From NCBI RefSeq assembly GCF_016616425.1, contig NZ_CP067101.1:1550001-1614000 (forward strand): a stretch of 64,000 bases of DNA. Direction: 5' to 3'. Shown here piece by piece: positions 1 through 64,000 of this stretch. Under the pieces are notes generated by a model that searched no databases, had not been told where the DNA came from, and saw nothing but the letters and a program-made list of their open reading frames with translations. The translations under genes and the position numbers were made by a program. Source of the stretch: Bradyrhizobium diazoefficiens. GTDB lineage: Bacteria > Pseudomonadota > Alphaproteobacteria > Rhizobiales > Xanthobacteraceae. Numbering within the stretch: the first letter of the stretch is position 1; each line of letters begins with the position of its first letter.

Positions 1-702
1 CGAACCATGCATGACGAGATGCGTGTTCGGCAGCTTGCGGTGGATTTCCTCGATCACGTTCATGGCGAGAATATCGCCGTCCGGCTTGCGGGTAAATTTG
101 TAAGCACCGTGCGAAGTCCCCATCGCAATCGCGAGCGCGTCGACCTTGGTCTCCTGGACGAACTTCACGGCCTCGTCCGGGTTGGTCAGGAGCTGGTCGT
201 GGCTGAGCTTGCCTTCGGCGCCGTGGCCGTCTTCCTTGTCGCCCATGCCGGTTTCGAGCGAGCCGAGCACGCCGAGCTCGCCTTCCACCGAGATGCCGCC
301 GAGATGGGCCATGTCGGTCACGGTCTTGGTGACCCCGACATTGTAGCCCCAGTCGCCGGGGGTCTTGCCGTCCGCCTTCAGCGAGCCGTCCATCATGACG
401 GAGGTGAAGCCGGCCTGGATCGCGGTCATGCAGGTCGCAGGCTCGTTGCCGTGGTCGAGATGCACGCAGACCGGAATGTGCGGATAGATCTCGGTCACCG
501 CGTCCATCATGTGCTTGAGCATGATGTCGTTGGCGTAGGAGCGCGCACCGCGCGAGGCCTGGATGATGACGGGCGAGTCGACCTGGTTGGCCGCGTCCAT
601 GATCGCCAGCGCCTGCTCCATATTGTTGATGTTGAAAGCCGGGACGCCGTAGTCGTTCTCTGCTGCATGATCGAGCAATTGACGTAACGTGATCCGAGCC
701 AT
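1..702 (-). CDS. fba: Class II fructose-1,6-bisphosphate aldolase, C-terminal end cut by window
   Basis: Reversible aldol cleavage of fructose-1,6-bisphosphate (and sedoheptulose-1,7-bisphosphate in Calvin-type subtypes) in the cytosol. The minus strand is open from ATG at 702 to the window edge, 234 codons of a protein normally near 350. The N-terminus [20 protein letters not shown] and the NNMEQA segment are typical of the Calvin-cycle subtype. The zinc/substrate motif VHLDHG follows near residue 80, then the MMDGS and EGELGVLG segments. A Shine-Dalgarno AAGGGAG lies before the ATG. It is the last visible gene of the tkt-gap-pgk-fba series, all on the minus strand. The C-terminal catalytic part is outside the window. 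Confidence 0.96.
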
Positions 703-757
703 CTGTCTTTTTCTCCCTTCGGGCCCTGCAAGGCCGCTGATTACGCGCTGATCTGGC

Positions 758-1954
758 TTACTTGATGCGCAAGACCTCGACGCCAGGCAGGGGCTTGCCT
801 TCCATCCATTCGAGGAACGCGCCACCGGCGGTCGAGACATAAGTGAAGTCACCGGCCACATGGGCCTGGTTGAGCGCCGCGACGGTGTCGCCGCCGCCCG
901 CGATCGAGATCAGCTTCTTGGCCTTGGTGCGCTCGGCAGCGTGCTTGGCGGCCGCGACCGTGCCGCGGTCGAACGGCTGCATCTCGAACGCGCCCAAGGG
1001 TCCGTTCCAGACCAAGGTTGCCGCGTCGTCGATCGCGGCGTGCACGCGGGCGATCGACTGCGGGCCGACATCGAGGATCATGCCGTCGGCGGGGATCGCA
1101 TCGAGCCCATAGGCGTGCGACGGCGCGTTGGCGGCGAAGTGATAGGCAACGGTTGCGTCGACCGGCAGGATGATGGCGCAGTTGGCGGCTTCCGCCTTCT
1201 CCATGATGCGCAGCGCGGTGGCGGCGAGATCCTTCTCGGCCAGCGACTTGCCGACCGCGACGCCCTGGGCGTGCAGGAAGGTGTTGGCCATGCCGCCGCC
1301 GATCACCAGCGCATCGACCTTGCTCACGAGGTTTTCGAGCAGGTCGATCTTGGTCGAGACCTTGGCGCCGCCGATGATCGCGATGACCGGCTTGGTCGGC
1401 GAGCCCAGCGCCTTTTCCAGCGCGTCGAGCTCGGCCTGCATGGTGCGGCCGGCATAGGCCGGCAGCTTGTGGCCGAGGCCTTCGGTCGAGGCGTGGGCGC
1501 GATGCGCGGCCGAGAACGCGTCATTGACCCAAATGTCGCCGAGCCTTGCCAATTCCGCGACGAAGGCGGGATCGTTCTTCTCCTCTTCCTTGTGGAAGCG
1601 GGTGTTCTCCAGGCACAGGATGTCGCCGTCCTTCAAGTCCGCGACGGCCTTGGCTGCGGGCTCGCCGATGCAGTCATCGGCGAACGCAACGGGCTTGTTC
1701 ACGACCTTGGCCAGGGCTCCGGCGACGGGTCTGAGCGATTCCTTGGTATCGCGCCCCTTCGGCCGGCCGAAATGAGCGAGCAGGATGACCTTGCCGCCCT
1801 TGTCCGAGATTTCGGTGATGGTCGGCGCGACGCGCTCGAGCCGGGTCGTGTCGCTGACGCGGCCGTTGTCCATGGGCACGTTGAGATCGACGCGCAGCAG
1901 CATGCGTTTGCCCTTCACGTCGACGTCGTCGAGGGTGCGGAATTTGTTGGTCAT
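758..1954 (-). CDS. pgk: Phosphoglycerate kinase
   Basis: Transfers phosphate from 1,3-bisphosphoglycerate to ADP (reverse in the Calvin cycle); cytosolic. At 398 residues it has the usual family length. Family motifs are visible: [12 protein letters not shown] near the N-terminus, AHFGRPKG, the GGAKVSTKI hinge segment around residue 197, [10 protein letters not shown], and the C-terminal GGGDTVAAL nucleotide-binding loop. The start ATG at 1954 gives the usual [20 protein letters not shown] beginning. It sits between gap and fba, separated from gap by a palindromic repeat rather than by an obvious terminator, so read-through as part of one transcription unit is plausible. Confidence 0.98.
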
Positions 1955-1984
1955 CGGAGGCCCTTGTCCCGGGCTCTACCAGCG

Positions 1985-2102
1985 GCGCGTGGTGCCGCTG
2001 TGCAGAACCGGGACCCACGTTGCGGCGAGTCCCGCGGTTGAGATGGGTCCCGGCTCTGCGGGGCAGCGCAAGAGCGCTGCTCCGCGTCCGGGACACGAGA
2101 CC
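1985..2102. repeat. Dispersed palindromic intergenic repeat between gap and pgk
   Basis: The core 2045-2100 runs from GGGTCCCGGCTCTGCG to GTCCGGGACACGAGA. A second copy of the same 56-bp length lies at 40595-40650 in the same orientation and differs at only a few positions. The left flank 1985-2044 contains partly complementary sequence (AACCGGGACCCA), so the whole unit can fold. It looks like a REP/BIME-type element of the kind common in Bradyrhizobium intergenic DNA, and it contains no plausible gene. Confidence 0.75.
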
Positions 2103-2106
2103 CAGC

Positions 2107-3114
2107 TTAGATCACCTTGCCCATCGCGACGGCAGTGTCCGCCATGCGGTTCGAGAAGCCCCACTCGTTGTCGTACCAGGACATCACGCGCACCAGCGTG
2201 CCGTTCTGCACCTTGGTCTGGTCCTCGTGGAAGGTCGAGGAGTGCGGGTCGTGGTTGAAGTCGATCGAAACGTTGGGCGCGTTGGTGTAGCCGAGGACGC
2301 CCTTGAGCTGCTGCTCGCTGGCACGCTTCATCGCCGCGTTGACCTCCTTCGCATCGGTGGCGCGCTTGGCGACGATCTTGAGGTCGACGACCGAGACGTT
2401 GGGCGTCGGCACGCGGATTGCGACGCCGTCGAGCTTGCCCTTCAGTTCGGGCAGCACGAGGCCGATCGCTTTCGCAGCGCCGGTCGAGGTCGGGATCATC
2501 GACATCGCAGCCGCGCGGCCGCGGTAGAGATCCTTGTGCAGCGTGTCCAGCGTCGGCTGGTCGCCGGTATAGGCGTGGATCGTGGTCATGAAACCGGTCT
2601 CGATGCCGACGAGATCGTTCAGCACCTTGGCAACCGGCGCCAGGCAGTTGGTGGTGCAGGAGCCGTTGGAGACGACCAGGTGATCCCTGGTCAGCGTCTC
2701 GTGGTTGACGCCGTAGACGATGGTGGCGTCGGCGCCGTCGGCGGGCGCGGAGACCAGCACGCGCCTGGCGCCGGCGGTCAGGTGCGCGGAGGCCTTGTCC
2801 TTCGAGGTGAAGATGCCCGTGCATTCCAGCGCGATGTCGACGCCGAGATCCTTCCAGGGCAGCTTCGAGGGATCGCGCTCGGCGCTCACCTTGATCTTGC
2901 CGTTGCCGAGGCTGATCGAGTCACCTTCGACGGTGACGGTGCCGGGGAAGCGGCCATGGACGCTATCGAAACGGAGCAGGTGGGCGTTGGTCTCCACCGG
3001 GCCGAGGTCGTTGATGCCGACGACCTCGATGTCCTTGCGTCCTGACTCGGCGATCGCCCGCAGGACGTTGCGGCCGATGCGGCCAAAACCGTTGATTGCC
3101 ACGCGGACTGCCAT
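2107..3114 (-). CDS. gap: Type I glyceraldehyde-3-phosphate dehydrogenase
   Basis: Oxidises glyceraldehyde-3-phosphate to 1,3-bisphosphoglycerate with NAD(P), reversed in the Calvin cycle. Its 335 residues are full length. The N-terminal Rossmann motif [14 protein letters not shown], the catalytic cysteine motif [12 protein letters not shown] near residue 155, and the C-terminal [12 protein letters not shown] are all present. The start ATG at 3114 is preceded by AAGGAG with good spacing. The 148-bp gap to tkt contains a G+C-rich hairpin (about 3190-3208) but no downstream T-run on the minus strand, so it is not a convincing terminator. The gene lies between tkt and pgk on the same strand. Confidence 0.98.
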
Positions 3115-3262
3115 GTTTCGTCTCCTTCAATGACCGTTGTCATCCCGCACAACGCGCTATGCGCGCCTGCGAGGGTTTTTTAGAGGCGGACGCCCGGTTC
3201 GGCCGGGCGGTGCTTGATCATATGGAAGATTACGTAGTCCTTTTTTGGGGCAAGCTCAACTC

Positions 3263-5278
<2,016 letters not shown>

Positions 5279-5653
5279 GATGAAAATCCGTCTGAAATGA
5301 GATGCTTGATGGCCGTGCGCGCCGCGCCGGATCGAGCCTGGCAGCCACGGGAGGTGGGGGGTGGGATAGCATCTCGGTTTCGGGAGTCCAAGGCAATCGA
5401 AAGCCGGTTTGGCCGTAAAAAGTTGCCTGTGTGGAGAGCAGTTTTCCGCCGGGATCGTGCCCGGGAGGAACCGGCGGATCGGCCCGACCTCGTCCCGATT
5501 GATCGGTGCATAGTTTCGCGGCGGCGTTGCGCTGGGCTAGCTTGCCACGTAAATTTCTGCTTCTAACCGCTTGCCGAACCGAGTCTTTTGCCGGACGGCA
5601 AGCCCCAGGAAAAGGCCACTGGGCAAAGGCCGCCAGGTTCCGCCGCTGACTGC
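5279..5653. other. Divergent intergenic region, tkt / coiled-coil gene
   Basis: This 375-bp stretch lies between two divergent genes and presumably holds both promoters. Open frames across it (for example an upstream ATG at 5588 in frame with the next gene) lack family features. No clear -35/-10 pair, operator or RNA was recognised. Confidence 0.5.
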
Positions 5654-5974
5654 ATGAACGATCGCGTGTCCAACAGCTCTGCCATGACGGAATCATCCGC
5701 CGTCGAGATCGAGATTGCGACCCGCAGGCTCACGGCGGCGCTCGACGCGCTCGAAAGCGCGGTGGAGCGGCGGCGCGATGCCGATCGCGACGAGAACGAA
5801 CTCGCGGCGCGGATCCAGGCGCTCGGCGCGGACCGCTCGCGGCTTGCCGACGAGCTCGACGGCGCGCTGGTGAAGGCGCGCAAGCTCGAGCGCACCAATC
5901 GCGAGATATCCGACCGGCTGGATTCCGCAATCGTCACGATACGCTCGGTGCTCGATACCGGAGAGGACGGATGA
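5654..5974 (+). CDS. DUF4164-like coiled-coil protein upstream of zapA (ZauP-like)
   Basis: A small, highly charged protein of about 106 residues that is almost wholly helical and heptad-like from residue 18 on (ESAVERRRDADRDENELAAR and onward), with no membrane segment. An ATG at 5588 would add 22 residues of unlikely composition, so the internal ATG at 5654 (MNDRVSN) is preferred; further in-frame ATGs exist. It overlaps zapA by four bases (ATGA). A coiled-coil protein encoded just upstream of zapA is known in Caulobacter as ZauP, which works with ZapA at the division ring. Equating this gene with ZauP rests on position and coiled-coil character only. Confidence 0.75.
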   Translation: MNDRVSNSSAMTESSAVEIEIATRRLTAALDALESAVERRRDADRDENELAARIQALGADRSRLADELDGALVKARKLERTNREISDRLDSAIVTIRSVLDTGEDG

Positions 5975-6354
5975 GCCACATCAACGTCACCATCAATGGC
6001 CGGCAATACCGCATGGCCTGCGAGGAGGGCCAGGAGGTGCGGTTGCTCAAGCTCGCCGAGAGCCTGGAGACGCGGATCCAGTCGCTGCGCGGAAAATTTG
6101 GCGAGATCGGCGACGCGCGCCTCACCGTGATGGCGGCGCTGACCGTCTGCGACGAACTGGTCGACACCAGCAACCGCGTCCGAAGCCTGGAGCAGGAGCT
6201 GACGGAGCTGCGCGATTTCCGCAATGCTGCGGTCGAGCGCGCCCGGATGACCCAGACCGCGGTGGTGAATGCCCTGAACGCGGCGGCCGAACGCATCGAG
6301 AAGTCGACCCAGGTGCTGAACCGCACGGTCGGCAACGGGATTGCGATCGGGTAG
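5971..6354 (+). CDS. zapA: Cell division protein ZapA
   Basis: Promotes FtsZ filament bundling at the division site. The 127-residue protein begins MSHINVTINGRQYRMACEEG, the typical ZapA beta-hairpin start, followed by LLKLAESLETRIQSLR and the MAALTVCDELVD segment, then a long C-terminal coiled coil. It is translationally coupled to the upstream coiled-coil gene through an ATGA overlap. The order zapA - 6S RNA - 5-formyltetrahydrofolate cyclo-ligase downstream is widely conserved in proteobacteria and supports the call. Confidence 0.95.
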   Translation: MSHINVTINGRQYRMACEEGQEVRLLKLAESLETRIQSLRGKFGEIGDARLTVMAALTVCDELVDTSNRVRSLEQELTELRDFRNAAVERARMTQTAVVNALNAAAERIEKSTQVLNRTVGNGIAIG

Positions 6355-6410
6355 GGCCGCGGAAGACGCACTGAGTTATCGTCCTCGATCTGGCGGCAGG
6401 CTCAACCTTG

Positions 6411-6516
6411 CGGGAGAGGTCGCGCCGAAGGCGCGGGCGAGGGCTCTTGCCTCTTGGGGATTCTCGCCTGAGGAGACACCCTCTCCCCAACCCCTCCCCC
6501 GCGAGCGGGGGAGGGA
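6411..6516. repeat. Palindromic REP-like element downstream of zapA
   Basis: The perfect arms CCCTCCCCCGC (6492-6502) and GCGGGGGAGGG (6505-6515) form a strong hairpin. A left half near 6414-6450 (GGGAGAGGTCGCG...) is partly complementary to CCCTCTCCCC. This is a typical intergenic repeat of the genus; it may also terminate zapA transcription, although no T-run follows. Confidence 0.6.
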
Positions 6517-6587
6517 GCGCACCTCCGCCTTGGCTGCACCGATGCTCTCGCCGGGCTGGCGATTCGTCAGTATCGTTGTTAGATTGC

Positions 6588-6755
6588 GAAAGCGAGGCTG
6601 CGACGTGCGTCAGGAGCCATATATCCCCGGGGCCTTATCGATCCTTTAGGGAACTGTCCCTGGCCGGGCCCGTGGGCCCGGACATATGGTGCCCACCTAC
6701 TTTCGTAGGGAACTCCGGGATCGAGTGCTTCAACGGCGTACGCGGCTTCGCACTG
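6588..6755 (+). ncRNA. ssrS: 6S RNA (SsrS), RNA polymerase regulator
   Basis: About 165 nt between zapA and the cyclo-ligase gene, the conserved location of 6S RNA. A closing stem can be drawn between GCGAGGCTGCGACGTGCG (6592-6609) and GCGTACGCGGCTTCGC (6736-6751). An apical hairpin GGCCGGGCCC / GGGCCCGG lies around 6662-6681. The 3' half contains the motif GATCGAGTGCTTCAACGGC that I associate with alphaproteobacterial 6S RNAs. 6S RNA mimics an open promoter and sequesters housekeeping RNA polymerase. The ends are estimated from the stem; I did not fold it by computer. Confidence 0.8.
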
Positions 6756-6804
6756 TTTGCTTGAAATGCGTTCTTGTCGAATGGCCGTCTACGACAAACC
6801 GGCA

Positions 6805-6910
6805 GTGTCATGCCCCGCGCAGGCGGGGCATCCAGTACGCCGCGGCGTCGAGGTCTAGCACTTGCGTCTCTGGAATACTGGATCGCCCGCATTCGCGGGC
6901 GATGACGGCG
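6805..6910. repeat. Bipartite palindromic intergenic repeat
   Basis: Two hairpins, CATGCCCCGC/GCGGGGCAT (about 6809-6831) and ATCGCCCGC/GCGGGCGAT (about 6887-6905), are flanked internally by complementary CATCCAGTA and TACTGGAT, so the whole unit can fold as one long arm. This is a common Bradyrhizobium-type intergenic element, lying just upstream of the cyclo-ligase start. Confidence 0.75.
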
Positions 6911-6943
6911 GAGCAAGACTTCGACTTTCGGGGGAAAGCGCGC

Positions 6944-7540
6944 ATGTCCAACACCAAAGCCGATCTCCGTGCCAAAGCCCTCGCGGCGCGCGACGCGTTG
7001 AGCGAGAAGAAGCGCGCTGCCGCCGCCGCAAAGCTGGCCAAGCGCGGGCTGCCGTTCAGGCTGCTGCCCGGCAGCATCATCTCCGGCTATTCGCCGATCC
7101 GCAGCGAGATCGATCCGCTACCGCTGATGAGAAAGCTCGCCGAGGAAGGCGCGAAGCTGGCGCTACCTTGCGTCAGCGCGCGCGGGCAGTCGCTGATCTT
7201 TCGCATCTTCCATCCGAACGACCGGCTGATGCTCGGCCCGCTCGGCATTCCCGAGCCGTCGCCTGCGGCGGCCGAGGTCGTCCCCGACATCATGCTGACG
7301 CCGCTGGCGGCGTTCGACCGCCTCGGCCACCGCATCGGCTATGGCGCCGGGCATTACGATTTCACCTTCGCGCATTTGCGCAAAGCCAAGCAGATCGTCG
7401 GTATCGGGCTTGCTTTTGCCGCGCAGGAGATCGAGGCGGTTCCGGCGCTATCACACGACGTCGCGCTGGATTATGTGCTAACGGAATCGGACGTGTTCGA
7501 TTTCCGGAGTTCTGAAGTTGCGCATTCTCTTCGTGGGTGA
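6944..7540 (+). CDS. 5-formyltetrahydrofolate cyclo-ligase
   Basis: ATP-dependent conversion of 5-formyl-THF to 5,10-methenyl-THF in one-carbon metabolism (YgfA/FthC family). From ATG 6944 (MSNTKADLRAKALAARDALS) it is 198 residues, the family length; the longer open frame upstream runs through the repeat and is rejected. Visible motifs include SGYSPIRSEIDPLPLM and the C-terminal signature FDRLGHRIGYGAGHYDFTF, which carries the conserved GxGxGxYD-type loop. The last 23 bases overlap the ymdB gene, whose TTG start lies inside. Position next to 6S RNA is the classic arrangement. Confidence 0.95.
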   Translation: MSNTKADLRAKALAARDALSEKKRAAAAAKLAKRGLPFRLLPGSIISGYSPIRSEIDPLPLMRKLAEEGAKLALPCVSARGQSLIFRIFHPNDRLMLGPLGIPEPSPAAAEVVPDIMLTPLAAFDRLGHRIGYGAGHYDFTFAHLRKAKQIVGIGLAFAAQEIEAVPALSHDVALDYVLTESDVFDFRSSEVAHSLRG

Positions 7541-8342
7541 TGTCGTCGGCCGTAGCGGGCGCAATGCTGTCGCCGAATATCTGCCCGGCATGGTCAAGGA
7601 CTGGTCGCTCGATTTCGTCGTCGTCAACGGCGAGAATTCCGCCGGCGGCTTCGGCATTACGGAAGCGATCTACCAGGAGTTTCTCGATGCCGGCGCCGAT
7701 GCGGTGACGCTCGGCAACCACTCCTGGGACCAGCGTGAGGCACTGGTGTTCATCGAGCGCGCCGAGCGCCTGGTGCGTCCCGCGAACTATCCGCGCGGCA
7801 CGCCCGGCCGCGGCGCCGCGCTGGTCGAGACCAAGAACGGCAAGCATGCGCTCGTCGTCAACGCCTTGGGCCGCGTCTTCATGACCCCGTTCGACGATCC
7901 CTTCGCGGCGCTGGAGCGTGAGCTCGGCGCCTGTCCGCTCGGCGTTGCCGCCGATGCCATCGTCGTCGATTTCCATTGCGAGGCGAGCAGCGAGAAACAG
8001 GGCATCGGCTTCTTCTGCGACGGCCGCGCCAGCCTCGTCGTCGGCACGCACACCCATGTACCGACCGCCGACCACCAGATCCTGTCCGGCGGTACCGCCT
8101 ACATGACGGATGCCGGCATGACCGGCGACTACGACTCCATCATCGGCATGCAGAAGGAAGAGCCGCTGCGGAGGTTCATTTCCGGGATTCCGTCGGGCCG
8201 CTTCGAGCCGGCCGCGGGTGCGGCAACGCTCAGCGGTGTCGCCGTGGAAACGGATGACGCGACGGGACTCGCCCTGCGCATCGCACCGGTGCGTGTGGGC
8301 GGAAGGCTGGAGCCGACGACGCCGAAGTTCTGGTTGAGTTAG
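7518..8342 (+). CDS. YmdB-type metallophosphoesterase (TIGR00282 family)
   Basis: Calcineurin-like phosphodiesterase of the family whose Bacillus member hydrolyses 2',3'-cyclic nucleotides. It is 274 residues from a TTG start at 7518, which overlaps the cyclo-ligase. Metal-site motifs are MRILFVGDVVGRSGR, VVNGENSAGGFGI, LGNHSWDQ and VGTHTHVPTADHQIL. The last 285 bp (8058-8342) are repeated about 1.2 kb downstream at 9590-9874, separated by membrane-protein genes. The present gene is complete and in frame through the junction, so it is probably functional, but its 3' third may be of foreign origin (see findings). Confidence 0.95.
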   Translation: MRILFVGDVVGRSGRNAVAEYLPGMVKDWSLDFVVVNGENSAGGFGITEAIYQEFLDAGADAVTLGNHSWDQREALVFIERAERLVRPANYPRGTPGRGAALVETKNGKHALVVNALGRVFMTPFDDPFAALERELGACPLGVAADAIVVDFHCEASSEKQGIGFFCDGRASLVVGTHTHVPTADHQILSGGTAYMTDAGMTGDYDSIIGMQKEEPLRRFISGIPSGRFEPAAGAATLSGVAVETDDATGLALRIAPVRVGGRLEPTTPKFWLS

Positions 8343-8383
8343 CCGCGCGGCATAGCCGAAGCTTCGCTTCGCTGTCCTCCTGG

Positions 8384-8672
8384 TCTCGGCTTCAATGTCG
8401 GGGTCATCGCCTTTAGCGCATTCATTGCGGCGATCGGAGCCGTCTATGCGCTCGGCGGCAATGTCGTTTTGACTTTCTCCCTGGCCTATATCCTGACGCG
8501 CCCTCTCGGCGCGTCGCTCGGCGTCTGCTGTCACAAGCGCGTGAATATGGTGGCTCGGCCTCGGAACGATCTACACCAGCCTCACCTTCCTCACCGTCAT
8601 CGTGCACTCGTCGCCTGGCTGACTTTCGAGAGCGACCGAAGCCGCAAAGCGGAGGCCCTCAGGACCGAGTGA
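8384..8672 (+). pseudogene. Decayed 3' fragment of a COG4705-like membrane protein
   Basis: Reading around 8389-8530 gives a hydrophobic stretch ending in LAYILTRPLGASLG, matching FILTRPLGATVGDF in the intact neighbour at 8760. Further pieces appear in other frames: a GLGLGTIYTSLTFLTVIV-like piece around 8555-8615 and AWLTFESDR near 8620-8650. At least two frameshifts are therefore needed. This is the C-terminal remnant of a second copy or relative of the following gene. No start codon or intact N-terminal part remains. Confidence 0.65.
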
Positions 8673-8759
8673 ACCTACGTCCCGCCCAATTCAAGCTCTT
8701 CAACGGCTAAGGCCCTTCGCCCAAGAACAACAGCGGGCCCCCACGGCAGAGAAAGAGGA

Positions 8760-9578
8760 ATGATGAAGCAGTTGAGCGACACCTTACAAGACGGCGTCAG
8801 CAAGGTCCCCGCCGTCACGCTGGGATTCTGGGTGATCAAGATTCTGGCGACCACGCTGGGAGAGACCGGTGGCGATGCGGTAACGATGAGCTGGCTGCAT
8901 GCCGATACGGACGCCCAGAATGGAGGCTATTTGATCGGCACGGGCATCTTCCTTGCCGTGTTTGTTGCGGCCGTGATCGCGCAAATATCGGTCCGGCGAT
9001 TCAACCCCTGGATCTATTGGGTGACGATCGTAGCCTCGACGACGGTGGGCACTGTGATGGCCGATCTGTTCGATCGCTCATTAGGTATCGGGTACACGGG
9101 AGGTTCATCCATCCTGCTCGGATGTGTGTTGGGCTCGCTCGCCATCTGGTATTTCAGTCTCGGCTCGATCAACGTGCAGACCGTAGCGACGCCAAGGGTG
9201 GAGATCTTCTATTGGGTCACGATCACCTTTTCGCAGACCCTTGGTACTGCGCTGGGCGATTGGACGGCGGACGATACCGGCCTTGGATATGAGGGCGGCG
9301 CGCTCGTCTTTTGCCTTGGCCTCGGCGTGCTTGCAGCCCTCTATTACTGGACGGAAATCTCCCGCGTCTTCCTGTTTTGGGCTGCCTTCATTCTCACGCG
9401 TCCATTGGGAGCCACGGTCGGCGATTTCCTGGACAAGCCGATGAACCATGGCGGCCTTGCTTTAAGCCGCCCCTTGGCCACCGCTGCGATCCTGGCTGCT
9501 ATCGTCGTGCTGGTTCTCGTCTTGCCACAACGGCCGGGCCGGCATCCCGGGCCTGGCGTGGCTGAGCAGACGCGTTAA
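8760..9578 (+). CDS. COG4705-like multi-repeat integral membrane protein
   Basis: A 272-residue protein with about eight membrane segments built from four similar units. Each has an aromatic W followed by a T/PLG...GD-type motif: LGFWVIKILATTLGETGGD, YWVTIVASTTVGTVMAD, YWVTITFSQTLGTALGD and FWAAFILTRPLGATVGD. The start ATG at 8760 has GAAAGAGGA just upstream. I recognise the family as uncharacterised membrane-anchored protein (COG4705); its substrate is unknown. It is bounded upstream by a decayed relative and on both sides by copies of the ymdB 3' end, which suggests acquisition by recombination. The repeated acidic GD motifs in membrane segments would suit a transporter, but that is inference. 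Confidence 0.85.
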   Translation: MMKQLSDTLQDGVSKVPAVTLGFWVIKILATTLGETGGDAVTMSWLHADTDAQNGGYLIGTGIFLAVFVAAVIAQISVRRFNPWIYWVTIVASTTVGTVMADLFDRSLGIGYTGGSSILLGCVLGSLAIWYFSLGSINVQTVATPRVEIFYWVTITFSQTLGTALGDWTADDTGLGYEGGALVFCLGLGVLAALYYWTEISRVFLFWAAFILTRPLGATVGDFLDKPMNHGGLALSRPLATAAILAAIVVLVLVLPQRPGRHPGPGVAEQTR

Positions 9579-9589
9579 TCCTGCGCGCC

Positions 9590-9874
9590 GTACCGACCGC
9601 CGACCACCAGATCCTGTCCGGCGGTACCGCCTATATGACGGAAGCCGGCATGACCGGCGACTACGACTCCATCATCGGCATGCAGAAGGAAGAGCCGCTG
9701 CGGAGGTTCACGTCGGGAATCCCGTCGGGACGGTTCGAGCCGGCAGCAGGTGCGGCGACGCTGAGCGGCGTCGCCGTGGAGACCGATGATGCGACGGGGC
9801 TCGCACTGCGCATCGCGCCCGTGCGCGTGGGCGGCCGGCTCGAGCCGGCGACGCCGAAGTTCTGGCTGAGCTAG
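9590..9874 (+). pseudogene. Second copy of the ymdB 3' end (94 codons plus stop)
   Basis: Exactly collinear with 8058-8342, 285 bp with no indel. By eye there are about 28 base differences, but only three amino-acid changes appear in the part from the internal Met onward (D/E, I/T, T/A). It lacks the metal-binding N-terminal domain and so cannot be a working phosphodiesterase. The synonymous bias of the differences says both copies evolved as functional coding sequence before coming together. It is probably either the original 3' end displaced by an insertion or a donor-derived piece. Confidence 0.9.
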
Positions 9875-10060
9875 GGCGTGTACTTATAAGCGGCCGATCG
9901 GAAGTCCGCTTCCGAAAGCGCAGTGGACCAATCGTGCTCAAACCGAGGTCTTCGGGTCTTGACCCGAAGCCGACCTGTTCCTCAAATTTTAGCATTTCGC
10001 CAAGTCTCCAGTTGACCTGACCGGCGTACGAAGGGCTGCGGTTTGCAGCGAGATTCATCG
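9875..10060. repeat. Degenerate dispersed repeat downstream of the ymdB fragment
   Basis: The stretch beginning AGGGCGTGTACTTATAA and containing AAGTCCGCTTCCGAAAGCG and CTTGACCCGAAGCCGACCTG resembles, from memory, a short sequence found in many Bradyrhizobium intergenic regions. Related words occur at 10560-10640. No coding potential was seen apart from the start of the next gene. Confidence 0.35.
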
Positions 10061-10516
10061 ATGCCAGTGATATCGATACTAATTGTCGTGATGATCACGT
10101 TCGCGCTGCTCATGACGTACAAGACGTTCGGTCCGCAGCGAGTGGGTGCAATGAGGAGAACTCTCGTGTTCTCGCTCCTCGGCCCCGTGCTTTGTGTAGC
10201 ATCGGCCGTTCTGATCGAGCTAGCCGCGGGAAGAGTTCCTGAGGAAGGTGTCGTCTATGCGTTCCTGTTCTCGCTTGTCGTCTCGATTGTCACCGGACCA
10301 GTCGACGGTTACCTCGCACATTTCATCTCCTTGCAACTCAGGGCACCTCTGAGCGCAATAGTTGGCGCCGCGACTGTGTGGCTTCTGCTATTTTCGATAA
10401 CGAGACTTACGGGGCAGGGCATGACGGCCGGCGAGTGGACGCTCGTTTTGTTGGGAGCGCTGTGCATGGACGTCTGCTCTCTCCTATCGGGACCTTCCCG
10501 TGATGAGGCGAGCTAA
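10061..10516 (+). CDS. Hypothetical integral membrane protein
   Basis: About 151 residues with four or five hydrophobic segments (ISILIVVMITFALLMTY, LVFSLLGPVLCVASAVLIEL, VVYAFLFSLVVSIVTG, AIVGAATVWLLLFSI, WTLVLLGALCMDVCSLL). The ATG at 10061 is preferred; a TTG at 10043 in the same frame would add six residues, and neither has a strong Shine-Dalgarno. I do not recognise the family. It stands alone between the ymdB 3' fragment and a histidine kinase on the other strand, so context gives no function. Confidence 0.7.
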   Translation: MPVISILIVVMITFALLMTYKTFGPQRVGAMRRTLVFSLLGPVLCVASAVLIELAAGRVPEEGVVYAFLFSLVVSIVTGPVDGYLAHFISLQLRAPLSAIVGAATVWLLLFSITRLTGQGMTAGEWTLVLLGALCMDVCSLLSGPSRDEAS

Positions 10517-10963
10517 CGTCGGTTGTTGGCCCATCGCTTCACTTTAGTGCGATGCAGCGGCATGTCCGGAGTCTGGAGTAGACCCGAAGTGGCTGGCAGA
10601 GGGCCAACAGACGCGATTGACCCAAAGCGGACTTGCCAACCAGCGGTCATGTGACGGGCGAGGACGTTGGGTCTTCGCCTTAACGAAAGCGAAGTTTTGT
10701 AGAGTGGCACGTTGCGCTTACAGGCGATGAGCCGATCTTGGTCACGGGAGTCATCTAGGGCAGCTCTTCTCCCTCTGAGAAGCGAGCAACTATCAGGACG
10801 TTCCGCCTCGTGATGCTCCCCGCTCTGACCAGCGAGCGAACCCGCCGACCCTTGCGCGGCTGCGATTCTGCATGATCGAGGGACGATGCATCCATAGGGA
10901 GGCTGCGTTTGAGGGCCGTGAACTCCTGCCCGCGCAAAGCCCTCTCCTGAAAGGGACGTAGGA
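10517..10963. other. Gene-poor stretch with remnant repeat
   Basis: This 447-bp stretch lies between the small membrane protein and the convergent histidine kinase. Words around 10560-10645 (GACCCGAAGTGG, GATTGACCCAAAGCGGACTTG) resemble a dispersed repeat known from related genomes, also hinted at in 9875-9985. Open frames here have no recognisable family features. Base composition is less G+C-rich than neighbouring genes, consistent with decayed DNA. Confidence 0.4.
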
Positions 10964-12505
10964 TCACTCCTGTTCCGAAGGCAGACTAAACTGAAACACG
11001 GCCCCCCGTGGTTCATTCGCGCCTGTCCAAAGTCGTCCTCCGTGCGCCTCGATGATTGATTGGCAAATCGACAAGCCCATGCCGGTCCCGCTCGGCTTGG
11101 TGGTGTAGAAGGGCTCGAACAGACGGTCAACGATTGCGACGTCAAGTCCAGGTCCGGTATCCCGTACGGCGACAACAACGAGATTTGAGGCATCTGCAGC
11201 CGTGCTGATCCGCAGCTCTCGTCCGCCAACGTCGACGCAGTTCATTGCCTCGATCGCGTTGAGGATCAAATTGAGAACCACCTGTTGCAGCTGAACGCGA
11301 TGGCCCTGCACAAGCGGCAAGCCCGAAGCGAGCTCGGTCTGGATCAAGACATGATGTTTGAGCAGCTCGTTACGGGCTATGGTGATCACGTCTAGGATCG
11401 CATCATTGACATTGACGCTCTCCTTCGGCGCGGGAGCTTTCTTGATCAAGGAACGGATCCAACTGATGATCTCGCCGCCTCGCTTTGCTTCTGCGACAAT
11501 GGATGCGAGCGCCTGCTGTGTCTTTTCGAAATTCGGAGGTTGTGTTCCCAGCCAGTTCAGCGCGGCCTCTGCGTTGCAGAGCATCGCGGTCATTGGTTGG
11601 CTTAATTCATGTGTCACCGAAGCCGTGACCTGGCCCATTGCCGCCGCGCGATTGGCGTGTGTTAGCTCAGCCTGCATCTCGCGGAACGTCTCGGCGGTTC
11701 GCTTGCGTTCGGTGATGTCGCGGCTCAGGCAAATGATACGTGACCGGCCGCCTTCGCAGAATTCCCGCATACGGACTTCGACGGGAAACACAGTGCCGTC
11801 CTTTCGGCAATAGCGCCTCTCGACCGTAGCGATCTCGCCGGCTTTGAGGCGCTCGCGGTTGCTACGCCAAGTCGCTTCATCCATCTCCAGATCGAACAAG
11901 GCCGCAGTTGTCCCAACCAGTTCGGCCCGGCCATAGCCGAGACTTTCGCAGGCGTTCCGATTCACATCGAGAACGCGACCATCTTCACTGTGGAGCATGA
12001 AACTATCAGTCGCGTGGTCCACGAAGGTACGGAAACGGGCCTCGCTATCGATCAGCGCCTGTTCGGCACGTTTGCGCTCCGTGATGTGGCGCCCCACGCC
12101 GCGGTAGCCCACGAAGTTCCCTGTCTTGTCAAAGATAGGCAGCCCAGAGACGGATATATAGCGCTTGCCGCCGTCGGGCGTCGGCCGCGCGAGCTCGAAA
12201 TCACGAAACGGGAGGTGAGCGTCAAGCATCTCCCGGTGCTTGCGCCAGCCATCTTCGTCAGGCTCCAGATGCGGGACCTCCCATCGTGTCCTGCCGATCT
12301 CGGAGACCGGCGGCTCGGGAAGTGTCTCAGCGAACTCCTGGCGGATGAAGCGATGCTGCGCGTCCGTTTCCCAGTACACATCAAAAGAGAACTGCACCAG
12401 CGTGCGAAAGCGTTCCTCGCTCTCGCGCAGCGCCTCCTCGGGGCGCTTGCGCTCATTCGAATCGAGCGCGACGGACGGCGCTTGAATCGGAACTTGTACG
12501 ATCAT
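10964..12505 (-). CDS. PAS-PAS sensor histidine kinase
   Basis: A soluble 513-residue kinase. Two PAS domains (about residues 25-145 and 150-268), each ending in DITERKR or HITERKR, are followed by a short coiled coil and a HisKA domain with phospho-acceptor His299 in SVTHELSQP. The ATPase domain shows the N box NLILNAIEAM (Asn416), DTGPGLD and GTGMGLS. There is no membrane segment, so the signal is intracellular. The domain order resembles FixL/NtrB-like kinases, but no heme-binding proof is visible. No response regulator or receiver domain adjoins it, making it an orphan kinase. It sits in the accessory stretch between ymdB and yebC. Confidence 0.93.
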   Translation of the reverse strand: MIVQVPIQAPSVALDSNERKRPEEALRESEERFRTLVQFSFDVYWETDAQHRFIRQEFAETLPEPPVSEIGRTRWEVPHLEPDEDGWRKHREMLDAHLPFRDFELARPTPDGGKRYISVSGLPIFDKTGNFVGYRGVGRHITERKRAEQALIDSEARFRTFVDHATDSFMLHSEDGRVLDVNRNACESLGYGRAELVGTTAALFDLEMDEATWRSNRERLKAGEIATVERRYCRKDGTVFPVEVRMREFCEGGRSRIICLSRDITERKRTAETFREMQAELTHANRAAAMGQVTASVTHELSQPMTAMLCNAEAALNWLGTQPPNFEKTQQALASIVAEAKRGGEIISWIRSLIKKAPAPKESVNVNDAILDVITIARNELLKHHVLIQTELASGLPLVQGHRVQLQQVVLNLILNAIEAMNCVDVGGRELRISTAADASNLVVVAVRDTGPGLDVAIVDRLFEPFYTTKPSGTGMGLSICQSIIEAHGGRLWTGANEPRGAVFQFSLPSEQE

Positions 12506-12522
12506 CTCTTGCTCACGCGCGA

Positions 12523-12820
12523 TGGATCAATCGATAGGTCCCTCGTACCGGATGGCGGGCCCCTGTCTCTCCCCTCGGAATCGCCCAAGATCGATCGGGA
12601 ATATGCCTTTGACGACTATACTTCCGTATACGGGCCGCGGTTCATATTTGAAATCGCCACCGCGGACCCAAAGAAGCCGCTGACGAAGAACTATAAGCAT
12701 TCCACCCCTGTTTTGCTCGACGAGTCAAATCGCTTCGTGGGATGGTGGCGTAAGCCGTTGATTCCGTTGGCACCGGCTACTGTGCATGGGGTTGTTTTTC
12801 AGTTTTGGTTCGCCGCGGCC
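12523..12820 (+). other. Protein-like orphan fragment in intergenic region
   Basis: This 316-bp gap lies between the kinase start and the chemoreceptor stop. The plus-strand frame through 12590-12785 reads like genuine protein (REYAFDDYTSVYGPRFIFEI ... KHSTPVLLDESNRFVGWWRK), with varied codons and no stop. It has no good start codon, and the frame continues into the antisense of the chemoreceptor gene. I do not recognise the family. It is most likely a truncated remnant of a lost gene. Confidence 0.35.
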
Positions 12821-12821
12821 G

Positions 12822-14246
12822 TCAGCCCTGCCGAAAACCCATGCGGAAGGCGCCCCAGTGCTTGCCGCGGATCACGATCGGCGAGGACAGATCCTTCATC
12901 AGCACGAACTGTCCACCGCCCATGTCGCGGCGGTAGGTCTGGAGCAGGAACGGCTTCGTATTGCCTGCGACCTTCTTCACTGTGCGGTCGTTGAACAAGC
13001 GGCGGTTGCGGCAGTTGGCGTTATTCCACACCGGGTCCTTGCCCTGCGGCAGGCGGTAGTTCGGATTGTGGGTCGGCAGATAACCGCTCCTCGCCCAGGC
13101 GACGCAGTAGACGATGCGCGGATCCGATTTCTGGATCGGGTCCTGGATCGCGGGCAGCACGCGGTCGGTGAATTCGACGTAGTGGGTGAGGTACTGCTTC
13201 GGATCCGTGCCGGGAATTTCGCGGTAGGTCTCGTCCAGGAGCTGGTCGAGCGTGATGTCTCCGCGAGCGATGCCGGCTTCGAACTGGGCCGAGATCTGCT
13301 TTGCGGTGTCGACCACGACGCGGATCAGCGGCGTGTCCGACGTCTCCACGCCGCTGTCGGCGATCAGTGCGATCAGGCCCTCGGAAGTGTCGAGCAGCTT
13401 GGCCACCCGCTCGTCGGCGTTCTTGAGGTCGCGCGAGGAGAGATCGACGCCCCTGGCGAGCTCGTTGAGCTCGCTGATGACGGTGTCGCAATGTCCGAGA
13501 TTGGAGGTCGCCGCGCGCGTGACGTTGTCGATCTCCGCTTCCACGGACGCAAAGCCCTGCTGGACGCGCGAGATGATGCTGGAGATCTGCTGGGCCCCTT
13601 CGCCGGCGGTCTTCGCACGCTGCGAGGCGTCGCTGCTTTCGCCGATCAGGCCTTCGATCTGGCCGTCAAGATCGCGCACGGTGTCGGAGATCTGATGCGT
13701 GGCTTGGCGGGTGGCTTCCGCGAGATTCTTCACCTCGCTTGCGACCACGGCGAAGCCGCGGCCGGCGTTGCCGGCGCGTGCGGCCTCGATGGTTGCGTTC
13801 AGCGCAAGCAGATTGGTCTGCTTCGCGATCGCCTCGATCGAGCCGGACACCTTTGCCACCTGCGCCAGTGCCGAGCCGACGGCGCTCAAGCGCCCCTCGA
13901 TGCGCTCCACCGCCGCAACGAGCTCGGAGATGTGATTGACCGCGGCGTCGACGGCGCTGCGCGACTGCGCGATCTCGCCGACCGCCGCGGACGTGGTGGT
14001 TTGCACGGCCTGCGATGCATTGGCGATGTCGTGGTTGGCCGAGACCATCGTCTCGGCCGTGGTCTGGAGGTGGTGGAACCGTTCCGACTGGTTTGCGACG
14101 CGGCTTGCAACTTCCTGGACGTTGCCGGCAATGTCGGCGAGTTCCACGCCGAGGCCGCCGATGCGGTCGGCGAGCTGATCAATCAGCCGTTCGGCCAAGG
14201 TGCGGTTGGAGCCGGTGTCCATGACGGCAAGTTGTGCGACGGACAT
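12822..14246 (-). CDS. Soluble methyl-accepting chemotaxis protein with C-terminal sensor domain
   Basis: A 474-residue receptor without membrane segments. Residues 20-300 are the long helical MCP signalling domain, whose tip is visible as [20 protein letters not shown] (about 140-159) followed by [14 protein letters not shown]. Residues about 320-474 form a ligand-binding-type domain at the C-terminus, ending with [38 protein letters not shown]. That is inverted relative to classical receptors. It presumably signals to CheA/CheW from the cytoplasm. It is a paralogue of the next gene, 108 bp away on the same strand, and the two may be cotranscribed. Confidence 0.93.
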
Positions 14247-14354
14247 GTTCGATGAGTCCTCCAGTCAGAGCCGCAACCCGGCTCACGGCGGCATTCCCAT
14301 TCCAATTTGAACTCTAAAGGATGATTCGGGGTCGGCGTCTTGCCTGAGGGTGCA

Positions 14355-16103
14355 CTACAGTTTGTAGGCTGTCCTGAATCCACCCCAGTGCCGGCCCTGC
14401 ACGCGGATCGGGACGTCGATTTCGCGCATCATCACCGTAGTCCCGTTGCCCATGTCGCGCGCATAGCTCTGGACCAGGTACGATCGCAGGTTGCGTGCGG
14501 CCGCCAACCCTGCCGGATCGTTGAACATCCGCCGGTTGCGGCTGTTGGCCGTGTTCCAGGCGACGTCGCCCGGCCGCTGCGGATGCGAATAGATCCTGTT
14601 GTGCACCGGCAGGAAGCCGTTGCGATCGACCATGGCGCAGAACGCCATGCGCTGGTCCTTCGCCAGGAAAGCTTCCTGGAACGGCGGAAGCGCGCGGTCG
14701 GCCCAGTCGAGATATTTCGTGCGATATTGCTGCGGGTTGGTCGCGGCAATTTCGGCATAGTCGGTGTCGAAGAGGTCGTCGATCCTGACCTCGCCGCGCG
14801 CGACCGCCTGTTCGAATATCTTCGTCAGCGCGTTGCCCGCCTCCATGGCGCGGGTGACGAACTCCGTGTTCTCTTCGTGAATCGACCAGAGCCTGTCCTC
14901 GATCTTCCCTTTGAGCTCGGCATTGGGACTGACGAATTGCGCGCGGGCGCCGGCCTTGGATTGCTCGATCACCCGCAGGCGACAGGCGCCGACGTCTTCG
15001 AGGGTACCTTCGATGATCGCTTGCGGTGCAAGCCGGCCTGCGTCAGCGCCGCCGATCAGCACACCGTCCATCGAGATCTCATAGACCGGCATCACGCCGC
15101 GGGCGCTCTCGAACTTGAGATGGCACGGCAGCCGCTCGGTCTTGCGGCGGTCGTCGTGCTCGCTCTGGCGGAGCAGCACGGCGCACCGCGACTTCAGCTT
15201 TTGTGCGAAGGTAGTGACCGCTTTGCCGGCGCTGGCGACGTTCTCGCCATGGCTCTCGGCCGCCTTGGTCGCGGCATCGATCTCGGCCGCGCTTGCGCCG
15301 ACCGAGACGATGAACTCCGACGCACTTGCGGCGTTGCCGGAAACCTCGCTCGTGGTGGCGTTCTGCTCGGCGACCGCACCGTTGACGGTCTCGAACACCG
15401 GGCGGATCGCCTCGATCGCCTGCGAAATGCGGTGCACGGCATCCGCCGAGCCGGCGGCGTCGCGCTGGAGGGCGTCGATCTTCTTTGTGATCTCTTCCGT
15501 CGCTCCCTGGGTCTGCACCGCGAGGGCCTTGACCTCGGTGGCGACGACCGCAAAGCCTTTGCCGGCAGCGCCCGCGCGCGCGGCCTCGATCGTCGAGTTG
15601 AGCGCGAGCAGTGTGGTCTGCCGCGCGATCTGCGCGATCAGATTGACGACGTTGCCGATGGCGGCAGAGGATTCGCGCAGGCGATCGACATTGGCCCGGG
15701 CTTCCTGCGCCGCAGCGCTGGCCTCGTCGGCGAGCTTGCCGGCCTCGCGAACCTGGGCGCCGATGCCTTGGGCGGACTGGGTGAACCTGTCGGCGGCATG
15801 GGCAAAGGTAGAGGCGGTCGATTGCGCGGCGTTGGTACGGCCGGTCAGGGCGTCGGTGCGGTCGCGAATGGCGGCAAGCGTCGCCGCGGTTGCTTCTGCG
15901 CCGCCGGCGACCGAATTGGCGGCGCGCTCGAGCTGGCGGATCATGGCGCCGAGCTCGAGTTCCAGCAGTTCCAAGATTTCCCTGGCCGAATCACCGTCAG
16001 CGGCCGGGGCGGGCTCGGAATGGGCCGCCGGCTGCGGGGCCGCCGGGGCGGTCGCAGGCGCAGCCATGTCCGGCAGACGCTTCCGAAATAGTCCGAACGC
16101 CAT
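14355..16103 (-). CDS. Soluble chemotaxis receptor with internal PilZ domain and C-terminal sensor domain
   Basis: 582 residues from ATG 16103 (MAFGLFRKRLPDMAAP), which has GAGAGA upstream; an open frame extends 26 codons further, which I reject. Order: Ala/Pro-rich leader (12-38), MCP helical domain with tip [20 protein letters not shown] (159-178), and a PilZ-like domain at about 315-395 with DDRRKTER and YEISMDGVLIGG (RxxxR and xSxxG elements of c-di-GMP binding). The C-terminal sensor domain, about 410-582, ends GRHWGGFRTAYKL, like its downstream paralogue. It likely couples chemotaxis signalling to c-di-GMP; PilZ binding competence is inferred from motifs only. Confidence 0.9.
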   Translation of the reverse strand: MAFGLFRKRLPDMAAPATAPAAPQPAAHSEPAPAADGDSAREILELLELELGAMIRQLERAANSVAGGAEATAATLAAIRDRTDALTGRTNAAQSTASTFAHAADRFTQSAQGIGAQVREAGKLADEASAAAQEARANVDRLRESSAAIGNVVNLIAQIARQTTLLALNSTIEAARAGAAGKGFAVVATEVKALAVQTQGATEEITKKIDALQRDAAGSADAVHRISQAIEAIRPVFETVNGAVAEQNATTSEVSGNAASASEFIVSVGASAAEIDAATKAAESHGENVASAGKAVTTFAQKLKSRCAVLLRQSEHDDRRKTERLPCHLKFESARGVMPVYEISMDGVLIGGADAGRLAPQAIIEGTLEDVGACRLRVIEQSKAGARAQFVSPNAELKGKIEDRLWSIHEENTEFVTRAMEAGNALTKIFEQAVARGEVRIDDLFDTDYAEIAATNPQQYRTKYLDWADRALPPFQEAFLAKDQRMAFCAMVDRNGFLPVHNRIYSHPQRPGDVAWNTANSRNRRMFNDPAGLAAARNLRSYLVQSYARDMGNGTTVMMREIDVPIRVQGRHWGGFRTAYKL

Positions 16104-16323
16104 CAGGTCTCTCTTGTCGGGAAACGGTCGGACGCTATTTTCGCAGGCTGGAATGAAATCAGGGTTAACGCCGCCCGACATCTAGGCACGGACCACTACG
16201 GCGGCTAGCTTTACAGTGCTACCTCGAGGGCAGCAGAGCCCTTTGATTCCGGTGGGTTGACGGCCTATAAGGCCGCGCTTCCCACGCTCACCCTTGGCTG
16301 ACGATTCCCAGAGAAGACCACGC

Positions 16324-17070
16324 ATGGCCGGACATTCCCAATTCAAGAACATCATGCACCGCAAGGGGCGGCAGGATGCCCAGAAGTCGAAGCTGTTCGG
16401 CAAGCTGGCGCGGGAAATCACCGTCGCGGCCAAGCTCGGCACGCCCGACCCGGCCATGAACCCGCGCCTGCGCGCCGCCGTGATCGCCGCGCGCCAGGAG
16501 AACATGCCGAAGGACAATATCGACCGCGCCATCAAGAAGGCGCTCGGCAGCGAGGGCGAGAATTATGACGAGATCCGCTACGAGGGTTATGGTCCCGGCG
16601 GCGTCGCTGTCATCGTCGAGGCGCTGACCGACAACCGCAACCGCGCTGCCTCCGACATCCGCTCCTTCTTCACGAAATCGGGCGGAAATCTCGGCGAAAC
16701 CGGCTCGGTCTCCTTCATGTTCGACCGCACCGGCATCATCGAATACGACCGCAGCGTCGCCTCCGACGACGCCGTGCTGGATGCCGCGATCGAGGCCGGT
16801 GCCGACGACGTCGTCTCCGGCGAGAGCGGCCACGAGATCTATGCCTCGACCGAAAGCTATCGGGACGTCGCCAAGGCGCTGGAAGCCAAGTTCGGCGAGC
16901 CGCGCAAGGCGGCGCTGATCTGGAAGCCGCAGAACACGATCGCGGTCGACGACGAGACCGGCGAGAAGCTGCTCAAGCTGATGGACCTGCTCAACGAGCA
17001 CGATGACGTGCAGAACGTCTACGCGAATTTCGAGGTGTCGGACGCGCTGATGGCGAAGATGGGCGGCTGA
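16324..17070 (+). CDS. yebC: YebC/PmpR family DNA-binding protein
   Basis: A 248-residue cytosolic protein of the TACO1/YebC family, described both as transcriptional regulator and as translation factor easing polyproline stalls. It starts [18 protein letters not shown] at 16324, the universal beginning; an upstream in-frame ATG is ignored. [20 protein letters not shown] and [14 protein letters not shown] are family signatures. It lies 97 bp before ruvC, the usual yebC-ruvCAB order in proteobacteria. Confidence 0.97.
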
Positions 17071-17167
17071 GGCTCAAAGCGGCGCTCCACCTGCGAGACC
17101 GCCTTTCTCCGGGGACTTCTGTTCTGTTTCTGTTTCGCTCCCCCCGGCCAGCCGCTATCACTGGGCC

Positions 17168-17695
17168 ATGACCGCACTCCCGATTCGTGGCCCCGTTCGC
17201 ATCATCGGCATCGACCCCGGCCTGCGCCGCACCGGCTGGGGCGTGATCGAGGCTGAGGGCAATCGCCTGATCTATGTCGCCTGCGGTTCGGTGGAACCGC
17301 CGGACGACCTGCCGCTGGCGAGCCGGCTGCTTGCGATCCACGAAGGGCTCGCTACGGTCCTATCCGACCACAAGCCGATGGAAGCGGCGGTCGAGCAGAC
17401 CTTTGTCAACAAGGACGGCGTCGCGACACTAAAACTCGGCCAGGCCCGCGGCGTCGCCATGCTGGCGCCCGCGATGTTCGGCATCTCGGTCGCCGAATAC
17501 GCGCCCAATCAGGTCAAGAAGACCGTCGTCGGTGCCGGTCACGCCGACAAACAACAGATCGCGATGATGCTGAAGATTCTTCTGCCCAAGGCCGATCCGC
17601 CGTCCGCCGACGCCGCCGACGCGCTCGCCATCGCCATCACCCATGCCCATCACCGCCAGAGCACCGCGCTCCGGCTGAAGGTGGTGGGACTCTAA
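17168..17695 (+). CDS. ruvC: Holliday junction endonuclease RuvC
   Basis: Resolves Holliday junctions by paired nicking in concert with RuvAB. At 175 residues it is full length. The acidic catalytic residues are visible in [13 protein letters not shown] (Asp), [10 protein letters not shown] (Glu), and [16 protein letters not shown] (two Asp). The start ATG at 17168 gives [18 protein letters not shown]. It is separated from ruvA by 240 bp containing a strong inverted repeat, so the ruvC and ruvAB transcripts may differ in level. Confidence 0.97.
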
Positions 17696-17736
17696 TGCGC
17701 GTTGTGAGGCACATATGAGCCGTATGCACGGTGCGC

Positions 17737-17889
17737 TCCCTCCCCCCTTGTGGGGGAGGGCAGGGGAGAGGGGTAGCCGCGGCGGCGGTGTTGCCGCCGT
17801 TCATGAGCCGAGCACGCCATCTTCGCGCCTTCGAGAGAGTCTCCGTGTGGCACCCCCCTCCCTGACCCTCCCCCACAAGGGGGGAGGGA
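17737..17889. repeat. Long inverted repeat between ruvC and ruvA
   Basis: The 24-bp sequence at 17737-17760 is a perfect inverted match to 17866-17889 (TCCCTCCCCCCTTGTGG... against its complement). Within the 105-bp interval lie a GGCGGCGG/CCGCCG hairpin near 17780-17800 and further partial complementarity. The whole element can fold into one long arm with a branched top. It is a REP/BIME-type element of the same G+C-rich class as 6492-6515. Confidence 0.85.
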
Positions 17890-17935
17890 ACGGACAGACA
17901 TTACAGCGCGTCCTTCAAGCGAGGGGCGCGCAACG

Positions 17936-18553
17936 ATGATCGGCAAGCTCAAGGGCCTGATCGATTCCTACGGCGAGGATTTCGTCATCCTCGACGTCGG
18001 TGGCGTCGGCTATCAGGTGCAGTGCTCCTCGCGCACGCTGCAGCATCTGCCTTCGCCGGGCGAGGCCGCCGTGCTCTCGATCGAGACTTATGTCCGCGAG
18101 GACCAGATAAAGCTGTTCGGCTTCCGCACCGACCAGGAGCGCGAATGGTTTCGTCTGCTCCAGACCGTGCAGGGCGTCGGCGCCAGGGTCGCGCTCGCCG
18201 TGCTCGGCACGCTGGCGCCGTCCGATCTCGCCAACGCCATTGCGCTGCGCGACAAGGCCGCGGTGGCGCGCACGCCGGGGGTCGGCCCCAAGGTTGCCGA
18301 GCGCATCGTCACCGAATTGAGGGACAAGGCGCCGGCCTTTGCCAATGTCGATCCCGCCGTGGTGCATCTCGCCGGTGCCGTCGATGACCAGCGCGCGCCG
18401 CGCCCGGTGGCGGACGCGATTTCTGCGCTGGTCAATCTCGGCTATGGCCAGCCACAGGCGGCTGCCGCCATCGCATCCGCCTCGCGTAGCGCCGGCGAGA
18501 ACGCCGAGACGGCGCAGCTCATCCGCCTCGGCCTGAAGGAGCTCGCGAAGTGA
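17936..18553 (+). CDS. ruvA: Holliday junction branch migration protein RuvA
   Basis: Tetrameric junction-binding subunit that loads RuvB. It is 205 residues, starting [20 protein letters not shown] (domain I OB-fold). Helix-hairpin-helix motifs are visible as [16 protein letters not shown] and [16 protein letters not shown]. The C-terminal domain III (about 160-205) that contacts RuvB is present. The GTG start of ruvB overlaps its stop (GTGA). Confidence 0.97.
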
Positions 18554-19608
18554 GCGATCCCAAGGCCAACCGCATGGTCTCGCCCGAGCGCCGCAGCGAT
18601 GATGTCGGCGACACCGCGCTGCGTCCGCAGTCGCTGTCCGATTTCGTCGGCCAGCAGCAGGCGCGCAAGAATCTCTCGATCTTCATCGAGGCGGCGCGCA
18701 AGCGCGGCGAGGCGCTGGACCACGTGCTGTTCGTCGGCCCGCCCGGCCTTGGCAAGACGACGCTGGCGCAGATCGTTGCGAAAGAGCTCGGCGTCGGCTT
18801 TCGCGCCACGTCGGGCCCGGTGATCGCCAAGGCCGGCGATCTCGCAGCCCTGCTCACCAATCTCGAAGAGCGCGACGTGCTTTTCATCGATGAGATTCAT
18901 CGCCTGAGCCCGGCGGTGGAAGAGGTGCTCTATCCCGCGATGGAGGACTTTCAGCTCGACCTCATCATTGGCGAAGGCCCGGCGGCGCGCTCGGTGAAGA
19001 TCGAGCTGTCGAAATTCACCCTGATCGGCGCCACCACGCGCGCCGGTCTGCTCACCAATCCCTTGCGCGACCGCTTCGGCATTCCGGTCCGGCTGAATTT
19101 CTACACGATCGAGGAGCTCGAAAGCATCGTCACCCGCGGCGCGCGTGTGCTCAATGTCGGCATGAGCGCCGACGGCGCCAACGAGATCGCGCGCCGCGCC
19201 CGCGGCACGCCGCGCATCGCCGGTCGTCTCCTGCGCCGCGTGCGCGATTTCGCCTCGGCGGCCGATGCCGACAGGATCGACCGCAAGATCGCCGACCATG
19301 CGCTGAGCGCGCTCGAGGTCGATGCCGCGGGCCTGGACGCGATGGATCGCCGCTATCTCATGACCATCGCGATGAACTATGGTGGCGGGCCGGTCGGCGT
19401 CGAGACGATGGCCGCCGCGTTGTCCGAGCCCCGCGATGCGATCGAGGACATCATCGAGCCCTATCTGATCCAGTGCGGCTATCTGCAGCGCACGCCGCGC
19501 GGCCGCTTGCTCACCTCGCACGCGTTCCGCCATCTCGGCATCGCCGAGCCCTCGCGCGATGCGGCGGCACAGTTCGGCCTGTTCGGCACCGACGAGAGCG
19601 ACGACTGA
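18550..19608 (+). CDS. ruvB: Holliday junction helicase RuvB
   Basis: AAA+ motor of branch migration, 352 residues from a GTG start overlapping ruvA. Visible motifs: [17 protein letters not shown], Walker [10 protein letters not shown], Walker [11 protein letters not shown], sensor 1 LIGATTRAG, arginine finger region NPLRDRFG, and the C-terminal winged helix with [13 protein letters not shown]. All key residues are intact. Confidence 0.98.
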
Positions 19609-19759
19609 CCGGTGCGTTCAAAAGTTCCCCAGCCGTCATGAGCTTCCGGTAACCTTGATGCAGACGACCTGAGCGCAAATGCTGACCATCTGCACGAGCT
19701 GATCCCAATTCCGCTCCAATCAGGAGCGATCAGGGGGCCCGCATCCCCAACGGATTTCC

Positions 19760-20677
19760 ATGATCACGCGCCGTCATCTCATTCGTTCCATCGGCAGCCT
19801 GTCCGCCCTCGGCGTTTCGACCGCCGCCTACGGCGTCGGCGTCGAGCCGGTGCTGCGGCTCCGTGTCACCCGCTATCGTCCGACGCCGCGGCAATGGCCG
19901 GCGGATCTTCCGCTGAAGATCGCTGTCATCGCCGACATCCATGCCTGCGATCCCTGGATGTCGCTGGAGCGGATCGAGTCGATCGTCGACCGCACCAACG
20001 CGCTGAAGGCCGACCTCATCGTGCTGCTCGGCGACTATGTCGCCGGCCTGCACCAGGTTACGCGCATGATTCCATCGAGCGAATGGGCGAGGGTTCTGGC
20101 CGGCCTCAAGGCGCCGCTCGGCGTCCATGCCGTCATGGGCAACCACGATTATTGGGACGACAGGACCGTGCAGCAGGCAGGGCACGGGCCGCCGCTCGCT
20201 CATCGTGCGCTGGAAGCAGCCGGCATCCCCGTCTACGAGAACGACGTCGTGCGCCTCACCAAGGACGGCCGCCCGTTCTGGCTCGCCGGCCTCGGCGATC
20301 AGCTCGCCTTCCTGCCGGCGCGGCGCTTCCGGCGCATGGCGCGCTTTGGCGCCGACGATCTCGGCGCCACGCTCGCCAAAGTCACCGATGATGCGCCCAT
20401 CATCCTGCTGGCGCACGAGCCCAACATCGCGCCGCGCGTGCCCGCGCGCGTCGCGTTGCAACTGTCCGGCCACACCCATGGCGGCCAGGTTCGCCTGCTC
20501 GGCTGGTCGCCGGCCGTTCCGCCGCAGCACGGCATCCGGCTCGCCTATGGCCATATCAGGCTGAAATGCGACCTCATCATCTCCGGCGGCCTCGGTTGCA
20601 GCATCGTTCCGGTCCGCGTCGGCGTGCCGCCTGAGATCGTCGAGGTGACGTTGGGGCGAGGGCCGCTGCTGGTGTAG
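19760..20677 (+). CDS. Exported calcineurin-like metallophosphoesterase (YkuE/YaeI type)
   Basis: A 305-residue protein whose N-terminus MITRRHLIRSIGSLSALGVS is a twin-arginine-type signal, suggesting Tat export or membrane anchoring. Metal-binding motifs are all present: IAVIADIHACD, VLLGDYVAG, GNHDYWDD, LLAHEPN and LSGHTHGGQ. The family includes phosphodiesterases acting at the membrane (UDP-diacylglucosamine or phospholipid type), but the substrate here is not predictable. It lies between ruvB and ybgC, all on the plus strand. Confidence 0.92.
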   Translation: MITRRHLIRSIGSLSALGVSTAAYGVGVEPVLRLRVTRYRPTPRQWPADLPLKIAVIADIHACDPWMSLERIESIVDRTNALKADLIVLLGDYVAGLHQVTRMIPSSEWARVLAGLKAPLGVHAVMGNHDYWDDRTVQQAGHGPPLAHRALEAAGIPVYENDVVRLTKDGRPFWLAGLGDQLAFLPARRFRRMARFGADDLGATLAKVTDDAPIILLAHEPNIAPRVPARVALQLSGHTHGGQVRLLGWSPAVPPQHGIRLAYGHIRLKCDLIISGGLGCSIVPVRVGVPPEIVEVTLGRGPLLV

Positions 20678-20745
20678 CGACGCTTGCGTGTCCGCCCTTT
20701 TTTGCGCAAAACGGGCCGGTTTCCGACAAGCGAAGAGGCCGCGAC

Positions 20746-21195
20746 GTGACAGCTCATCTCGACGGCGAAATCCGCGATGGCCGCCATCACATGCAGGTCC
20801 GCGTCTATTACGAGGACACGGATTTCTCCGGCATCGTCTATCACGCCAATTATCTGCGCTATATGGAGCGCGGACGCACCAATCATCTCAGGCTGATGGG
20901 CGCCGAGCAGCAGGCGCTGTTCGAGCAGGTGGAGACGGAAGGTGCAGGCTTCGCCTTCGTCGTGCGCTCGATGCATCTGGATTTCATGAAGCCCGCGCGG
21001 ATGGACGACGTGCTCGACATCGTGACATGGCCGGTCGCGGTCAAGGGCGCATCGATCATGCTGGCGCAGGAGGTGCGGCGGGCTGAGGATGTGCTGGTGA
21101 AAGCCGAGGTTCGCGTCGCCTTCATCAGCGGCGGCCGCGCGCAACCGATCCCGAAATCGATCCGCACGCTGATGAAGGCCGATGTGGTTTCCTGA
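20746..21195 (+). CDS. ybgC: YbgC-type acyl-CoA thioesterase (tol-pal associated)
   Basis: A hot-dog-fold thioesterase of 149 residues from a GTG start at 20746 (MTAHLDGEIRDGRHHMQVRV). The catalytic motif YYEDTDFSGIVYHANYLRYM carries the conserved Asp and Tyr-His-Ala-Asn, and DVLDIV is near the end of the fold. In most proteobacteria this gene immediately precedes tolQRAB-pal; here tolQ is 33.7 kb away, so the cluster is split. It probably hydrolyses acyl-CoA or interacts with ACP in phospholipid synthesis. Confidence 0.95.
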   Translation: MTAHLDGEIRDGRHHMQVRVYYEDTDFSGIVYHANYLRYMERGRTNHLRLMGAEQQALFEQVETEGAGFAFVVRSMHLDFMKPARMDDVLDIVTWPVAVKGASIMLAQEVRRAEDVLVKAEVRVAFISGGRAQPIPKSIRTLMKADVVS

Positions 21196-21273
21196 TCGCC
21201 CGATAGGGGATGGCCTCTCGACTCCGCGGCATGCAGGCGTAGATTGCGGCCCCGATCAACCGATGAGGCCAGC

Positions 21274-21741
21274 ATGTCGCGCCCGCCGCTTCCGCCCTTC
21301 ACCCGCGAGACCGCCGCGCAGAAGGCGCGCATGGCTGAGGACGCCTGGAATTCGCGCGATCCGGTGCGGGTCTCGCTCGCCTATACCGAGGACAGCCGCT
21401 GGCGCAACCGCTCCGAGGTTTTCCGGGGCCGCGAGGCCATCGTCGCCTTCCTCACCCGCAAATGGGAGGAGGAGCAGGACTATCGCCTCATCAAGGACCT
21501 CTGGGCCTTCGATGGCAATCGGATCGCGGTGCGCTTCCAGTACGAATGGCACGACGCCAGCGGCCAGTGGAATCGCTCCTACGGCAACGAGCAGTGGGAG
21601 TTCGACGAGCACGGCCTGATGAAGCGGCGCGAGGCGTCGATCAACGACATCATGATCGCCGAAAAGGATCGCCGGTTTCACTGGCCGGCGCCGGGGCCGC
21701 GGCCGGCGGATGTGGCGGGGTTGGGGCGAGATCCGTTCTGA
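21274..21741 (+). CDS. NTF2-like protein, DUF1348 family
   Basis: A 155-residue soluble protein from ATG 21274 ([20 protein letters not shown]). It is typical of the nuclear-transport-factor-2-like family in which a short conserved protein carries [41 protein letters not shown] and [20 protein letters not shown]. Members are annotated as DUF1348; the biochemical role is unknown, though the cone-shaped fold often binds small hydrophobic ligands. It stands 78 bp after ybgC and could be cotranscribed. Confidence 0.88.
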
Positions 21742-21863
21742 GCCCTCAACCCTCATGGTGAGGAGCCGCGAAGCGGCGTCTCGAACCATGCAGGCCTCGC
21801 CGTTGCGGTGGGGCCTCGATCCTTCGAGACGCGCGCGAGAGCGCGCTCCTCAGCATGAGGGGA
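21742..21863. repeat. Bipartite REP-like repeat
   Basis: The left half CCTCATGGTGAGGAGCCGCG...GTCTCGAACCATG is mirrored by the right half ATCCTTCGAGACGC...GCGCTCCTCAGCATGAGG, so the ends CCTCATG / CATGAGG and the inner CGTCTCGA / TCGAGACG pair. It is a frequent genus-specific intergenic element. The right end supplies the stop codon and last few codons of the next gene on the minus strand. Confidence 0.8.
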
Positions 21864-22569
21864 TGGATTTGCGCGTCAAGAACCTTGTGATCGCGCCGCC
21901 CAGCTTCGCATTGTCCATCGGCTCCGCCAGCGATGCTCGCGCCGTCGCGACGACATCATCCGGCGCCTTGCCGTCGCGCAGATCGCAACACACCTGTGCA
22001 AACGCCACGTCGAACTCCGGATGCGGTTGCACAGTCAGCGTTGTGCCGTTGGCATAGAGCAGGCCGGCATGCGGCGTGAAGTCCGACGACAGGATCGTCA
22101 GCGCATCGCTCGGGGGCTCGATCACCTGGTCCTGATGCGAGGCGGCGATTGCGATGGCTTCGCCGTTGACGACGCCGTTCTCCGGCAGCACCCGATAGAC
22201 ATGCCGGCCGATGCCCCAGCCCTTCTCCGATTTGCGCACGGTGCCGCCGAGCGCCTGTGCGATCAACTGATGGCCGAAGCAGACGCCGACCAGCGGCGTC
22301 TTGTTGGCATGGACCTCGCGGACGAAGTCCTCGAGCGGTTCGATCCAGTCGAGCCCGTCATAGACGCCGGCGGCTGCGCCCGTGATCAGCACGGCCTCGA
22401 GCCTGCCCGGATCGGGCAGCGCGTCGCCCTTCGGGATGCTGACGACGTCAACCGCTGCCGTCGGGTCCGCGGCGCGGACCATGCGCTCGAACATCTCCGG
22501 AAATGAACCGTGGCGCTCGCGGTATTCTTGCGGGACCTCTCCGGTCTCGATGATGGTGATGCGTGCCAT
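21850..22569 (-). CDS. Class I glutamine amidotransferase (GMP synthase-like)
   Basis: A stand-alone GATase1 domain of about 239 residues from ATG 22569 (MARITIIETGEVPQEYRERH); 18 upstream codons of the open frame are rejected. The nucleophile elbow GVCFGHQLIAQAL (Cys), the C-terminal triad segment VQPHPEFD (His, Glu), and the oxyanion region GAAAGVYD are present. Related proteins act on glutamate or glutamine conjugates. The last residues SIPSC and the stop codon are encoded by the adjacent palindromic repeat, implying that the repeat replaced or extended the original C-terminus. It sits tail to tail with the NTF2-like gene. Confidence 0.9.
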   Translation of the reverse strand: MARITIIETGEVPQEYRERHGSFPEMFERMVRAADPTAAVDVVSIPKGDALPDPGRLEAVLITGAAAGVYDGLDWIEPLEDFVREVHANKTPLVGVCFGHQLIAQALGGTVRKSEKGWGIGRHVYRVLPENGVVNGEAIAIAASHQDQVIEPPSDALTILSSDFTPHAGLLYANGTTLTVQPHPEFDVAFAQVCCDLRDGKAPDDVVATARASLAEPMDNAKLGGAITRFLTRKSIPSC

Positions 22570-22646
22570 GTGCCCCGCTTCCGTTGCGTAACTATAACAC
22601 TGCGCCAATGGCATCCACGTCAACCGCCTCCAAACCGGCTCGCTGT

Positions 22647-23546
22647 TCAGTCCTCGAACGCGTCGAGCGCCTTGCGCATGGTCTCGACGAGATCCAGTGC
22701 CACCGGTGAAGGACTGCGTTGCGCCGGGAAGACGGCGGAGAATTCGAAGTCGATGCGTGGCAGGAAGCGACGCGCGACCACGCCGCGGGTGGAGAATTCC
22801 CTCGCGGTGAACGGGTCACAGATCGCAATGCCAAGCCCCGAGGACACCATGCCGCACATGATCTCCGACAGCGTGGTCTCGACCCTGAGCACGCGGCGAA
22901 CCTCGTGGCGGTTAAAGACCTGGTCGACGAGATGCCGGCTCGATGATCCCGCCGACAATGAGATGAACGTCTCGCCTTCGAAATCATGCGGCTCCAAAAC
23001 CTCCTTTGCCGCGAGGCGATGACCTTCCGGAAGCACCGCGACGCGCGCGGGCGCCGGCAGTCGCAGGCTTGGCAGGCCGGAATGGGCGATCGGCACCTCG
23101 GCAAAGCCGATGTCGCATTGATTGTTCAGAACCCAGTCCACCACGATCGGAGAGATCACGCCGAAGAAAGCGAGGTTGAGGTTGGGCCGCTCCTGCAGGA
23201 AGTGCCCGGCCAGGCGCGGCAAATAGCCGTTCGCAAGCGCCGGCAGCGCGGCGACGCGCAGCGAGCCGGTGCGGCGGCCGCGGATTTCCTCGGCTGCCGC
23301 AGTGATGCGTTCGAGGCCGACGAACGAGCGCTCGACCTCGGTATAGAGCGCCATCGCCGCCGCGGTCGGCACCAGGCCGGTGCCGCGCCGCTCGAACAGC
23401 TCCATCCTGAGCAGCGCCTGGAGGTCGCGCAGCAAGCGACTCACCGCAGGCTGCGTCACCACCATCAGCTTCGCAGCCTCAGTGACGCTGCCGGTCAGCA
23501 TCATTGCCCGGAAGGCCTCCACCTGCCGCGAATTGATCCGCGCCAT
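22647..23546 (-). CDS. LysR-family regulator (OccR/NocR-like)
   Basis: About 299 residues. The N-terminal winged helix-turn-helix is INSRQVEAFRAMMLTGSVTE ... TQPAVSRLLRDLQ, followed by the LysR effector domain (about 90-295). The start MARINSRQ at 23546 is chosen because homologues begin there; in-frame ATGs at 23558 and 23579 are alternatives. The sequence looks like the OccR/NocR branch that senses opines or related imino acids. It is divergently transcribed from the ABC-transporter/dehydrogenase operon, about 275 bp away, which it most likely activates in response to the substrate. Confidence 0.92.
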   Translation of the reverse strand: MARINSRQVEAFRAMMLTGSVTEAAKLMVVTQPAVSRLLRDLQALLRMELFERRGTGLVPTAAAMALYTEVERSFVGLERITAAAEEIRGRRTGSLRVAALPALANGYLPRLAGHFLQERPNLNLAFFGVISPIVVDWVLNNQCDIGFAEVPIAHSGLPSLRLPAPARVAVLPEGHRLAAKEVLEPHDFEGETFISLSAGSSSRHLVDQVFNRHEVRRVLRVETTLSEIMCGMVSSGLGIAICDPFTAREFSTRGVVARRFLPRIDFEFSAVFPAQRSPSPVALDLVETMRKALDAFED

Positions 23547-23821
23547 CCCGAATTCCATCCATAACATTTCGGCATGCAAAGGGTGCCATTATTCATTGGA
23601 CGATGGAAGCTTGGGTTTGCGATCTTTTTCATCAGAGCTGAAGCCAGCCCGCTTTTTCGGCAGATTGGAGGGTTCAAAACCTCCAAATCGCGCCAAAACT
23701 CGCCTAACAGGGGCCGGCGCCCTGGTCGGAGAGGGATTGGCGCGGAAGGAAATGCGGAAAGGCGCTTCAGCCGGAGACTTTGTCGGCACGTCACCTCATC
23801 CTGGTATGGAGATCGGTCCAC
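23547..23821. promoter_or_regulatory. Divergent control region of LysR gene and catabolic operon
   Basis: This region holds the promoters for both directions. An ATAAC...TTAT-like interrupted symmetry spans about 23561-23592, close to the LysR start, where such activators usually bind. A hairpin TTGGAGG (23665-23671) / CCTCCAA (23680-23686) with an 8-nt loop lies in the presumed leader of the operon. Neither is proven; the LysR site is a guess by position and A+T content. Confidence 0.4.
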
Positions 23822-24856
23822 ATGAAGACTTTTCGCCTTCTGACCGCGGTCAGCATCGCAGCGCTCATCGCCGTCCCGTCAGCCGCATCGGCCCAGCAAA
23901 AGACGCTCTATGTCGCCGGCTACGGCGGCTCCTTCGAGAAGACGATCCGCGACGAGGTGATCCCGACCTTTGAGAAGGACAACGGTGTCAAGGTCGAATA
24001 CGTCGCCGGCAACTCCACCGACACGCTGGCAAAACTCCAGGCGCAGAAAGGCAACCAGCAGATCGACGTCGCCATCGTCGACGATGGCCCGATGTACCAG
24101 GCGATCCAGCTCGGCTTCTGCGGCAAGCTCAACGGGCTGCCGGCCGATCTCTACGACACCGCACGCTTCAAGGACGATCATGCCGTCGCCATCGGCATCG
24201 TCGCGACGGGCCTGATGTACAACACCAAGGTGTTCAAAGAGAAAGGCTGGGCGCCGCCGACCTCCTGGAATGATCTGAAAGATCCGAAATATGCCAAGCA
24301 GCTCGTGATCCCGCCGATCAACAACACCTACGGTCTCGAAGCGCTGGTGATGCTGTCGAAGATGAACGGCGGCGGTGAGACCAATGTCGATCCCGGCTTC
24401 AAGATCTTCAAGGAGCAGATCAATCCGAACGTGCTCGCCTATGAGCCGTCGCCGGGCAAGATGACCGAGCTGTTCCAGTCCGGTCAGGCCGTGATCGCGG
24501 TGTGGGGCACCGGTCGCGTGCAGAGCTTCGCCAATACCGGCTTCCCCGTCGACTTCGTCTATCCGAAGGAAGGCGCTGCGACGCTGTTGACCACGGCCTG
24601 TCCGGTCGACAAGCCCAACGCCTCGCCGCTGGCGGCGAGCTTCGTCAAGATGCTGCTCGATCCAAAAATCCAGCTCGTGATGCTGAAGGATTACGGCTAC
24701 GGCCCGGTGCTGAAGTCGCTGGCGATCCCGCCGGGGCTCGGCAAGATGGCTCCGATCGGCGAGCGCGCGGCAAAGCTCTACAATCCGGACTGGACCGTCA
24801 TCAACGAGAAGCGCGAGGAGTGGACCAAGCGCTGGAATCGCGAGGTCGAGCGCTGA
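23822..24856 (+). CDS. ABC transporter periplasmic binding protein (spermidine/putrescine type)
   Basis: 344 residues from ATG 23822 with a cleavable signal peptide (MKTFRLLTAVSIAALIAVPS, cleavage near ASA-QQ). The mature protein begins KTLYVAGYGGSFEKTIRDEV, typical of the PotD/AfuA-like extracellular solute-binding family (SBP_bac_6/8). It is the first gene of an operon with ATPase, two permeases and a flavin dehydrogenase. The ligand is therefore probably the amine, opine or imino acid oxidised by the downstream enzymes rather than a polyamine itself. Confidence 0.94.
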   Translation: MKTFRLLTAVSIAALIAVPSAASAQQKTLYVAGYGGSFEKTIRDEVIPTFEKDNGVKVEYVAGNSTDTLAKLQAQKGNQQIDVAIVDDGPMYQAIQLGFCGKLNGLPADLYDTARFKDDHAVAIGIVATGLMYNTKVFKEKGWAPPTSWNDLKDPKYAKQLVIPPINNTYGLEALVMLSKMNGGGETNVDPGFKIFKEQINPNVLAYEPSPGKMTELFQSGQAVIAVWGTGRVQSFANTGFPVDFVYPKEGAATLLTTACPVDKPNASPLAASFVKMLLDPKIQLVMLKDYGYGPVLKSLAIPPGLGKMAPIGERAAKLYNPDWTVINEKREEWTKRWNREVER

Positions 24857-24880
24857 TCTGATCGTTCGCGGAGACAGCGC

Positions 24881-25921
24881 ATGGCCTATCTCGAGCTCGA
24901 TCGGGTCGCAAAACAGTTCGGCGCACAGACTGTGGTCGATGACTTCAGTCTGTCGGTGGGCAAGGGGGAGTTCATCTCCTTCCTCGGCCCGTCCGGCTGC
25001 GGCAAGACCACGACCTTGCAGATGATCGCGGGCTTCCTCGACCCCACGCGCGGCGCAATCCGGCTGGAGGGCAAGGACCTGACCACGATTCATCCTGCCA
25101 GGCGCGGGCTGGGCATCGTGTTCCAGAGCTATGCGCTGTTTCCGCACATGACCGCGGCGGAGAACGTCGCATTCGGTCTTGAAATGCGCAACGTGCCGCG
25201 CGCTGAAAGGGCCGAGCGCGTTCGTGCCGCGCTGGCGATGGTCGGGCTTGCCGGCTACGAGGACCGTCCGCCCCGCCGCATGTCCGGTGGCCAGCAGCAG
25301 CGCGTGGCGCTCGCGCGCGCGCTGGTGATCAAGCCGAGCGTGCTCCTGCTCGACGAACCGCTGTCGAATCTCGACGCAAAACTGCGCGAGGAGATGCAGA
25401 TCGAGCTACGCCAGATCCAACGCACGATCGGCACCACCACGATCCTCGTCACCCACGACCAGAACGAGGCGATGTCGTTGTCAGACCGCATCGTGGTGAT
25501 GAGCCAGGGCCGCATCGAGCAGATCGGCACGCCACAGCAGGCCTATGAGAAGCCGGCCTCAGCCTTCGTCTCGCAGTTCCTGGGCAAGACCAATGATTTT
25601 GCCGCGGTGATCGATCGAGCTGTGACGCCGGCGCAGCTGATGGCGGGTTCCTGGAATGCGCCCGCGCCCCCTGGCCTCAACGGTCCCGTGACCGTCAGCA
25701 TTCGTCCCGAGAGGATCGGCTTCGGCGCCGCGGGCCTCGGCGCAAAAATTGTCACGCGAATCTTCCAGGGCAATCACTGGCTGTTCCAATGCGAGAGCGA
25801 GTGCGGTCCGGCGACCGTGATCCGTCAGAATGACGGGACGGTGCAGCCGGCCGAAGGCGAGGGCGTTCACCTGACCTGGCGGCCCGAGGACATGAGCGTG
25901 CGCGCGAGGGATGTGGCATGA
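24881..25921 (+). CDS. ABC transporter ATP-binding protein (PotA type)
   Basis: A 346-residue ATPase: Walker A GPSGCGKTT, Q-loop region VFQSYALFPHMTAAENVAFG, signature MSGGQQQRVALARAL, Walker B LLLDEPLSNLDAKL, and switch His in VTHDQNEAMSLSD. The C-terminal TOBE-type extension (about 280-346) is typical of PotA/FbpC ATPases. It follows the binding protein by 24 bp and overlaps the first permease by four bases, so the transporter is tightly coupled. Confidence 0.96.
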   Translation: MAYLELDRVAKQFGAQTVVDDFSLSVGKGEFISFLGPSGCGKTTTLQMIAGFLDPTRGAIRLEGKDLTTIHPARRGLGIVFQSYALFPHMTAAENVAFGLEMRNVPRAERAERVRAALAMVGLAGYEDRPPRRMSGGQQQRVALARALVIKPSVLLLDEPLSNLDAKLREEMQIELRQIQRTIGTTTILVTHDQNEAMSLSDRIVVMSQGRIEQIGTPQQAYEKPASAFVSQFLGKTNDFAAVIDRAVTPAQLMAGSWNAPAPPGLNGPVTVSIRPERIGFGAAGLGAKIVTRIFQGNHWLFQCESECGPATVIRQNDGTVQPAEGEGVHLTWRPEDMSVRARDVA

Positions 25922-26793
25922 GCTCCGTCGCCGAGGAGCGCAACGCCCATGCGCCATGGGCGCTGACCGCGCCGGCCCTGATGCTGTTCGTCGGCGTGCT
26001 CTTGATCCCGCTCGCCATGACCGTGATGCTCTCCTTCCACGATTGGGGCCAGTACAAGGGCATCGAGCCGGTCTTCATCCTCAAGAACTGGCAGGAGATC
26101 GCGACCGATCCCTATTACGCAGAGATGTTCTGGCGGACCTTTCGCATCGCGATCCTGACCACGCTGCTCACCGCGCTGCTCGGGGCGCCCGAAGCCTACA
26201 TCCTCAATCGCATGAGTGGGCGCTGGAGGAGCTTCTTCCTGCTGGTCATCCTGGGGCCGCTCTTGATCTCCGTGGTGGCTCGCACGTTGGGCTGGGCGCT
26301 GCTGTTCGGCGGCAATAACGGCCTCGTCAACAAGCTCCTGATGTCGCTCGGGGTGATCAAGTTCCCGATTCCGTTCATGTTCACCGAAACCGGCATGGTC
26401 GTTGCGCTCGCGCATGTCATGATGCCGTTCATGGTGCTGTCGGTGTGGGCGGCGCTGCAGCGGCTCGATCCGCAGATCGAGAACGCTGCGATGTCGCTTG
26501 GCGCCGGTCCCGTCACCATCATTCGCCGCATCATCATGCCGCAGATCATGCCGGGCGTGCTGTCGGGCGCTATCATCGTGTTCTCGCTCTCGGCCAGCGC
26601 TTTTGCAACGCCCGCGATCATCGGCGGCCGCCGGCTCAAGGTCGCCGCGACGCTCGCCTATGACGAGTTCCTCAACACGCTGAACTGGCCGCTTGGTGCG
26701 GCGGTCGCAACGCTGCTGCTGGCGGCGCTGGTGCTGATCGTCGTCGGCAGCAACGCGCTGATCGAGCGCCGTTATGCGGAGGTGTTCCGATGA
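25918..26793 (+). CDS. ABC transporter permease (PotB type)
   Basis: 291 residues with about six membrane segments. The permease EAA-type loop is visible as NAAMSLGAGPVTIIRRIIMP, the site contacting the ATPase. It starts ATGAGCTCC overlapping the upstream stop, and its own end overlaps the next permease, both through ATGA. It pairs with the following gene as the heterodimeric channel. Confidence 0.95.
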   Translation: MSSVAEERNAHAPWALTAPALMLFVGVLLIPLAMTVMLSFHDWGQYKGIEPVFILKNWQEIATDPYYAEMFWRTFRIAILTTLLTALLGAPEAYILNRMSGRWRSFFLLVILGPLLISVVARTLGWALLFGGNNGLVNKLLMSLGVIKFPIPFMFTETGMVVALAHVMMPFMVLSVWAALQRLDPQIENAAMSLGAGPVTIIRRIIMPQIMPGVLSGAIIVFSLSASAFATPAIIGGRRLKVAATLAYDEFLNTLNWPLGAAVATLLLAALVLIVVGSNALIERRYAEVFR

Positions 26794-27596
26794 GACGGAA
26801 CGGCCCGCTCGCGCTGATCTTTCACACCCTCTTCGTCATCGTCATGGTGGCGCCGATCCTGGTGGTCTGCCTCGTCGCGTTCACGCCCGAAGGCTTCCTG
26901 TCGCTGCCGACCAACGGCTTTTCGCTGCGCTGGTTCAGGGCGATCGCCGACTATCCCGAATTCATCCACGCCTTCTGGGTCAGTCTCGGGCTCGGTGCGC
27001 TGTCCTCGTTGGTGGCGCTGTTGTTTGCCGTACCCGCGGCGCTCGCGATCGCGCGCTATCGCTTCCGCGGCCGCGACGCGCTCGCGGCGCTGTTCTTGTC
27101 GCCGCTGATGATCCCGCATGTCGTGCTCGGCATCGCCTTCCTGCGCTTCTTCACGTCGGCCGGGTTGGGCGGCAGCTTCGTGGCGCTGATCATCGCGCAT
27201 GTCATCATCGTATTTCCGTTCGCGCTGCGGCTGACGCTGGCGGCCGCGACCGGCATGGACCGCACCGTCGAGATGGCGGCGGTCTCGCTTGGCGCCGGCG
27301 GCTGGACGCTGTTCCGCCGCGTGACCTTGCCGCTGATCCTGCCCGGCGTCATCAGCGGCTGGGCGCTCGCCTTCATTCAGTCCTTCGACGATCTCACCAT
27401 GACCGTCTTTCTCGCGGCGCCCGGCACCGAGACGCTGCCGGTGCGCATGTTCCTTTATATCCAGGACAACATCGATCCGCTGGTGACGTCGGTCTCGGCC
27501 TGCGTCATCGCGATCACCATGGCCGCCCTCATTCTGCTCGACCGCTTCTACGGGCTCGACCGTGTGCTCGCCGGCAAGGGCGATGCGGGGCGATAG
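26790..27596 (+). CDS. ABC transporter permease (PotC type)
   Basis: 268 residues with six predicted membrane spans (for example LIFHTLFVIVMVAPILVVCL and SLGLGALSSLVALLFAV). The EAA loop EMAAVSLGAGGWTLFRRVTLP is intact. It overlaps the preceding permease by four bases and is followed eight bases later by the first FAD oxidoreductase, so uptake and oxidation are encoded in one transcript. Confidence 0.95.
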   Translation: MRRNGPLALIFHTLFVIVMVAPILVVCLVAFTPEGFLSLPTNGFSLRWFRAIADYPEFIHAFWVSLGLGALSSLVALLFAVPAALAIARYRFRGRDALAALFLSPLMIPHVVLGIAFLRFFTSAGLGGSFVALIIAHVIIVFPFALRLTLAAATGMDRTVEMAAVSLGAGGWTLFRRVTLPLILPGVISGWALAFIQSFDDLTMTVFLAAPGTETLPVRMFLYIQDNIDPLVTSVSACVIAITMAALILLDRFYGLDRVLAGKGDAGR

Positions 27597-27604
27597 GAGA
27601 ATCT

Positions 27605-28801
27605 ATGTCTGAAGCGTTTTCGAGCGAAGTGGACGCCGGTTCGCGTGAAGAAAACGCGTCTAAACAAAAGTCTGACTACGACGTTGCCGTGGTCGGCGGC
27701 GGATTGCTCGGCTCCGCCATTGCCTGGGGCCTCGGCCGCCTCGGCAAGCGCGTGGCAGTGCTCGACGAAGGCGACATCACCAAACGCGCGTCGCGCGCGA
27801 ATTTCGCGCTGGTGTGGGTGCAGAGCAAGGGGCTCGGCATGCCCGCCTATACGGTGTGGACCGTGCAGGCGTCGCTGGCCTGGGCCCGGCTCGCTTCCGA
27901 ATTGAAACAGCAGACCGGTCTCGACGTCGCCCTCCAGCAGAACGGCGGTTTTCATCTGACGCTCGGCGATGACGAGTTCGGCCAACGCACCGAGCTGGTC
28001 AAGCGCATGCACAACCAGACGGGTGCGGCCGACTACAAGATGGAGATGCTCTCCGCATCCGAGGTGAAGAAGTCGCTGCCGCTGATCGGCCCCGAAGTCT
28101 CCGGCGGCAGCTATTGCCCGCTCGACGGCCATGTCAATTCGCTGCGCACGTTCCGGGCCTTCCACACCGGCTTCAGGGCGTTCGGCATCGACTATTTTCC
28201 CGAGCGCCCGGTTTCGGCGATCGGCAAGAGCGGCGGCGAATTTCGTCTGACCACGCCGAAGGGCGAGCTTCGGGCCGCCAAGATCGTGCTCGCCGCCGGC
28301 AATGCCAACCAGACGCTCGCGCCGATGGTCGGCCTCCTTGCCCCGATGGGTCCGACCCGCGGCCAGATCGTGGTGACCGAGCGCACCATGCCGTTCCTGC
28401 CGCATCCGCTGACCACGATCCGCCAGACCGACGAGGGCACGGTCATGATCGGCGACAGCAAGGAGGACGAGCTCGACGATCGCGCGCTGAAGCATTCGAT
28501 CAGCGCGGTCATGGCCGATCGCGCTCAGCGGATGTTTCCGCATCTTTCGCGGCTTAACGTCGTCAGGAGCTGGGCCGGCATCCGGGTCATGCCGCATGAC
28601 GGCTTTCCGATCTACGACCAGTCGGAGACGCATCCCGGCGCCTTCGTCGCCTGCTGCCATTCCGGCGTGACGCTTGCCTCCAACCACGCCTTCGAGATCG
28701 CGCGCATGGTGGCGCAGGGCGCGCTCGAGCCGGAGCTGGTCGGCGCGTTCTCGGCCAGCCGCTTCGGTGGCGAGGGCGCGGCGAACAACAGCGGCTATTA
28801 G
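27605..28801 (+). CDS. FAD-dependent amino-acid oxidoreductase (DAO domain; OoxB/HcnC-like beta subunit 1)
   Basis: 398 residues from ATG 27605, eight bases after the permease. The N-terminal dinucleotide-binding motif is YDVAVVGGGLLGSAIAWGLG, followed by an RxNFALVWVQSKG segment. The C-terminal half carries RSWAGIRVMPHDGFPIYDQS and CCHSGVTLASNHA, typical of the DAO superfamily (glycine/sarcosine/opine oxidase beta subunits). Together with the downstream [2Fe-2S] and alpha subunits it resembles opine oxidase (OoxAB/NoxAB), hydrogen-cyanide-synthase-like or D-hydroxyproline dehydrogenase complexes. A second DAO gene lies at the end of the same operon. Confidence 0.92.
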   Translation: MSEAFSSEVDAGSREENASKQKSDYDVAVVGGGLLGSAIAWGLGRLGKRVAVLDEGDITKRASRANFALVWVQSKGLGMPAYTVWTVQASLAWARLASELKQQTGLDVALQQNGGFHLTLGDDEFGQRTELVKRMHNQTGAADYKMEMLSASEVKKSLPLIGPEVSGGSYCPLDGHVNSLRTFRAFHTGFRAFGIDYFPERPVSAIGKSGGEFRLTTPKGELRAAKIVLAAGNANQTLAPMVGLLAPMGPTRGQIVVTERTMPFLPHPLTTIRQTDEGTVMIGDSKEDELDDRALKHSISAVMADRAQRMFPHLSRLNVVRSWAGIRVMPHDGFPIYDQSETHPGAFVACCHSGVTLASNHAFEIARMVAQGALEPELVGAFSASRFGGEGAANNSGY

Positions 28802-28831
28802 AATCCAAGGAAGGAGCCAAGAGGCATCCCC

Positions 28832-29128
28832 ATGTTTAGACGATCCGAACAGGACAGGCGGCCACATGTGCAGATCTTCGTTGATGGCGTCGCCGTCGCG
28901 GCGCGCCAGGGCGACACCGTCTCCGCGGCGCTGCTGGCTTCCGACGTTGATGCGCGCCGCTCAACCGCGGTGAGCGGCGCACCGCGTTTGCCCTATTGCA
29001 TGATGGGCGTGTGCTTCGACTGCCTCGTCACCATCGACGGCGTCGGCAATCGCCAGGGCTGCCTCGTGCCCGTGGCCGAGGGCATGCAGATCGAAATCCA
29101 GAAGGGCAAGCGGGAGATCGGAAGATGA
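28832..29128 (+). CDS. Small [2Fe-2S] ferredoxin-like subunit (HcnA / gamma-subunit type)
   Basis: A 98-residue protein of the Fer2_4 type found fused to sarcosine oxidase alpha or encoded separately in HcnA-like and D-hydroxyproline dehydrogenase complexes. It has VQIFVDGVAVAARQGDTVSA, then the cluster-binding cysteines in LPYCMMGVCFDCLVTIDG and RQGCLVP. It overlaps the next gene by four bases (ATGA). It transfers electrons from the flavin subunits to an acceptor. Confidence 0.93.
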   Translation: MFRRSEQDRRPHVQIFVDGVAVAARQGDTVSAALLASDVDARRSTAVSGAPRLPYCMMGVCFDCLVTIDGVGNRQGCLVPVAEGMQIEIQKGKREIGR

Positions 29129-30543
29129 CTGTGGCTCCCAGGCGCGAAGCCTACGACGTCGTGGTGATCGGCGCCGGTCCGGCCGGTCTTGCTGCCGCGG
29201 CGACCACCGCCGACGCCGGTCTCACGACGCTGCTGCTCGATGAGAATATCGGCCCCGGCGGTCAGGTGTTCCGCGCGATCTCCTCGACGCCGGTGACCGA
29301 TCGCAACCAGCTCGGCGCCGATTATTGGGTCGGCGCCGATCTCGTGCAGGCGCTGCGTGCGAGCGGCGCCGAGGTCATTCATCGCGCTACGGTCTGGAGC
29401 CTCGATCGTAATCTTGAGATCGCCGTCTCGATCGGCGGTGCCTCGGCCTTCGTCAAGGCGAAGCGCGTCATCCTTGCGACCGGCGCGCTGGAGCGGCCCT
29501 TTCCGATTCCCGGCTGGACGCTGCCCGGCGTGATGACTGCTGGTGCCGCGCAGACCGTGCTGAAATCGTCGGCGCTGGTGCCTGACGGCCGCACGGTGAT
29601 CGCGGGGCAGGGGCCGCTGCTCTGGCTGCTCGCCGCGCAGATCCTGCGGCTCGGCGGCCGCATCGATCGCATCCTCGACACCACCGAGCGCGGCAATTAC
29701 TTCGCGGCGCTCCCGCACGCCTTCGCCTTCCTGACCTCGCCCTATTTCGCCAAGGGCCTGTCGATGATGCGCGAGGTGAAGGCGAACGTGCAGGTCGTCT
29801 CCGGCGTCACAGAGCTTGCGGCAGCCGGTGACGGCCAGCTCGCGAGCGTCAGCTATGTCGCGGGCGGCAAGCGCGAGACCATTCCCGCCGATCTGCTTCT
29901 GCTGCATCAAGGGGTCGTGCCCAACGTCAATCTGGCGATGGCAGCAGGCGTCGAGCACCGCTGGGACGATCTGCAATTGTGCTGGTCGCCGGCGCTCGAT
30001 GCCAGTGGCAACTCGTCGGTCGCCGGCATTGCGATCGCGGGCGACGGCGCCGGCATCGGCGGCGCGAATTCCGCCGTGGTTCGTGGACGCATTGCGGCGC
30101 GTGCAGCGGTGGAAGCCCTGGCGCCGGCGGCTGCCGCAAAGCTCGCGCCGATGGCAGCTTTGCGTGCCGATCTCGCCAAGGCCGAGCGCGGCCGCGTCTT
30201 CCTCGATGTGCTGTTTCGCCCGTCGCCGCAGTTTCGCATCCCCTCGGGCGACACCATCGTCTGCCGCTGCGAGGAGGTCACCGCCAAGGACATTGTCGAC
30301 GCGGTTGCGATCGGCGCGACCGGTCCGAACCAGCTCAAGGCCTACCGCCGCACCGGCATGGGCCCGTGCCAGGGCCGGCTCTGCGGCCTCACCGTCACCG
30401 AGCTGATGGCGCAGGCGCGTGGCAAGAGCCCGCAGGAGATCGGCTATTACCGGCTGCGCGCACCGGTCAAGCCGATCACGCTCGCCGAGCTCGCCGCCGT
30501 CCCGAAGAGCGAGGCCGACGTCAAGGCGGTGGTGCGCGGATGA
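29125..30543 (+). CDS. FAD/NAD(P)-binding oxidoreductase with BFD-like [2Fe-2S] domain (OoxA/HcnB-like alpha subunit)
   Basis: 472 residues. The first Rossmann motif is VVVIGAGPAGLAAAATTADA, then GPGGQVFR, a second nucleotide-binding region around VIAGQGPLLWLLAAQIL, and a C-terminal BFD-like cluster domain with CRCEEVTAKDIVDAVAIGAT and GPCQGRLCG. This is the alpha subunit of opine oxidase, HcnB or D-hydroxyproline-dehydrogenase type complexes. Start ATG 29125 and stop both overlap neighbours by four bases, implying stoichiometric translation of the complex. Confidence 0.93.
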   Translation: MTVAPRREAYDVVVIGAGPAGLAAAATTADAGLTTLLLDENIGPGGQVFRAISSTPVTDRNQLGADYWVGADLVQALRASGAEVIHRATVWSLDRNLEIAVSIGGASAFVKAKRVILATGALERPFPIPGWTLPGVMTAGAAQTVLKSSALVPDGRTVIAGQGPLLWLLAAQILRLGGRIDRILDTTERGNYFAALPHAFAFLTSPYFAKGLSMMREVKANVQVVSGVTELAAAGDGQLASVSYVAGGKRETIPADLLLLHQGVVPNVNLAMAAGVEHRWDDLQLCWSPALDASGNSSVAGIAIAGDGAGIGGANSAVVRGRIAARAAVEALAPAAAAKLAPMAALRADLAKAERGRVFLDVLFRPSPQFRIPSGDTIVCRCEEVTAKDIVDAVAIGATGPNQLKAYRRTGMGPCQGRLCGLTVTELMAQARGKSPQEIGYYRLRAPVKPITLAELAAVPKSEADVKAVVRG

Positions 30544-31661
30544 CCAGAAACGTGGATGCGATCGTCGTCGGTGGCGGCATCCACGGATGCTCGACCGCGC
30601 TGCATCTGTGCCTTGCCGGGATGAAGCCGGTGCTGATCGAGAAGGACTATGCGGGCCGTCACGCTTCGGGGGTCAATGCCGGCGGCGTCCGCCAGCTCGC
30701 GCGGCACATCCCCGAGATACCGCTCTCGATCCGTTCGATGGGAATCTGGGAGAAAATCACGGATCTCCTCGACGACGATTGCAGCTTCGAGAGCCACGGC
30801 CAGGTCTTGGTCGCGGAGGACGAGGCGGAGCTCGCGGTCTGCCGCGCGCGCGTCGCCGAGCTCAACGCGCTCGGCTTCACCCACGAAGAACTGATCGACG
30901 CGGCTGAATTGCGCCGGCTGGTGCCGGCAGTCGCCGAGACTTGTCCCGGCGGCGTCGTCTCGCGCCGCGACGGTGCGGCCAATCCGGCGCAGACGACGAC
31001 GGCGTTCCGCCGCAAGGCCGAACGGCTGGGCGCGACCGTGAGCGAAGGCATCCCGGCGAACAATATCCATTACAGCAACGGTCTCTGGCACGTCGACGTC
31101 GGCACTGAAACCTTTGCCGCGCCGGTGCTGGTCAACGCTGCCGGCGCCTGGGCCGGCAGGATCGCAGCCGCGCTCGGCGAGCCCGTGCCGGTCGAGACCG
31201 TGGCGCCGATGCTGATGATCACCTCGCGCGTGCCGCATTTCATCGATCCCGTCGTGATCCTGCGCGGCCGCAAACTCTCCTTCAAGCAGTTCTCCAACGG
31301 CACCGTGCTGATCGGCGGTGGCCACCTCGCGACGCCGCATCAGGACCGCAACGAGACGGTGCTGGACTGGAAGAGCCTTGCGGTCAGCGCCCGCACCGTG
31401 TTCGAGCTGTTTCCGGTGATGCGCGGCGCGACGATCGTGCGCGCCTGGGCCGGCATCGAGGCGAAGATGAAGGACGATATCCCCGTGTTCGGGCCGAGCG
31501 TCCGTCACAAGGGCCTCTATCACCAGTTCGGCTTCTCGCTGCATGGCTTCCAGCTCGGTCCCGGCGCTGGCGCCGTCATGGCGGAGCTGATCGTCAACGG
31601 CGGCACCCAGACCCGTGTCAGCGATCTCGGCATCGACCGCTTCCACCCTTCCACGCTCTAG
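30540..31661 (+). CDS. FAD-dependent oxidoreductase (DAO domain; second beta subunit)
   Basis: 373 residues. VDAIVVGGGIHGCSTALHLC at the N-terminus, HASGVNAGGVRQLARHIPEI as flavin-proximal segment, and the C-terminal WAGIEAKMKDDIPVFGPS and FSLHGFQLGPGAGAVMAEL identify it as a DAO-superfamily dehydrogenase close to the HcnC/LhpB type. It is only distantly similar to the first DAO protein of the operon, so this is not a recent duplication. Either subunit could be the substrate-oxidising partner of the alpha/[2Fe-2S] pair; two alternative beta subunits may serve two substrates. Confidence 0.92.
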   Translation: MTRNVDAIVVGGGIHGCSTALHLCLAGMKPVLIEKDYAGRHASGVNAGGVRQLARHIPEIPLSIRSMGIWEKITDLLDDDCSFESHGQVLVAEDEAELAVCRARVAELNALGFTHEELIDAAELRRLVPAVAETCPGGVVSRRDGAANPAQTTTAFRRKAERLGATVSEGIPANNIHYSNGLWHVDVGTETFAAPVLVNAAGAWAGRIAAALGEPVPVETVAPMLMITSRVPHFIDPVVILRGRKLSFKQFSNGTVLIGGGHLATPHQDRNETVLDWKSLAVSARTVFELFPVMRGATIVRAWAGIEAKMKDDIPVFGPSVRHKGLYHQFGFSLHGFQLGPGAGAVMAELIVNGGTQTRVSDLGIDRFHPSTL

Positions 31662-31676
31662 CAACAAGAGGATATC

Positions 31677-32024
31677 ATGAGCATCACCCGCAGCATCCGC
31701 ACGCCCATCATGCACCGCGCCGTAGAGGCCAACGGCTTCGTCTTCCTCGGCGGAACCATCGCCGATGACACCTCGGTCTCGATGGGCGAGCAGACCCGCA
31801 ACATTCTCGGCAAGATCGCCGGCTACCTGAATGAGGCCGGCACCGACAAGTCGCGAATCGTCAGCGCCTCGATCTTCGTCACGGATCTGTCCAAGAAGAA
31901 GGAGATGGACGCGGCCTGGACCGAGTTCTTTGGCGACAACCTGCCGACCCGGGCGACGGTTGGCGTCGCCGATCTCGGCGGCAGCGCGCTGATCGAGGTC
32001 GTGGTCACTGCGCTGAAGGGCTGA
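31677..32024 (+). CDS. RidA family enamine/imine deaminase
   Basis: A 115-residue YjgF/RidA protein: GFVFLGGTIADDT, QTRNILGKIAGYLNEAGTDK, SASIFVTDLSKKKEMDAAW and LPTRATVGVADLGGSALIEV are family landmarks. RidA hydrolyses reactive imines. Its place 15 bp after a chain of flavin amine dehydrogenases fits detoxification of the imine product. A Shine-Dalgarno AAGAGG precedes ATG 31677. It probably ends the operon, with a hairpin about 105 bp downstream. Confidence 0.95.
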   Translation: MSITRSIRTPIMHRAVEANGFVFLGGTIADDTSVSMGEQTRNILGKIAGYLNEAGTDKSRIVSASIFVTDLSKKKEMDAAWTEFFGDNLPTRATVGVADLGGSALIEVVVTALKG

Positions 32025-32128
32025 CCGCGATAGGGCGGCGAAGGACGTCAGCTCGCGCCGCGCTATCGTCTCAAAACTGCGGCTTGATCCTGCACTTCCG
32101 CCGCACAGCTCTGATGGAGATTTTCAAA

Positions 32129-32160
32129 AGCCCGACGCCCTGCCCCCAGCGCGTCGGGCT
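32129..32160. terminator. Hairpin terminator between ridA and a dctA remnant
   Basis: The perfect 10-bp stem AGCCCGACGC (32129-32138) / GCGTCGGGCT (32151-32160) has a 12-nt loop. Read on the minus strand it is followed by CTTTTGAAAATC, a short T-run, so it suits a gene coming from the right (the decayed dctA-like gene). It may also end the plus-strand ridA operon, although only GAAAG follows on that side. Confidence 0.6.
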
Positions 32161-32364
32161 GAAAGATTGACTATCAATCGGTGATCCAAACGCCATTGTT
32201 GTGACGCGTATCTCACCGCTTTTCCACTCCGGGAAACTACCGCGTCGGAATCAGCCGTGGCGCTATGCACCTCCGCCGGGTTCCAGCGCTACGCCGATCG
32301 CCAGCGGGTGCGCCATGGTCTCGTGCAGCGCGTCGCGATCGAGCTCGCCTTCGGAGATGCTGAT

Positions 32365-32463
32365 GACAACGAGCGTGACGGTCGAGACCGTCTCGAAATA
32401 GATCAGCGACCTCAGCCCGACCCGGCCGACGCGCTTCAGGTCACCCATCGAGGAGATGCCGGT
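32365..32463 (-). pseudogene. Remnant of a dicarboxylate:cation symporter (DctA-like)
   Basis: The minus-strand frame reads TGISSMGDLKRVGRVG followed by a LYFE-type segment and VSTVTLVV, about 33 residues matching the conserved stretch TGIAGM...KKVGRVG...LLYFEIVSTxALVxG of DctA/GltP transporters. Sequence on either side does not continue the alignment convincingly, and stops occur downstream. The rest of the 641-bp gap 32025-32665 holds only the hairpin described and otherwise nothing I can identify. This is a strongly eroded gene. Confidence 0.6.
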
Positions 32464-32665
32464 GCACCACAAATGCAGAGGATCTTGTATCAGCGCTGGC
32501 GCCGGCGGAGCACGGCTGGCTGGATCGCCACTTGTGTCATAGTGTAGGCTCCAGAACGCATTGATCCTGCTTGATTGCATCATGTGATGGCCGCCGCGGA
32601 AGCGACAATCACATTTTTGTCGGATCGCACAAAGATCGACCGCTACACCGCAACTCGGGGGAAAC

Positions 32666-33985
32666 ATGTCGATTGCAACAGGCTCGGATAAGCAAACGCA
32701 AAGCTATTTTCCGCGTTGGACACTCAAGACCTCGGGCGTGATCATGCCCGAGGAACGGCTGTCATCGGGGCAGACCGCCGTCTCCGGTTTCCAGCATTGC
32801 GTCGCGATGTCGGGTTCGACGATCATCGCCCCGCTGCTGATGGGATTCGACCCCAACGTCGCCGTCCTGTTCTCCGGCATCGGCACGCTGATCTTCTTCG
32901 TTATCGTCGCCGGGCGCGTGCCGAGCTATCTCGGATCGAGCTTCGCGTTCATCGCCGTCGTCATCGCCGCCACCGGCTATGCCGGGCATGGGCCGAACCC
33001 GAACCTGTCGGTTGCGCTCGGCGGCATCGTCGGCGCCGGGGTGCTGTACGGCGTGATCGCGCTGATCGTGATGTGGTCGGGGGTCGGCTGGATCGAGAGA
33101 CTGCTGCCGCCGGCCGTCACCGGCGCCGTGGTCGCCGCGATCGGCCTCAACCTCGCGCCCGTGGCGGTCAAGGCGGTGAGCGCCGGCGCGTTCGACACGG
33201 GAATCGGGCTCGCGACCGTGCTGATCATCGGCGTGGTTGCCGTTGCAGCTCCAGGCCTGTGGCGCCGGCTGCCGATCATCCTCGGCGCAATCGGCGGATA
33301 TCTCTTGTACTTGCTGTTCGCGAACGGTCTCGGCCTCGGCAAGCCGATCGACTTCGCCCAACTCTCGGCCGCGCCGTGGTTCGGACTGCCCAACTTCACT
33401 GCGCCGACGTTCCAGGCCGACGCAATCTTCCTGATCGCGCCGGTTGCGATCATTCTTGTCGCCGAGAACCTCGGTCACATCAAGGCCGTCGGTGCCATGA
33501 CGGGCCGGAGTCTTGATGCCTATCTCGGCCGCGCGCTGTTCGCCGACAGCCTTGCGACGATCGTCGCAGCTTGCGGCGGCGGCACCGGCGTCACCACCTA
33601 TGCCGAGAATATCGGCGTCATGGCGGCGACGAAGGTCTATTCGACATTGCTGTTTGCCTTCGCCGCCATTGTGTCGATCATGCTCGGCTTCTCGCCGAAA
33701 TTCGGCGCCCTGATCCTGTCGATTCCGGGCCCTGTCATCGGCGGCCTCTCGATCGTGCTGTTCGGACTGATCGCGGCGATGGCGGGCCGGATCTGGGTCG
33801 AGAATAAGGTCGATTTTGCAAATCCCGCAAACCTGATCACCGCCGCCGTGGCCTTGACCGCGGGCGCCGGCGACCTCACGCTCAAATTCGGCGCATTCAC
33901 GATCGGCGGGATCGGCACCGCAACCTTTGGCGCCATCATCCTCTATCAGATCCTGACCTCGCCGCTGGCGAGGCATGCGAAATGA
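32666..33985 (+). CDS. NCS2 family uracil/xanthine permease
   Basis: A 439-residue inner-membrane transporter with about 14 hydrophobic segments. NCS2 signatures are visible: QHCVAMSGSTIIAPLLMGF near the N-terminus, PSYLGSSFAFIAVV, the motif LVAENLGHIKAVGAMTGRSL around TM8, and GGGTGVTTYAENIGVMAATK around TM10. The sequence is close to the UraA/RutG branch, so uracil, xanthine or another nucleobase/pyrimidine-like ring is the likely cargo. A GGGGGAAAC Shine-Dalgarno precedes ATG 32666. It is followed by an SDR, a Sir2 protein and hydantoinase-like genes, so a role in heterocycle uptake is plausible. Confidence 0.95.
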   Translation: MSIATGSDKQTQSYFPRWTLKTSGVIMPEERLSSGQTAVSGFQHCVAMSGSTIIAPLLMGFDPNVAVLFSGIGTLIFFVIVAGRVPSYLGSSFAFIAVVIAATGYAGHGPNPNLSVALGGIVGAGVLYGVIALIVMWSGVGWIERLLPPAVTGAVVAAIGLNLAPVAVKAVSAGAFDTGIGLATVLIIGVVAVAAPGLWRRLPIILGAIGGYLLYLLFANGLGLGKPIDFAQLSAAPWFGLPNFTAPTFQADAIFLIAPVAIILVAENLGHIKAVGAMTGRSLDAYLGRALFADSLATIVAACGGGTGVTTYAENIGVMAATKVYSTLLFAFAAIVSIMLGFSPKFGALILSIPGPVIGGLSIVLFGLIAAMAGRIWVENKVDFANPANLITAAVALTAGAGDLTLKFGAFTIGGIGTATFGAIILYQILTSPLARHAK

Positions 33986-34058
33986 ATCCCAGCGATGCGC
34001 TGGCGGGATGGAACAAAAAGCGCCTTCCGTCGCTGATGAGGCACTCCGGAGAGAACCC

Positions 34059-34895
34059 ATGCCGCAACCCCATCGCTCGACTTCGCTTCCCTCGCGCCTT
34101 GTCAACCACTACGCGCTGGTGACCGGCGCCTCACAAGGCATCGGCCGCGCCGTCGCCATCAGGCTCGCCCAGGAAGGTGCGACAGTTGCCATCAATTATT
34201 TTGATCACCCCGAGAGGGCCGAGGAGACCCTTGCGCTGGCGCGGACGGCGTCGGGCGATCGCGGCCACGGCAAGCTCGATCACCTCATCGTCAAGGCCGA
34301 TGTCAGCAATGAGCAGGAGGTCGCGGCGATGTTCGAGACGGTTTTGGCGCGCTTCAAGCGCCTCGACTGTCTCGTCAACAATGCCGGCTTCCAGCGGGAA
34401 TCGCCGAGCGAGGCGCTCGACATCGAAACCTATCGCCGCATCATCGACGTCAATCTCAATGGGGCCGTACTGTGCGCGCAGAAGGCGCTCGCGCATTTCG
34501 TCGCTCGCGGCGGCGGCGGCAGCATCATCAACTGCTCGAGCGTCCACCAGATCATTCCAAAGCCCGGCTATCTCGCTTATTCGATCAGCAAGGGCGGCAT
34601 GGCCAATCTGACGCGCACGCTGGCACTCGAATTCGCCGGCCGCGGCATTCGCGTCAATGCGGTCGGGCCCGGCGCGATCGACACGCCGATCAACGCCGCC
34701 TGGACCGGCGATCCGGAAAAGCGCGGCGTCGTCACCGGCCACATTCCCATGGGGCGCGTCGGTACGCCGGAAGAGATCGCCGCCGTGTTCGCCTTCCTCG
34801 CCTCCGACGAGGCGAGCTACATCACCGGGCAGACCCTCTACGCCTGTGGAGGCCTGACGCTGTTCCCGGAATTCCGCGAGAACTGGGCGAGCTAG
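34059..34895 (+). CDS. Short-chain dehydrogenase/reductase (glucose 1-dehydrogenase-like)
   Basis: 278 residues from ATG 34059, which has GGAGAGAACCC just upstream; 28 extra codons to 33975 overlap the permease and are rejected. The NAD(P)-binding TGASQGIGRAVAIRLAQEGA, LDCLVNNAGF, the catalytic serine in INCSSVHQ and the YSISKGGMAN tyrosine/lysine motif are intact. An extended insert (ASGDRGHGKLDHLIVKADVS) follows the second strand. The closest general match is the glucose-dehydrogenase-like classical SDR group; the substrate is unknown. Confidence 0.93.
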   Translation: MPQPHRSTSLPSRLVNHYALVTGASQGIGRAVAIRLAQEGATVAINYFDHPERAEETLALARTASGDRGHGKLDHLIVKADVSNEQEVAAMFETVLARFKRLDCLVNNAGFQRESPSEALDIETYRRIIDVNLNGAVLCAQKALAHFVARGGGGSIINCSSVHQIIPKPGYLAYSISKGGMANLTRTLALEFAGRGIRVNAVGPGAIDTPINAAWTGDPEKRGVVTGHIPMGRVGTPEEIAAVFAFLASDEASYITGQTLYACGGLTLFPEFRENWAS

Positions 34896-35029
34896 AGTGT
34901 GAGGGGCTGGGCGGCAATGCTGGATGGGGAGCTTACCCGGCAGGCGAGATCGTCAAGCTGACCACCGGCTTCGATCCGTCGGGCGGCCCCGATCTGGCAA
35001 AACCCGCCTGCGCAGATTACATCTGCGCC

Positions 35030-35851
35030 ATGGCAAATGCTCCGCTGGCCAACTTTCCGCTCCAGGATTTCGTCGCCCAGCACGAAAATCTGTTCGTGCT
35101 CACCGGCGCCGGCTGCAGCACCAATTCGGGCATTCCCGATTATCGCGACAGCCATGGCAACTGGAAGCGGACCCAGCCGGTCAACTTCCAGGCCTTCATG
35201 TCGGACGAGCATACGCGGCGGCGCTATTGGGCGCGCAGCCTGATCGGCTGGCGGCGGTTCGGCCAGGCGAGGCCGAACGATGCGCATCATGCGCTGGCCC
35301 GGCTCGAGGCGAACGGCCGGTGCGGCATGCTGCTGACCCAGAACGTCGACCGGCTGCATCAGTCCGCCGGCCACCGGCAGGTGATCGATCTGCACGGCCG
35401 GCTCGATCTGGTCCGCTGCATGGGCTGCGGCCGCAAGACGCCGCGCGATCAGTTTCAGCACGCTCTTGGTCGTGCGAATGCGGCGTGGCTGACGCTCGAT
35501 GCCGCCGATGCCCCCGATGGCGACGCCGATCTGGAGCACGAGGATTTTTCATCCTTCGAAGTGCCGGCCTGCGAAGCCTGCGGCAGCATCCTCAAGCCGG
35601 ACGTCGTGTTCTTCGGCGAGAACGTCCCCCGCGACCTCGTCTCCACCGCGAAGGATCATCTGGCGCAGGCCGACGCGATGCTGATCGTCGGCTCCTCGCT
35701 GATGGTCTATTCCGGATTCCGCTTCGTACAGGCTGCCGCGCAGCGCAATATTCCGATTGCGGCAGTCAATCTCGGCCGCACCCGCGCCGACGATCTCCTC
35801 ACGCTCAAGGTCGAGGAGCGCTGCGAAGCGGCGCTTGCATTCCTGCTCTGA
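35030..35851 (+). CDS. NAD-dependent protein deacylase (Sir2 family, class II-like)
   Basis: A 273-residue sirtuin from ATG 35030. NAD-binding LTGAGCSTNSGIPDYRD, TQNVDRLHQSAGH, catalytic His in DLHGRLD, the zinc ligands CMGCGR and CEACGS, and KPDVVFFGENVP are all present. GSSLMVYSGFRFV follows. The spacing is that of the SIRT4-like class found in alphaproteobacteria. It is probably a lysine deacylase regulating metabolic enzymes. It lies 134 bp after the SDR and 138 bp before hyuA. Confidence 0.95.
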   Translation: MANAPLANFPLQDFVAQHENLFVLTGAGCSTNSGIPDYRDSHGNWKRTQPVNFQAFMSDEHTRRRYWARSLIGWRRFGQARPNDAHHALARLEANGRCGMLLTQNVDRLHQSAGHRQVIDLHGRLDLVRCMGCGRKTPRDQFQHALGRANAAWLTLDAADAPDGDADLEHEDFSSFEVPACEACGSILKPDVVFFGENVPRDLVSTAKDHLAQADAMLIVGSSLMVYSGFRFVQAAAQRNIPIAAVNLGRTRADDLLTLKVEERCEAALAFLL

Positions 35852-35989
35852 TTGCGCCGGCGCCGAACACGTCTTGCCTATTGCATGGGTGCCAAGCAGA
35901 ATGGCCGGGCGCAGCGTTGTCGCCGTCCATGGCATGGAGATTGCTGCGCTTTCGACCTCGGTCTTGACGATCAGCGCGGAGAATTTGGA

Positions 35990-38075
35990 ATGCTTGAGGG
36001 AGCCGAGGTGCGGCTTGCCGTCGATATCGGTGGCACGTTCACCGACATCGTGCTGGACGTGGGTCAGGATCGCAAGACCCGCAAGGTGCTGACGACGCCG
36101 CAGCGCCCCGAACAGGCAGTGCTGGACGGGATGCGTCTCATTCTCGCCGATGCGCGCGCTCATATCAGCGACATCGACGTCTTCATTCACGGCACCACGC
36201 TCGCGACCAATGCGATTATCGAGCGCCGCGGCGCCAAGACGGCGCTGATTGCGACCGAGGGCTTTCGCGACGTGCTCGATATCGGTACCGAGAGCCGCTA
36301 CGACCAATACGATCTCGGCATCGACAAGCCCCGGCCGCTGGCGCCGCGCAGCCTGCGTTTCACCGTGCCCGAGCGGGTCGACGCCCACGGCGTCGTCCGT
36401 CTCGCTCTGGACGAAACCTCGGTGCGCGCGCTCGCGCCAAAATTGCGTGAGCTCGGTGTCGAGAGTGTCGCGATCGCCTTCCTGCACTCCTACGCCAATC
36501 CCGAGCACGAGCGACGTGTGGCCGCGATCCTGGCTGAGGAGATGCCTGGCATCTCCGTGACCGTGTCCTCCGCCGTCTGTCCCGAGATCCGCGAATATGA
36601 GCGCACATCGACCGCGGTCGCCAATGCCTATGTGCAACCCCTGATCGACGGCTATCTCGCCCGCATGGAAGACGCCTTGCAGGTCGAGCAATTCCGCGGC
36701 GCCATCTATCTCGTCACCTCGGGTGGCGGCGTCACCTCGATCGAGACGGCGCGGCGCTTTCCGGTGCGTCTCGTCGAGTCCGGGCCTGCCGGCGGTGCGA
36801 TCTTCGCGGCGCAGATCGCAGCAAGGCTTGGGGAGAGCAAGGTTCTGTCCTTCGATATGGGCGGCACCACCGCAAAGATATGTCTGATCGAAAAATATCA
36901 GCCCGAGACCTCGCGCGTGTTCGAGGTCGATCGCGCCGCGCGCTTTCTCAAAGGGCTCCGGTCTGCCGGTGCGCATTCCCGTTATCGAGATGGTCGAGAT
37001 CGGCGCCGGCGGCGGTTCGATCGCCCATGTCGATGCGATGAAGCGCGTCACCGTCGGGCCCGAAAGCGCCTCCTCGGAGCCGGGACCGGCCTGCTACGGC
37101 CGCGGCGGCCAGCGTCCGGCCGTGACCGATGCGGACGTCGCGCTGGGCATGATCGATCCCGATGCGTTTGCGGCCGGCACGATCAAGCTCGACCCGGAAC
37201 TTTCGAAGCAGGCGCTGCTGCGCGATGTCGGCGAGCCGCTCGGCCTGTCGGCGGAAACCGCGGCCTATGCCGTGCATGAGGTCGTCTGCGAGAACATGGC
37301 GAGTGCGGCGCGCGTTCATGCGGTCGAGCGCGGCGAGATCATCGGCCAGCACACGTTGATCGCCTTCGGGGGTGCCGCGCCGCTGCACGCGGCGCGTGTC
37401 GCCGAGAAGATCGGCGTCTCCCGCGTGATCGTGCCCTCGAATGCCGGCGTGGGCTCGGCCGTCGGATTCCTGGCCGCTCCGATCGCCTATGAGCTGGTGC
37501 GCAGTCGTCATGTCCGGCTCGACGATTTCGACACCGAAGCGGTGTCCGACCTCTTGCAGGAAATGGTGACCGAAGCGCGCGCGCTGGTCGAGGCTGGCGC
37601 GGCCGGTGCGCCGGTGCGCGAACGGCGTGCCGCCTTCATGCGCTATGTCGGCCAGGGTCATGAGATCTCGGTCGAGCTGCCGAACCGGCGGTTGACGGCG
37701 GCCGATCTCGCCGGTCTGCGCCAGAGGTTCGAGGCGGACTATTCCGCGATGTTCGAGCGGCCGATCCCGGGCGCTGCGATCGAGGTCTTGAGCTGGTCGG
37801 TGCTCGCGACCACCGAGGCGCGCAATCCGCCCACCGTCGCTTCCGTCACGCGCATGTCCGCCGGCAAGGCTGCCGGCAGCCGTAAATTCTTCGACGGCCG
37901 CGCCGGCGAGGTGATCGAGATTCCGCTCTATCGCCGCGAGGACATGTTGCCGGGCGCGACCATCGCAGGCCCGGCCGTGATTGCGGAGGACGAGACCTCC
38001 ACCTTCGTCTCCACCAGTTTCGACGCCCATATCGACGGTGCCGGCAGCATCGTCATGGAACGAAAGGCAGCCTGA
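35990..38075 (+). pseudogene. hyuA: Hydantoinase/oxoprolinase subunit A, split by a +1 frameshift
   Basis: Two frames together give a normal protein of about 694 residues. The first, from ATG 35990 (LAVDIGGTFTDIVLDVGQD, then FDMGGTTAKICLIEKYQ), runs to about 36952. The second, from about 36954 (GSGLPVRIPVIEMVEIGAGG), ends at 38075. Reading through needs one base removed from the run AAAGGG at 36950-36955. Upstream of the break the protein shows the ATPase-like hydantoinase N-domain, downstream the hydantoinase A core. The product would be an ATP-dependent hydantoin/oxoproline or acetone-carboxylase-like subunit working with hyuB. Either a true inactivating mutation or a homopolymer sequencing error. 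Confidence 0.85.
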
Positions 38076-38077
38076 CC

Positions 38078-39736
38078 GTGAGCAAGGCAAATGGCGCGAG
38101 CCTGATCGACCTTCAGATCATGTGGCACCGGCTGATCGCCGTGGTCGAGGAGCAGGCGCAGGTGCTGCTTCGCACCGCCTTCAGCCCGATCGTGCGCGAA
38201 TGCGGCGACCTCTCGGCCGGCGTATTCGATCTCAGGGGCCGGATGCTGGCGCAGGCGGTGACCGGCACGCCCGGTCACGTCAACTCGATGGCGGAATCGG
38301 TCAAGCATTTCATCGCGCATTTCCCGCTCGAGACGATGAAGGAGGGCGACGCCTACATCACCAACGATCCCTGGATGGGCACCGGCCATCTCAACGATTT
38401 CGTCATCACCACGCCCTGCTTCAAGGACGGCAAGCCGGTGGCGTTGTTCTCCTGCACCAGTCATCTGATGGACATCGGCGGCATCGGTTTCGGGCCCGAT
38501 GCCACCGACGTGTTCATGGAGGGGCTCTACATCCCCATGCTGAAGCTGATCGACCAGGGCGTCGTCAACGAGACGCTGATGGCGATGATCCGCACCAACA
38601 CGCGGCTGCCTGTAGACACCGAGGGCGACACCTATTCGCTGGCCGGCTGCAACGACGTCGGCTGCGAGCGCCTGGTCGAGATGATGAGCGAGTTCGGCAT
38701 CGATACGCTCGACCAGCTCGGCGACTACATCTGCGACCGCTCGCGCGAGGCCGTGCTGGCCGAGATCGCAAAGCTGCCGAAGGGCAGCTGGCGCAACACC
38801 ATGGTGGTCGACGGCTATGATGCCCCGGTCGCGCTGGCGGCGACGCTGACGATCTCGGACGCGGGCATCCACGTCGATTTCGACGGCACGTCCGCAGCCT
38901 CGAATTTCGGCATCAACGTGCCGCTGTCCTACACCACTGCCTACACCGTGTTCGGACTCGGCTGCGTCGTCGCCTCGCAGATACCGAACAACGCCGGCTC
39001 GCTCTCGCCGCTGACGGTATCGGCTCCGCTTGGCGCGATCCTCAATGCGCCGAAGCCGGCGCCGGTCGCCTCGCGCCACATCATCGGCCAGATGCTGCCC
39101 GACGTGGTGTTCGGCTGCCTGCGCCAGATCATTCCCGAGCGCGTGCCGGCGGAAGGCACTTCGTGCCTGTGGAATCTCAATGTGCGCGGACAGACCCGCT
39201 CGGGCGTCGGCGGCAATTACGGGTTCTCGATGGCGGTGACCTCCAATGGCGGCACCGGCGCGCGCTTCGGCAAGGACGGACTGTCGGCCACCGCCTACCC
39301 CAGCGGCGTGCGCGGCACGCCGGTCGAGATCGCCGAAACGCAGACGCCGCTGATCTTCTGGCGCAAGGAGTTGCGGCCGGATTCCGGCGGAGCAGGACGC
39401 ACCCGCGGCGGCCTCGGCCAGATCATCGAGGTCGGCAGCGGCGTCGATGCGCCGTTCGACATCTTGGCAGCGTTCGATCGCATCGATCATCCGCCGCGCG
39501 GCCGCGACGGCGGCCGGAATGGCGAGGCCGGTTATGTCGGCCTGAAATCCGGCAAGAAGCTGCGCGGCAAGGGCTTTCAGCAGGTGCCGCCGGACGATCG
39601 CCTGGTGGTGCTGACGCCCGGTGGCGCCGGCATCGGCGCCCCGACGACGCGCGATCGTGCGGCGGTCAAGGACGACATCGAAAGCGGGCTCGTGTCCGCC
39701 GACAATGCGGCTGCAGTCTATGGGTACCCGCGCTGA
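38078..39736 (+). CDS. hyuB: Hydantoinase/oxoprolinase subunit B
   Basis: 552 residues, the family length, starting GTG at 38078 two bases after hyuA. Conserved features are FSPIVRECGDLSAGVFD, TGTPGHVNSMAESVKHF, YITNDPWMGTGHLNDFVITT, and the glycine-rich C-terminal PDSGGAGRTRGGLGQ and VVLTPGGAGIG. The partner of HyuA in ATP-dependent opening of hydantoin or 5-oxoproline-like rings. It appears fully intact, which argues that the hyuA break is recent or artefactual. Confidence 0.94.
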   Translation: MSKANGASLIDLQIMWHRLIAVVEEQAQVLLRTAFSPIVRECGDLSAGVFDLRGRMLAQAVTGTPGHVNSMAESVKHFIAHFPLETMKEGDAYITNDPWMGTGHLNDFVITTPCFKDGKPVALFSCTSHLMDIGGIGFGPDATDVFMEGLYIPMLKLIDQGVVNETLMAMIRTNTRLPVDTEGDTYSLAGCNDVGCERLVEMMSEFGIDTLDQLGDYICDRSREAVLAEIAKLPKGSWRNTMVVDGYDAPVALAATLTISDAGIHVDFDGTSAASNFGINVPLSYTTAYTVFGLGCVVASQIPNNAGSLSPLTVSAPLGAILNAPKPAPVASRHIIGQMLPDVVFGCLRQIIPERVPAEGTSCLWNLNVRGQTRSGVGGNYGFSMAVTSNGGTGARFGKDGLSATAYPSGVRGTPVEIAETQTPLIFWRKELRPDSGGAGRTRGGLGQIIEVGSGVDAPFDILAAFDRIDHPPRGRDGGRNGEAGYVGLKSGKKLRGKGFQQVPPDDRLVVLTPGGAGIGAPTTRDRAAVKDDIESGLVSADNAAAVYGYPR

Positions 39737-39759
39737 CGCGTCAGGCGAACAAGACGACC

Positions 39760-40450
39760 AGCGCCCCCGGCGAAAAGGCGTCCCGCGGCACCAGATCTCT
39801 GGGGCCGTCCGGCTCGTCCCACCTACCATCCGTTGTGGTGCCCGACAGCCAAAACACGCCAGCGCTGGGTCGATAGCCGTTCTCAAAAATATTCGAATTT
39901 ACAGAAATTCGGTTTTGCCGTACAAACCACGCCATCCCGCCCGCCACAAGGGGCGTTTCGCGATCGTCACGGGACGCGGGCCGGGATGCGGTGGCCGCGA
40001 CGGCGTCGGCGCGAATGGGAGTTGCAGGGCGGGAAACCGTGAGCAGCGGCAGGCGCGATACGACACGGCGTTGACAGCGTCTTCGAATGGCCTCGACGGT
40101 GAGCGCACGCCAGCCGTGGAGAACCCAGCGAGGACGTGCGCGGACGGAGAAGTCGTGTGGTCCTGACGCCCGGGGTCTGTGCGTCAAGTCCTGCGGTGAT
40201 GTGGCGGCCAACCGGTGCGCACATCAGTCAGCCGCAAGGCGACGGGGGCAATAGTGCATCGCTCCCCGAGGAGGGCACGAAGGACACCGTGAAAACCATC
40301 CGCGCAGGGAGGGCCGGGATGTTCCGGCGTCACCTGTCGTCCACCCCGTGCGCGTTCTCCAGCACACGCGGGACTTCGGGTGCCCAGCCGGCGCCCGGCC
40401 TTCCCTGCGCCCTTGCTTTAATGAGGGCGGAAGAGGACAGCAAAGCTCGG
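39760..40450. repeat. Long dispersed intergenic repeat (several hundred bp)
   Basis: This 925-bp gap between hyuB and the GST gene carries no convincing ORF. The part from about 39920 (CCGTACAAACCACGCCATCC) through GTGTGGTCCTGACGCCCGGG (about 40155-40174), CAAGGCGACGGGGGCAATAG and GGGAGGGCCGGGATGTTCCG to CGGCCTTCCCTGCGCCC (about 40397-40413) matches, from memory, a long repeat present in several versions in Bradyrhizobium genomes. It is probably non-coding and may be transcribed or of mobile origin. No terminal repeats were found. Confidence 0.5.
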
Positions 40451-40494
40451 GCGAAACACGTCGCGAGGATAAGCAGTCATGTCGATCGCTCAAC

Positions 40495-40650
40495 AATGGT
40501 CTCGTGCCCCGGACGCAGCGCAGCGCGCCGCGGCTTCGCGGCGAGGTGCGCTGCAGAGCCGGGGCCCATGTATCAGCGGAGCGCGCGGCCGCCTGGGTCC
40601 CGGCTCTGCGCAGCAGCGTAAGAACGCTGCAGCGCGTCCGGGACACGAGA
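40495..40650. repeat. Dispersed palindromic repeat, second copy
   Basis: The core 40595-40650 matches 2045-2100 over 56 bp in the same orientation. The left half 40500-40570 (CTCGTGCCCCGGACGCAGCG ... CAGAGCCGGGGCCCATG) is the approximate inverted complement, so the whole unit can form a long hairpin immediately downstream of the GST gene stop. Confidence 0.75.
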
Positions 40651-40666
40651 GGCCACAAGCTCCGGC

Positions 40667-41311
40667 TTACGCCGCCGCCTTCTTGCGCGCCTGCTCGGCC
40701 TTGTACAGTTCGAACTCTTCTGCAATCGCTTTTGCAACCGAAGGCCGCTGCCGCAGGCGCTCGTAATACGCCTTCACGTTCGGCCATTTCGCAAGTTCGA
40801 TCGGCGGCGTCGCCATGGTCCAGTTGATGACCGTGACGAGATAGGCGTCCGCCACGCTGAAATGGTCGAGCAGGAAGTCGCGCCCCTTCAGATAATCGTC
40901 GAGATAATCGAGCCGCGACAGGTTCTTCTCCAGCACATAAGTCTTGGCTTCCTGCGGCGCCTTGCGGTCGAGCACGGGTATGAACAGGCCCTTGTGCAGC
41001 TCGGTGCCGATGAAGCACAGCCATTGATGCAGGCGCGTGCGATCGATACCTGCCGCGGCGCCGAGCCCGGATTGCGGGAAGCGGTCGGCGACATATTGCA
41101 GGATCGCTGCGTTCTCGGTCAGCACCACGCCCTCGTCGGTGCGCAGCGTCGGCACCAGGCCGATCGGATTGACGGTGCGGAAGTCGGAGCCGTCGCTCAG
41201 CACTGTCTTGGTCGGCGGATCGACTTCGAGATAGTTCGCCTGCGCGCCGGCTTCATACAGCGCGACGCGGGTCGCCATCGAACAGGCGAGCGGCGAGAAA
41301 TAAAGATCCAT
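40667..41311 (-). CDS. Glutathione S-transferase
   Basis: A cytosolic two-domain GST of 214 residues. The thioredoxin-like N-domain begins MDLYFSPLACSMATRVALYE, where Ser/Cys residues occupy the active-site position of beta-class enzymes, and includes the VPTL cis-proline and TENAAILQYVAD glutathione-binding motif. The C-terminal helical domain contains FSVADAYLVTVINW. It is divergent from a TetR regulator sharing a 106-bp promoter region, so it is probably repressed by it and induced by an electrophile. Confidence 0.95.
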   Translation of the reverse strand: MDLYFSPLACSMATRVALYEAGAQANYLEVDPPTKTVLSDGSDFRTVNPIGLVPTLRTDEGVVLTENAAILQYVADRFPQSGLGAAAGIDRTRLHQWLCFIGTELHKGLFIPVLDRKAPQEAKTYVLEKNLSRLDYLDDYLKGRDFLLDHFSVADAYLVTVINWTMATPPIELAKWPNVKAYYERLRQRPSVAKAIAEEFELYKAEQARKKAAA

Positions 41312-41366
41312 CTGTAGCCTCCTTGGGCAATTCTCCTGAGGTTTCGCTCAACCCGGCCAGATTGAA

Positions 41367-41429
41367 TTTTTGTACTGTCTTGCATAATATGGGGCCGGTC
41401 AAGGATTATCTTGCGAAATGGTACAAAAA
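41367..41429. promoter_or_regulatory. Inverted repeat spanning the GST/TetR promoter region
   Basis: The arms TTTTTGTAC (41367-41375) and GTACAAAAA (41421-41429) are perfectly complementary, 45 bp apart, the right arm lying over the TetR start codon. CATAAT-like A+T-rich sequence lies between. The arms may be halves of two operators or of one looped site for the TetR protein, which would then control both itself and the GST gene. Confidence 0.5.
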
Positions 41430-42068
41430 TCGAAGGGGCCGTCCGCCGTGCCGCCCGAACAGCCCAGGCGCCGCGGTCGCCCACGCACCTACGAGCCCGA
41501 TATCGCACTCGGCAAGGCCCTCGACCTGTTCCGCACGCAGGGTTTTGCCGCGACTTCGCTCGATGATTTGAGTGAAGCGACCGGCATGAACCGACCGAGC
41601 CTCTATGGTGCCTTCGGCGACAAGCGCGAGCTCTACATCAGGAGCTATCAGCGCTACCGCGAGGAAGCCCGCGCATCCATGGCTGCGATCTTTCGCGAGG
41701 AAATGCCCGTGCGCCAGCGGCTGGAGCGCATCTTCGCCTCCGCGCTGAACATCTATCTGTCCGGCGAGACCGGACCGCGCGGCTGCTTCACGGTGGTGAC
41801 GGCGGCGTCCGAAGCCGTCGGCGATCCCGCGATCCGCGCCATGGTGCTCGACGGGCTCACCGAGCTCGACAAGGCCTTTGCCAATTGCTTTAGCCGCGCC
41901 AAGGAGAAAGGCGAATTGCCCGAGAGCGCCGATCCGGCCGTGCTGGCGCAGATCGCGTCAGCTACCGTCCACACCATCGCCATTCGCGCGCGCGCGCGTG
42001 TGTCGCGAAAGGACCTCGAAGCAATCGTGAAGGGCGCAATCGATGTGATGGTGGGCGCCGGAGGCTGA
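41418..42068 (+). CDS. TetR/AcrR family repressor, divergent from GST
   Basis: 216 residues. The basic leader RRRGRPRTYEP is followed by the DNA-binding domain ALGKALDLFRTQGFAATSLD ... TGMNRPSLYGAFGDKRELY, then a helical ligand domain with GPRGCFTVVTAASEA typical of the TetR_C subfamily paired with redox or electrophile-detoxifying genes. The start ATG 41418 is chosen by family length; the operator-like arm covers its first codons. Confidence 0.92.
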   Translation: MVQKSKGPSAVPPEQPRRRGRPRTYEPDIALGKALDLFRTQGFAATSLDDLSEATGMNRPSLYGAFGDKRELYIRSYQRYREEARASMAAIFREEMPVRQRLERIFASALNIYLSGETGPRGCFTVVTAASEAVGDPAIRAMVLDGLTELDKAFANCFSRAKEKGELPESADPAVLAQIASATVHTIAIRARARVSRKDLEAIVKGAIDVMVGAGG

Positions 42069-42104
42069 GCTGCGCGCGCGGAGCGGCCTTCAGCAGGATA
42101 GGGC

Positions 42105-43070
42105 CTAATACCCCCTTGCCCGGTCCACCACGTTCTCCAGCACACCGCCGGCCTCGAACCGCGCGATCTGCTCGGCGACATAGGCCGAGATCGCGTCCGC
42201 GTCGGTGTCGGCCGCGTTGTGCGGCGTCAGCACCACCTTGGGGTGGGTCCAGAACCGGCTGTCCGCCGGCTGCGGCTCCTGCACGAAGACGTCGAGCGAG
42301 GCGGCGCCCAGCGTGCCGTCGTCGAGGCAGGCCAGGATGTCGGCTTCGTTCTGAAGGCCGCCACGGCCGGCATTGATCAGCACCGGCGCGCCGAGCGGGC
42401 CGGTGCGGTGGAGCTTGGTGAAGACGTCGCGGTTGAGGATGCCGTGCGTCTCGGGCGTCAGCGGCAGCAAGCAGACCAGGATATCGGTCGTGCGCAGGAA
42501 AGCATCGATCTGCGCTGTGCCGTGGAAGCATTCGACACCGTCGATCATGCGCGGGCTGCGGCTCCAGCCGGCGACACGGAAGCCGAGCCGCCGCAGCACG
42601 TCGGCTGCGTCCGCGCCGAGCGTTCCCAATCCCATGACACCCACGGTCACCGCGCCCGCCGGCCATTGATATCTCGGCTCCCAGCGCTTCTCGCGCTGCG
42701 ACTGCCTGAGATAAAGCTCCTGACGGTGATGCATCAGCACATGCAGCACGACATATTCGGTCATGCGGTTGGTGAGGTCGGGCACGGCAACGCGGACCAG
42801 CGGCACATTTGGCAGGCTTTTGTCCGCCATCAGCGCATCGACGCCGGCGCCGAGATTGAAGATGGCCCGCAGATTGGGGAAGGCGCCGAGATCGCCCGGC
42901 ACCGGCTTCCACACCGTGGCATAATGCACTTCGGCCGGATCGAGGGCGGAATCAGGCAGCAGCACCACGCGGCGGCCGCCGCAGACCGCCTCGAACCGGG
43001 CCTTCCAGCGCTCCGGCAGCCAGTTCTGCTGCGTGCTGTTGATCAGGACGGCCAGTGTGCCCATGGTCAT
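42105..43070 (-). CDS. D-2-hydroxyacid dehydrogenase (GhrA-like glyoxylate/hydroxypyruvate reductase)
   Basis: 321 residues from ATG 43070 (MTMGTLAVLINSTQQNWLPE), with GAGG eight bases upstream; an extension to 43172 is rejected. The NAD(P) motif GVMGLGTLGADAADVLRRLG, INAGRGGLQNE with the catalytic Arg, and the terminal catalytic His in LTPHNAADTD are visible. It resembles the GhrA branch that reduces glyoxylate or hydroxypyruvate. It stands alone on the minus strand, back to back with the ECF42 cluster promoter. Confidence 0.93.
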   Translation of the reverse strand: MTMGTLAVLINSTQQNWLPERWKARFEAVCGGRRVVLLPDSALDPAEVHYATVWKPVPGDLGAFPNLRAIFNLGAGVDALMADKSLPNVPLVRVAVPDLTNRMTEYVVLHVLMHHRQELYLRQSQREKRWEPRYQWPAGAVTVGVMGLGTLGADAADVLRRLGFRVAGWSRSPRMIDGVECFHGTAQIDAFLRTTDILVCLLPLTPETHGILNRDVFTKLHRTGPLGAPVLINAGRGGLQNEADILACLDDGTLGAASLDVFVQEPQPADSRFWTHPKVVLTPHNAADTDADAISAYVAEQIARFEAGGVLENVVDRARGY

Positions 43071-43156
43071 TCGAAGTGCCTCGTCAAAGTTCCGCTCGAG
43101 AAGGCCCTCCTTGGCACGATCTGCCGGATTTTTCTCGCAAATTTTTTCCGCAGTCC

Positions 43157-43183
43157 TGTCGGCGCGAGGCATATTGGCGCGTC
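43157..43183 (+). promoter_or_regulatory. Predicted ECF42-dependent promoter P1 (YciI-sigma operon)
   Basis: TGTCGG (43157-43162), 17-bp spacer, CGTC (43180-43183), 20 nt before the YciI start. The same hexamer-17-tetramer pattern occurs before two other genes of this neighbourhood, with a near match before a third. It resembles the TGTCG(A)/CG(A/T)C-type promoter I recall for ECF42 sigma factors. It would make the sigma gene autoregulated. Confidence 0.75.
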
Positions 43184-43202
43184 TTTAGAACAGACGAGGA
43201 AA

Positions 43203-43580
43203 ATGTCGCCAATGCTTTATGCCATCCTTTGCTATCACGATGAGGACTTCGTCGGCTCCTGGAGCAAGGAGCAGGACGAGGCCGTGATGAAGAAGCTCGC
43301 GGTGGTGCAGGAGAAGCTCACCAGCCAAGGCCGGCTCGGTCCGGTGGCACGGCTGCTGCCGACGACGGCGGCGGCGACGCTGCGCAAGGAAGACCCGCCG
43401 CTGGTGCTCGACGGCCCCTATGCCGAAACCAAGGAGCAGCTGCTCGGCTTTTACATCGTGGATTGCAAGAATCTCGATGAAGCGCTTGACGTCGCCCGCG
43501 ACCTCGGTGCGGCCAATCCCGGTGGCGCCTATGAGGTGCGTCCCGTCGGCGTGTTCAGGCCCGGAGGGAAGCTGACGTGA
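43203..43580 (+). CDS. YciI/DGPF-domain protein coupled to an ECF sigma factor
   Basis: A 125-residue cytosolic protein of the DGPF (YciI-related) family: MLYAILCYHDED start, the eponymous VLDGPYAETKEQLLGFYIVD motif near residue 70, and VRPVGVF at the end. The ATG at 43203 is preferred; a second ATG three codons later is possible. Its stop overlaps the GTG start of the sigma gene. DGPF proteins are the hallmark partners of ECF42 sigma factors; their biochemical activity is not established. Confidence 0.93.
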   Translation: MSPMLYAILCYHDEDFVGSWSKEQDEAVMKKLAVVQEKLTSQGRLGPVARLLPTTAAATLRKEDPPLVLDGPYAETKEQLLGFYIVDCKNLDEALDVARDLGAANPGGAYEVRPVGVFRPGGKLT

Positions 43581-44863
43581 GCGAGGCCGATACCGCCTGG
43601 ATCGAGACCGCGCTGACCTCGGCGCGCCCGCAGGCGGTCGGTGCGCTGCTGCGCTATTTCCGCGATCTCGACACGGCCGAGGAGGCGTTCCAGAACGCCT
43701 GCCTGCGTGCACTTAAGACCTGGCCGCAGAATGGGCCGCCGCGCGATCCTGCGGCCTGGCTGATCATGGTCGGCCGCAACGTCGCGATCGACGAAGTGCG
43801 GCGCGCCCGCAAGCAGCAGCCGCTGCCGGAGGACGACCAGGCGATCTCCGATCTCGGCGACGCCGAGGGCGCGCTCGCCGAGCGGCTCGATGGTTCGCAT
43901 TATCGCGACGATATTTTGCGGCTGATGTTCATCTGCTGCCATCCGCAGCTGCCGGCAACGCAGCAGATCGCGCTGGCGCTGCGCATCGTCTGCGGTCTCA
44001 CCGTGAAGCAGATTGCACGCGCCTTCCTGGTCTCGGACGCGGCGATGGAGCAGCGTATCACCCGCGCCAAGGCGAAGGTCGCGGAGGCGGGAACGCCGTT
44101 CGAAACGCCCGGCGCGGTCGAGCGCTCGGAGCGGCTCGCCGGTGTCGCGGCGATGATCTACCTGATTTTCAACGAGGGCTATTCGGCGAGCGGCGACACC
44201 GCGGAGATCAGAAAGCCGCTCTGCGAGGAGGCGATCCGGCTGGCTCGCCTCCTGCTCAGGCTGTTTCCGAGCGAGCCGGAGATCATGGGGCTCACCGCGC
44301 TCATCTTGCTGCAGCATGCGCGCAGTGCCGCGCGCTTTGCCGCGGACGGCTCGCTGATCCTGCTGGACGACCAGGACCGCTCGCTGTGGAACGGCACCAT
44401 GATCGCGGAAGGGCTGGCGCTGATCGACAAGGCGATGCGCCACCGCCGCAGCGGGCCCTATCAGATCCAGGCGGCGATCGCCGCGCTGCATGCCCGGGCG
44501 TCGACGCCGGAGGAGACCGACTGGACGCAGATCGACCTGCTCTACGGCGCGCTCGAAGTGGTGCAGCCGTCTCCCGTGGTGACGCTCAACCGCGCAGTCG
44601 CGGTCTCCAAGGTGCGCGGGCCGCAAGCCGCGCTCGAATTGATCGAGCCCCTGGCGCCGAAACTCGCCAACTACTTCCATTTCTACGGCGTGCGCGGCGC
44701 CTTTCTGATGCAACTCGGCCGCAATGACGAGGCCCGCATCGCCTTCGACCGCGCCATCGCCCTCGCGAACACCTCAGCCGAGGCCGCCCACATCCGTATG
44801 CATCTCGATCGCCTGATCCGGGACAGCCAGCCGAAGCCGAAGGAAAGCGCGAAGGCGAAGTAG
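43577..44863 (+). CDS. ECF42-type RNA polymerase sigma factor with C-terminal helical-repeat domain
   Basis: A 428-residue protein, much longer than ordinary ECF factors. Region 2 is DLDTAEEAFQNACLRALKTW with AAWLIMVGRNVAIDEVRRAR. Region 4 is LPATQQIALALRIVCGLTVK followed by FLVSDAAMEQRITRAKAKV. Beyond residue 180 comes the DUF6596/TPR-like extension (AAMIYLIFNEGYSASGDTAE, later FLMQLGRNDEARIAFDRAIA) characteristic of ECF42. No anti-sigma gene adjoins it; regulation in this group is thought to work through the extension. It starts GTG 43577 within the YciI stop (GTGA). Likely target genes nearby share its promoter motif. Confidence 0.93.
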   Translation: MSEADTAWIETALTSARPQAVGALLRYFRDLDTAEEAFQNACLRALKTWPQNGPPRDPAAWLIMVGRNVAIDEVRRARKQQPLPEDDQAISDLGDAEGALAERLDGSHYRDDILRLMFICCHPQLPATQQIALALRIVCGLTVKQIARAFLVSDAAMEQRITRAKAKVAEAGTPFETPGAVERSERLAGVAAMIYLIFNEGYSASGDTAEIRKPLCEEAIRLARLLLRLFPSEPEIMGLTALILLQHARSAARFAADGSLILLDDQDRSLWNGTMIAEGLALIDKAMRHRRSGPYQIQAAIAALHARASTPEETDWTQIDLLYGALEVVQPSPVVTLNRAVAVSKVRGPQAALELIEPLAPKLANYFHFYGVRGAFLMQLGRNDEARIAFDRAIALANTSAEAAHIRMHLDRLIRDSQPKPKESAKAK

Positions 44864-44875
44864 TGGGGGCTGTCT

Positions 44876-44912
44876 GCACATCGTCATGCCCGGGGTGGGC
44901 ATGACGATGTGC
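44876..44912. terminator. Strong hairpin after the sigma factor gene
   Basis: A perfect 16-bp stem GCACATCGTCATGCCC / GGGCATGACGATGTGC with a 5-nt loop, starting 13 bp after the sigma gene stop. No T-run follows, so termination efficiency is uncertain; the words GTCATGCCC / GGGCATGAC also occur in genus-specific REP elements. Confidence 0.6.
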
Positions 44913-44997
44913 GGTCGGTGTCAAGGAACGTGGATGGCCCGCGACATGCCCGGCCATGACGCGCGGCGGGCAGCGTACGAAAATTTGGTTTCCGTCT

Positions 44998-45024
44998 TGT
45001 CGGCCAGGGCCTCTCCCGTTCGTC
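44998..45024 (+). promoter_or_regulatory. Predicted ECF42-dependent promoter P2 (SRPBCC-VOC operon)
   Basis: TGTCGG (44998-45003), 17-bp spacer, CGTC (45021-45024), 26 nt before the ATG at 45051. Identical element and spacing to P1 upstream of the sigma operon. Confidence 0.72.
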
Positions 45025-45050
45025 CTGAGCCCGTATCCCGGGAGCCATTC

Positions 45051-45590
45051 ATGCTGAAAGCCATCGCCATCATCGCCGTCGTGCTTGCGATCGGAATCGC
45101 GGGCGTCCTCGTTTTCGCCGTTTCCAAGCCCGACACATTTCGCGTCCAGCGCAGTCTCGCCGTGAAGGCACCGGCCGATGCGATCTACCGGCAGGTAGCC
45201 GATTTTCATCGCTGGACTGCCTGGTCGCCCTATGAGGTCCGCGATCCCGCCATGAAGCGGACATTCGGTGGAACCGCGGAAGGACGGGGCGCGACCTATG
45301 CCTGGGACGGCAACAACAATGTCGGCGCCGGCCACATGGAAATCCTCGAGGCGAGCACACCGTCGAAGATTCGCATCAAGCTCGATTTCGAGCGACCTTT
45401 CGAAGGCCATAACACTGCCGAGTTCACCTTTATGCCGCAAGGCGATGCCACATTGGTGACATGGGCGATGTCAGGGCCGGCTCCGTTCCTGTCCAAGGTC
45501 ATGCAGGTCTTCATCAACATGGACAGCATGATCGGCAAGGATTTCGAGGCCGGTCTCGCCCGCCTGAAGAAGCTCACCGAAACGCAATAG
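45051..45590 (+). CDS. SRPBCC family (polyketide cyclase/dehydrase-like) protein with N-terminal membrane anchor
   Basis: 179 residues. The hydrophobic N-terminus LKAIAIIAVVLAIGIAGVLV is a membrane anchor or uncleaved signal, then the START-like fold begins FRVQRSLAVKAPADAIYRQV and includes FHRWTAWSPYEVRDPAMKRT and YAWDGNNNVGAGHMEI. The ligand is unknown. It is preceded by the P2 promoter and followed 30 bp later by a VOC protein. SRPBCC/AHSA1 proteins are frequent in ECF42 neighbourhoods. Confidence 0.92.
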   Translation: MLKAIAIIAVVLAIGIAGVLVFAVSKPDTFRVQRSLAVKAPADAIYRQVADFHRWTAWSPYEVRDPAMKRTFGGTAEGRGATYAWDGNNNVGAGHMEILEASTPSKIRIKLDFERPFEGHNTAEFTFMPQGDATLVTWAMSGPAPFLSKVMQVFINMDSMIGKDFEAGLARLKKLTETQ

Positions 45591-45620
45591 GCGTCACTGC
45601 AAACGAAGAGGAGAGAAACG

Positions 45621-46034
45621 ATGCTCAATGCCTGTCTGTTCTATCAGGACACCTGCGAAGCCGCGTTCAACTATTACGCCAAGGTTCTCGGCGGCAAGAT
45701 CGATGCGATGATGCGCGCCTCGGATGCGCCGCCGGACATGCCCGCTGCGCCCGGTCGCGAGAAAATGATCATGCACGCGCGGATGTCGCTGCCCGACGGC
45801 AGCGTGTTGATGGCCTCCGATGCGCCGCCCGAGCAATTTCACAAGCCGCAGGGCTTCTCGATCTCGCTTACCGTCAAGGATCCCGCAGATGGCGAGCGCA
45901 AGTTCAACGCGCTCGCCGACGGCGGCACCGTCACCATGCCCTTCAGCAAGACGTTCTGGGCCAAGGGTTTTGGCATGTGCGTCGACAAGTTCGGCATTCC
46001 CTGGATGGTGAACTGCCCGGCGGAAGGAATGTGA
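45621..46034 (+). CDS. VOC family (PhnB/glyoxalase-like) protein
   Basis: A 137-residue single-unit VOC protein of the PhnB-like (3-demethylubiquinone-like) type: NACLFYQDTCEAAFNYYAKV at the start, KMIMHARMSLPDGSVLMASD in the middle, and FWAKGFGMCVDKFGIPWMVN at the end. Metal ligands are not all conserved in this subfamily, so enzymatic activity is uncertain. AGGAGAGAAACG precedes ATG 45621. It is cotranscribed with the SRPBCC gene. Confidence 0.94.
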   Translation: MLNACLFYQDTCEAAFNYYAKVLGGKIDAMMRASDAPPDMPAAPGREKMIMHARMSLPDGSVLMASDAPPEQFHKPQGFSISLTVKDPADGERKFNALADGGTVTMPFSKTFWAKGFGMCVDKFGIPWMVNCPAEGM

Positions 46035-46070
46035 CGCGCGCGATCGCTCGCATGATCTATTGAGGCGCGA

Positions 46071-46101
46071 TCCCCTCTCTCCATCCTTGCGGGAGAGGGG
46101 A
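46071..46101. terminator. Hairpin downstream of the VOC gene
   Basis: TCCCCTCTC (46071-46079) pairs perfectly with GAGAGGGGA (46093-46101) around a 13-nt loop, about 37 bp after the stop. There is no T-run; it may be a REP-derived hairpin acting as transcript end. Confidence 0.5.
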
Positions 46102-46441
46102 CGCATGGATTCATCATCATGCTCGAACCGGGCGTGAGCTCGCGCAGCGGATCGATCCCGTGCCGTCTTCGCCTTGCCGCGGCGGCTGGTGCGCAACGAG
46201 CAGGCTCCGCGTGGGAGACTCGCATCGCCTCGGTCAAATGGAACTCAAGGCAAACAACTGGCATGGTGATGAACTCACGCATCACTTTTCGGGAGCAGCG
46301 AGGCCGCCTCATGAAACCATGCGGACTGCATCGCACAACAATTGGCGCATTATTGGGCTGTGATCTGTACGCCAGAATCGCTATTTGTAATTCATAAAAT
46401 CTACAAACCGGGGTGGACGTCACTTGCAAGGGGAGCGACCG
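46102..46441. other. Intergenic stretch without recognised gene
   Basis: This 340-bp stretch is less G+C-rich than the neighbours toward its right end (ATTCATAAAATCTACAAACC near 46390-46408). Open frames are short and show no family features. It presumably contains the promoter of the small peptide gene that follows. Confidence 0.4.
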
Positions 46442-46534
46442 ATGGCGGCGGCGCTACAGATCAATTTTGCTCTTTGGGGGATGCTCATCTGCGCCAGCAT
46501 GAAACTGGTGCCGGTGATTCAGACTCTTTATTGA
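46442..46534 (+). CDS. Candidate 30-residue membrane micro-protein
   Basis: An ATG with a strong Shine-Dalgarno (AAGGGGAG, about seven bases upstream) opens a 30-codon frame: MAAALQINFALWGMLICASM then KLVPVIQTLY and a stop. The peptide is a single hydrophobic helix with aromatic and Met residues and one Lys, typical of membrane-inserted small proteins. It is below usual annotation limits. I have a vague recollection of similar LQ-NFALWGM peptides in Bradyrhizobium, which I cannot verify here. No function is assigned. Confidence 0.55.
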   Translation: MAAALQINFALWGMLICASMKLVPVIQTLY

Positions 46535-46693
46535 AGCCGGCCAAAGCGTGACGGCGCAGAGCCCCGGTGCGCACACGGCGTGCGACCAGAGGAAACCTGC
46601 CGTATGGCCTCGGATCAGCTACATCGAACGCCTCGGATGTGATGCGGTTCACGGAACTCGTTCACGTCACACACGTGGCGACTGCCAAATTCG

Positions 46694-47131
46694 TCAGCGG
46701 CAGCGCGGATAGATCGCGGCGAGATCACGGCCCTTGAGCAAGAGCAACCGCGAGGTGAGGCCGCCACGGCGGCTGATCCAGTTGCGAACCGGGCCGGGAT
46801 AGGCGGCAAGCACCGCGACCGACGCTTCCGGCTCGGCATAAAAGCGCCCGCGCCGGTCCACCGAACGTGCCGCATGGAAGCCGAGCACCGCGCGCTTGGT
46901 GACGCAGATGCGCTCGCCCGGCACGATGCTCAGGACCAGCGTGCAGGCAGACAGGCAGGGACCGTCGATCACCACGCGCTCGCCGCTCTCGCGCACCTTC
47001 TCGAACAAATCGAGGAACGGCCCGACCTGTCCGCCCGGAGACTGGATGATGCGGATTTCGGCGGCAGCGGGCGCGATGGCGAGCAGCGCGAATCCAAGCA
47101 TCAGGGCTGTGACGAAAGCGGCGCGTCGCAT
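46694..47131 (-). CDS. Secreted protein with ClpP-like fold features (COG3904-like)
   Basis: 145 residues from ATG 47131 with TGGAG upstream. The N-terminal signal peptide MRRAAFVTALMLGFALLAIA is cleaved near AAA-EI. The mature part IRIIQSPGGQVGPFLDLFEK, VVIDGPCLSACTLVLSIVPG and AVLGFHAARSVDRRG resembles the periplasmic ClpP/crotonase-like COG3904 proteins, where the serine of xSAC sits at the nucleophile position and His follows in FHAA. Whether it is a protease is unknown. It is a single gene on the minus strand, about 160 bp from the micro-protein. Confidence 0.8.
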   Translation of the reverse strand: MRRAAFVTALMLGFALLAIAPAAAEIRIIQSPGGQVGPFLDLFEKVRESGERVVIDGPCLSACTLVLSIVPGERICVTKRAVLGFHAARSVDRRGRFYAEPEASVAVLAAYPGPVRNWISRRGGLTSRLLLLKGRDLAAIYPRCR

Positions 47132-47260
47132 GGAGCACTCCACAAGCTCGGCTTGGCAGGATCAGCAAAGCGTAGCGTGCCCACCATTGTCACCACAAAT
47201 TCTGGAGAAGTGGTGGGCACGGCGCTTGCGCGCCTTTGTCAGCCCTACAATTTTTCGTGC

Positions 47261-48049
47261 CTACCCGTTGCGGCGCTGACCGCGCAGCGTCGGCAGGCCG
47301 ATACCTGCCGCATCGAAACCGCCATCGACGGCCAAAATTTGCCCGGTGATGTAGCTCGCGCTTGCCGAGCACAGGAAATAGATCGCTTCGGCGAGTTCCT
47401 CCTCCAGACCGTAGCGGTTGAGCGGAATGGCGTCGTGATAGTCGGCGCGGATCTCCTTGGTGTGCACCTGCTTCGCCATCGCGGTGTCGACCGGTCCCGG
47501 CGCGACCGCGTTGACGCGGATGTTGAAGGAGGCGAGCTCGACCGCAAGCTGCTTGGTGAGGTGCGCGAGCCCGGCCTTGCTGGTGCCGTAGGCCGAGCGC
47601 AGCGTCGAGGCGCGCACCGCCGAGATCGAGGTGACGTTGACGATGGCGCCGCCGTTGCCGTCGCGCATCAAGGGCACCGCCGCCTTGGCGCAGAGGAAGG
47701 GGCCGGTGAGGTTGACGTCGAGGACGCGGCGCCAATCGGTCTCGGACGTCTCCATCAGCGGCGCGAACACTGCGATGCCGGCATTGTTGATAAGCGCATC
47801 GAGCCGGCCGAACCGTCGCTCGAGCGTCGTCATCGCGGCCGCGACCGCGGCTGCGTCCGAGACGTCGCAGGTCAGCGCCAGCGTCGCCCCGCTTTGGTCG
47901 ATTTCGGCGACTGCCCGGCCGAGCAACTCGCCCTCGATGTCGAGCAGCGCCACGCGCCAGCCCTCGGCCAGGAACTTCTTCGCGGTTGCAAGCCCGATGC
48001 CGCGCGCGGCTCCGGTGACGAGGGCGACTTTTTGTGGGGCTTGCGGCAT
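47261..48049 (-). CDS. Short-chain dehydrogenase/reductase
   Basis: 262 residues from ATG 48049 (MPQAPQKVALVTGAARGIGL); the longer frame upstream is rejected. It has the TGAARGIG cofactor motif, LDALINNAGIAVF, catalytic Ser in VNVTSISAV, YGTSKAGLAHLTKQ with Tyr/Lys, and a C-terminal SYITGQILAVDGGFDA. It is a classical SDR of unknown substrate. It is divergent from the YciI gene at 48349 and tail to tail with nothing; the region between holds the P3 promoter for the opposite strand. Confidence 0.93.
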   Translation of the reverse strand: MPQAPQKVALVTGAARGIGLATAKKFLAEGWRVALLDIEGELLGRAVAEIDQSGATLALTCDVSDAAAVAAAMTTLERRFGRLDALINNAGIAVFAPLMETSETDWRRVLDVNLTGPFLCAKAAVPLMRDGNGGAIVNVTSISAVRASTLRSAYGTSKAGLAHLTKQLAVELASFNIRVNAVAPGPVDTAMAKQVHTKEIRADYHDAIPLNRYGLEEELAEAIYFLCSASASYITGQILAVDGGFDAAGIGLPTLRGQRRNG

Positions 48050-48217
48050 TGGCTGATCTGTCCTGCGTCCGGGAAGGGGCGGCGCGCGAGCGCCGGTGCT
48101 CCTTTTACTTCGCTTTCGTTCCGGCAAGGAAGGCCTCAGGCCGACCCTATAATCCCGATCCGGCCCGAAGGCGCCTGCCGCAATCGCACCGCGGCCTCCA
48201 AATATTTTCTGCGCCGC

Positions 48218-48244
48218 TGTCGGGGCGGCGAGCGGTCGTTCGTC
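48218..48244 (+). promoter_or_regulatory. Predicted ECF42-dependent promoter P3 (YciI gene 2)
   Basis: TGTCGG (48218-48223), 17-bp spacer, CGTC (48241-48244). The leader to ATG 48349 is about 105 nt, longer than at P1 and P2. A palindromic REP-like element (ATTCCGGGCTCGCG ... CGCGCCTTGGAATGA, about 48289-48324) lies in the leader and may account for the difference. Confidence 0.68.
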
Positions 48245-48348
48245 TTATAGGGGAATGCGGGCCGGCTGATCCCGTCCGCAGGTGAATGGATTCCGGGCTC
48301 GCGGCTTCGTCGCGCCTTGGAATGACAGTGAGAAACAAGGAACCTTCC

Positions 48349-48753
48349 ATGCGATTCATGATGCTCATGATTCCGCTCGGCTATGAGAGCGCGCCGCCGG
48401 ACGTGCAACTCGATCCCGAGCGCGTTGCCGCGATGATGCGCTACAACGAGGCGCTGAAGGATGCCGGCGTGCTGATCACGCTCGACGGCCTGCATCCGCC
48501 CTCGATGGGCGCGCGCATCTCGTTTGCGACCGGCGAACCTGTCGTGACCGACGGCCCTTTCGCCGAAGCCAAGGAGGTCCTGGGCGGCTACTGGATGATC
48601 GAGGTCGCCTCGCGCGCCGAGGCGATCGCCTGGGCGAAGAAGTGTCCGGCTTCGGCCAACGAGATCATCGAGATCCGGCAGGTACAGGAGATGAGCGACT
48701 TTCCGCCCGACGTGCAGCAGGCCGCGGCCGGTTTTGGCGACCTGAAGAAGTAG
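48349..48753 (+). CDS. YciI/DGPF-domain protein, second copy
   Basis: 134 residues from ATG 48349 (MRFMMLMIPLGYESAPPDVQ). The DGPF motif VVTDGPFAEAKEVLGGYWMI and the segment KKCPASANEIIEIRQVQEM mark the PhnB/YciI-like group typically encoded beside ECF42 sigma factors. An upstream ATG at 48286 lies inside the repeat and is rejected. Its promoter motif P3 matches that of the sigma operon 5 kb upstream, so it is a probable target. Confidence 0.93.
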   Translation: MRFMMLMIPLGYESAPPDVQLDPERVAAMMRYNEALKDAGVLITLDGLHPPSMGARISFATGEPVVTDGPFAEAKEVLGGYWMIEVASRAEAIAWAKKCPASANEIIEIRQVQEMSDFPPDVQQAAAGFGDLKK

Positions 48754-48760
48754 CTACAGC

Positions 48761-48787
48761 CGTCGCGAGAAAATCGCGTCTGTCGTC
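48761..48787 (+). promoter_or_regulatory. Possible ECF42-dependent promoter P4 (YciI gene 3)
   Basis: CGTCGC (48761-48766, four of six matching TGTCGG), a 17-bp spacer and CGTC (48784-48787), 24 nt before ATG 48812. Weaker than P1-P3 but with the same spacing and leader length. Confidence 0.5.
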
Positions 48788-48811
48788 AATCGATCAGCAA
48801 GGAGAGAACCG

Positions 48812-49177
48812 ATGAGCACCGAACACAAATTCCTCGCCGTCTATCTCGGCAGCATGACCGGCCCGAAGATGGCGGCCTGGCGCGCGCTTCCCGAGGCCGA
48901 ACGGAAGGCAAAGGAGCGGGAGGGCATGGCCGCCTGGCACGGCTGGGTCGAGAGGCACAAGGCCGTGATCGTCGAGATGGGCGGCCCGCTCGGCAAGACC
49001 CGCCGGATCGACGCGAGCGGTATCAGCGAGATCAGCAATGCGTTGACCGGCTTCACGGTGGTGCGGGCTGCCTCGCAGGAGGAAGCTGCCAAGCTGTTCG
49101 AGAACCATCCGCATTTTTCGATCTTTCCGGGCGAGGCGATCGAAGTCATGCCCGTGCTGCCCATTCCGCAGATGTAG
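48812..49177 (+). CDS. YciI-related protein, third member
   Basis: 121 residues starting MSTEHKFLAVYLGSMTGPKM, with AAWHGWVERHKAVIVEMGGP, the position of DGPF taken by a GGPLGKT segment, and a C-terminal FSIFPGEAIEVMPVLPIP. This is a divergent YCII-domain protein lacking the exact DGPF motif. GGAGAGAACC precedes ATG 48812. It lies 58 bp after the second YciI gene, and may use its own promoter P4 or read-through. Confidence 0.88.
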   Translation: MSTEHKFLAVYLGSMTGPKMAAWRALPEAERKAKEREGMAAWHGWVERHKAVIVEMGGPLGKTRRIDASGISEISNALTGFTVVRAASQEEAAKLFENHPHFSIFPGEAIEVMPVLPIPQM

Positions 49178-49280
49178 CTTCGGGCGAACTCGTTTCCGGG
49201 CTCGACGGCGACCATCGGCCCGGCATGACCGTGGAAGTACGGGGCTAAGCACGGCTCATCAGCGCTAGTGACCTTCACGT

Positions 49281-49313
49281 CCAGCTCATGTAAAGCTCGT
49301 TCACATGAGCTGG
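49281..49313. promoter_or_regulatory. Operator-like palindrome over the TetR start codon
   Basis: CCAGCTCATGT (49281-49291) and ACATGAGCTGG (49303-49313) are perfect 11-bp inverted arms. The inner 17 bp TGTAAAGCTCGTTCACA (49289-49305) has the form TGTAAA-N5-TTCACA and nearly equals the palindrome in front of the DUF2852 gene. Binding here would block translation initiation or transcription of the TetR gene (autorepression). Confidence 0.7.
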
Positions 49314-50045
49314 CGCAAGGAGCAGCGCCGCGCCGAGCGCGGCTATCACCACGGCAATCTGAAGGAAGCCCTGTTGCAGGCTGCTCTCGGCCTGATCGCC
49401 GAGAAGGGCGCGGCCGGCTTCACCTTCGCCGATGCCGCACGCATGGCCGGCGTCAGCGCGGCGGCGCCCTATCGGCATTTCCGCGACCGCGACGAGCTAT
49501 TGTCCTCGATCGCGCAGCGCGGTTTCGAGCAGTTCGAGGCGCGCCTGACCGCAGCCTGGGACGACGGGCGGCCCGATACGGTCACCGCGTTCGAACGCGT
49601 CGGCAGGGCCTATCTTGCTTTCGCCCGCGAGGAGCCCGCGTTTTACAACGCGATGTTCGAGTCCGGCTTGCCGGTCGATGCCAATCCGGCGCTGCAGGCC
49701 GCGAGCGAGCGCGCCTTCAACATCATTCGCGCCGCGGCCGAGCGGCTCGCGGCGCTCGCGCCGCCCGGCACGCCGCGCCCGCCCGCGATGATGATGGCGC
49801 TGCACATCTGGTCGATGGCGCACGGCGTGGCCTCGCTGTTCTCGCGCGGCGACGCCGCACGGCGCAAACTGCCGATGTCACCCGACGAACTGTTGGAGGC
49901 CGAGGTGCTGATCTATCTGCGCGGTCTCGGCTTCCCCACCGATCGGCGCCCGGCAGGCCGGAGCGCCGAGCCGCCGCCGGTGCCTCCGGAGGCTTCCTCC
50001 GGTTCTGGCGTGCCGCCCGGCGGTCCCTGGGGCAAGCCGAAATAA
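49305..50045 (+). CDS. TetR family regulator with WHG-type C-terminal domain
   Basis: 246 residues. The DNA-binding domain begins YHHGNLKEALLQAALGLIAE, a start shared by the TetR_C_33/WHG group, followed by FTFADAARMAGVSAAAPYRH as the recognition helix-turn-helix. The ligand domain includes FYNAMFESGLP and HIWSMAHGVASLF. The last 35 residues are a Pro/Gly-rich low-complexity tail (PPPVPPEASSGSGVPPGGPW). It probably controls itself and the downstream DUF2852 gene through the shared 17-bp operator. Confidence 0.93.
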   Translation: MSWRKEQRRAERGYHHGNLKEALLQAALGLIAEKGAAGFTFADAARMAGVSAAAPYRHFRDRDELLSSIAQRGFEQFEARLTAAWDDGRPDTVTAFERVGRAYLAFAREEPAFYNAMFESGLPVDANPALQAASERAFNIIRAAAERLAALAPPGTPRPPAMMMALHIWSMAHGVASLFSRGDAARRKLPMSPDELLEAEVLIYLRGLGFPTDRRPAGRSAEPPPVPPEASSGSGVPPGGPWGKPK

Positions 50046-50085
50046 AATTGCGCAAATAATCCGGCGGCCCTGTCGGGACGCCGGC

Positions 50086-50130
50086 TTGACAAAAGCGCGG
50101 GATGGTTTAGCTATGTAAATGTTATTTACA
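50086..50130 (+). promoter_or_regulatory. Promoter and TetR operator of the DUF2852 gene
   Basis: TTGACA (50086-50091) is followed about 17-18 bp later by AGCTAT/GCTATG. The perfect palindrome TGTAAATGTTATTTACA (50114-50130) overlaps the expected -10/start region. It has the same TGTAAA-N5-TTYACA plan as the site at 49289-49305, so repression by the adjacent TetR protein is a direct prediction. Confidence 0.72.
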
Positions 50131-50163
50131 TTCACAACGGCTAATGCCGTGATGGAGAAGGAA

Positions 50164-50655
50164 ATGGCCTACACCGCTGATGTCAATCGATGGCGCGGCC
50201 CTTCGGACCAATACCAACAATACGAGCGTCCCCACATGCTCGATACGCCCTGGCATCCCGGCTGGATTGCCGTGACCATCCTCGGCTTCATCATCTGGTG
50301 GCCGATCGGACTTGCCCTTCTCTTTTTCACACTCGGGAGCAGAAGAATGTCGTGCTGGAGCCACCAGGATCGCTGGCAGAGCAGGATGGAGCGGATGCAA
50401 TACAAGATGGACCGCATGCGCGGCCGCATGGAGCGCCGTGGCTTCGGCTTTGGCTTCGGCCCGCCGTCCTCCGGCAACCGCGCTTTCGACGAGTATCGCA
50501 GCGAAACGCTGCGCCGGCTCGAGGAAGAGCAGGTCGAGTTCAAGAACTTCCTCGACCGTCTGCGTCACGCCAAGGACAAGGAAGAGTTCGACCAGTTCAT
50601 GGCGCAGCACAAGACGCGTCCGACCCCGCCGCCGGACGACCAGCCGCAGGGCTGA
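50164..50655 (+). CDS. DUF2852 family membrane protein
   Basis: 163 residues from ATG 50164, preceded by GGAGAAGGA; ATGs at 50119 (inside the operator) and 50152 are less likely. One clear hydrophobic segment, GWIAVTILGFIIWWPIGLAL LFF (about 32-55), is followed by a basic, Met/Arg-rich helical part (RMERMQYKMDRMRGRMERRG) and a conserved NRAFDEYRSETLRRLEEEQV segment typical of DUF2852. The function is unknown. Control by the neighbouring TetR regulator suggests a membrane-stress or detergent-like signal, which is inference only. Confidence 0.9.
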   Translation: MAYTADVNRWRGPSDQYQQYERPHMLDTPWHPGWIAVTILGFIIWWPIGLALLFFTLGSRRMSCWSHQDRWQSRMERMQYKMDRMRGRMERRGFGFGFGPPSSGNRAFDEYRSETLRRLEEEQVEFKNFLDRLRHAKDKEEFDQFMAQHKTRPTPPPDDQPQG

Positions 50656-50909
50656 CCTTCAAAGGCTGATACCTCTCAAAGCCTTCAGGCGCATGCCCCC
50701 AAAGTCCTGATGGCCCCGAGCCGCCCGTCTGCGCAACCCGCAGGCGGGCGGTTCGGTCTTTGGCCACAGCATCCGGCCTTCTTGCCCCGGTGCGCCGGCT
50801 GAAACGTCCGGCCGCGATTTGCGTTCAATGGAGTGGAGGCGTGGGCCCGCCCTGCCGTCGCGCATGCCGTGCGCGCCTCCGCGCCGTCCACTCCTGCGAA
50901 CCGAGGCCA

Positions 50910-52235
50910 ATGATGACAAAAGCCCGCCTGCTGATCGCGACCTCTCTCTGCGCCTGCCTCCTTTCCGTTCCCCTCGTCACCGCCATCGCCATGCAGCGCA
51001 ACGAGCCCGACGTTGCCGAGCTCGGCCTGATCGCGAGCGTCGTCCAGCTCGTGCACCGCGCTTACGTCCACCCGATCAGCTCGGACGAGCTGACCAATGA
51101 CGTCCTCAAGGGCATGCTCAACCGCCTCGACCCGCACTCCGACTATATGGACGAAAAGGAATTCAAGCAGTCCCAGGCCGACATGGCCGGCCGGTTCGGT
51201 GGGCTGGGTATCCAGATCACCGAACAGGACGGCTTGCCGAAAGTGATTTCGCCGATAGACGGTACGCCTGCGGCGCGCGCCGGAATCGAGCCGGGTGACC
51301 AGATCCTCCTGATCGACCATGCCAGCGCACGTGGGATGCCTCTGAGCAAGGTGGTCGCGGTGTTGCGTGGCAATCCCGGCTCGACCGTGACGCTGACGCT
51401 GCTCCGCGGCAAGCAGGAGCCGCTGGACGTCACGTTGACGCGGGAAATCATCAAGGTGGAATCGGTCAAGTCGAACTTGGAGCCGGATGGCGTCGGCTAT
51501 ATTCGCATCAGCCAGTTCGGCGAAGACACCTCCGCCGGATTCAAAAACGCCCTGCAGAATCTTCAGCACGAGTCCAATGGCAAGCTGAAAGGACTTGTGC
51601 TCGATCTGCGCAATGATCCGGGCGGACTCCTGAAGGCCGCGATCGATGTCGCAGGCGACCTGCTCAACGGCGGCACCGTCGTGAGCATCCGCGGGCGCGA
51701 TGCCAGCGAGAACCGGAGCTTCGGCGCGCCCGCCCATGGCGACATGCTTGCCGGCGTTCCGGTTGTGGTGCTCATCAACGGCGCTTCCGCCTCGGCCTCT
51801 GAAATTGTCGCCGGAGCCTTGCAGGACCGTCATCGCGCCAAGGTGATGGGCACGCAGAGTTTCGGCAAAGGATCGGTGCAAACACTGATCCCGCTCAAGG
51901 GACATGGTGCGGTCAGGTTGACGACGGCGCTCTATTACACGCCGGCCGGACGCTCGATCCAGGATGAAGGCATTGCGCCCGACATCGTTGCCGAGGCGCC
52001 CAAGGAGCAGCAGATCGCGGGCGGCGTCGTGCTCCGGGAGAGCTCGTTGACCGGGGCACTTGCCAATCCCGGCTCGCTCAACGGCAGCCCTGCGCAGGCG
52101 CAAGCCGAGCAGGCCAAGCCGATCTCTTCACCGCCGATCAAGGCGGAGCTGATCGGCAAACCCGATGATGCCCAGCTCAAGCTGGCGCTGTCCTATCTCG
52201 ATCACAGCGGTCAAACGAACGGTCAGGCGCAGTGA
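50910..52235 (+). CDS. S41 family C-terminal processing peptidase (CtpA-like)
   Basis: 441 residues from ATG 50910, with an N-terminal signal or anchor (KARLLIATSLCACLLSVPLV). A PDZ domain (about 115-190; GRFGGLGIQITEQDGLPKVI, AGIEPGDQILLI) is followed by the S41 catalytic core with nucleophile Ser in GASASASEIVAGALQDR and general-base Lys in GTQSFGKGSVQTLIPL. The C-terminal tail is Gln/Ala-rich. It acts in the periplasm on protein C-termini. The frame upstream of 50910 is rejected as non-coding. It is convergent with the desaturase gene. Confidence 0.95.
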   Translation: MMTKARLLIATSLCACLLSVPLVTAIAMQRNEPDVAELGLIASVVQLVHRAYVHPISSDELTNDVLKGMLNRLDPHSDYMDEKEFKQSQADMAGRFGGLGIQITEQDGLPKVISPIDGTPAARAGIEPGDQILLIDHASARGMPLSKVVAVLRGNPGSTVTLTLLRGKQEPLDVTLTREIIKVESVKSNLEPDGVGYIRISQFGEDTSAGFKNALQNLQHESNGKLKGLVLDLRNDPGGLLKAAIDVAGDLLNGGTVVSIRGRDASENRSFGAPAHGDMLAGVPVVVLINGASASASEIVAGALQDRHRAKVMGTQSFGKGSVQTLIPLKGHGAVRLTTALYYTPAGRSIQDEGIAPDIVAEAPKEQQIAGGVVLRESSLTGALANPGSLNGSPAQAQAEQAKPISSPPIKAELIGKPDDAQLKLALSYLDHSGQTNGQAQ

Positions 52236-52302
52236 TGGTGGCGGCGCGCCTTGTGAGACCCGCGGCGCCCGGTTTGGGCGGGGCGGCCGGTTGCCGTGGT
52301 GT

Positions 52303-53466
52303 TCAGATCACCGCGGCGACTCGCGCGCGAACCGACGCCAGGAAGTGCTCGTAGGCGTGATCCACGATCTCATTGAGCGATCGCGTTCGCGCGAAGATCG
52401 CCTTGGCCTCGGCCAGAAACTCCTCACGGGTCGGGATCGTCGGCAAATGGAGATGCGTCAGCGCATCGACGCCTTCGTGGGCGCGACTGAGGATCTCGTG
52501 CAGCGTCGGCAGCTGCAACTCGGTCAGGTCGGCTCGGCGCCGTGCCGACGAGATCGCATCTGCCAGCGTCTGCGCATCGAACCGTCCGGCAAGCTCGCGC
52601 GCGGCCCGATTGATGACGCGCGCGCCGAGCGGCTGCTCGTTGCGCAGCACCTGTTCGGGTGGCGCCTTCATGTTCCAGACCACGCCCGCCCAGGACAACG
52701 CCTTCAGGATGTAATAGCTCACGTCGATCTCCCACCAGCGAAAGCCCTGCCGCACGCTGCTCTGGTAGGCGTGGTGGTTGTTGTGCCAGCCTTCACCCAG
52801 GGTGAGCAACGCCAGCAGCCAGTTGTTGCGGGAATCGTCGCCAGTCACGTAGCGCTTGCGTCCATGCACATGGGCGAGCGAATTGATGCAGAAGGTCGCG
52901 TGATAGAGCAGCACCGTGCTCCACAGGAAGCCGACGACCAGACCCGACCATCCCGCGAACAGGAAGCAGAGCGCTGCAAGCACAACGGCGGGCAGGATTT
53001 CGAGCCGATGCAGCCACATCAACTCCGGATAGACCGCGAGATCGCCGACTTTCACGAAGTCGGTCCCATCGTGCTGGCGATGGAAAATCCAGCCGAGATG
53101 GCTGTACAGGAAGCCGCGGTGACGCGGCGAATGCACGTCGATCTCGGTGTCGGAATGCAGGTGATGGTGCCGATGCTTGGCCGCCCACCACAACACGCTC
53201 TTTTGCGCGCTGCTTTGCGCGAGGCACGCCAGGATGAACTGAAACACCCGCCCGGTTGCAAACGCCCGATGCGAGAAGTAGCGGTGGTAACCCGCCCCGA
53301 TCGCGAACATCCGCAGGCCATACAGCGAGACGCAGATCGCAACGGCCTGCCACGTGACCCCTGACCAGATCGCCGCAACGCAGCCGAGATGGACCAGCAG
53401 GAACGGGACGGCGGAGGGGTACATAATGTCGTCGTGGTGGTCGTCGGCGGGCGCGTTAGGCGACAT
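52303..53466 (-). CDS. Acyl-lipid/acyl-CoA delta-9-type fatty acid desaturase
   Basis: A 387-residue membrane di-iron enzyme introducing a cis double bond into fatty acyl chains. The three histidine boxes are HRYFSH (about 61-66), HRHHH (about 98-102) and NNHHAYQ (about 230-236), separated by paired hydrophobic segments (FLLVHLGCVAAIWSGVTWQA; FLWSTVLLYHATFCINSLAH). The C-terminal 110 residues form a helical extension beyond the desaturase core. It starts ATG 53466. It may serve temperature or envelope-fluidity adaptation; no regulator is adjacent. Confidence 0.95.
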   Translation of the reverse strand: MSPNAPADDHHDDIMYPSAVPFLLVHLGCVAAIWSGVTWQAVAICVSLYGLRMFAIGAGYHRYFSHRAFATGRVFQFILACLAQSSAQKSVLWWAAKHRHHHLHSDTEIDVHSPRHRGFLYSHLGWIFHRQHDGTDFVKVGDLAVYPELMWLHRLEILPAVVLAALCFLFAGWSGLVVGFLWSTVLLYHATFCINSLAHVHGRKRYVTGDDSRNNWLLALLTLGEGWHNNHHAYQSSVRQGFRWWEIDVSYYILKALSWAGVVWNMKAPPEQVLRNEQPLGARVINRAARELAGRFDAQTLADAISSARRRADLTELQLPTLHEILSRAHEGVDALTHLHLPTIPTREEFLAEAKAIFARTRSLNEIVDHAYEHFLASVRARVAAVI

Positions 53467-53790
53467 GTGTCAGCGTGACCTCAGGTAACGGGGGATCAGG
53501 GATTCGCGTCGGCAGCACTGAGCGCCGGCGGGTACGAAAAACCCGCCAATGGCGGATACCGCGGGAGGCTTGAACGAACTGCTTTGCGTGGACATCGCCG
53601 GCCAATGCAGCGTCGGCCGAAAACTCGACTGACTATATGGTTGCCGATCCCCGGCGCACAAGCTCGTAGCCTCACGGGGGGCTGCGGCATAGTGCTCGGG
53701 TGGTAGCGCCGTGCCGCTCGCGGCGTGCGCGGGTTGCCCACGGGCTACATTCGAGAGGTGAAGGAAGCACCGGAACACCGGAGGCGGCGG
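53467..53790. other. Upstream region of the desaturase gene
   Basis: A 324-bp stretch with no recognised gene. The desaturase promoter should lie near its left end. Open frames on both strands lack family features. Confidence 0.4.
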
Positions 53791-53913
53791 ATCGGCGAGT
53801 TCGCCTGTAACGGCGCCGACACGGTTGCGACCGGCGAGGTCCCCGGCGGCTGTACCGCAGTCGGAAATCCTGCACGATTGATCAACGGCCCCGAGCCCGC
53901 CTCGGCGGCGTGA
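53791..53913 (+). pseudogene. C-terminal remnant of a hexapeptide-repeat acyltransferase
   Basis: The frame reads RIGEFACNGADTVATGEVPG then GCTAVGNPARLINGPEP and a stop. This is the left-handed beta-helix ending typical of CysE/WcaF/LpxA-like transferases (GAxSVVTKDVPPGxxAVGNPAR). No upstream part of such a gene is recognisable within 300 bp. It is therefore a truncated leftover. Confidence 0.6.
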
Positions 53914-53947
53914 CGCGTCGTCATGTCATCAGGCGACGTGCACTCGT

Positions 53948-54466
53948 TCAGGCGGCGCGACGGTGGCTCTCGCCGCCATGATGGGGCGTCACGGGTTCCG
54001 AGCTGGTCTGGCCCGGCGCATCCAGCACTGCGACGTGATGCCGGTAGACCATCTCCCAGCCCTTCCATCCCGTGAACAGGAGGATGCCGACCACGATCAG
54101 GGAGAGCACCACGCCCCACGGTTTGACCGCAGCCTCGGCGCCCTGCGCGTAGCGGAGGTAGAAATTGACCAGGGCCAGCACGACCGCCGCGAGATTGCCG
54201 GCCATATGGTACCAGGCATCGTTGAGACTGCGGATGCGCGGCTCACTGACGAAGTCCGTGAAGCCGGCCGTGGCCGCAACGAGCGCCATGACGATGCCGG
54301 CGCCGATCAGCCACATCGCGGCTCTGGCCCAGAAATTGTCGCCGGTTCCGATGAAGGCCAGATCGGCGATGGGCGCGCCGACCAGGAACGCGACGGGGAA
54401 CGGGATGATCATGGGGTGGAGCGGGTGATCGCCGATCGCGGCGGTCGTCTTGGGGTTGATGGTCAT
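53948..54466 (-). CDS. DUF2231 family membrane protein
   Basis: 172 residues from ATG 54466 (MTINPKTTAAIGDHPLHPMI). The HPLHPMIIPFPVAFLVGAPI motif is the signature of DUF2231, a small four-helix membrane family of unknown function, with histidines that could ligate metal or heme. Further spans are WLIGAGIVMALVAATAGFTD, NLAAVVLALVNFYLRY and VLSLIVVGILLFTGW. Upstream ATGs in frame are ignored. It stands alone on the minus strand, divergent from tolQ. Confidence 0.9.
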   Translation of the reverse strand: MTINPKTTAAIGDHPLHPMIIPFPVAFLVGAPIADLAFIGTGDNFWARAAMWLIGAGIVMALVAATAGFTDFVSEPRIRSLNDAWYHMAGNLAAVVLALVNFYLRYAQGAEAAVKPWGVVLSLIVVGILLFTGWKGWEMVYRHHVAVLDAPGQTSSEPVTPHHGGESHRRAA

Positions 54467-54883
54467 GGCAAGACCTCGCGGGAGGTGATTTCCGGGATAA
54501 TTTTCCGGGGGAGAGGATGGTTCCTTGGACGGTACGGCACACGCTTCCCCATCCCTCAACCGCCTGCGCCGCCTACCTTTCCCGCAGCCAAATTCACCGC
54601 TGGTAACCTCGCATTAACCAACGCCGGGCTCTGGTAAGGGCGGACAGTGGCGCCCAAAGTCCGAAGTCGGGGTCACGACCAAGGTCTTGGGTCGGGGCCC
54701 ATAGTTTTGACATCTTGGCAGGGAATGCAGACGGCCGGCTTTGGACGAGCCCCTGCATCCCAGAAAGACAAGGTTTTGAGCGGGCTTGCCGGCTGCGCCC
54801 GTTCTGGCGCGGCTATTGGGGGAACCGGCAGCCATTTGCTGGCCGGCACATCGGGTAACGATCGCCTTGAGAGGATACCGCTT
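54467..54883. other. Divergent upstream region of tolQ
   Basis: This 417-bp region should hold the tol operon promoter. A near-CtrA-type element GTAA-N7-TTAA lies at 54603-54617, and TTGACA at 54706-54711 could be a -35 box but lacks a convincing -10. A run of partly symmetrical sequence near 54655-54705 (CCAAAGTCCGAAGTCGG / CCAAGGTCTTGGG) may be a degenerate repeat. An open frame upstream of tolQ in this DNA is not supported. Confidence 0.45.
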
Positions 54884-55600
<717 letters not shown>

Positions 55601-55643
55601 CGGGGGGCATGTACAGCGTGAAGGGCAATTTGGGCACCAGACC

Positions 55644-56093
55644 ATGGGCATGAACGTCGCGAGTTCGTCCGGAGGCGGCGGGCGCCGCAGCCGGCGCAAG
55701 CCGGTCATGGCCGAGATCAACGTCACGCCGATGGTCGACGTGATGCTGGTGTTGCTCATCATCTTCATGGTGTCGGCGCCGCTGCTCACGGTCGGCGTGC
55801 CGCTCGACCTGCCGCAGACCCAGGCCAAGAGTCTGGAGCAGAACGACCAGAAGCCGATCCAGATGTCCGTCGACGTCAAGGGCAAGGTGTTCATCAACGA
55901 CGCCGAGATCGCGATCAACGAACTGGTGCCGAAGCTGAAGGCGATCACGGATGCGCGCGGCGGGCTCGAGGAGCGCATCTATCTGCGCGCCGACAAGAAG
56001 GCGGATTACGGCACGGTGGCCAAGGTGATGGGCCTGTTGTCCGGCGCCGGCTTCAAGAAGCTCGCCCTCGTCACGGAAGCGGATCAGGGGTAG
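55644..56093 (+). CDS. tolR: Tol-Pal system protein TolR
   Basis: 149 residues from ATG 55644. A glycine/arginine-rich start is followed by MAEINVTPMVDVMLVLLIIF, where the Asp in the single membrane segment is the proton-translocating residue. The periplasmic domain follows (LPQTQAKSLEQNDQKPIQMS ... RADKKADYGTVAKVMGLLSG). ExbD/TolR family. The stop is three bases before the tolA GTG start. Confidence 0.97.
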   Translation: MGMNVASSSGGGGRRSRRKPVMAEINVTPMVDVMLVLLIIFMVSAPLLTVGVPLDLPQTQAKSLEQNDQKPIQMSVDVKGKVFINDAEIAINELVPKLKAITDARGGLEERIYLRADKKADYGTVAKVMGLLSGAGFKKLALVTEADQG

Positions 56094-56096
56094 GCC

Positions 56097-57056
56097 GTGA
56101 AGGTGAAGGTCGACAAGACACTCGTTGCGTCGATTGCCCTCCACGTCCTCGTGCTGGGATGGGGACTCGTCACCTTTAGCAGCAAGGCCTTCATCGCGCC
56201 GGAGGAGTCTCTTCCGGTCGACATCATCTCCACCGATCAGCTCGCCCAGATGATGGCGGGGCAGAAGACCGGGGAGAAGGACAAGCCGAAGCCGAAGGTC
56301 GAGAAGATCGCAGAGCCCAAGCCCGAGGAAGACGCCGTCGGCAAGGTCACCGAGAAGAAAGAGCTGATCAAGACCAGCTCGACGCCCGAGCCACCGCCGA
56401 AACCTGTCGAAAAGCCGGTCGAGAAGAAGCCAGAGCCGCCGAAGCCCGTCGCCGAGGCCAAGCCGAAGGAAGAGCCGAAGCCGCAGGAAAAGAAGCCCGA
56501 CCCGGCAAAGGAAGATCCGATCGCCGAACTCCAGAAGAAGCTGGACACCAAGAAGCCGCCGCCCAAGCCCGTGGAGAAGAAGGTCGCGGCGGTGCAGCCG
56601 CAGCACCAGCCGAAGCCCAAGGAGCGGACTTTCGACCCCGCGCAGATCCAGCGCGATCTCGACAAGCGCGCCGTGACCCGGCACGAGCTCGCCGGCTCGG
56701 CGCTGAACGCGTCCGCATCGCTGGGATCGACGACCGGGACTGCCGCCAATAACGTCGCGACCTGGCAAGGAGCATTCATGGCGGCGGTCAGGCGCTGTTT
56801 CACGCCGACCTACAACGGGCAGGATGCCGATCAATACGAAGTCGACATTGACATTTCCATGAAGATCGATGGATCACTGGCATCCGAGCCGGTCGTCGTT
56901 GCGGCGAGAGGACCGTCCAGGTCGATCGCTCAGGCAGTGGCAGAGAGTGGCAAGCGCGCCATTGTGCAGTGCCAGGTCTATTCGTTCCTGCCAAAGCAGC
57001 AGTACGACACGTGGAAGACGATTCCGATGCGCTTCGGCCTGAAGGATATGTTGTGA
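56097..57056 (+). CDS. tolA: Tol-Pal system protein TolA
   Basis: 319 residues from a GTG at 56097. The N-terminal anchor is [21 protein letters not shown] long Lys/Pro/Glu-rich spacer (about 55-190, e.g. [20 protein letters not shown]) spans the periplasm. The C-terminal globular domain (about 225-319) contains [20 protein letters not shown] and ends [20 protein letters not shown]. It links inner-membrane TolQR to TolB/Pal. The overlap with tolB is GTGA. Confidence 0.95.
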
Positions 57057-58447
57057 CATCCGAACAAAAGAATTTTGCGATGAATGACGTCCGATCGATG
57101 AACCGCCGCCGCTTTCTGACCCTGACGGGCTCGACGCTCGCGATGCTCGGGGGCGAACGGGCCTTCGCCCAGCAGCCGCAGCAGGGGCGGCTTCAAATCA
57201 ATCCCACCGAATTCCGGCCGATTCCGATCGCGATCACCAACTTCGTGCCGGGCTCGCCCGCCGACGGCGAGGTCGGCAATGGTGTCACGCAGGTCATCAC
57301 CAACAATCTGAAGCGTTCGGGCCTGTTTGCCCCGATCGACCAGGCCGCCTTCATCGAGCGCATCAGCAACATCGACGTCGCGCCGCAGTTCGATAGCTGG
57401 AAGACCCTCAACGCGCAGGCGCTGGTCACCGGCCGGATGACGCGGCAGCCGGACGGCCGGCTCAAGGCGGAATTCCGCCTCTGGGACGTGGTCACCGGGC
57501 AACAGCTCACGGGACAGCAATATTTCACCTCGCCGGAATATTGGCGCCGTATTGCCCACATCATCTCCGACCAGATCTATGAGAAGATGACCGGCGAGAA
57601 GGGCTATTTCGACAGCCGCGTGGTGTTCGTGGACGAAAGCGGGCCGAAGGAGCGCCGCGTCAAGCGCCTCGCGATGATGGACCAGGACGGCGCCAATGTG
57701 CGCTATTTGACCCGCGGCGCCGACCTCGTGCTGACGCCGCGCTTCTCGCCGAACTCGCAAGAGATCACCTACATGGAGTTCGGCCAGGGCGATCCGAAGG
57801 TCTATCTCTTCAACATCGAGACCGGCCAGCGCGAGATCGTCGGCAATTTCCCCGGCATGACCTTTGCGCCGCGCTTCTCGCCGGACGGCCAGCGCGTCAT
57901 CATGAGCCTGCAGCAGGGCGGCAATTCCAACCTGTTCGTGATGGACTTGCGGTCGCGCTCGACCACGCGGCTTACCGACACGCCCGCGATCGACACGTCT
58001 CCTTCTTACTCGCCGGATGGCACCCGCATCTGCTTCGAGTCGGATCGCGGCGGCAGGTCGCAGATCTATGTGATGGCCGCTGGCGGCGGACAGGCGCAGC
58101 GCATCTCCTTCTCCAAGGACGATACCAACGCCACCTATTCGACGCCTGTGTGGTCGCCGCGCGGCGATTACATCGCCTTCACCAGGCAAGGCGGCGGGCA
58201 GTTCTCCATAGGCGTCATGAAGCCGGACGGCTCCGGCGAACGGCTGCTCACCTCCGGTTTTCACAACGAAGGCCCGACCTTCTCGCCAAACGGCCGCGTG
58301 CTGATGTTCTTCCGCGATCCCGGCGGCAACAGCGGACCGTCGCTGTACAGCGTCGACATCTCGGGGCGCAACGAGCTCAAGGTGCCGACGCCGGGCTTCG
58401 CCTCGGACCCGGCATGGTCGCCGCTGCTGTCGTCGACGTCGGGCTAG
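57053..58447 (+). CDS. tolB: Tol-Pal system beta-propeller protein TolB
   Basis: Periplasmic partner of Pal, 464 residues if started at the GTG (57053) that overlaps the tolA stop with AAGGA upstream; ATG 57080 or 57098 are alternatives. The signal contains [18 protein letters not shown], a twin-arginine-type motif, so export by Tat is possible. The N-terminal D1 domain has [20 protein letters not shown]; the six-bladed propeller repeats carry [30 protein letters not shown] and [10 protein letters not shown]. The final residues overlap the start of a dispersed repeat. Downstream, pal is separated by 3.9 kb. Confidence 0.96.
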
Positions 58448-58542
58448 AGCATGACTCGGAAAAGTGTGCAGCGCTTTTCCGAAAGAATCATGCTCGATAA
58501 TCTAAAGCGCGATGACGATTGATTCCAATCTCATCGCGCTTC
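58447..58542. repeat. Dispersed two-palindrome repeat, copy 1 (after tolB)
   Basis: GAGCATGA...CGGAAAAG / CTTTTCCG...TCATGCTC forms one hairpin and AAGCGCGATGA / TCATCGCGCTT the next. The element begins on the last base of the tolB stop codon. A second copy in the same orientation is at 62017-62117. This type is widespread in rhizobial genomes. Confidence 0.85.
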
Positions 58543-58787
58543 AGCCGGCCGTTCTTGGCGCGCGATCGCTTGCACGCGCGCCGTTCTGCCAAGAATTTGC
58601 CAGATGTTTTCCGAAGCAACCCTTCTTTAAGGTTGTGCTCGGCAAAGATTTCCCAGTGCTTTGTTTCTATTGATGTATTTGGATTGTCCGTCGATCAAAA
58701 CAACTCGACTTTAACGATGTTCCCTCAGAAAGGCTTCATCTGCGTTCGGTAAAAGTAAGCGCCGGACAGGATGCGCGTACATACCAG
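58543..58787. other. Upstream region of the GGDEF-EAL gene with strong hairpin
   Basis: GGCGCGCG (58557-58564) / CGCGCGCC (58575-58582) form an 8-bp stem around a 10-nt loop. TTCTTGGC (58552-58559) can pair with GCCAAGAA (58588-58595) as an alternative. No T-run follows. Sequence further right is A+T-richer (TTTGTTTCTATTGATGTATT around 58660-58680) and should include the promoter for the GGDEF-EAL gene. Confidence 0.5.
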
Positions 58788-61124
58788 ATGCAGATCGAGA
58801 GCCAGAGCGTAGAGCCGAATCAACGGCAGTCTTCGCCGACCATTTCGGCGGCGCTGACCGATTCGTTGTTCGAGGCTCCCGGCACGGTGCTGACCGGCAT
58901 CGTCTTCTCGGCATTCGCGGCATCCTTGACCGCGCTCAAGACCGGACAAGTTCTGATCTGGGGATTTGTCCCGCTTCTTATCCTGGCGGGAGCTATCCGG
59001 GCCTTCGATTTGCACCGGTATCAGGCCCGGAAGGCGATCCTGACGGCCGAGCAAGCGGCGCGCTGGCAGCTGCGCTACCAGAGCGGCGCGCTGATCCAGG
59101 CCGCCGTAATCGGCCTGTGGTGCTCCACGACCCTCTTGAGCAACGATGACGCCATCGCCCACATGATCGCTCTCTCCGTCACCACCGGAATCGTGGCGGG
59201 AGGAGCGGGGAGGGCCTACGGACGGCAATCGATATTTCGTCTGCAAGCCGCCCTCATATTCGGTCCACCCGTGACGGCCTTGGCGTTGCGTGGCACGCCC
59301 TACTACGTGGCGATGTCGGTCGTTTCGGCCGCCTTTCTTCTCGCGGTGTTACAACTCTCGGCCAATCTGCACCGAATATTCTTGCGGGCGGTCGTCGCGC
59401 GTGAACGCGAGGCCGCGCTCGCCGGCCAGTTCGACACGGCGCTGAACAACATGCCGCATGGGCTCTGCATGTTTCGCGGTGACGGGCAACTCGCGGTGAT
59501 GAATCACCGGTTCGGCGAACTGATGAATCTGCCCGACGATCTCGTGCAAGGAGGTACCGGTGCGCGCGACATCGTCGCTGCGTGCGTCGAGGCAAGATCA
59601 ATCTCTGCCGCGAGCGGCGAGTTGATCATTGCCGACATCGAAACATTGCAGGCAAAGGAGGTCATCACCTCCGATCCTGATACGCAGAGGAATCGTTCGC
59701 TGTCCTGGACCGTCCAGCCGATGGCCGACGGCGGTGCGGTGGTCCTGCTCGAGGATATCACGGAGCGGCGCAACGCTGAGGCCAGGATCAGCCATCTTGC
59801 GCGCTATGACGATCTGACGGCGTTGCCGAACCGTGTCAGTTTTCGCGACGAGATCGAGCGGCTGCTGGCGGTTGCACGGTATTCGGAGCGTCTCTCGGCG
59901 CTGCTCTTCGTCGACCTCGACCAGTTCAAGCAGGTCAATGATACGCTGGGCCACCCCTGCGGCGACCAGCTCTTGTGCGCGGTCGCCAATCGCCTGCGCG
60001 AGATGCTGCGACCGGAGGATTTCGTCGCCCGCTTCGGCGGCGACGAGTTCGTCGTATTCCAGCAGGACATCAATGCGGCCGAGGATGCGGCCGCGCTCGC
60101 CCGCCGCATCGTGGAGCGGCTGAGCGAGCGGTATCGCATCGACAATCATCTGGTCGAGATCGGCGCCAGCGTCGGCATCGCGCTGACCTCGCCCGAGGTT
60201 GACCTCAGCGCCGATACATTGCTCAAGAACGCCGACATGGCGCTCTACCGCGCCAAGGCCGACGGCCGCGGCACCTTCTGCTTCTTCCGCGACGAGATGG
60301 CGGCGACCGTCGAGGCCCGCCGCATCCTCGAGCTCGACCTGCGCAAGGCGCTCGCCAACGAGGAATTCGAGCTGTTCTACCAGCCGCTGGTCAATCTGAA
60401 GTCGGGCAAGATCACCACCTGCGAGGCGCTGCTGCGCTGGAATCATCCGGTGCGCGGCACGGTCTCGCCGGTCGACATCATTCCGGTCGCCGAGGACATG
60501 GGCCTGATCGTCGATCTGGGCCGCTGGATCCTGCGCCGCGCCTGCATGGAATGCATGAAGTGGCCAGAAAGCGTCAGCGTCGCCGTCAACTTCTCGCCGC
60601 AGCAATTCCACCAGCGCGACGTGCTGAGCGAAATCCGCTACGCGCTCGAGGTCTCGGGCCTGCCGGCACATCGCCTCGAGATCGAGATCACCGAATCCTC
60701 GCTGCTGCGTAACACACAGCTCACCCACGACATCCTGTCGCAATTGCACGCACTGGGCGTGCGCATTTCGCTGGATGATTTCGGCACCGGCTATTCGAGC
60801 CTCAGCTATTTGCACAATTTTCCGATGCAGAAGGTGAAGATCGACCGCTCGTTCCTCGAGGGCATCGAAACCGACCGCCCGTTGACGCTCTTGCGCGGCG
60901 TGGCGCGGCTGTCCGCCGACCTCGGCATGTCGGTCGTCGTCGAGGGCATCGAGACCAACGAGCAGCTCGAGCTGATCAGCGCCGACGGAACGGTCAGCGA
61001 AGGCCAGGGCTACCTGTTCAGCCGGCCTGTTCCGGCAGTGCGGGTTCGCCAGTTGCTCAATGCCTCGCACGGCCACCGCGCGGGCCAGGATCAGATGGCC
61101 GCGGCATCGCGATCTTTCGCCTGA
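58788..61124 (+). CDS. Membrane GGDEF-EAL protein with PAS-like domain (c-di-GMP turnover)
   Basis: 778 residues: about five hydrophobic segments (residues 35-200, e.g. VLTGIVFSAFAASLTALKTG), a PAS-like region (about 215-330; LCMFRGDGQLAVMNHRFGEL), the GGDEF domain (about 335-500; RFGGDEF at about 417, DDLTALPNR, DLDQFKQVNDTLGH) and the EAL domain (about 515-765; CEALLRWNHP, ISLDDFGTGYSSLSYL, EGIETNEQLEL). All catalytic motifs of both domains appear intact, so synthesis or hydrolysis of c-di-GMP cannot be decided. It lies between tolB and pal, where no gene is usual. Confidence 0.94.
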   Translation: MQIESQSVEPNQRQSSPTISAALTDSLFEAPGTVLTGIVFSAFAASLTALKTGQVLIWGFVPLLILAGAIRAFDLHRYQARKAILTAEQAARWQLRYQSGALIQAAVIGLWCSTTLLSNDDAIAHMIALSVTTGIVAGGAGRAYGRQSIFRLQAALIFGPPVTALALRGTPYYVAMSVVSAAFLLAVLQLSANLHRIFLRAVVAREREAALAGQFDTALNNMPHGLCMFRGDGQLAVMNHRFGELMNLPDDLVQGGTGARDIVAACVEARSISAASGELIIADIETLQAKEVITSDPDTQRNRSLSWTVQPMADGGAVVLLEDITERRNAEARISHLARYDDLTALPNRVSFRDEIERLLAVARYSERLSALLFVDLDQFKQVNDTLGHPCGDQLLCAVANRLREMLRPEDFVARFGGDEFVVFQQDINAAEDAAALARRIVERLSERYRIDNHLVEIGASVGIALTSPEVDLSADTLLKNADMALYRAKADGRGTFCFFRDEMAATVEARRILELDLRKALANEEFELFYQPLVNLKSGKITTCEALLRWNHPVRGTVSPVDIIPVAEDMGLIVDLGRWILRRACMECMKWPESVSVAVNFSPQQFHQRDVLSEIRYALEVSGLPAHRLEIEITESSLLRNTQLTHDILSQLHALGVRISLDDFGTGYSSLSYLHNFPMQKVKIDRSFLEGIETDRPLTLLRGVARLSADLGMSVVVEGIETNEQLELISADGTVSEGQGYLFSRPVPAVRVRQLLNASHGHRAGQDQMAAASRSFA

Positions 61125-61216
61125 CACTTCCTCCAGCGTTCTTCGACGGCATCTGCTCTCCGCATTTCTACGGGCGCAACAGTTAACCCTAACGTTTCTA
61201 AGCCTTTGCAATTTCG

Positions 61217-61231
61217 TTAAGGAGCCATTAA
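61217..61231. promoter_or_regulatory. Perfect CtrA-type box TTAA-N7-TTAA
   Basis: TTAAGGAGCCATTAA is an exact match to the CtrA cell-cycle regulator consensus TTAA-N7-TTAA of alphaproteobacteria, 45 bp before the FeeM-like gene. A weaker neighbour TTAA-N7-GTTT lies at 61185-61199. Such a motif is rare by chance in this G+C-rich DNA. Confidence 0.6.
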
Positions 61232-61275
61232 TCTTGTTCCACTCGCGGAAGTTGTTTTCAGAGTAGGGGTTATAG

Positions 61276-62007
61276 ATGAAGTCCGGAGCCGAACCGCAGA
61301 CGGCACTTCTTCCGCGCGGAGCAGCGCTTTTCGATCGAATCGACTATCGGCTGATCGAAACGCCCGAGGACGAGGATCAGCTCCACCTGATGCGCTACCG
61401 GGCCTATCTGCAGGCCGGATTGATTCCGCCGTCGGATTCCAAGCGCGTGACCGATCGTTTCGACGATGCGCCCAACGTCTGGAATTTCGGTGTCTATGTC
61501 GACGACGAGCTGTGCAGCGCCGTCCGCATTCACGTCCTGACGTCCGAATGGCGGATGTCCTACACCACCGAAGTGTTCGGCGATGTCCTCCATCCTCGCC
61601 TCGACCGGGGCGAGGTCTTGGTCGATCCGTGCCGGTTTGTCGCCGATCCTGAAAAGCAGCAGCGCTTCCCGGAATTGCCGTATCTGACCGTGCGGCTGCC
61701 TTTCGTAGCTTGCGAACATTTCAATGCGGATGTCGGGCTGTCGATGGTGCGCGTCGATCACCAGGCGTTCTATCGGCGGGTGTTCCTCTCCGAGACCCTT
61801 ACCGAACCGCGCTCGTTTCCGGGCTGGCCGACAAAGAAGGCCGTCCTGATGGCGTCGGAGTACCCCGAGGTCCGGGAAAGAATCCTGACGCGTTTCCCCA
61901 TCATGCGCTCGAGCGCGTTCGAGCGGCGGATGCTTTTCGAACGCGGTAGCCAGCGAAAGCCCGCGTCGCGGCCGGTGCTCGTTGCAAGCGCCGTGGCGCA
62001 GGCCTGA
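61276..62007 (+). CDS. FeeM-like N-acyl amino acid synthase / GNAT-fold acyltransferase
   Basis: A 243-residue soluble protein of the FeeM (N-acyl amino acid synthase) or autoinducer-synthase-like GNAT group. Key segments are LMRYRAYLQAGLIPPSDSKR, NFGVYVDDELCSAVRIHVLT, GEVLVDPCRFVADPEKQQRF, PELPYLTVRLPFVACEHFNA and MVRVDHQAFYRRVFLSETLT. Members join acyl-ACP to amino acids in some cases; the product here is unknown, and no acyl carrier gene is beside it. A CtrA-like box precedes it and a dispersed repeat follows. A LuxI-type homoserine-lactone synthase is a less likely alternative, as the characteristic Arg/Phe/Trp pattern is not clear. Confidence 0.75.
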   Translation: MKSGAEPQTALLPRGAALFDRIDYRLIETPEDEDQLHLMRYRAYLQAGLIPPSDSKRVTDRFDDAPNVWNFGVYVDDELCSAVRIHVLTSEWRMSYTTEVFGDVLHPRLDRGEVLVDPCRFVADPEKQQRFPELPYLTVRLPFVACEHFNADVGLSMVRVDHQAFYRRVFLSETLTEPRSFPGWPTKKAVLMASEYPEVRERILTRFPIMRSSAFERRMLFERGSQRKPASRPVLVASAVAQA

Positions 62008-62016
62008 TCTTCCTTG

Positions 62017-62117
62017 GAGCATGATCCGGAAAAGTGCGGAGCGGTTTTCCGAAAAGATCATGCTCAAACAATAACCTAAAGCGCGATGACGATTCATCCC
62101 AATCTCATCGCGCTTTA
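62017..62117. repeat. Dispersed two-palindrome repeat, copy 2 (after FeeM-like gene)
   Basis: Same element and orientation as 58447-58542: GAGCATGATCCGGAAAAGTG ... TCATGCTC, then AAGCGCGATGACGATTCATC ... ATCGCGCTT. The two copies bracket the GGDEF-EAL and FeeM-like genes, so they could have provided homology for insertion or could loop out 3.5 kb of DNA by recombination. Confidence 0.85.
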
Positions 62118-62391
62118 GTTCCGCGATCGTCGAGGTTCCACCGCTGTCGCCTGGCGGCCGACAGTATTGCCGGCCACAAATCCCGGTAAAGCCTGTCTTT
62201 CAGCCGTTAACACGGCTTGCGTTCACCCTTGCGCCACATTTACAAACCATTAACCATGGCGGTTGCTTTTCGCCGGTGGGGGGCATTTGACCGGCTCTGG
62301 CAACGTCCCATCAAGGTTGACGGAACGTTCGCTTAACCAACCCCCTGTAGACCGGACAGCAGTGGACTAACGTGAGCGTGGAGGCTCCGGA
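62118..62391. promoter_or_regulatory. Upstream region of pal
   Basis: A 274-bp region giving pal its own promoter now that it is separated from tolB. Half-sites of CtrA type (TTAACCAT, 62251-62258) and several TTAA words (GTTAACACGG near 62206-62215, CTTAACCAAC near 62333) are present, but no full TTAA-N7-TTAA. No -35/-10 was recognised with confidence. Confidence 0.4.
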
Positions 62392-62880
62392 ATGAAACAT
62401 CCTATGCGTATCCTCCAGGGATTGAAGCTGGTCGCGGTGCTCGCCGTTGCGCTGTCGATGGGTGCCTGCGCCAACAAGAACCTTGCTTCGGATGCGATGG
62501 CCAACGCGGCGACGCCTGGCAGCCAGCAGGATTTCGTGGTGAACGTGGGCGACCGCGTGTTCTTCGAAAGCGACCAGACCGATCTGACCCCGCAGGCGAT
62601 CGTGACCCTGGAGAAGCAGGCGCAGTGGCTCCAGAGCTATCCGCGCTACAGCTTCACCATCGAAGGTCATGCCGACGAGCGCGGTACCCGCGAATACAAC
62701 ATCGCGCTCGGCGCGCGCCGCGCCCAGTCGGTGCGTTCGTTCCTCGCCTCGCGCGGCATCGATCCGAACCGCATGCGCACGATCTCCTACGGCAAGGAAC
62801 GCCCGGTCGCCGTCTGTAACGACATCTCCTGCTGGTCGCAGAACCGTCGTGCCGTCACCGTGCTGAACGCCAGCTCCTGA
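62392..62880 (+). CDS. pal: Peptidoglycan-associated lipoprotein Pal
   Basis: 162 residues. The lipoprotein signal MKHPMRILQGLKLVAVLAVA with lipobox LSMGAC gives lipid-modified Cys26. The OmpA-like peptidoglycan-binding domain (about 50-160) shows VFFESDQTDLTPQAIVTLEK, FTIEGHADERGTREYNIALG, ARRAQSVRSFLASRGIDPNR and ISYGKERPV. Anchors outer membrane to the wall at the constriction with TolB/TolA. Start ATG 62392 (GGCTCCGGA upstream). Confidence 0.97.
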   Translation: MKHPMRILQGLKLVAVLAVALSMGACANKNLASDAMANAATPGSQQDFVVNVGDRVFFESDQTDLTPQAIVTLEKQAQWLQSYPRYSFTIEGHADERGTREYNIALGARRAQSVRSFLASRGIDPNRMRTISYGKERPVAVCNDISCWSQNRRAVTVLNASS

Positions 62881-63081
62881 CGCCGAGAGACGGACGCCCG
62901 GTCAGGCGCCGTTCATCTTCGGAAACCGATTGTGCCGGCGCCCTCTCGGGCGCCGGTTTCGTTTCAGCAATCCGTGACAGAAACCCCGTGGTGCCAGTCA
63001 CAGTTTTGGCGTACTCCCCTTCAATGTGTGGCGCGTCGAATGTTCCGTCGCAGGCCATTTCGCTTTCGTCGTCAGGGCAAG

Positions 63082-64000
63082 ATGTCATCCAGATTCAAGG
63101 TCTTTACCGGCACCGTGGCGATGGCCACGCTGCTCTCTTTGGGCTCGCCGGCACTCGCGCAGTCGGACGATGATCCCGAGATGCGGATCGAGCGGTTGGA
63201 GAGCCAGCTGCGCCAGCTCACCGGCCAGAACGAGGAGCTGCAATACCGCAACCGCCAGCTCGAAGAGCGGCTGCGGGCGCTCGAGGGCGGCGCACAAGGT
63301 GGGCCCGGACAGGGCCAGCCCAATGTCGCGGCCATGCCGCCGGCCCAGATCGCACCGAACCAGGCCGCGCCGGCCTATCGCCAGCAGCAACCGGCCCAGC
63401 CGAACTACGAGCAGCCTCAGATCGCCTCTCCCGCGCCGATCGTTCAGGAGCAGCCGGCGCCCGGCGCCCCCGGCACACGCCGCCGCGGCGATGCGTTTGA
63501 CCCGAACCAGAACCCGAATGCGCCCGGAGCGCCGCGCGCGCTCGGCGGCGGGCAGCAGCCGATGTCGGCAGGCAGCCAGGTCGGAGCGCCCGGCGGCCAA
63601 ATCGGCTCGCCCGGCGGCCGCGGCGCCGGCGAGCCGCTCGATCTCGCCAACACCAGTCCGCGCTATCAGCAGGCCGCGCCCGCGGCGGCCCAGCCCGGCT
63701 ATCCCGCGCCGGCCGGCGGCACCGGGCTGACCACCCTGCCGCCCTCGGCAACGCCGCGCGACGAGTTCGACCTCGGCATCGGCTACATGCAGCGCAAGGA
63801 CTATGCGCTCGCCGAGCAGACCATGAAGAATTTTGCGCAGAAATTTCCGAGCGACCCGCTCGTCGGCGACGCGCAATACTGGCTCGGCGAGAGCTACTTC
63901 CAGCGCCAGCAATATCGCGACTCCGCGGAAGCCTTCCTCGCCGTCACCACCAAATACGAAAAATCGGCCAAGGCTCCGGACGCGCTGCTGCGGCTCGGCC
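63082..64000 (+). CDS. ybgF: Tol-Pal system coordinator YbgF/CpoB, 3' end cut by window
   Basis: Open from ATG 63082 to the window edge, about 306 codons. The signal peptide MSSRFKVFTGTVAMATLLSL is cleaved near ALA-QS. A trimerising coiled coil follows (RIERLESQLRQLTGQNEELQ), then a Pro/Gln/Ala/Gly-rich linker of about 160 residues (QQQPAQPNYEQPQIASP), unusually long compared with enteric CpoB. TPR repeats begin with DEFDLGIGYMQRKDYALAEQ and QYWLGESYFQRQQYRDSAEA. It couples Tol-Pal constriction to peptidoglycan synthesis. It follows pal by 201 bp. Confidence 0.93.
   Translation, partial: MSSRFKVFTGTVAMATLLSLGSPALAQSDDDPEMRIERLESQLRQLTGQNEELQYRNRQLEERLRALEGGAQGGPGQGQPNVAAMPPAQIAPNQAAPAYRQQQPAQPNYEQPQIASPAPIVQEQPAPGAPGTRRRGDAFDPNQNPNAPGAPRALGGGQQPMSAGSQVGAPGGQIGSPGGRGAGEPLDLANTSPRYQQAAPAAAQPGYPAPAGGTGLTTLPPSATPRDEFDLGIGYMQRKDYALAEQTMKNFAQKFPSDPLVGDAQYWLGESYFQRQQYRDSAEAFLAVTTKYEKSAKAPDALLRLG

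Follow-up and report, generated by a model that had tools for sequence, protein, structure and literature searches.

TGTCGG-N17-CGTC sites as predicted promoters of an ECF42-type sigma factor in Bradyrhizobium diazoefficiens and their occurrence before genes elsewhere in the genome

In the 64,000-nucleotide stretch of Bradyrhizobium diazoefficiens DNA analysed here (the window), the ECF42-type sigma factor encoded at 43577 very probably reads the motif TGTCGG-N17-CGTC and would thereby activate three transcription units of the window together with distant genes. The sites lie before genes and on the strand of the sigma gene, are conserved in relatives and go with the presence of an ECF42 gene. 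Because of this conservation, strand bias and co-occurrence, and because the same promoters have been published for RpoE10 of Sinorhizobium meliloti (PMC6180224), the three exact sites of the window are well supported as predicted promoters of this factor. The core circuit is thus already published for RpoE10.

An earlier note, made from the letters of the window, had proposed a local regulon of this factor with four sites; the three exact sites stood, whereas the fourth, a near copy at 48761, and the word local did not. The features concerned are as follows.

43157..43183, + strand, predicted ECF42-type promoter of the YciI-ECF42 operon, TGTCGG-N17-CGTC (exact match; conservation)
43212..43580, + strand, YciI-1, YCII-related protein (Pfam YCII, 74.3 bits)
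43577..44863, + strand, ECF42-type sigma factor with C-terminal DUF6596 extension (Pfam Sigma70_r2, Sigma70_r4_2, DUF6596)
44998..45024, + strand, predicted ECF42-type promoter of the SRPBCC-VOC operon (exact match; conservation)
45051..45590, + strand, SRPBCC (Polyketide_cyc2/AHSA1) protein (Pfam)
45621..46034, + strand, VOC/glyoxalase-type protein, second gene of the SRPBCC-VOC operon (Pfam 3-dmu-9_3-mt, Glyoxalase)
48218..48244, + strand, predicted ECF42-type promoter of YciI-2 (exact match; conservation)
48245..48348, + strand, long YciI-2 leader that contains an inverted repeat near 48288-48320 (sequence)
48349..48753, + strand, YciI-2, YCII-related protein (Pfam YCII, 81.2 bits)
48754..48811, + strand, spacer separating YciI-2 from YciI-3; its short stem-loop is overlapped by the near copy at 48761-48787 (folding)
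48812..49177, + strand, YciI-like protein 3, YciI-3 (Pfam YCII, 20.2 bits, under the cut-off of 24)

The sigma factor and the sites in the window

ECF42 factors carry sigma regions 2 and 4 only, lie adjacent to a YCII gene, are not known to have an anti-sigma gene nearby and possess a C-terminal extension that is required for activity; their promoters contain TGTCG(A) and CG(A/T)C elements. They are widespread and, to our knowledge, little is known of their signals and regulons. A Pfam scan of the sigma factor at 43577 detected Sigma70_r2 (residues 17-79), Sigma70_r4_2 (residues 116-167) and no other sigma model. DUF6596 was found with 119 bits in its C-terminal extension of about 240 residues, where TPR models stayed just under their cut-offs (TPR_14, 23.2 vs 23.5; TPR_2, 21.5 vs 27). 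For ECF42 factors a TPR-rich extension of about 200 residues has been described (PMC8999054), and the Streptomyces venezuelae ECF42 and Pseudomonas putida ECF-10 resemble the present factor in having both a C-terminal extension and a nearby YCII-domain protein (PMC8999054). The YciI-1 ORF overlaps the start of the sigma gene by 4 bases, and a YCII-type gene was found by similarity upstream of ECF42 in 21/21 neighbourhoods of the genus. No anti-sigma family was detected by Pfam among ten neighbouring genes, one of which (46694-47131) matched nothing. The scan backed the gene identities proposed earlier for YciI, the ECF42 sigma factor, SRPBCC, VOC and the second YciI; the product of the gene at 48812, also taken for YciI-like, fell below the YCII cut-off.

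The three exact copies claimed at first reading were found as described, all on the + strand, and 100 rounds of dinucleotide shuffling of the window never reached three matches (mean 0.30). The leaders, apart from that at 48218, had been given as 19-26 nt. This holds for the site at 44998, with 26 nt, and for that at 43157 if YciI-1 starts at the in-frame ATG at 43203 (19 nt), but not if it starts at 43212 (28 nt). The start may be the ATG at 43203; in relatives this position is occupied by ATG, GTG or no start codon. From the site at 48218 the leader measures 104 nt to the start at 48349; an in-frame ATG at 48286 would shorten it to 41 nt. The palindromic repeat described in this leader was present, and the length of the leader differs between relatives. 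That the YciI-2 leader represents an abundant repeat was unsupported within the window, where the repeat core occurs once. The 10 motif-bearing leaders that were folded (of 55) had structures unlike one another.

At 48761 the letters CGTCGC-N17-CGTC were as described earlier, and the promoter role implied for them was rejected: before YciI-3 the motif, even with up to one mismatch, occurred in 0/47 of the named loci introduced below, and the exact motif in 0/16 genomes of the genus. The near copy is probably no promoter. YciI-3 lies within 200 nt behind YciI-2 in 46 named loci, with spacers of 24 to 81 nt including the stop codon among those listed; many of them, not all, fold into a stem, the sequence of which differs. 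Since YciI-3 lies directly behind YciI-2 and has no conserved motif of its own, it is probably co-transcribed with YciI-2 and would probably belong to the regulon here through the YciI-2 promoter. In one genome outside the genus (L304) a similar YciI-3-like gene was seen with its own motif.

Conservation of the sites and the RpoE10 precedent

Conservation of the motif in related genomes, which the earlier note had named as a check, was analysed in two sets. The first comprised the 80 named loci nearest by similarity of the sigma gene (79 titled Bradyrhizobium and one Frankia sp. RB7), in which a gene was counted if it was recovered from its first residues on, with an identity of at least 75%, and at least 120 nt was available upstream, and the motif was sought within 140 nt upstream. 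The exact motif preceded YciI-ECF42 in 80/80 loci, SRPBCC-VOC in 68/74 (one mismatch in 5 more) and YciI-2 in 52/73 (one mismatch in 8 more). In contrast, five control positions, among them that before the VOC gene of the SRPBCC-VOC operon (0/75), gave 0/79, 0/75, 0/76, 0/69 and 0/79 even with one mismatch allowed.

In the second set, 21 genomes of the genus searched within 220 nt, the motif was exact before YciI-1 in 18/21 and present at the same place with one mismatch in the other three. Before SRPBCC it was exact in 8/20, carried one mismatch in two more and was absent in 10; before YciI-2 the corresponding numbers were 8/19, one and 10. The exact motif was found in none of the genus controls (ECF42 0/21, VOC 0/20, TetR 0/19, 2-hydroxyacid dehydrogenase 0/21, SDR 0/19, one SDR upstream having one mismatch). 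In four of the clusters lacking it before SRPBCC (genomes G152, G153, G164 and G168) the motif stood before a DoxX-type gene, which would head the same operon there. In the 21 ECF42 neighbourhoods (262 kb), 63 exact motifs lay on the strand of ECF42 and none on the other.

A genome-wide search, also proposed in the earlier note, gave a divided answer. The density of the bare motif was near chance, since 22 matches were found against 18 for the reversed pattern in the 7.14 Mb genome, and was discarded as evidence; yet 11 of the 22 exact copies were correctly oriented with a start codon 26-104 nt downstream. The low excess, together with about half of the copies lying inside genes or far from starts, would suit an explanation of the three matches by chance, aided by codon bias in a GC-rich genome. 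Such an origin, which we consider extremely improbable, conflicts with the strand bias of 63 to 0 and with the exact conservation at fixed distances, where the controls gave nothing.

The promoter type of the factor at 43577 is the same as that of RpoE10 in S. meliloti, where TGTCGG-N17-CGTC precedes SMc01151(YCII)-rpoE10, SMc01149-SMc01148 and SMb20475-SMb20474 (PMC6180224). SMc01149 and SMc01148 are a protein with a hydrophobic-ligand domain and a glyoxalase-like protein (PMC6180224). Overexpression of RpoE10 raised six genes, and two motif-bearing operons were among the responses, whereas its own YCII operon was left unraised despite the motif (PMC6180224). The two systems are alike in the YCII gene before the sigma gene, the motif, its spacing and the types of targets. 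The earlier proposal that the regulon extends to SRPBCC and VOC proteins is not new, since motif and target types are the same in S. meliloti (PMC6180224). B. diazoefficiens differs in having more motif-bearing units, including GST, MFS, AHSA1 and Ku genes (known here from the DNA letters), and in encoding a further ECF42 whose promoter code is different.

The spacer of the YciI-1 promoter contained GGCATAnT in 19/21 genomes of the genus and, within the same sigma clade, in 4/10 labelled extra-genus loci; the element was absent from the spacers of the other targets (spacer consensus of 36 distinct sites). As a guess, the YciI-1 ECF42 promoter may contain a nested basal promoter. The YCII operon of S. 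meliloti, which was unresponsive to RpoE10, has a putative start that the motif overlaps (PMC6180224). The sigma operon of the window would perhaps activate itself.

Sites across the genome and the Ku genes

The form ending in TTCGTC was found 8 times in this genome against 0 for its reversed pattern. The following distant genes had the exact motif upstream (genome coordinates).

1901775, GST
2311236, VOC
3205179, AHSA1-like (63 nt upstream)
3553423, MFS
4702431, GST
4807353, YciI
838889 and 4889807, two Ku genes

The designation of the regulon as local was therefore given up, as further sites lie across the genome before GST, VOC, AHSA1, MFS, YciI and Ku genes. All four YCII genes of the genome above the Pfam cut-off have an ECF42-type promoter, three with TGTCGG/CGTC (code A) and one with that of the second paralog described below.

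In the 21 genomes of the genus the TTCGTC form gave 135 matches against 9 reversed, a control that is weak because some spacings are favoured by the codon frame. When the gap was varied from 10 to 20 bases, the pattern matched 1119 times in these genomes; gaps of 12 and 18, in the frame of 15, had 4 and 2 matches vs 18 at 15 (hand count of the rows listed). Recurring or recognisable families stood behind 116 of the 135 matches, and 19 had no plausible target. The families, named from Pfam-scanned representatives, were Ku (19), YCII (18), two GST groups (13 and 6), MFS (12), SRPBCC (8), AHSA1 (8), an 85-residue protein (7), VOC (5), a 3-dmu-type (5), DoxX (4), SnoaL (3), DUF2277 (2) and DUF1428 (2), with VOC, SnoaL, Beta-lactamase-family and DUF899 genes as singles. 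The 85-residue group is doubtful as a target; it matched no Pfam family, most members have a leader of about 149 nt, and its site in this genome sits inside a frame of the opposite strand. Outside the genus, 41 of 68 matches in ECF42-bearing genomes were read (40 regions), and about 21 of them preceded genes of the same kinds as judged by eye, without a Pfam scan.

As a mechanism, RNA polymerase with the sigma factor at 43577 would use these sites, most targets having TGTCGG-N15-TTCGTC and the factor's own operon other letters before CGTC. The active factor would start SRPBCC-VOC, YciI-2 with YciI-3 and perhaps YciI-ECF42, as well as the GST, VOC, AHSA1, YciI and MFS genes across the genome. 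The C-terminal extension, possibly in partnership with YciI, would hold the activity of the sigma factor, and the products of the target genes would handle reactive or toxic small molecules.

For the Ku genes a different sigma factor has to be weighed. Among 28 Ku upstreams drawn by family (30 loci of Ku matches were read, 28 of which yielded an upstream stretch), 19 had the exact motif, one had a single mismatch and 8 had none. In 20/20 of the motif-bearing upstreams, GGAAC lies across the -35 element. This points to the general stress sigma factor EcfG, to which the Ku promoters would belong, their ECF42 likeness being a by-product; the EcfG targets listed for S. melonis include a Ku gene (PMC6599016), and none of the 41 extra-genus matches read was seen before a Ku gene. 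When compared with the S. melonis motif GGAAC-N17-20-GTT, however, the Ku sites have GGAAC but CTT on the -10 side, and they keep TGTC before GGAAC and CGTC at the correct spacing, which is beyond the needs of an EcfG motif. The likeness to published EcfG promoters is thus GGAAC at -35 before a Ku gene (PMC6599016), and the difference is that GGAAC in Bradyrhizobium sits inside a full ECF42-type motif. Nor are these letters peculiar to Ku: five extra-genus matches (L285, L291, L295, L302, L305) also start TGTCGGAAC, and they precede DUF899-like, YCII-like and VOC-like genes. For the Ku sites, and for these only, we regard the EcfG explanation as evenly balanced. They raise the testable question of whether a second stress sigma factor controls DNA end joining.

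Association with ECF42 genes and the codes of paralogous factors

An ECF42 gene was found in 65 of 150 genomes of the order. The TTCGTC form had 92 matches in these 65 genomes (reversed 28) and 25 in the other 85 (reversed 25), corresponding to 0.297 vs 0.082 per Mb (p 2.8e-10, uncorrected for GC content); with the own genus removed, the association had p 6.7e-7 (likewise uncorrected).

Reading of the sites by another sigma factor (the second ECF42 paralog, an ECF41-type factor or EcfG) was considered as well. The genome does encode a second ECF42 (C1:1947940-1949175), 46% identical to the factor at 43577 and with its own YciI, and ECFs of one group likely activate each other's promoters (PMC10880074). 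However, the YciI operon of the second factor carries TGTCGT-N17-CGAC (code B) in 21/21 loci of its clade. In 12 genomes of the genus code A occurred 72 times and code B 32 times (12 of these being the paralog's own operon), against 13 and 7 for the two swapped combinations; the odds ratio of 25 (124 rows) includes many orthologous copies, which are not independent. An ECF41 promoter of S. meliloti shares CGTC and the 17-base spacer (PMC6180224, Table 1) but has TGTCAC at -35 (PMC6180224). As for EcfG, the Ku copies overlap a GGAAC element, whereas 0/116 genus matches outside Ku start with TGTCGGAAC. Taken for the sites as a whole, another sigma factor appears improbable, and the factor at 43577 remains the preferred candidate.

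A third ECF42 type, present in some relatives, has TGTCGA-N17-CGTC. The codes thus differ at two places (TGTCGG/CGTC, TGTCGT/CGAC and TGTCGA/CGTC). The four promoter types need 3 changes on the ECF42 tree (76 proteins, 62 labelled rows), a low number which is partly due to common descent because the tree is mostly one genus. It was built from 81 ECF42 loci after leaving out the incomplete L208 and L276 and merging three duplicates. A label was counted only 400-640 nt upstream, and 14 of the 76 rows had none; L284, whose branch is very long and whose gene may be broken, was kept. It is possible, although we put it forward tentatively, that two ECF42 factors (three in some relatives) are separated by this two-place code, the first also driving composite ECF42/EcfG promoters of Ku genes. 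Since cross-activation within an ECF group is held likely (PMC10880074), split codes within a single group merit testing, and the paralog codes allow a test of whether ECF42 paralogs are insulated.

In the literature searched, no control of Ku, GST or MFS genes by ECF42 was found (the original study of S. venezuelae being outside reach), nor ECF42 paralogs with split codes (TGTCGT-N17-CGAC), Ku promoters overlapping an EcfG-like element or expression data for a Bradyrhizobium ECF42. The passages searched in PMC3420878 and PMC4842269 contained nothing on ECF42 targets, and the search of PMC3616915 gave nothing. The conserved target list, the promoter letters and the paralog codes offer cheap and direct tests of what ECF42 controls.

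Two code B sites of this genome, at 4418320 and 6414680, had no clear target close behind. The site at 4418320 recurs almost letter for letter in other genomes of the genus.

Promoters of the sigma operons

The 21 loci carrying the second paralog's sigma clade in the ECF42 tree (76 proteins) all conserved TGTCGT-N17-CGAC, the promoter that precedes this paralog's own operon:

Genome C1:1945500-1953500 (locus L029): second YciI-ECF42 operon, promoter TGTCGT-N17-CGAC at 1947507

The spacer element GGCATAnT was found only in the sigma operon promoter at window 43157-43183, where a conserved AT-rich stretch was also located upstream of the -35 element. A nested basal promoter is possible within this promoter.

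YciI-2 leader and Ku promoters

The YciI-2 leader (window 48245-48348) varied widely in length across relatives, and strong hairpins were found in several of the leaders folded. The motif TGTCGG-N17-CGTC also occurred at two Ku genes, superimposed in their promoters on a GGAAC element resembling that of the general stress sigma factor EcfG:

Genome C1:838889 and C1:4889807 (loci L002, L018): Ku genes, ECF42 motif and EcfG-like GGAAC element

Other loci

A Bradyrhizobium-like ECF42 locus (L359, 94% identity) was present in a record that bears the name Frankia sp. RB7 and is perhaps mislabelled. TGTCGTTTTTATCGACACTTATTCGAC at genome C1:4418320 (locus L406) had near-identical copies in several genomes of the genus. 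No clear gene start was found shortly downstream of it, and a 172-residue frame was oriented away from the site.
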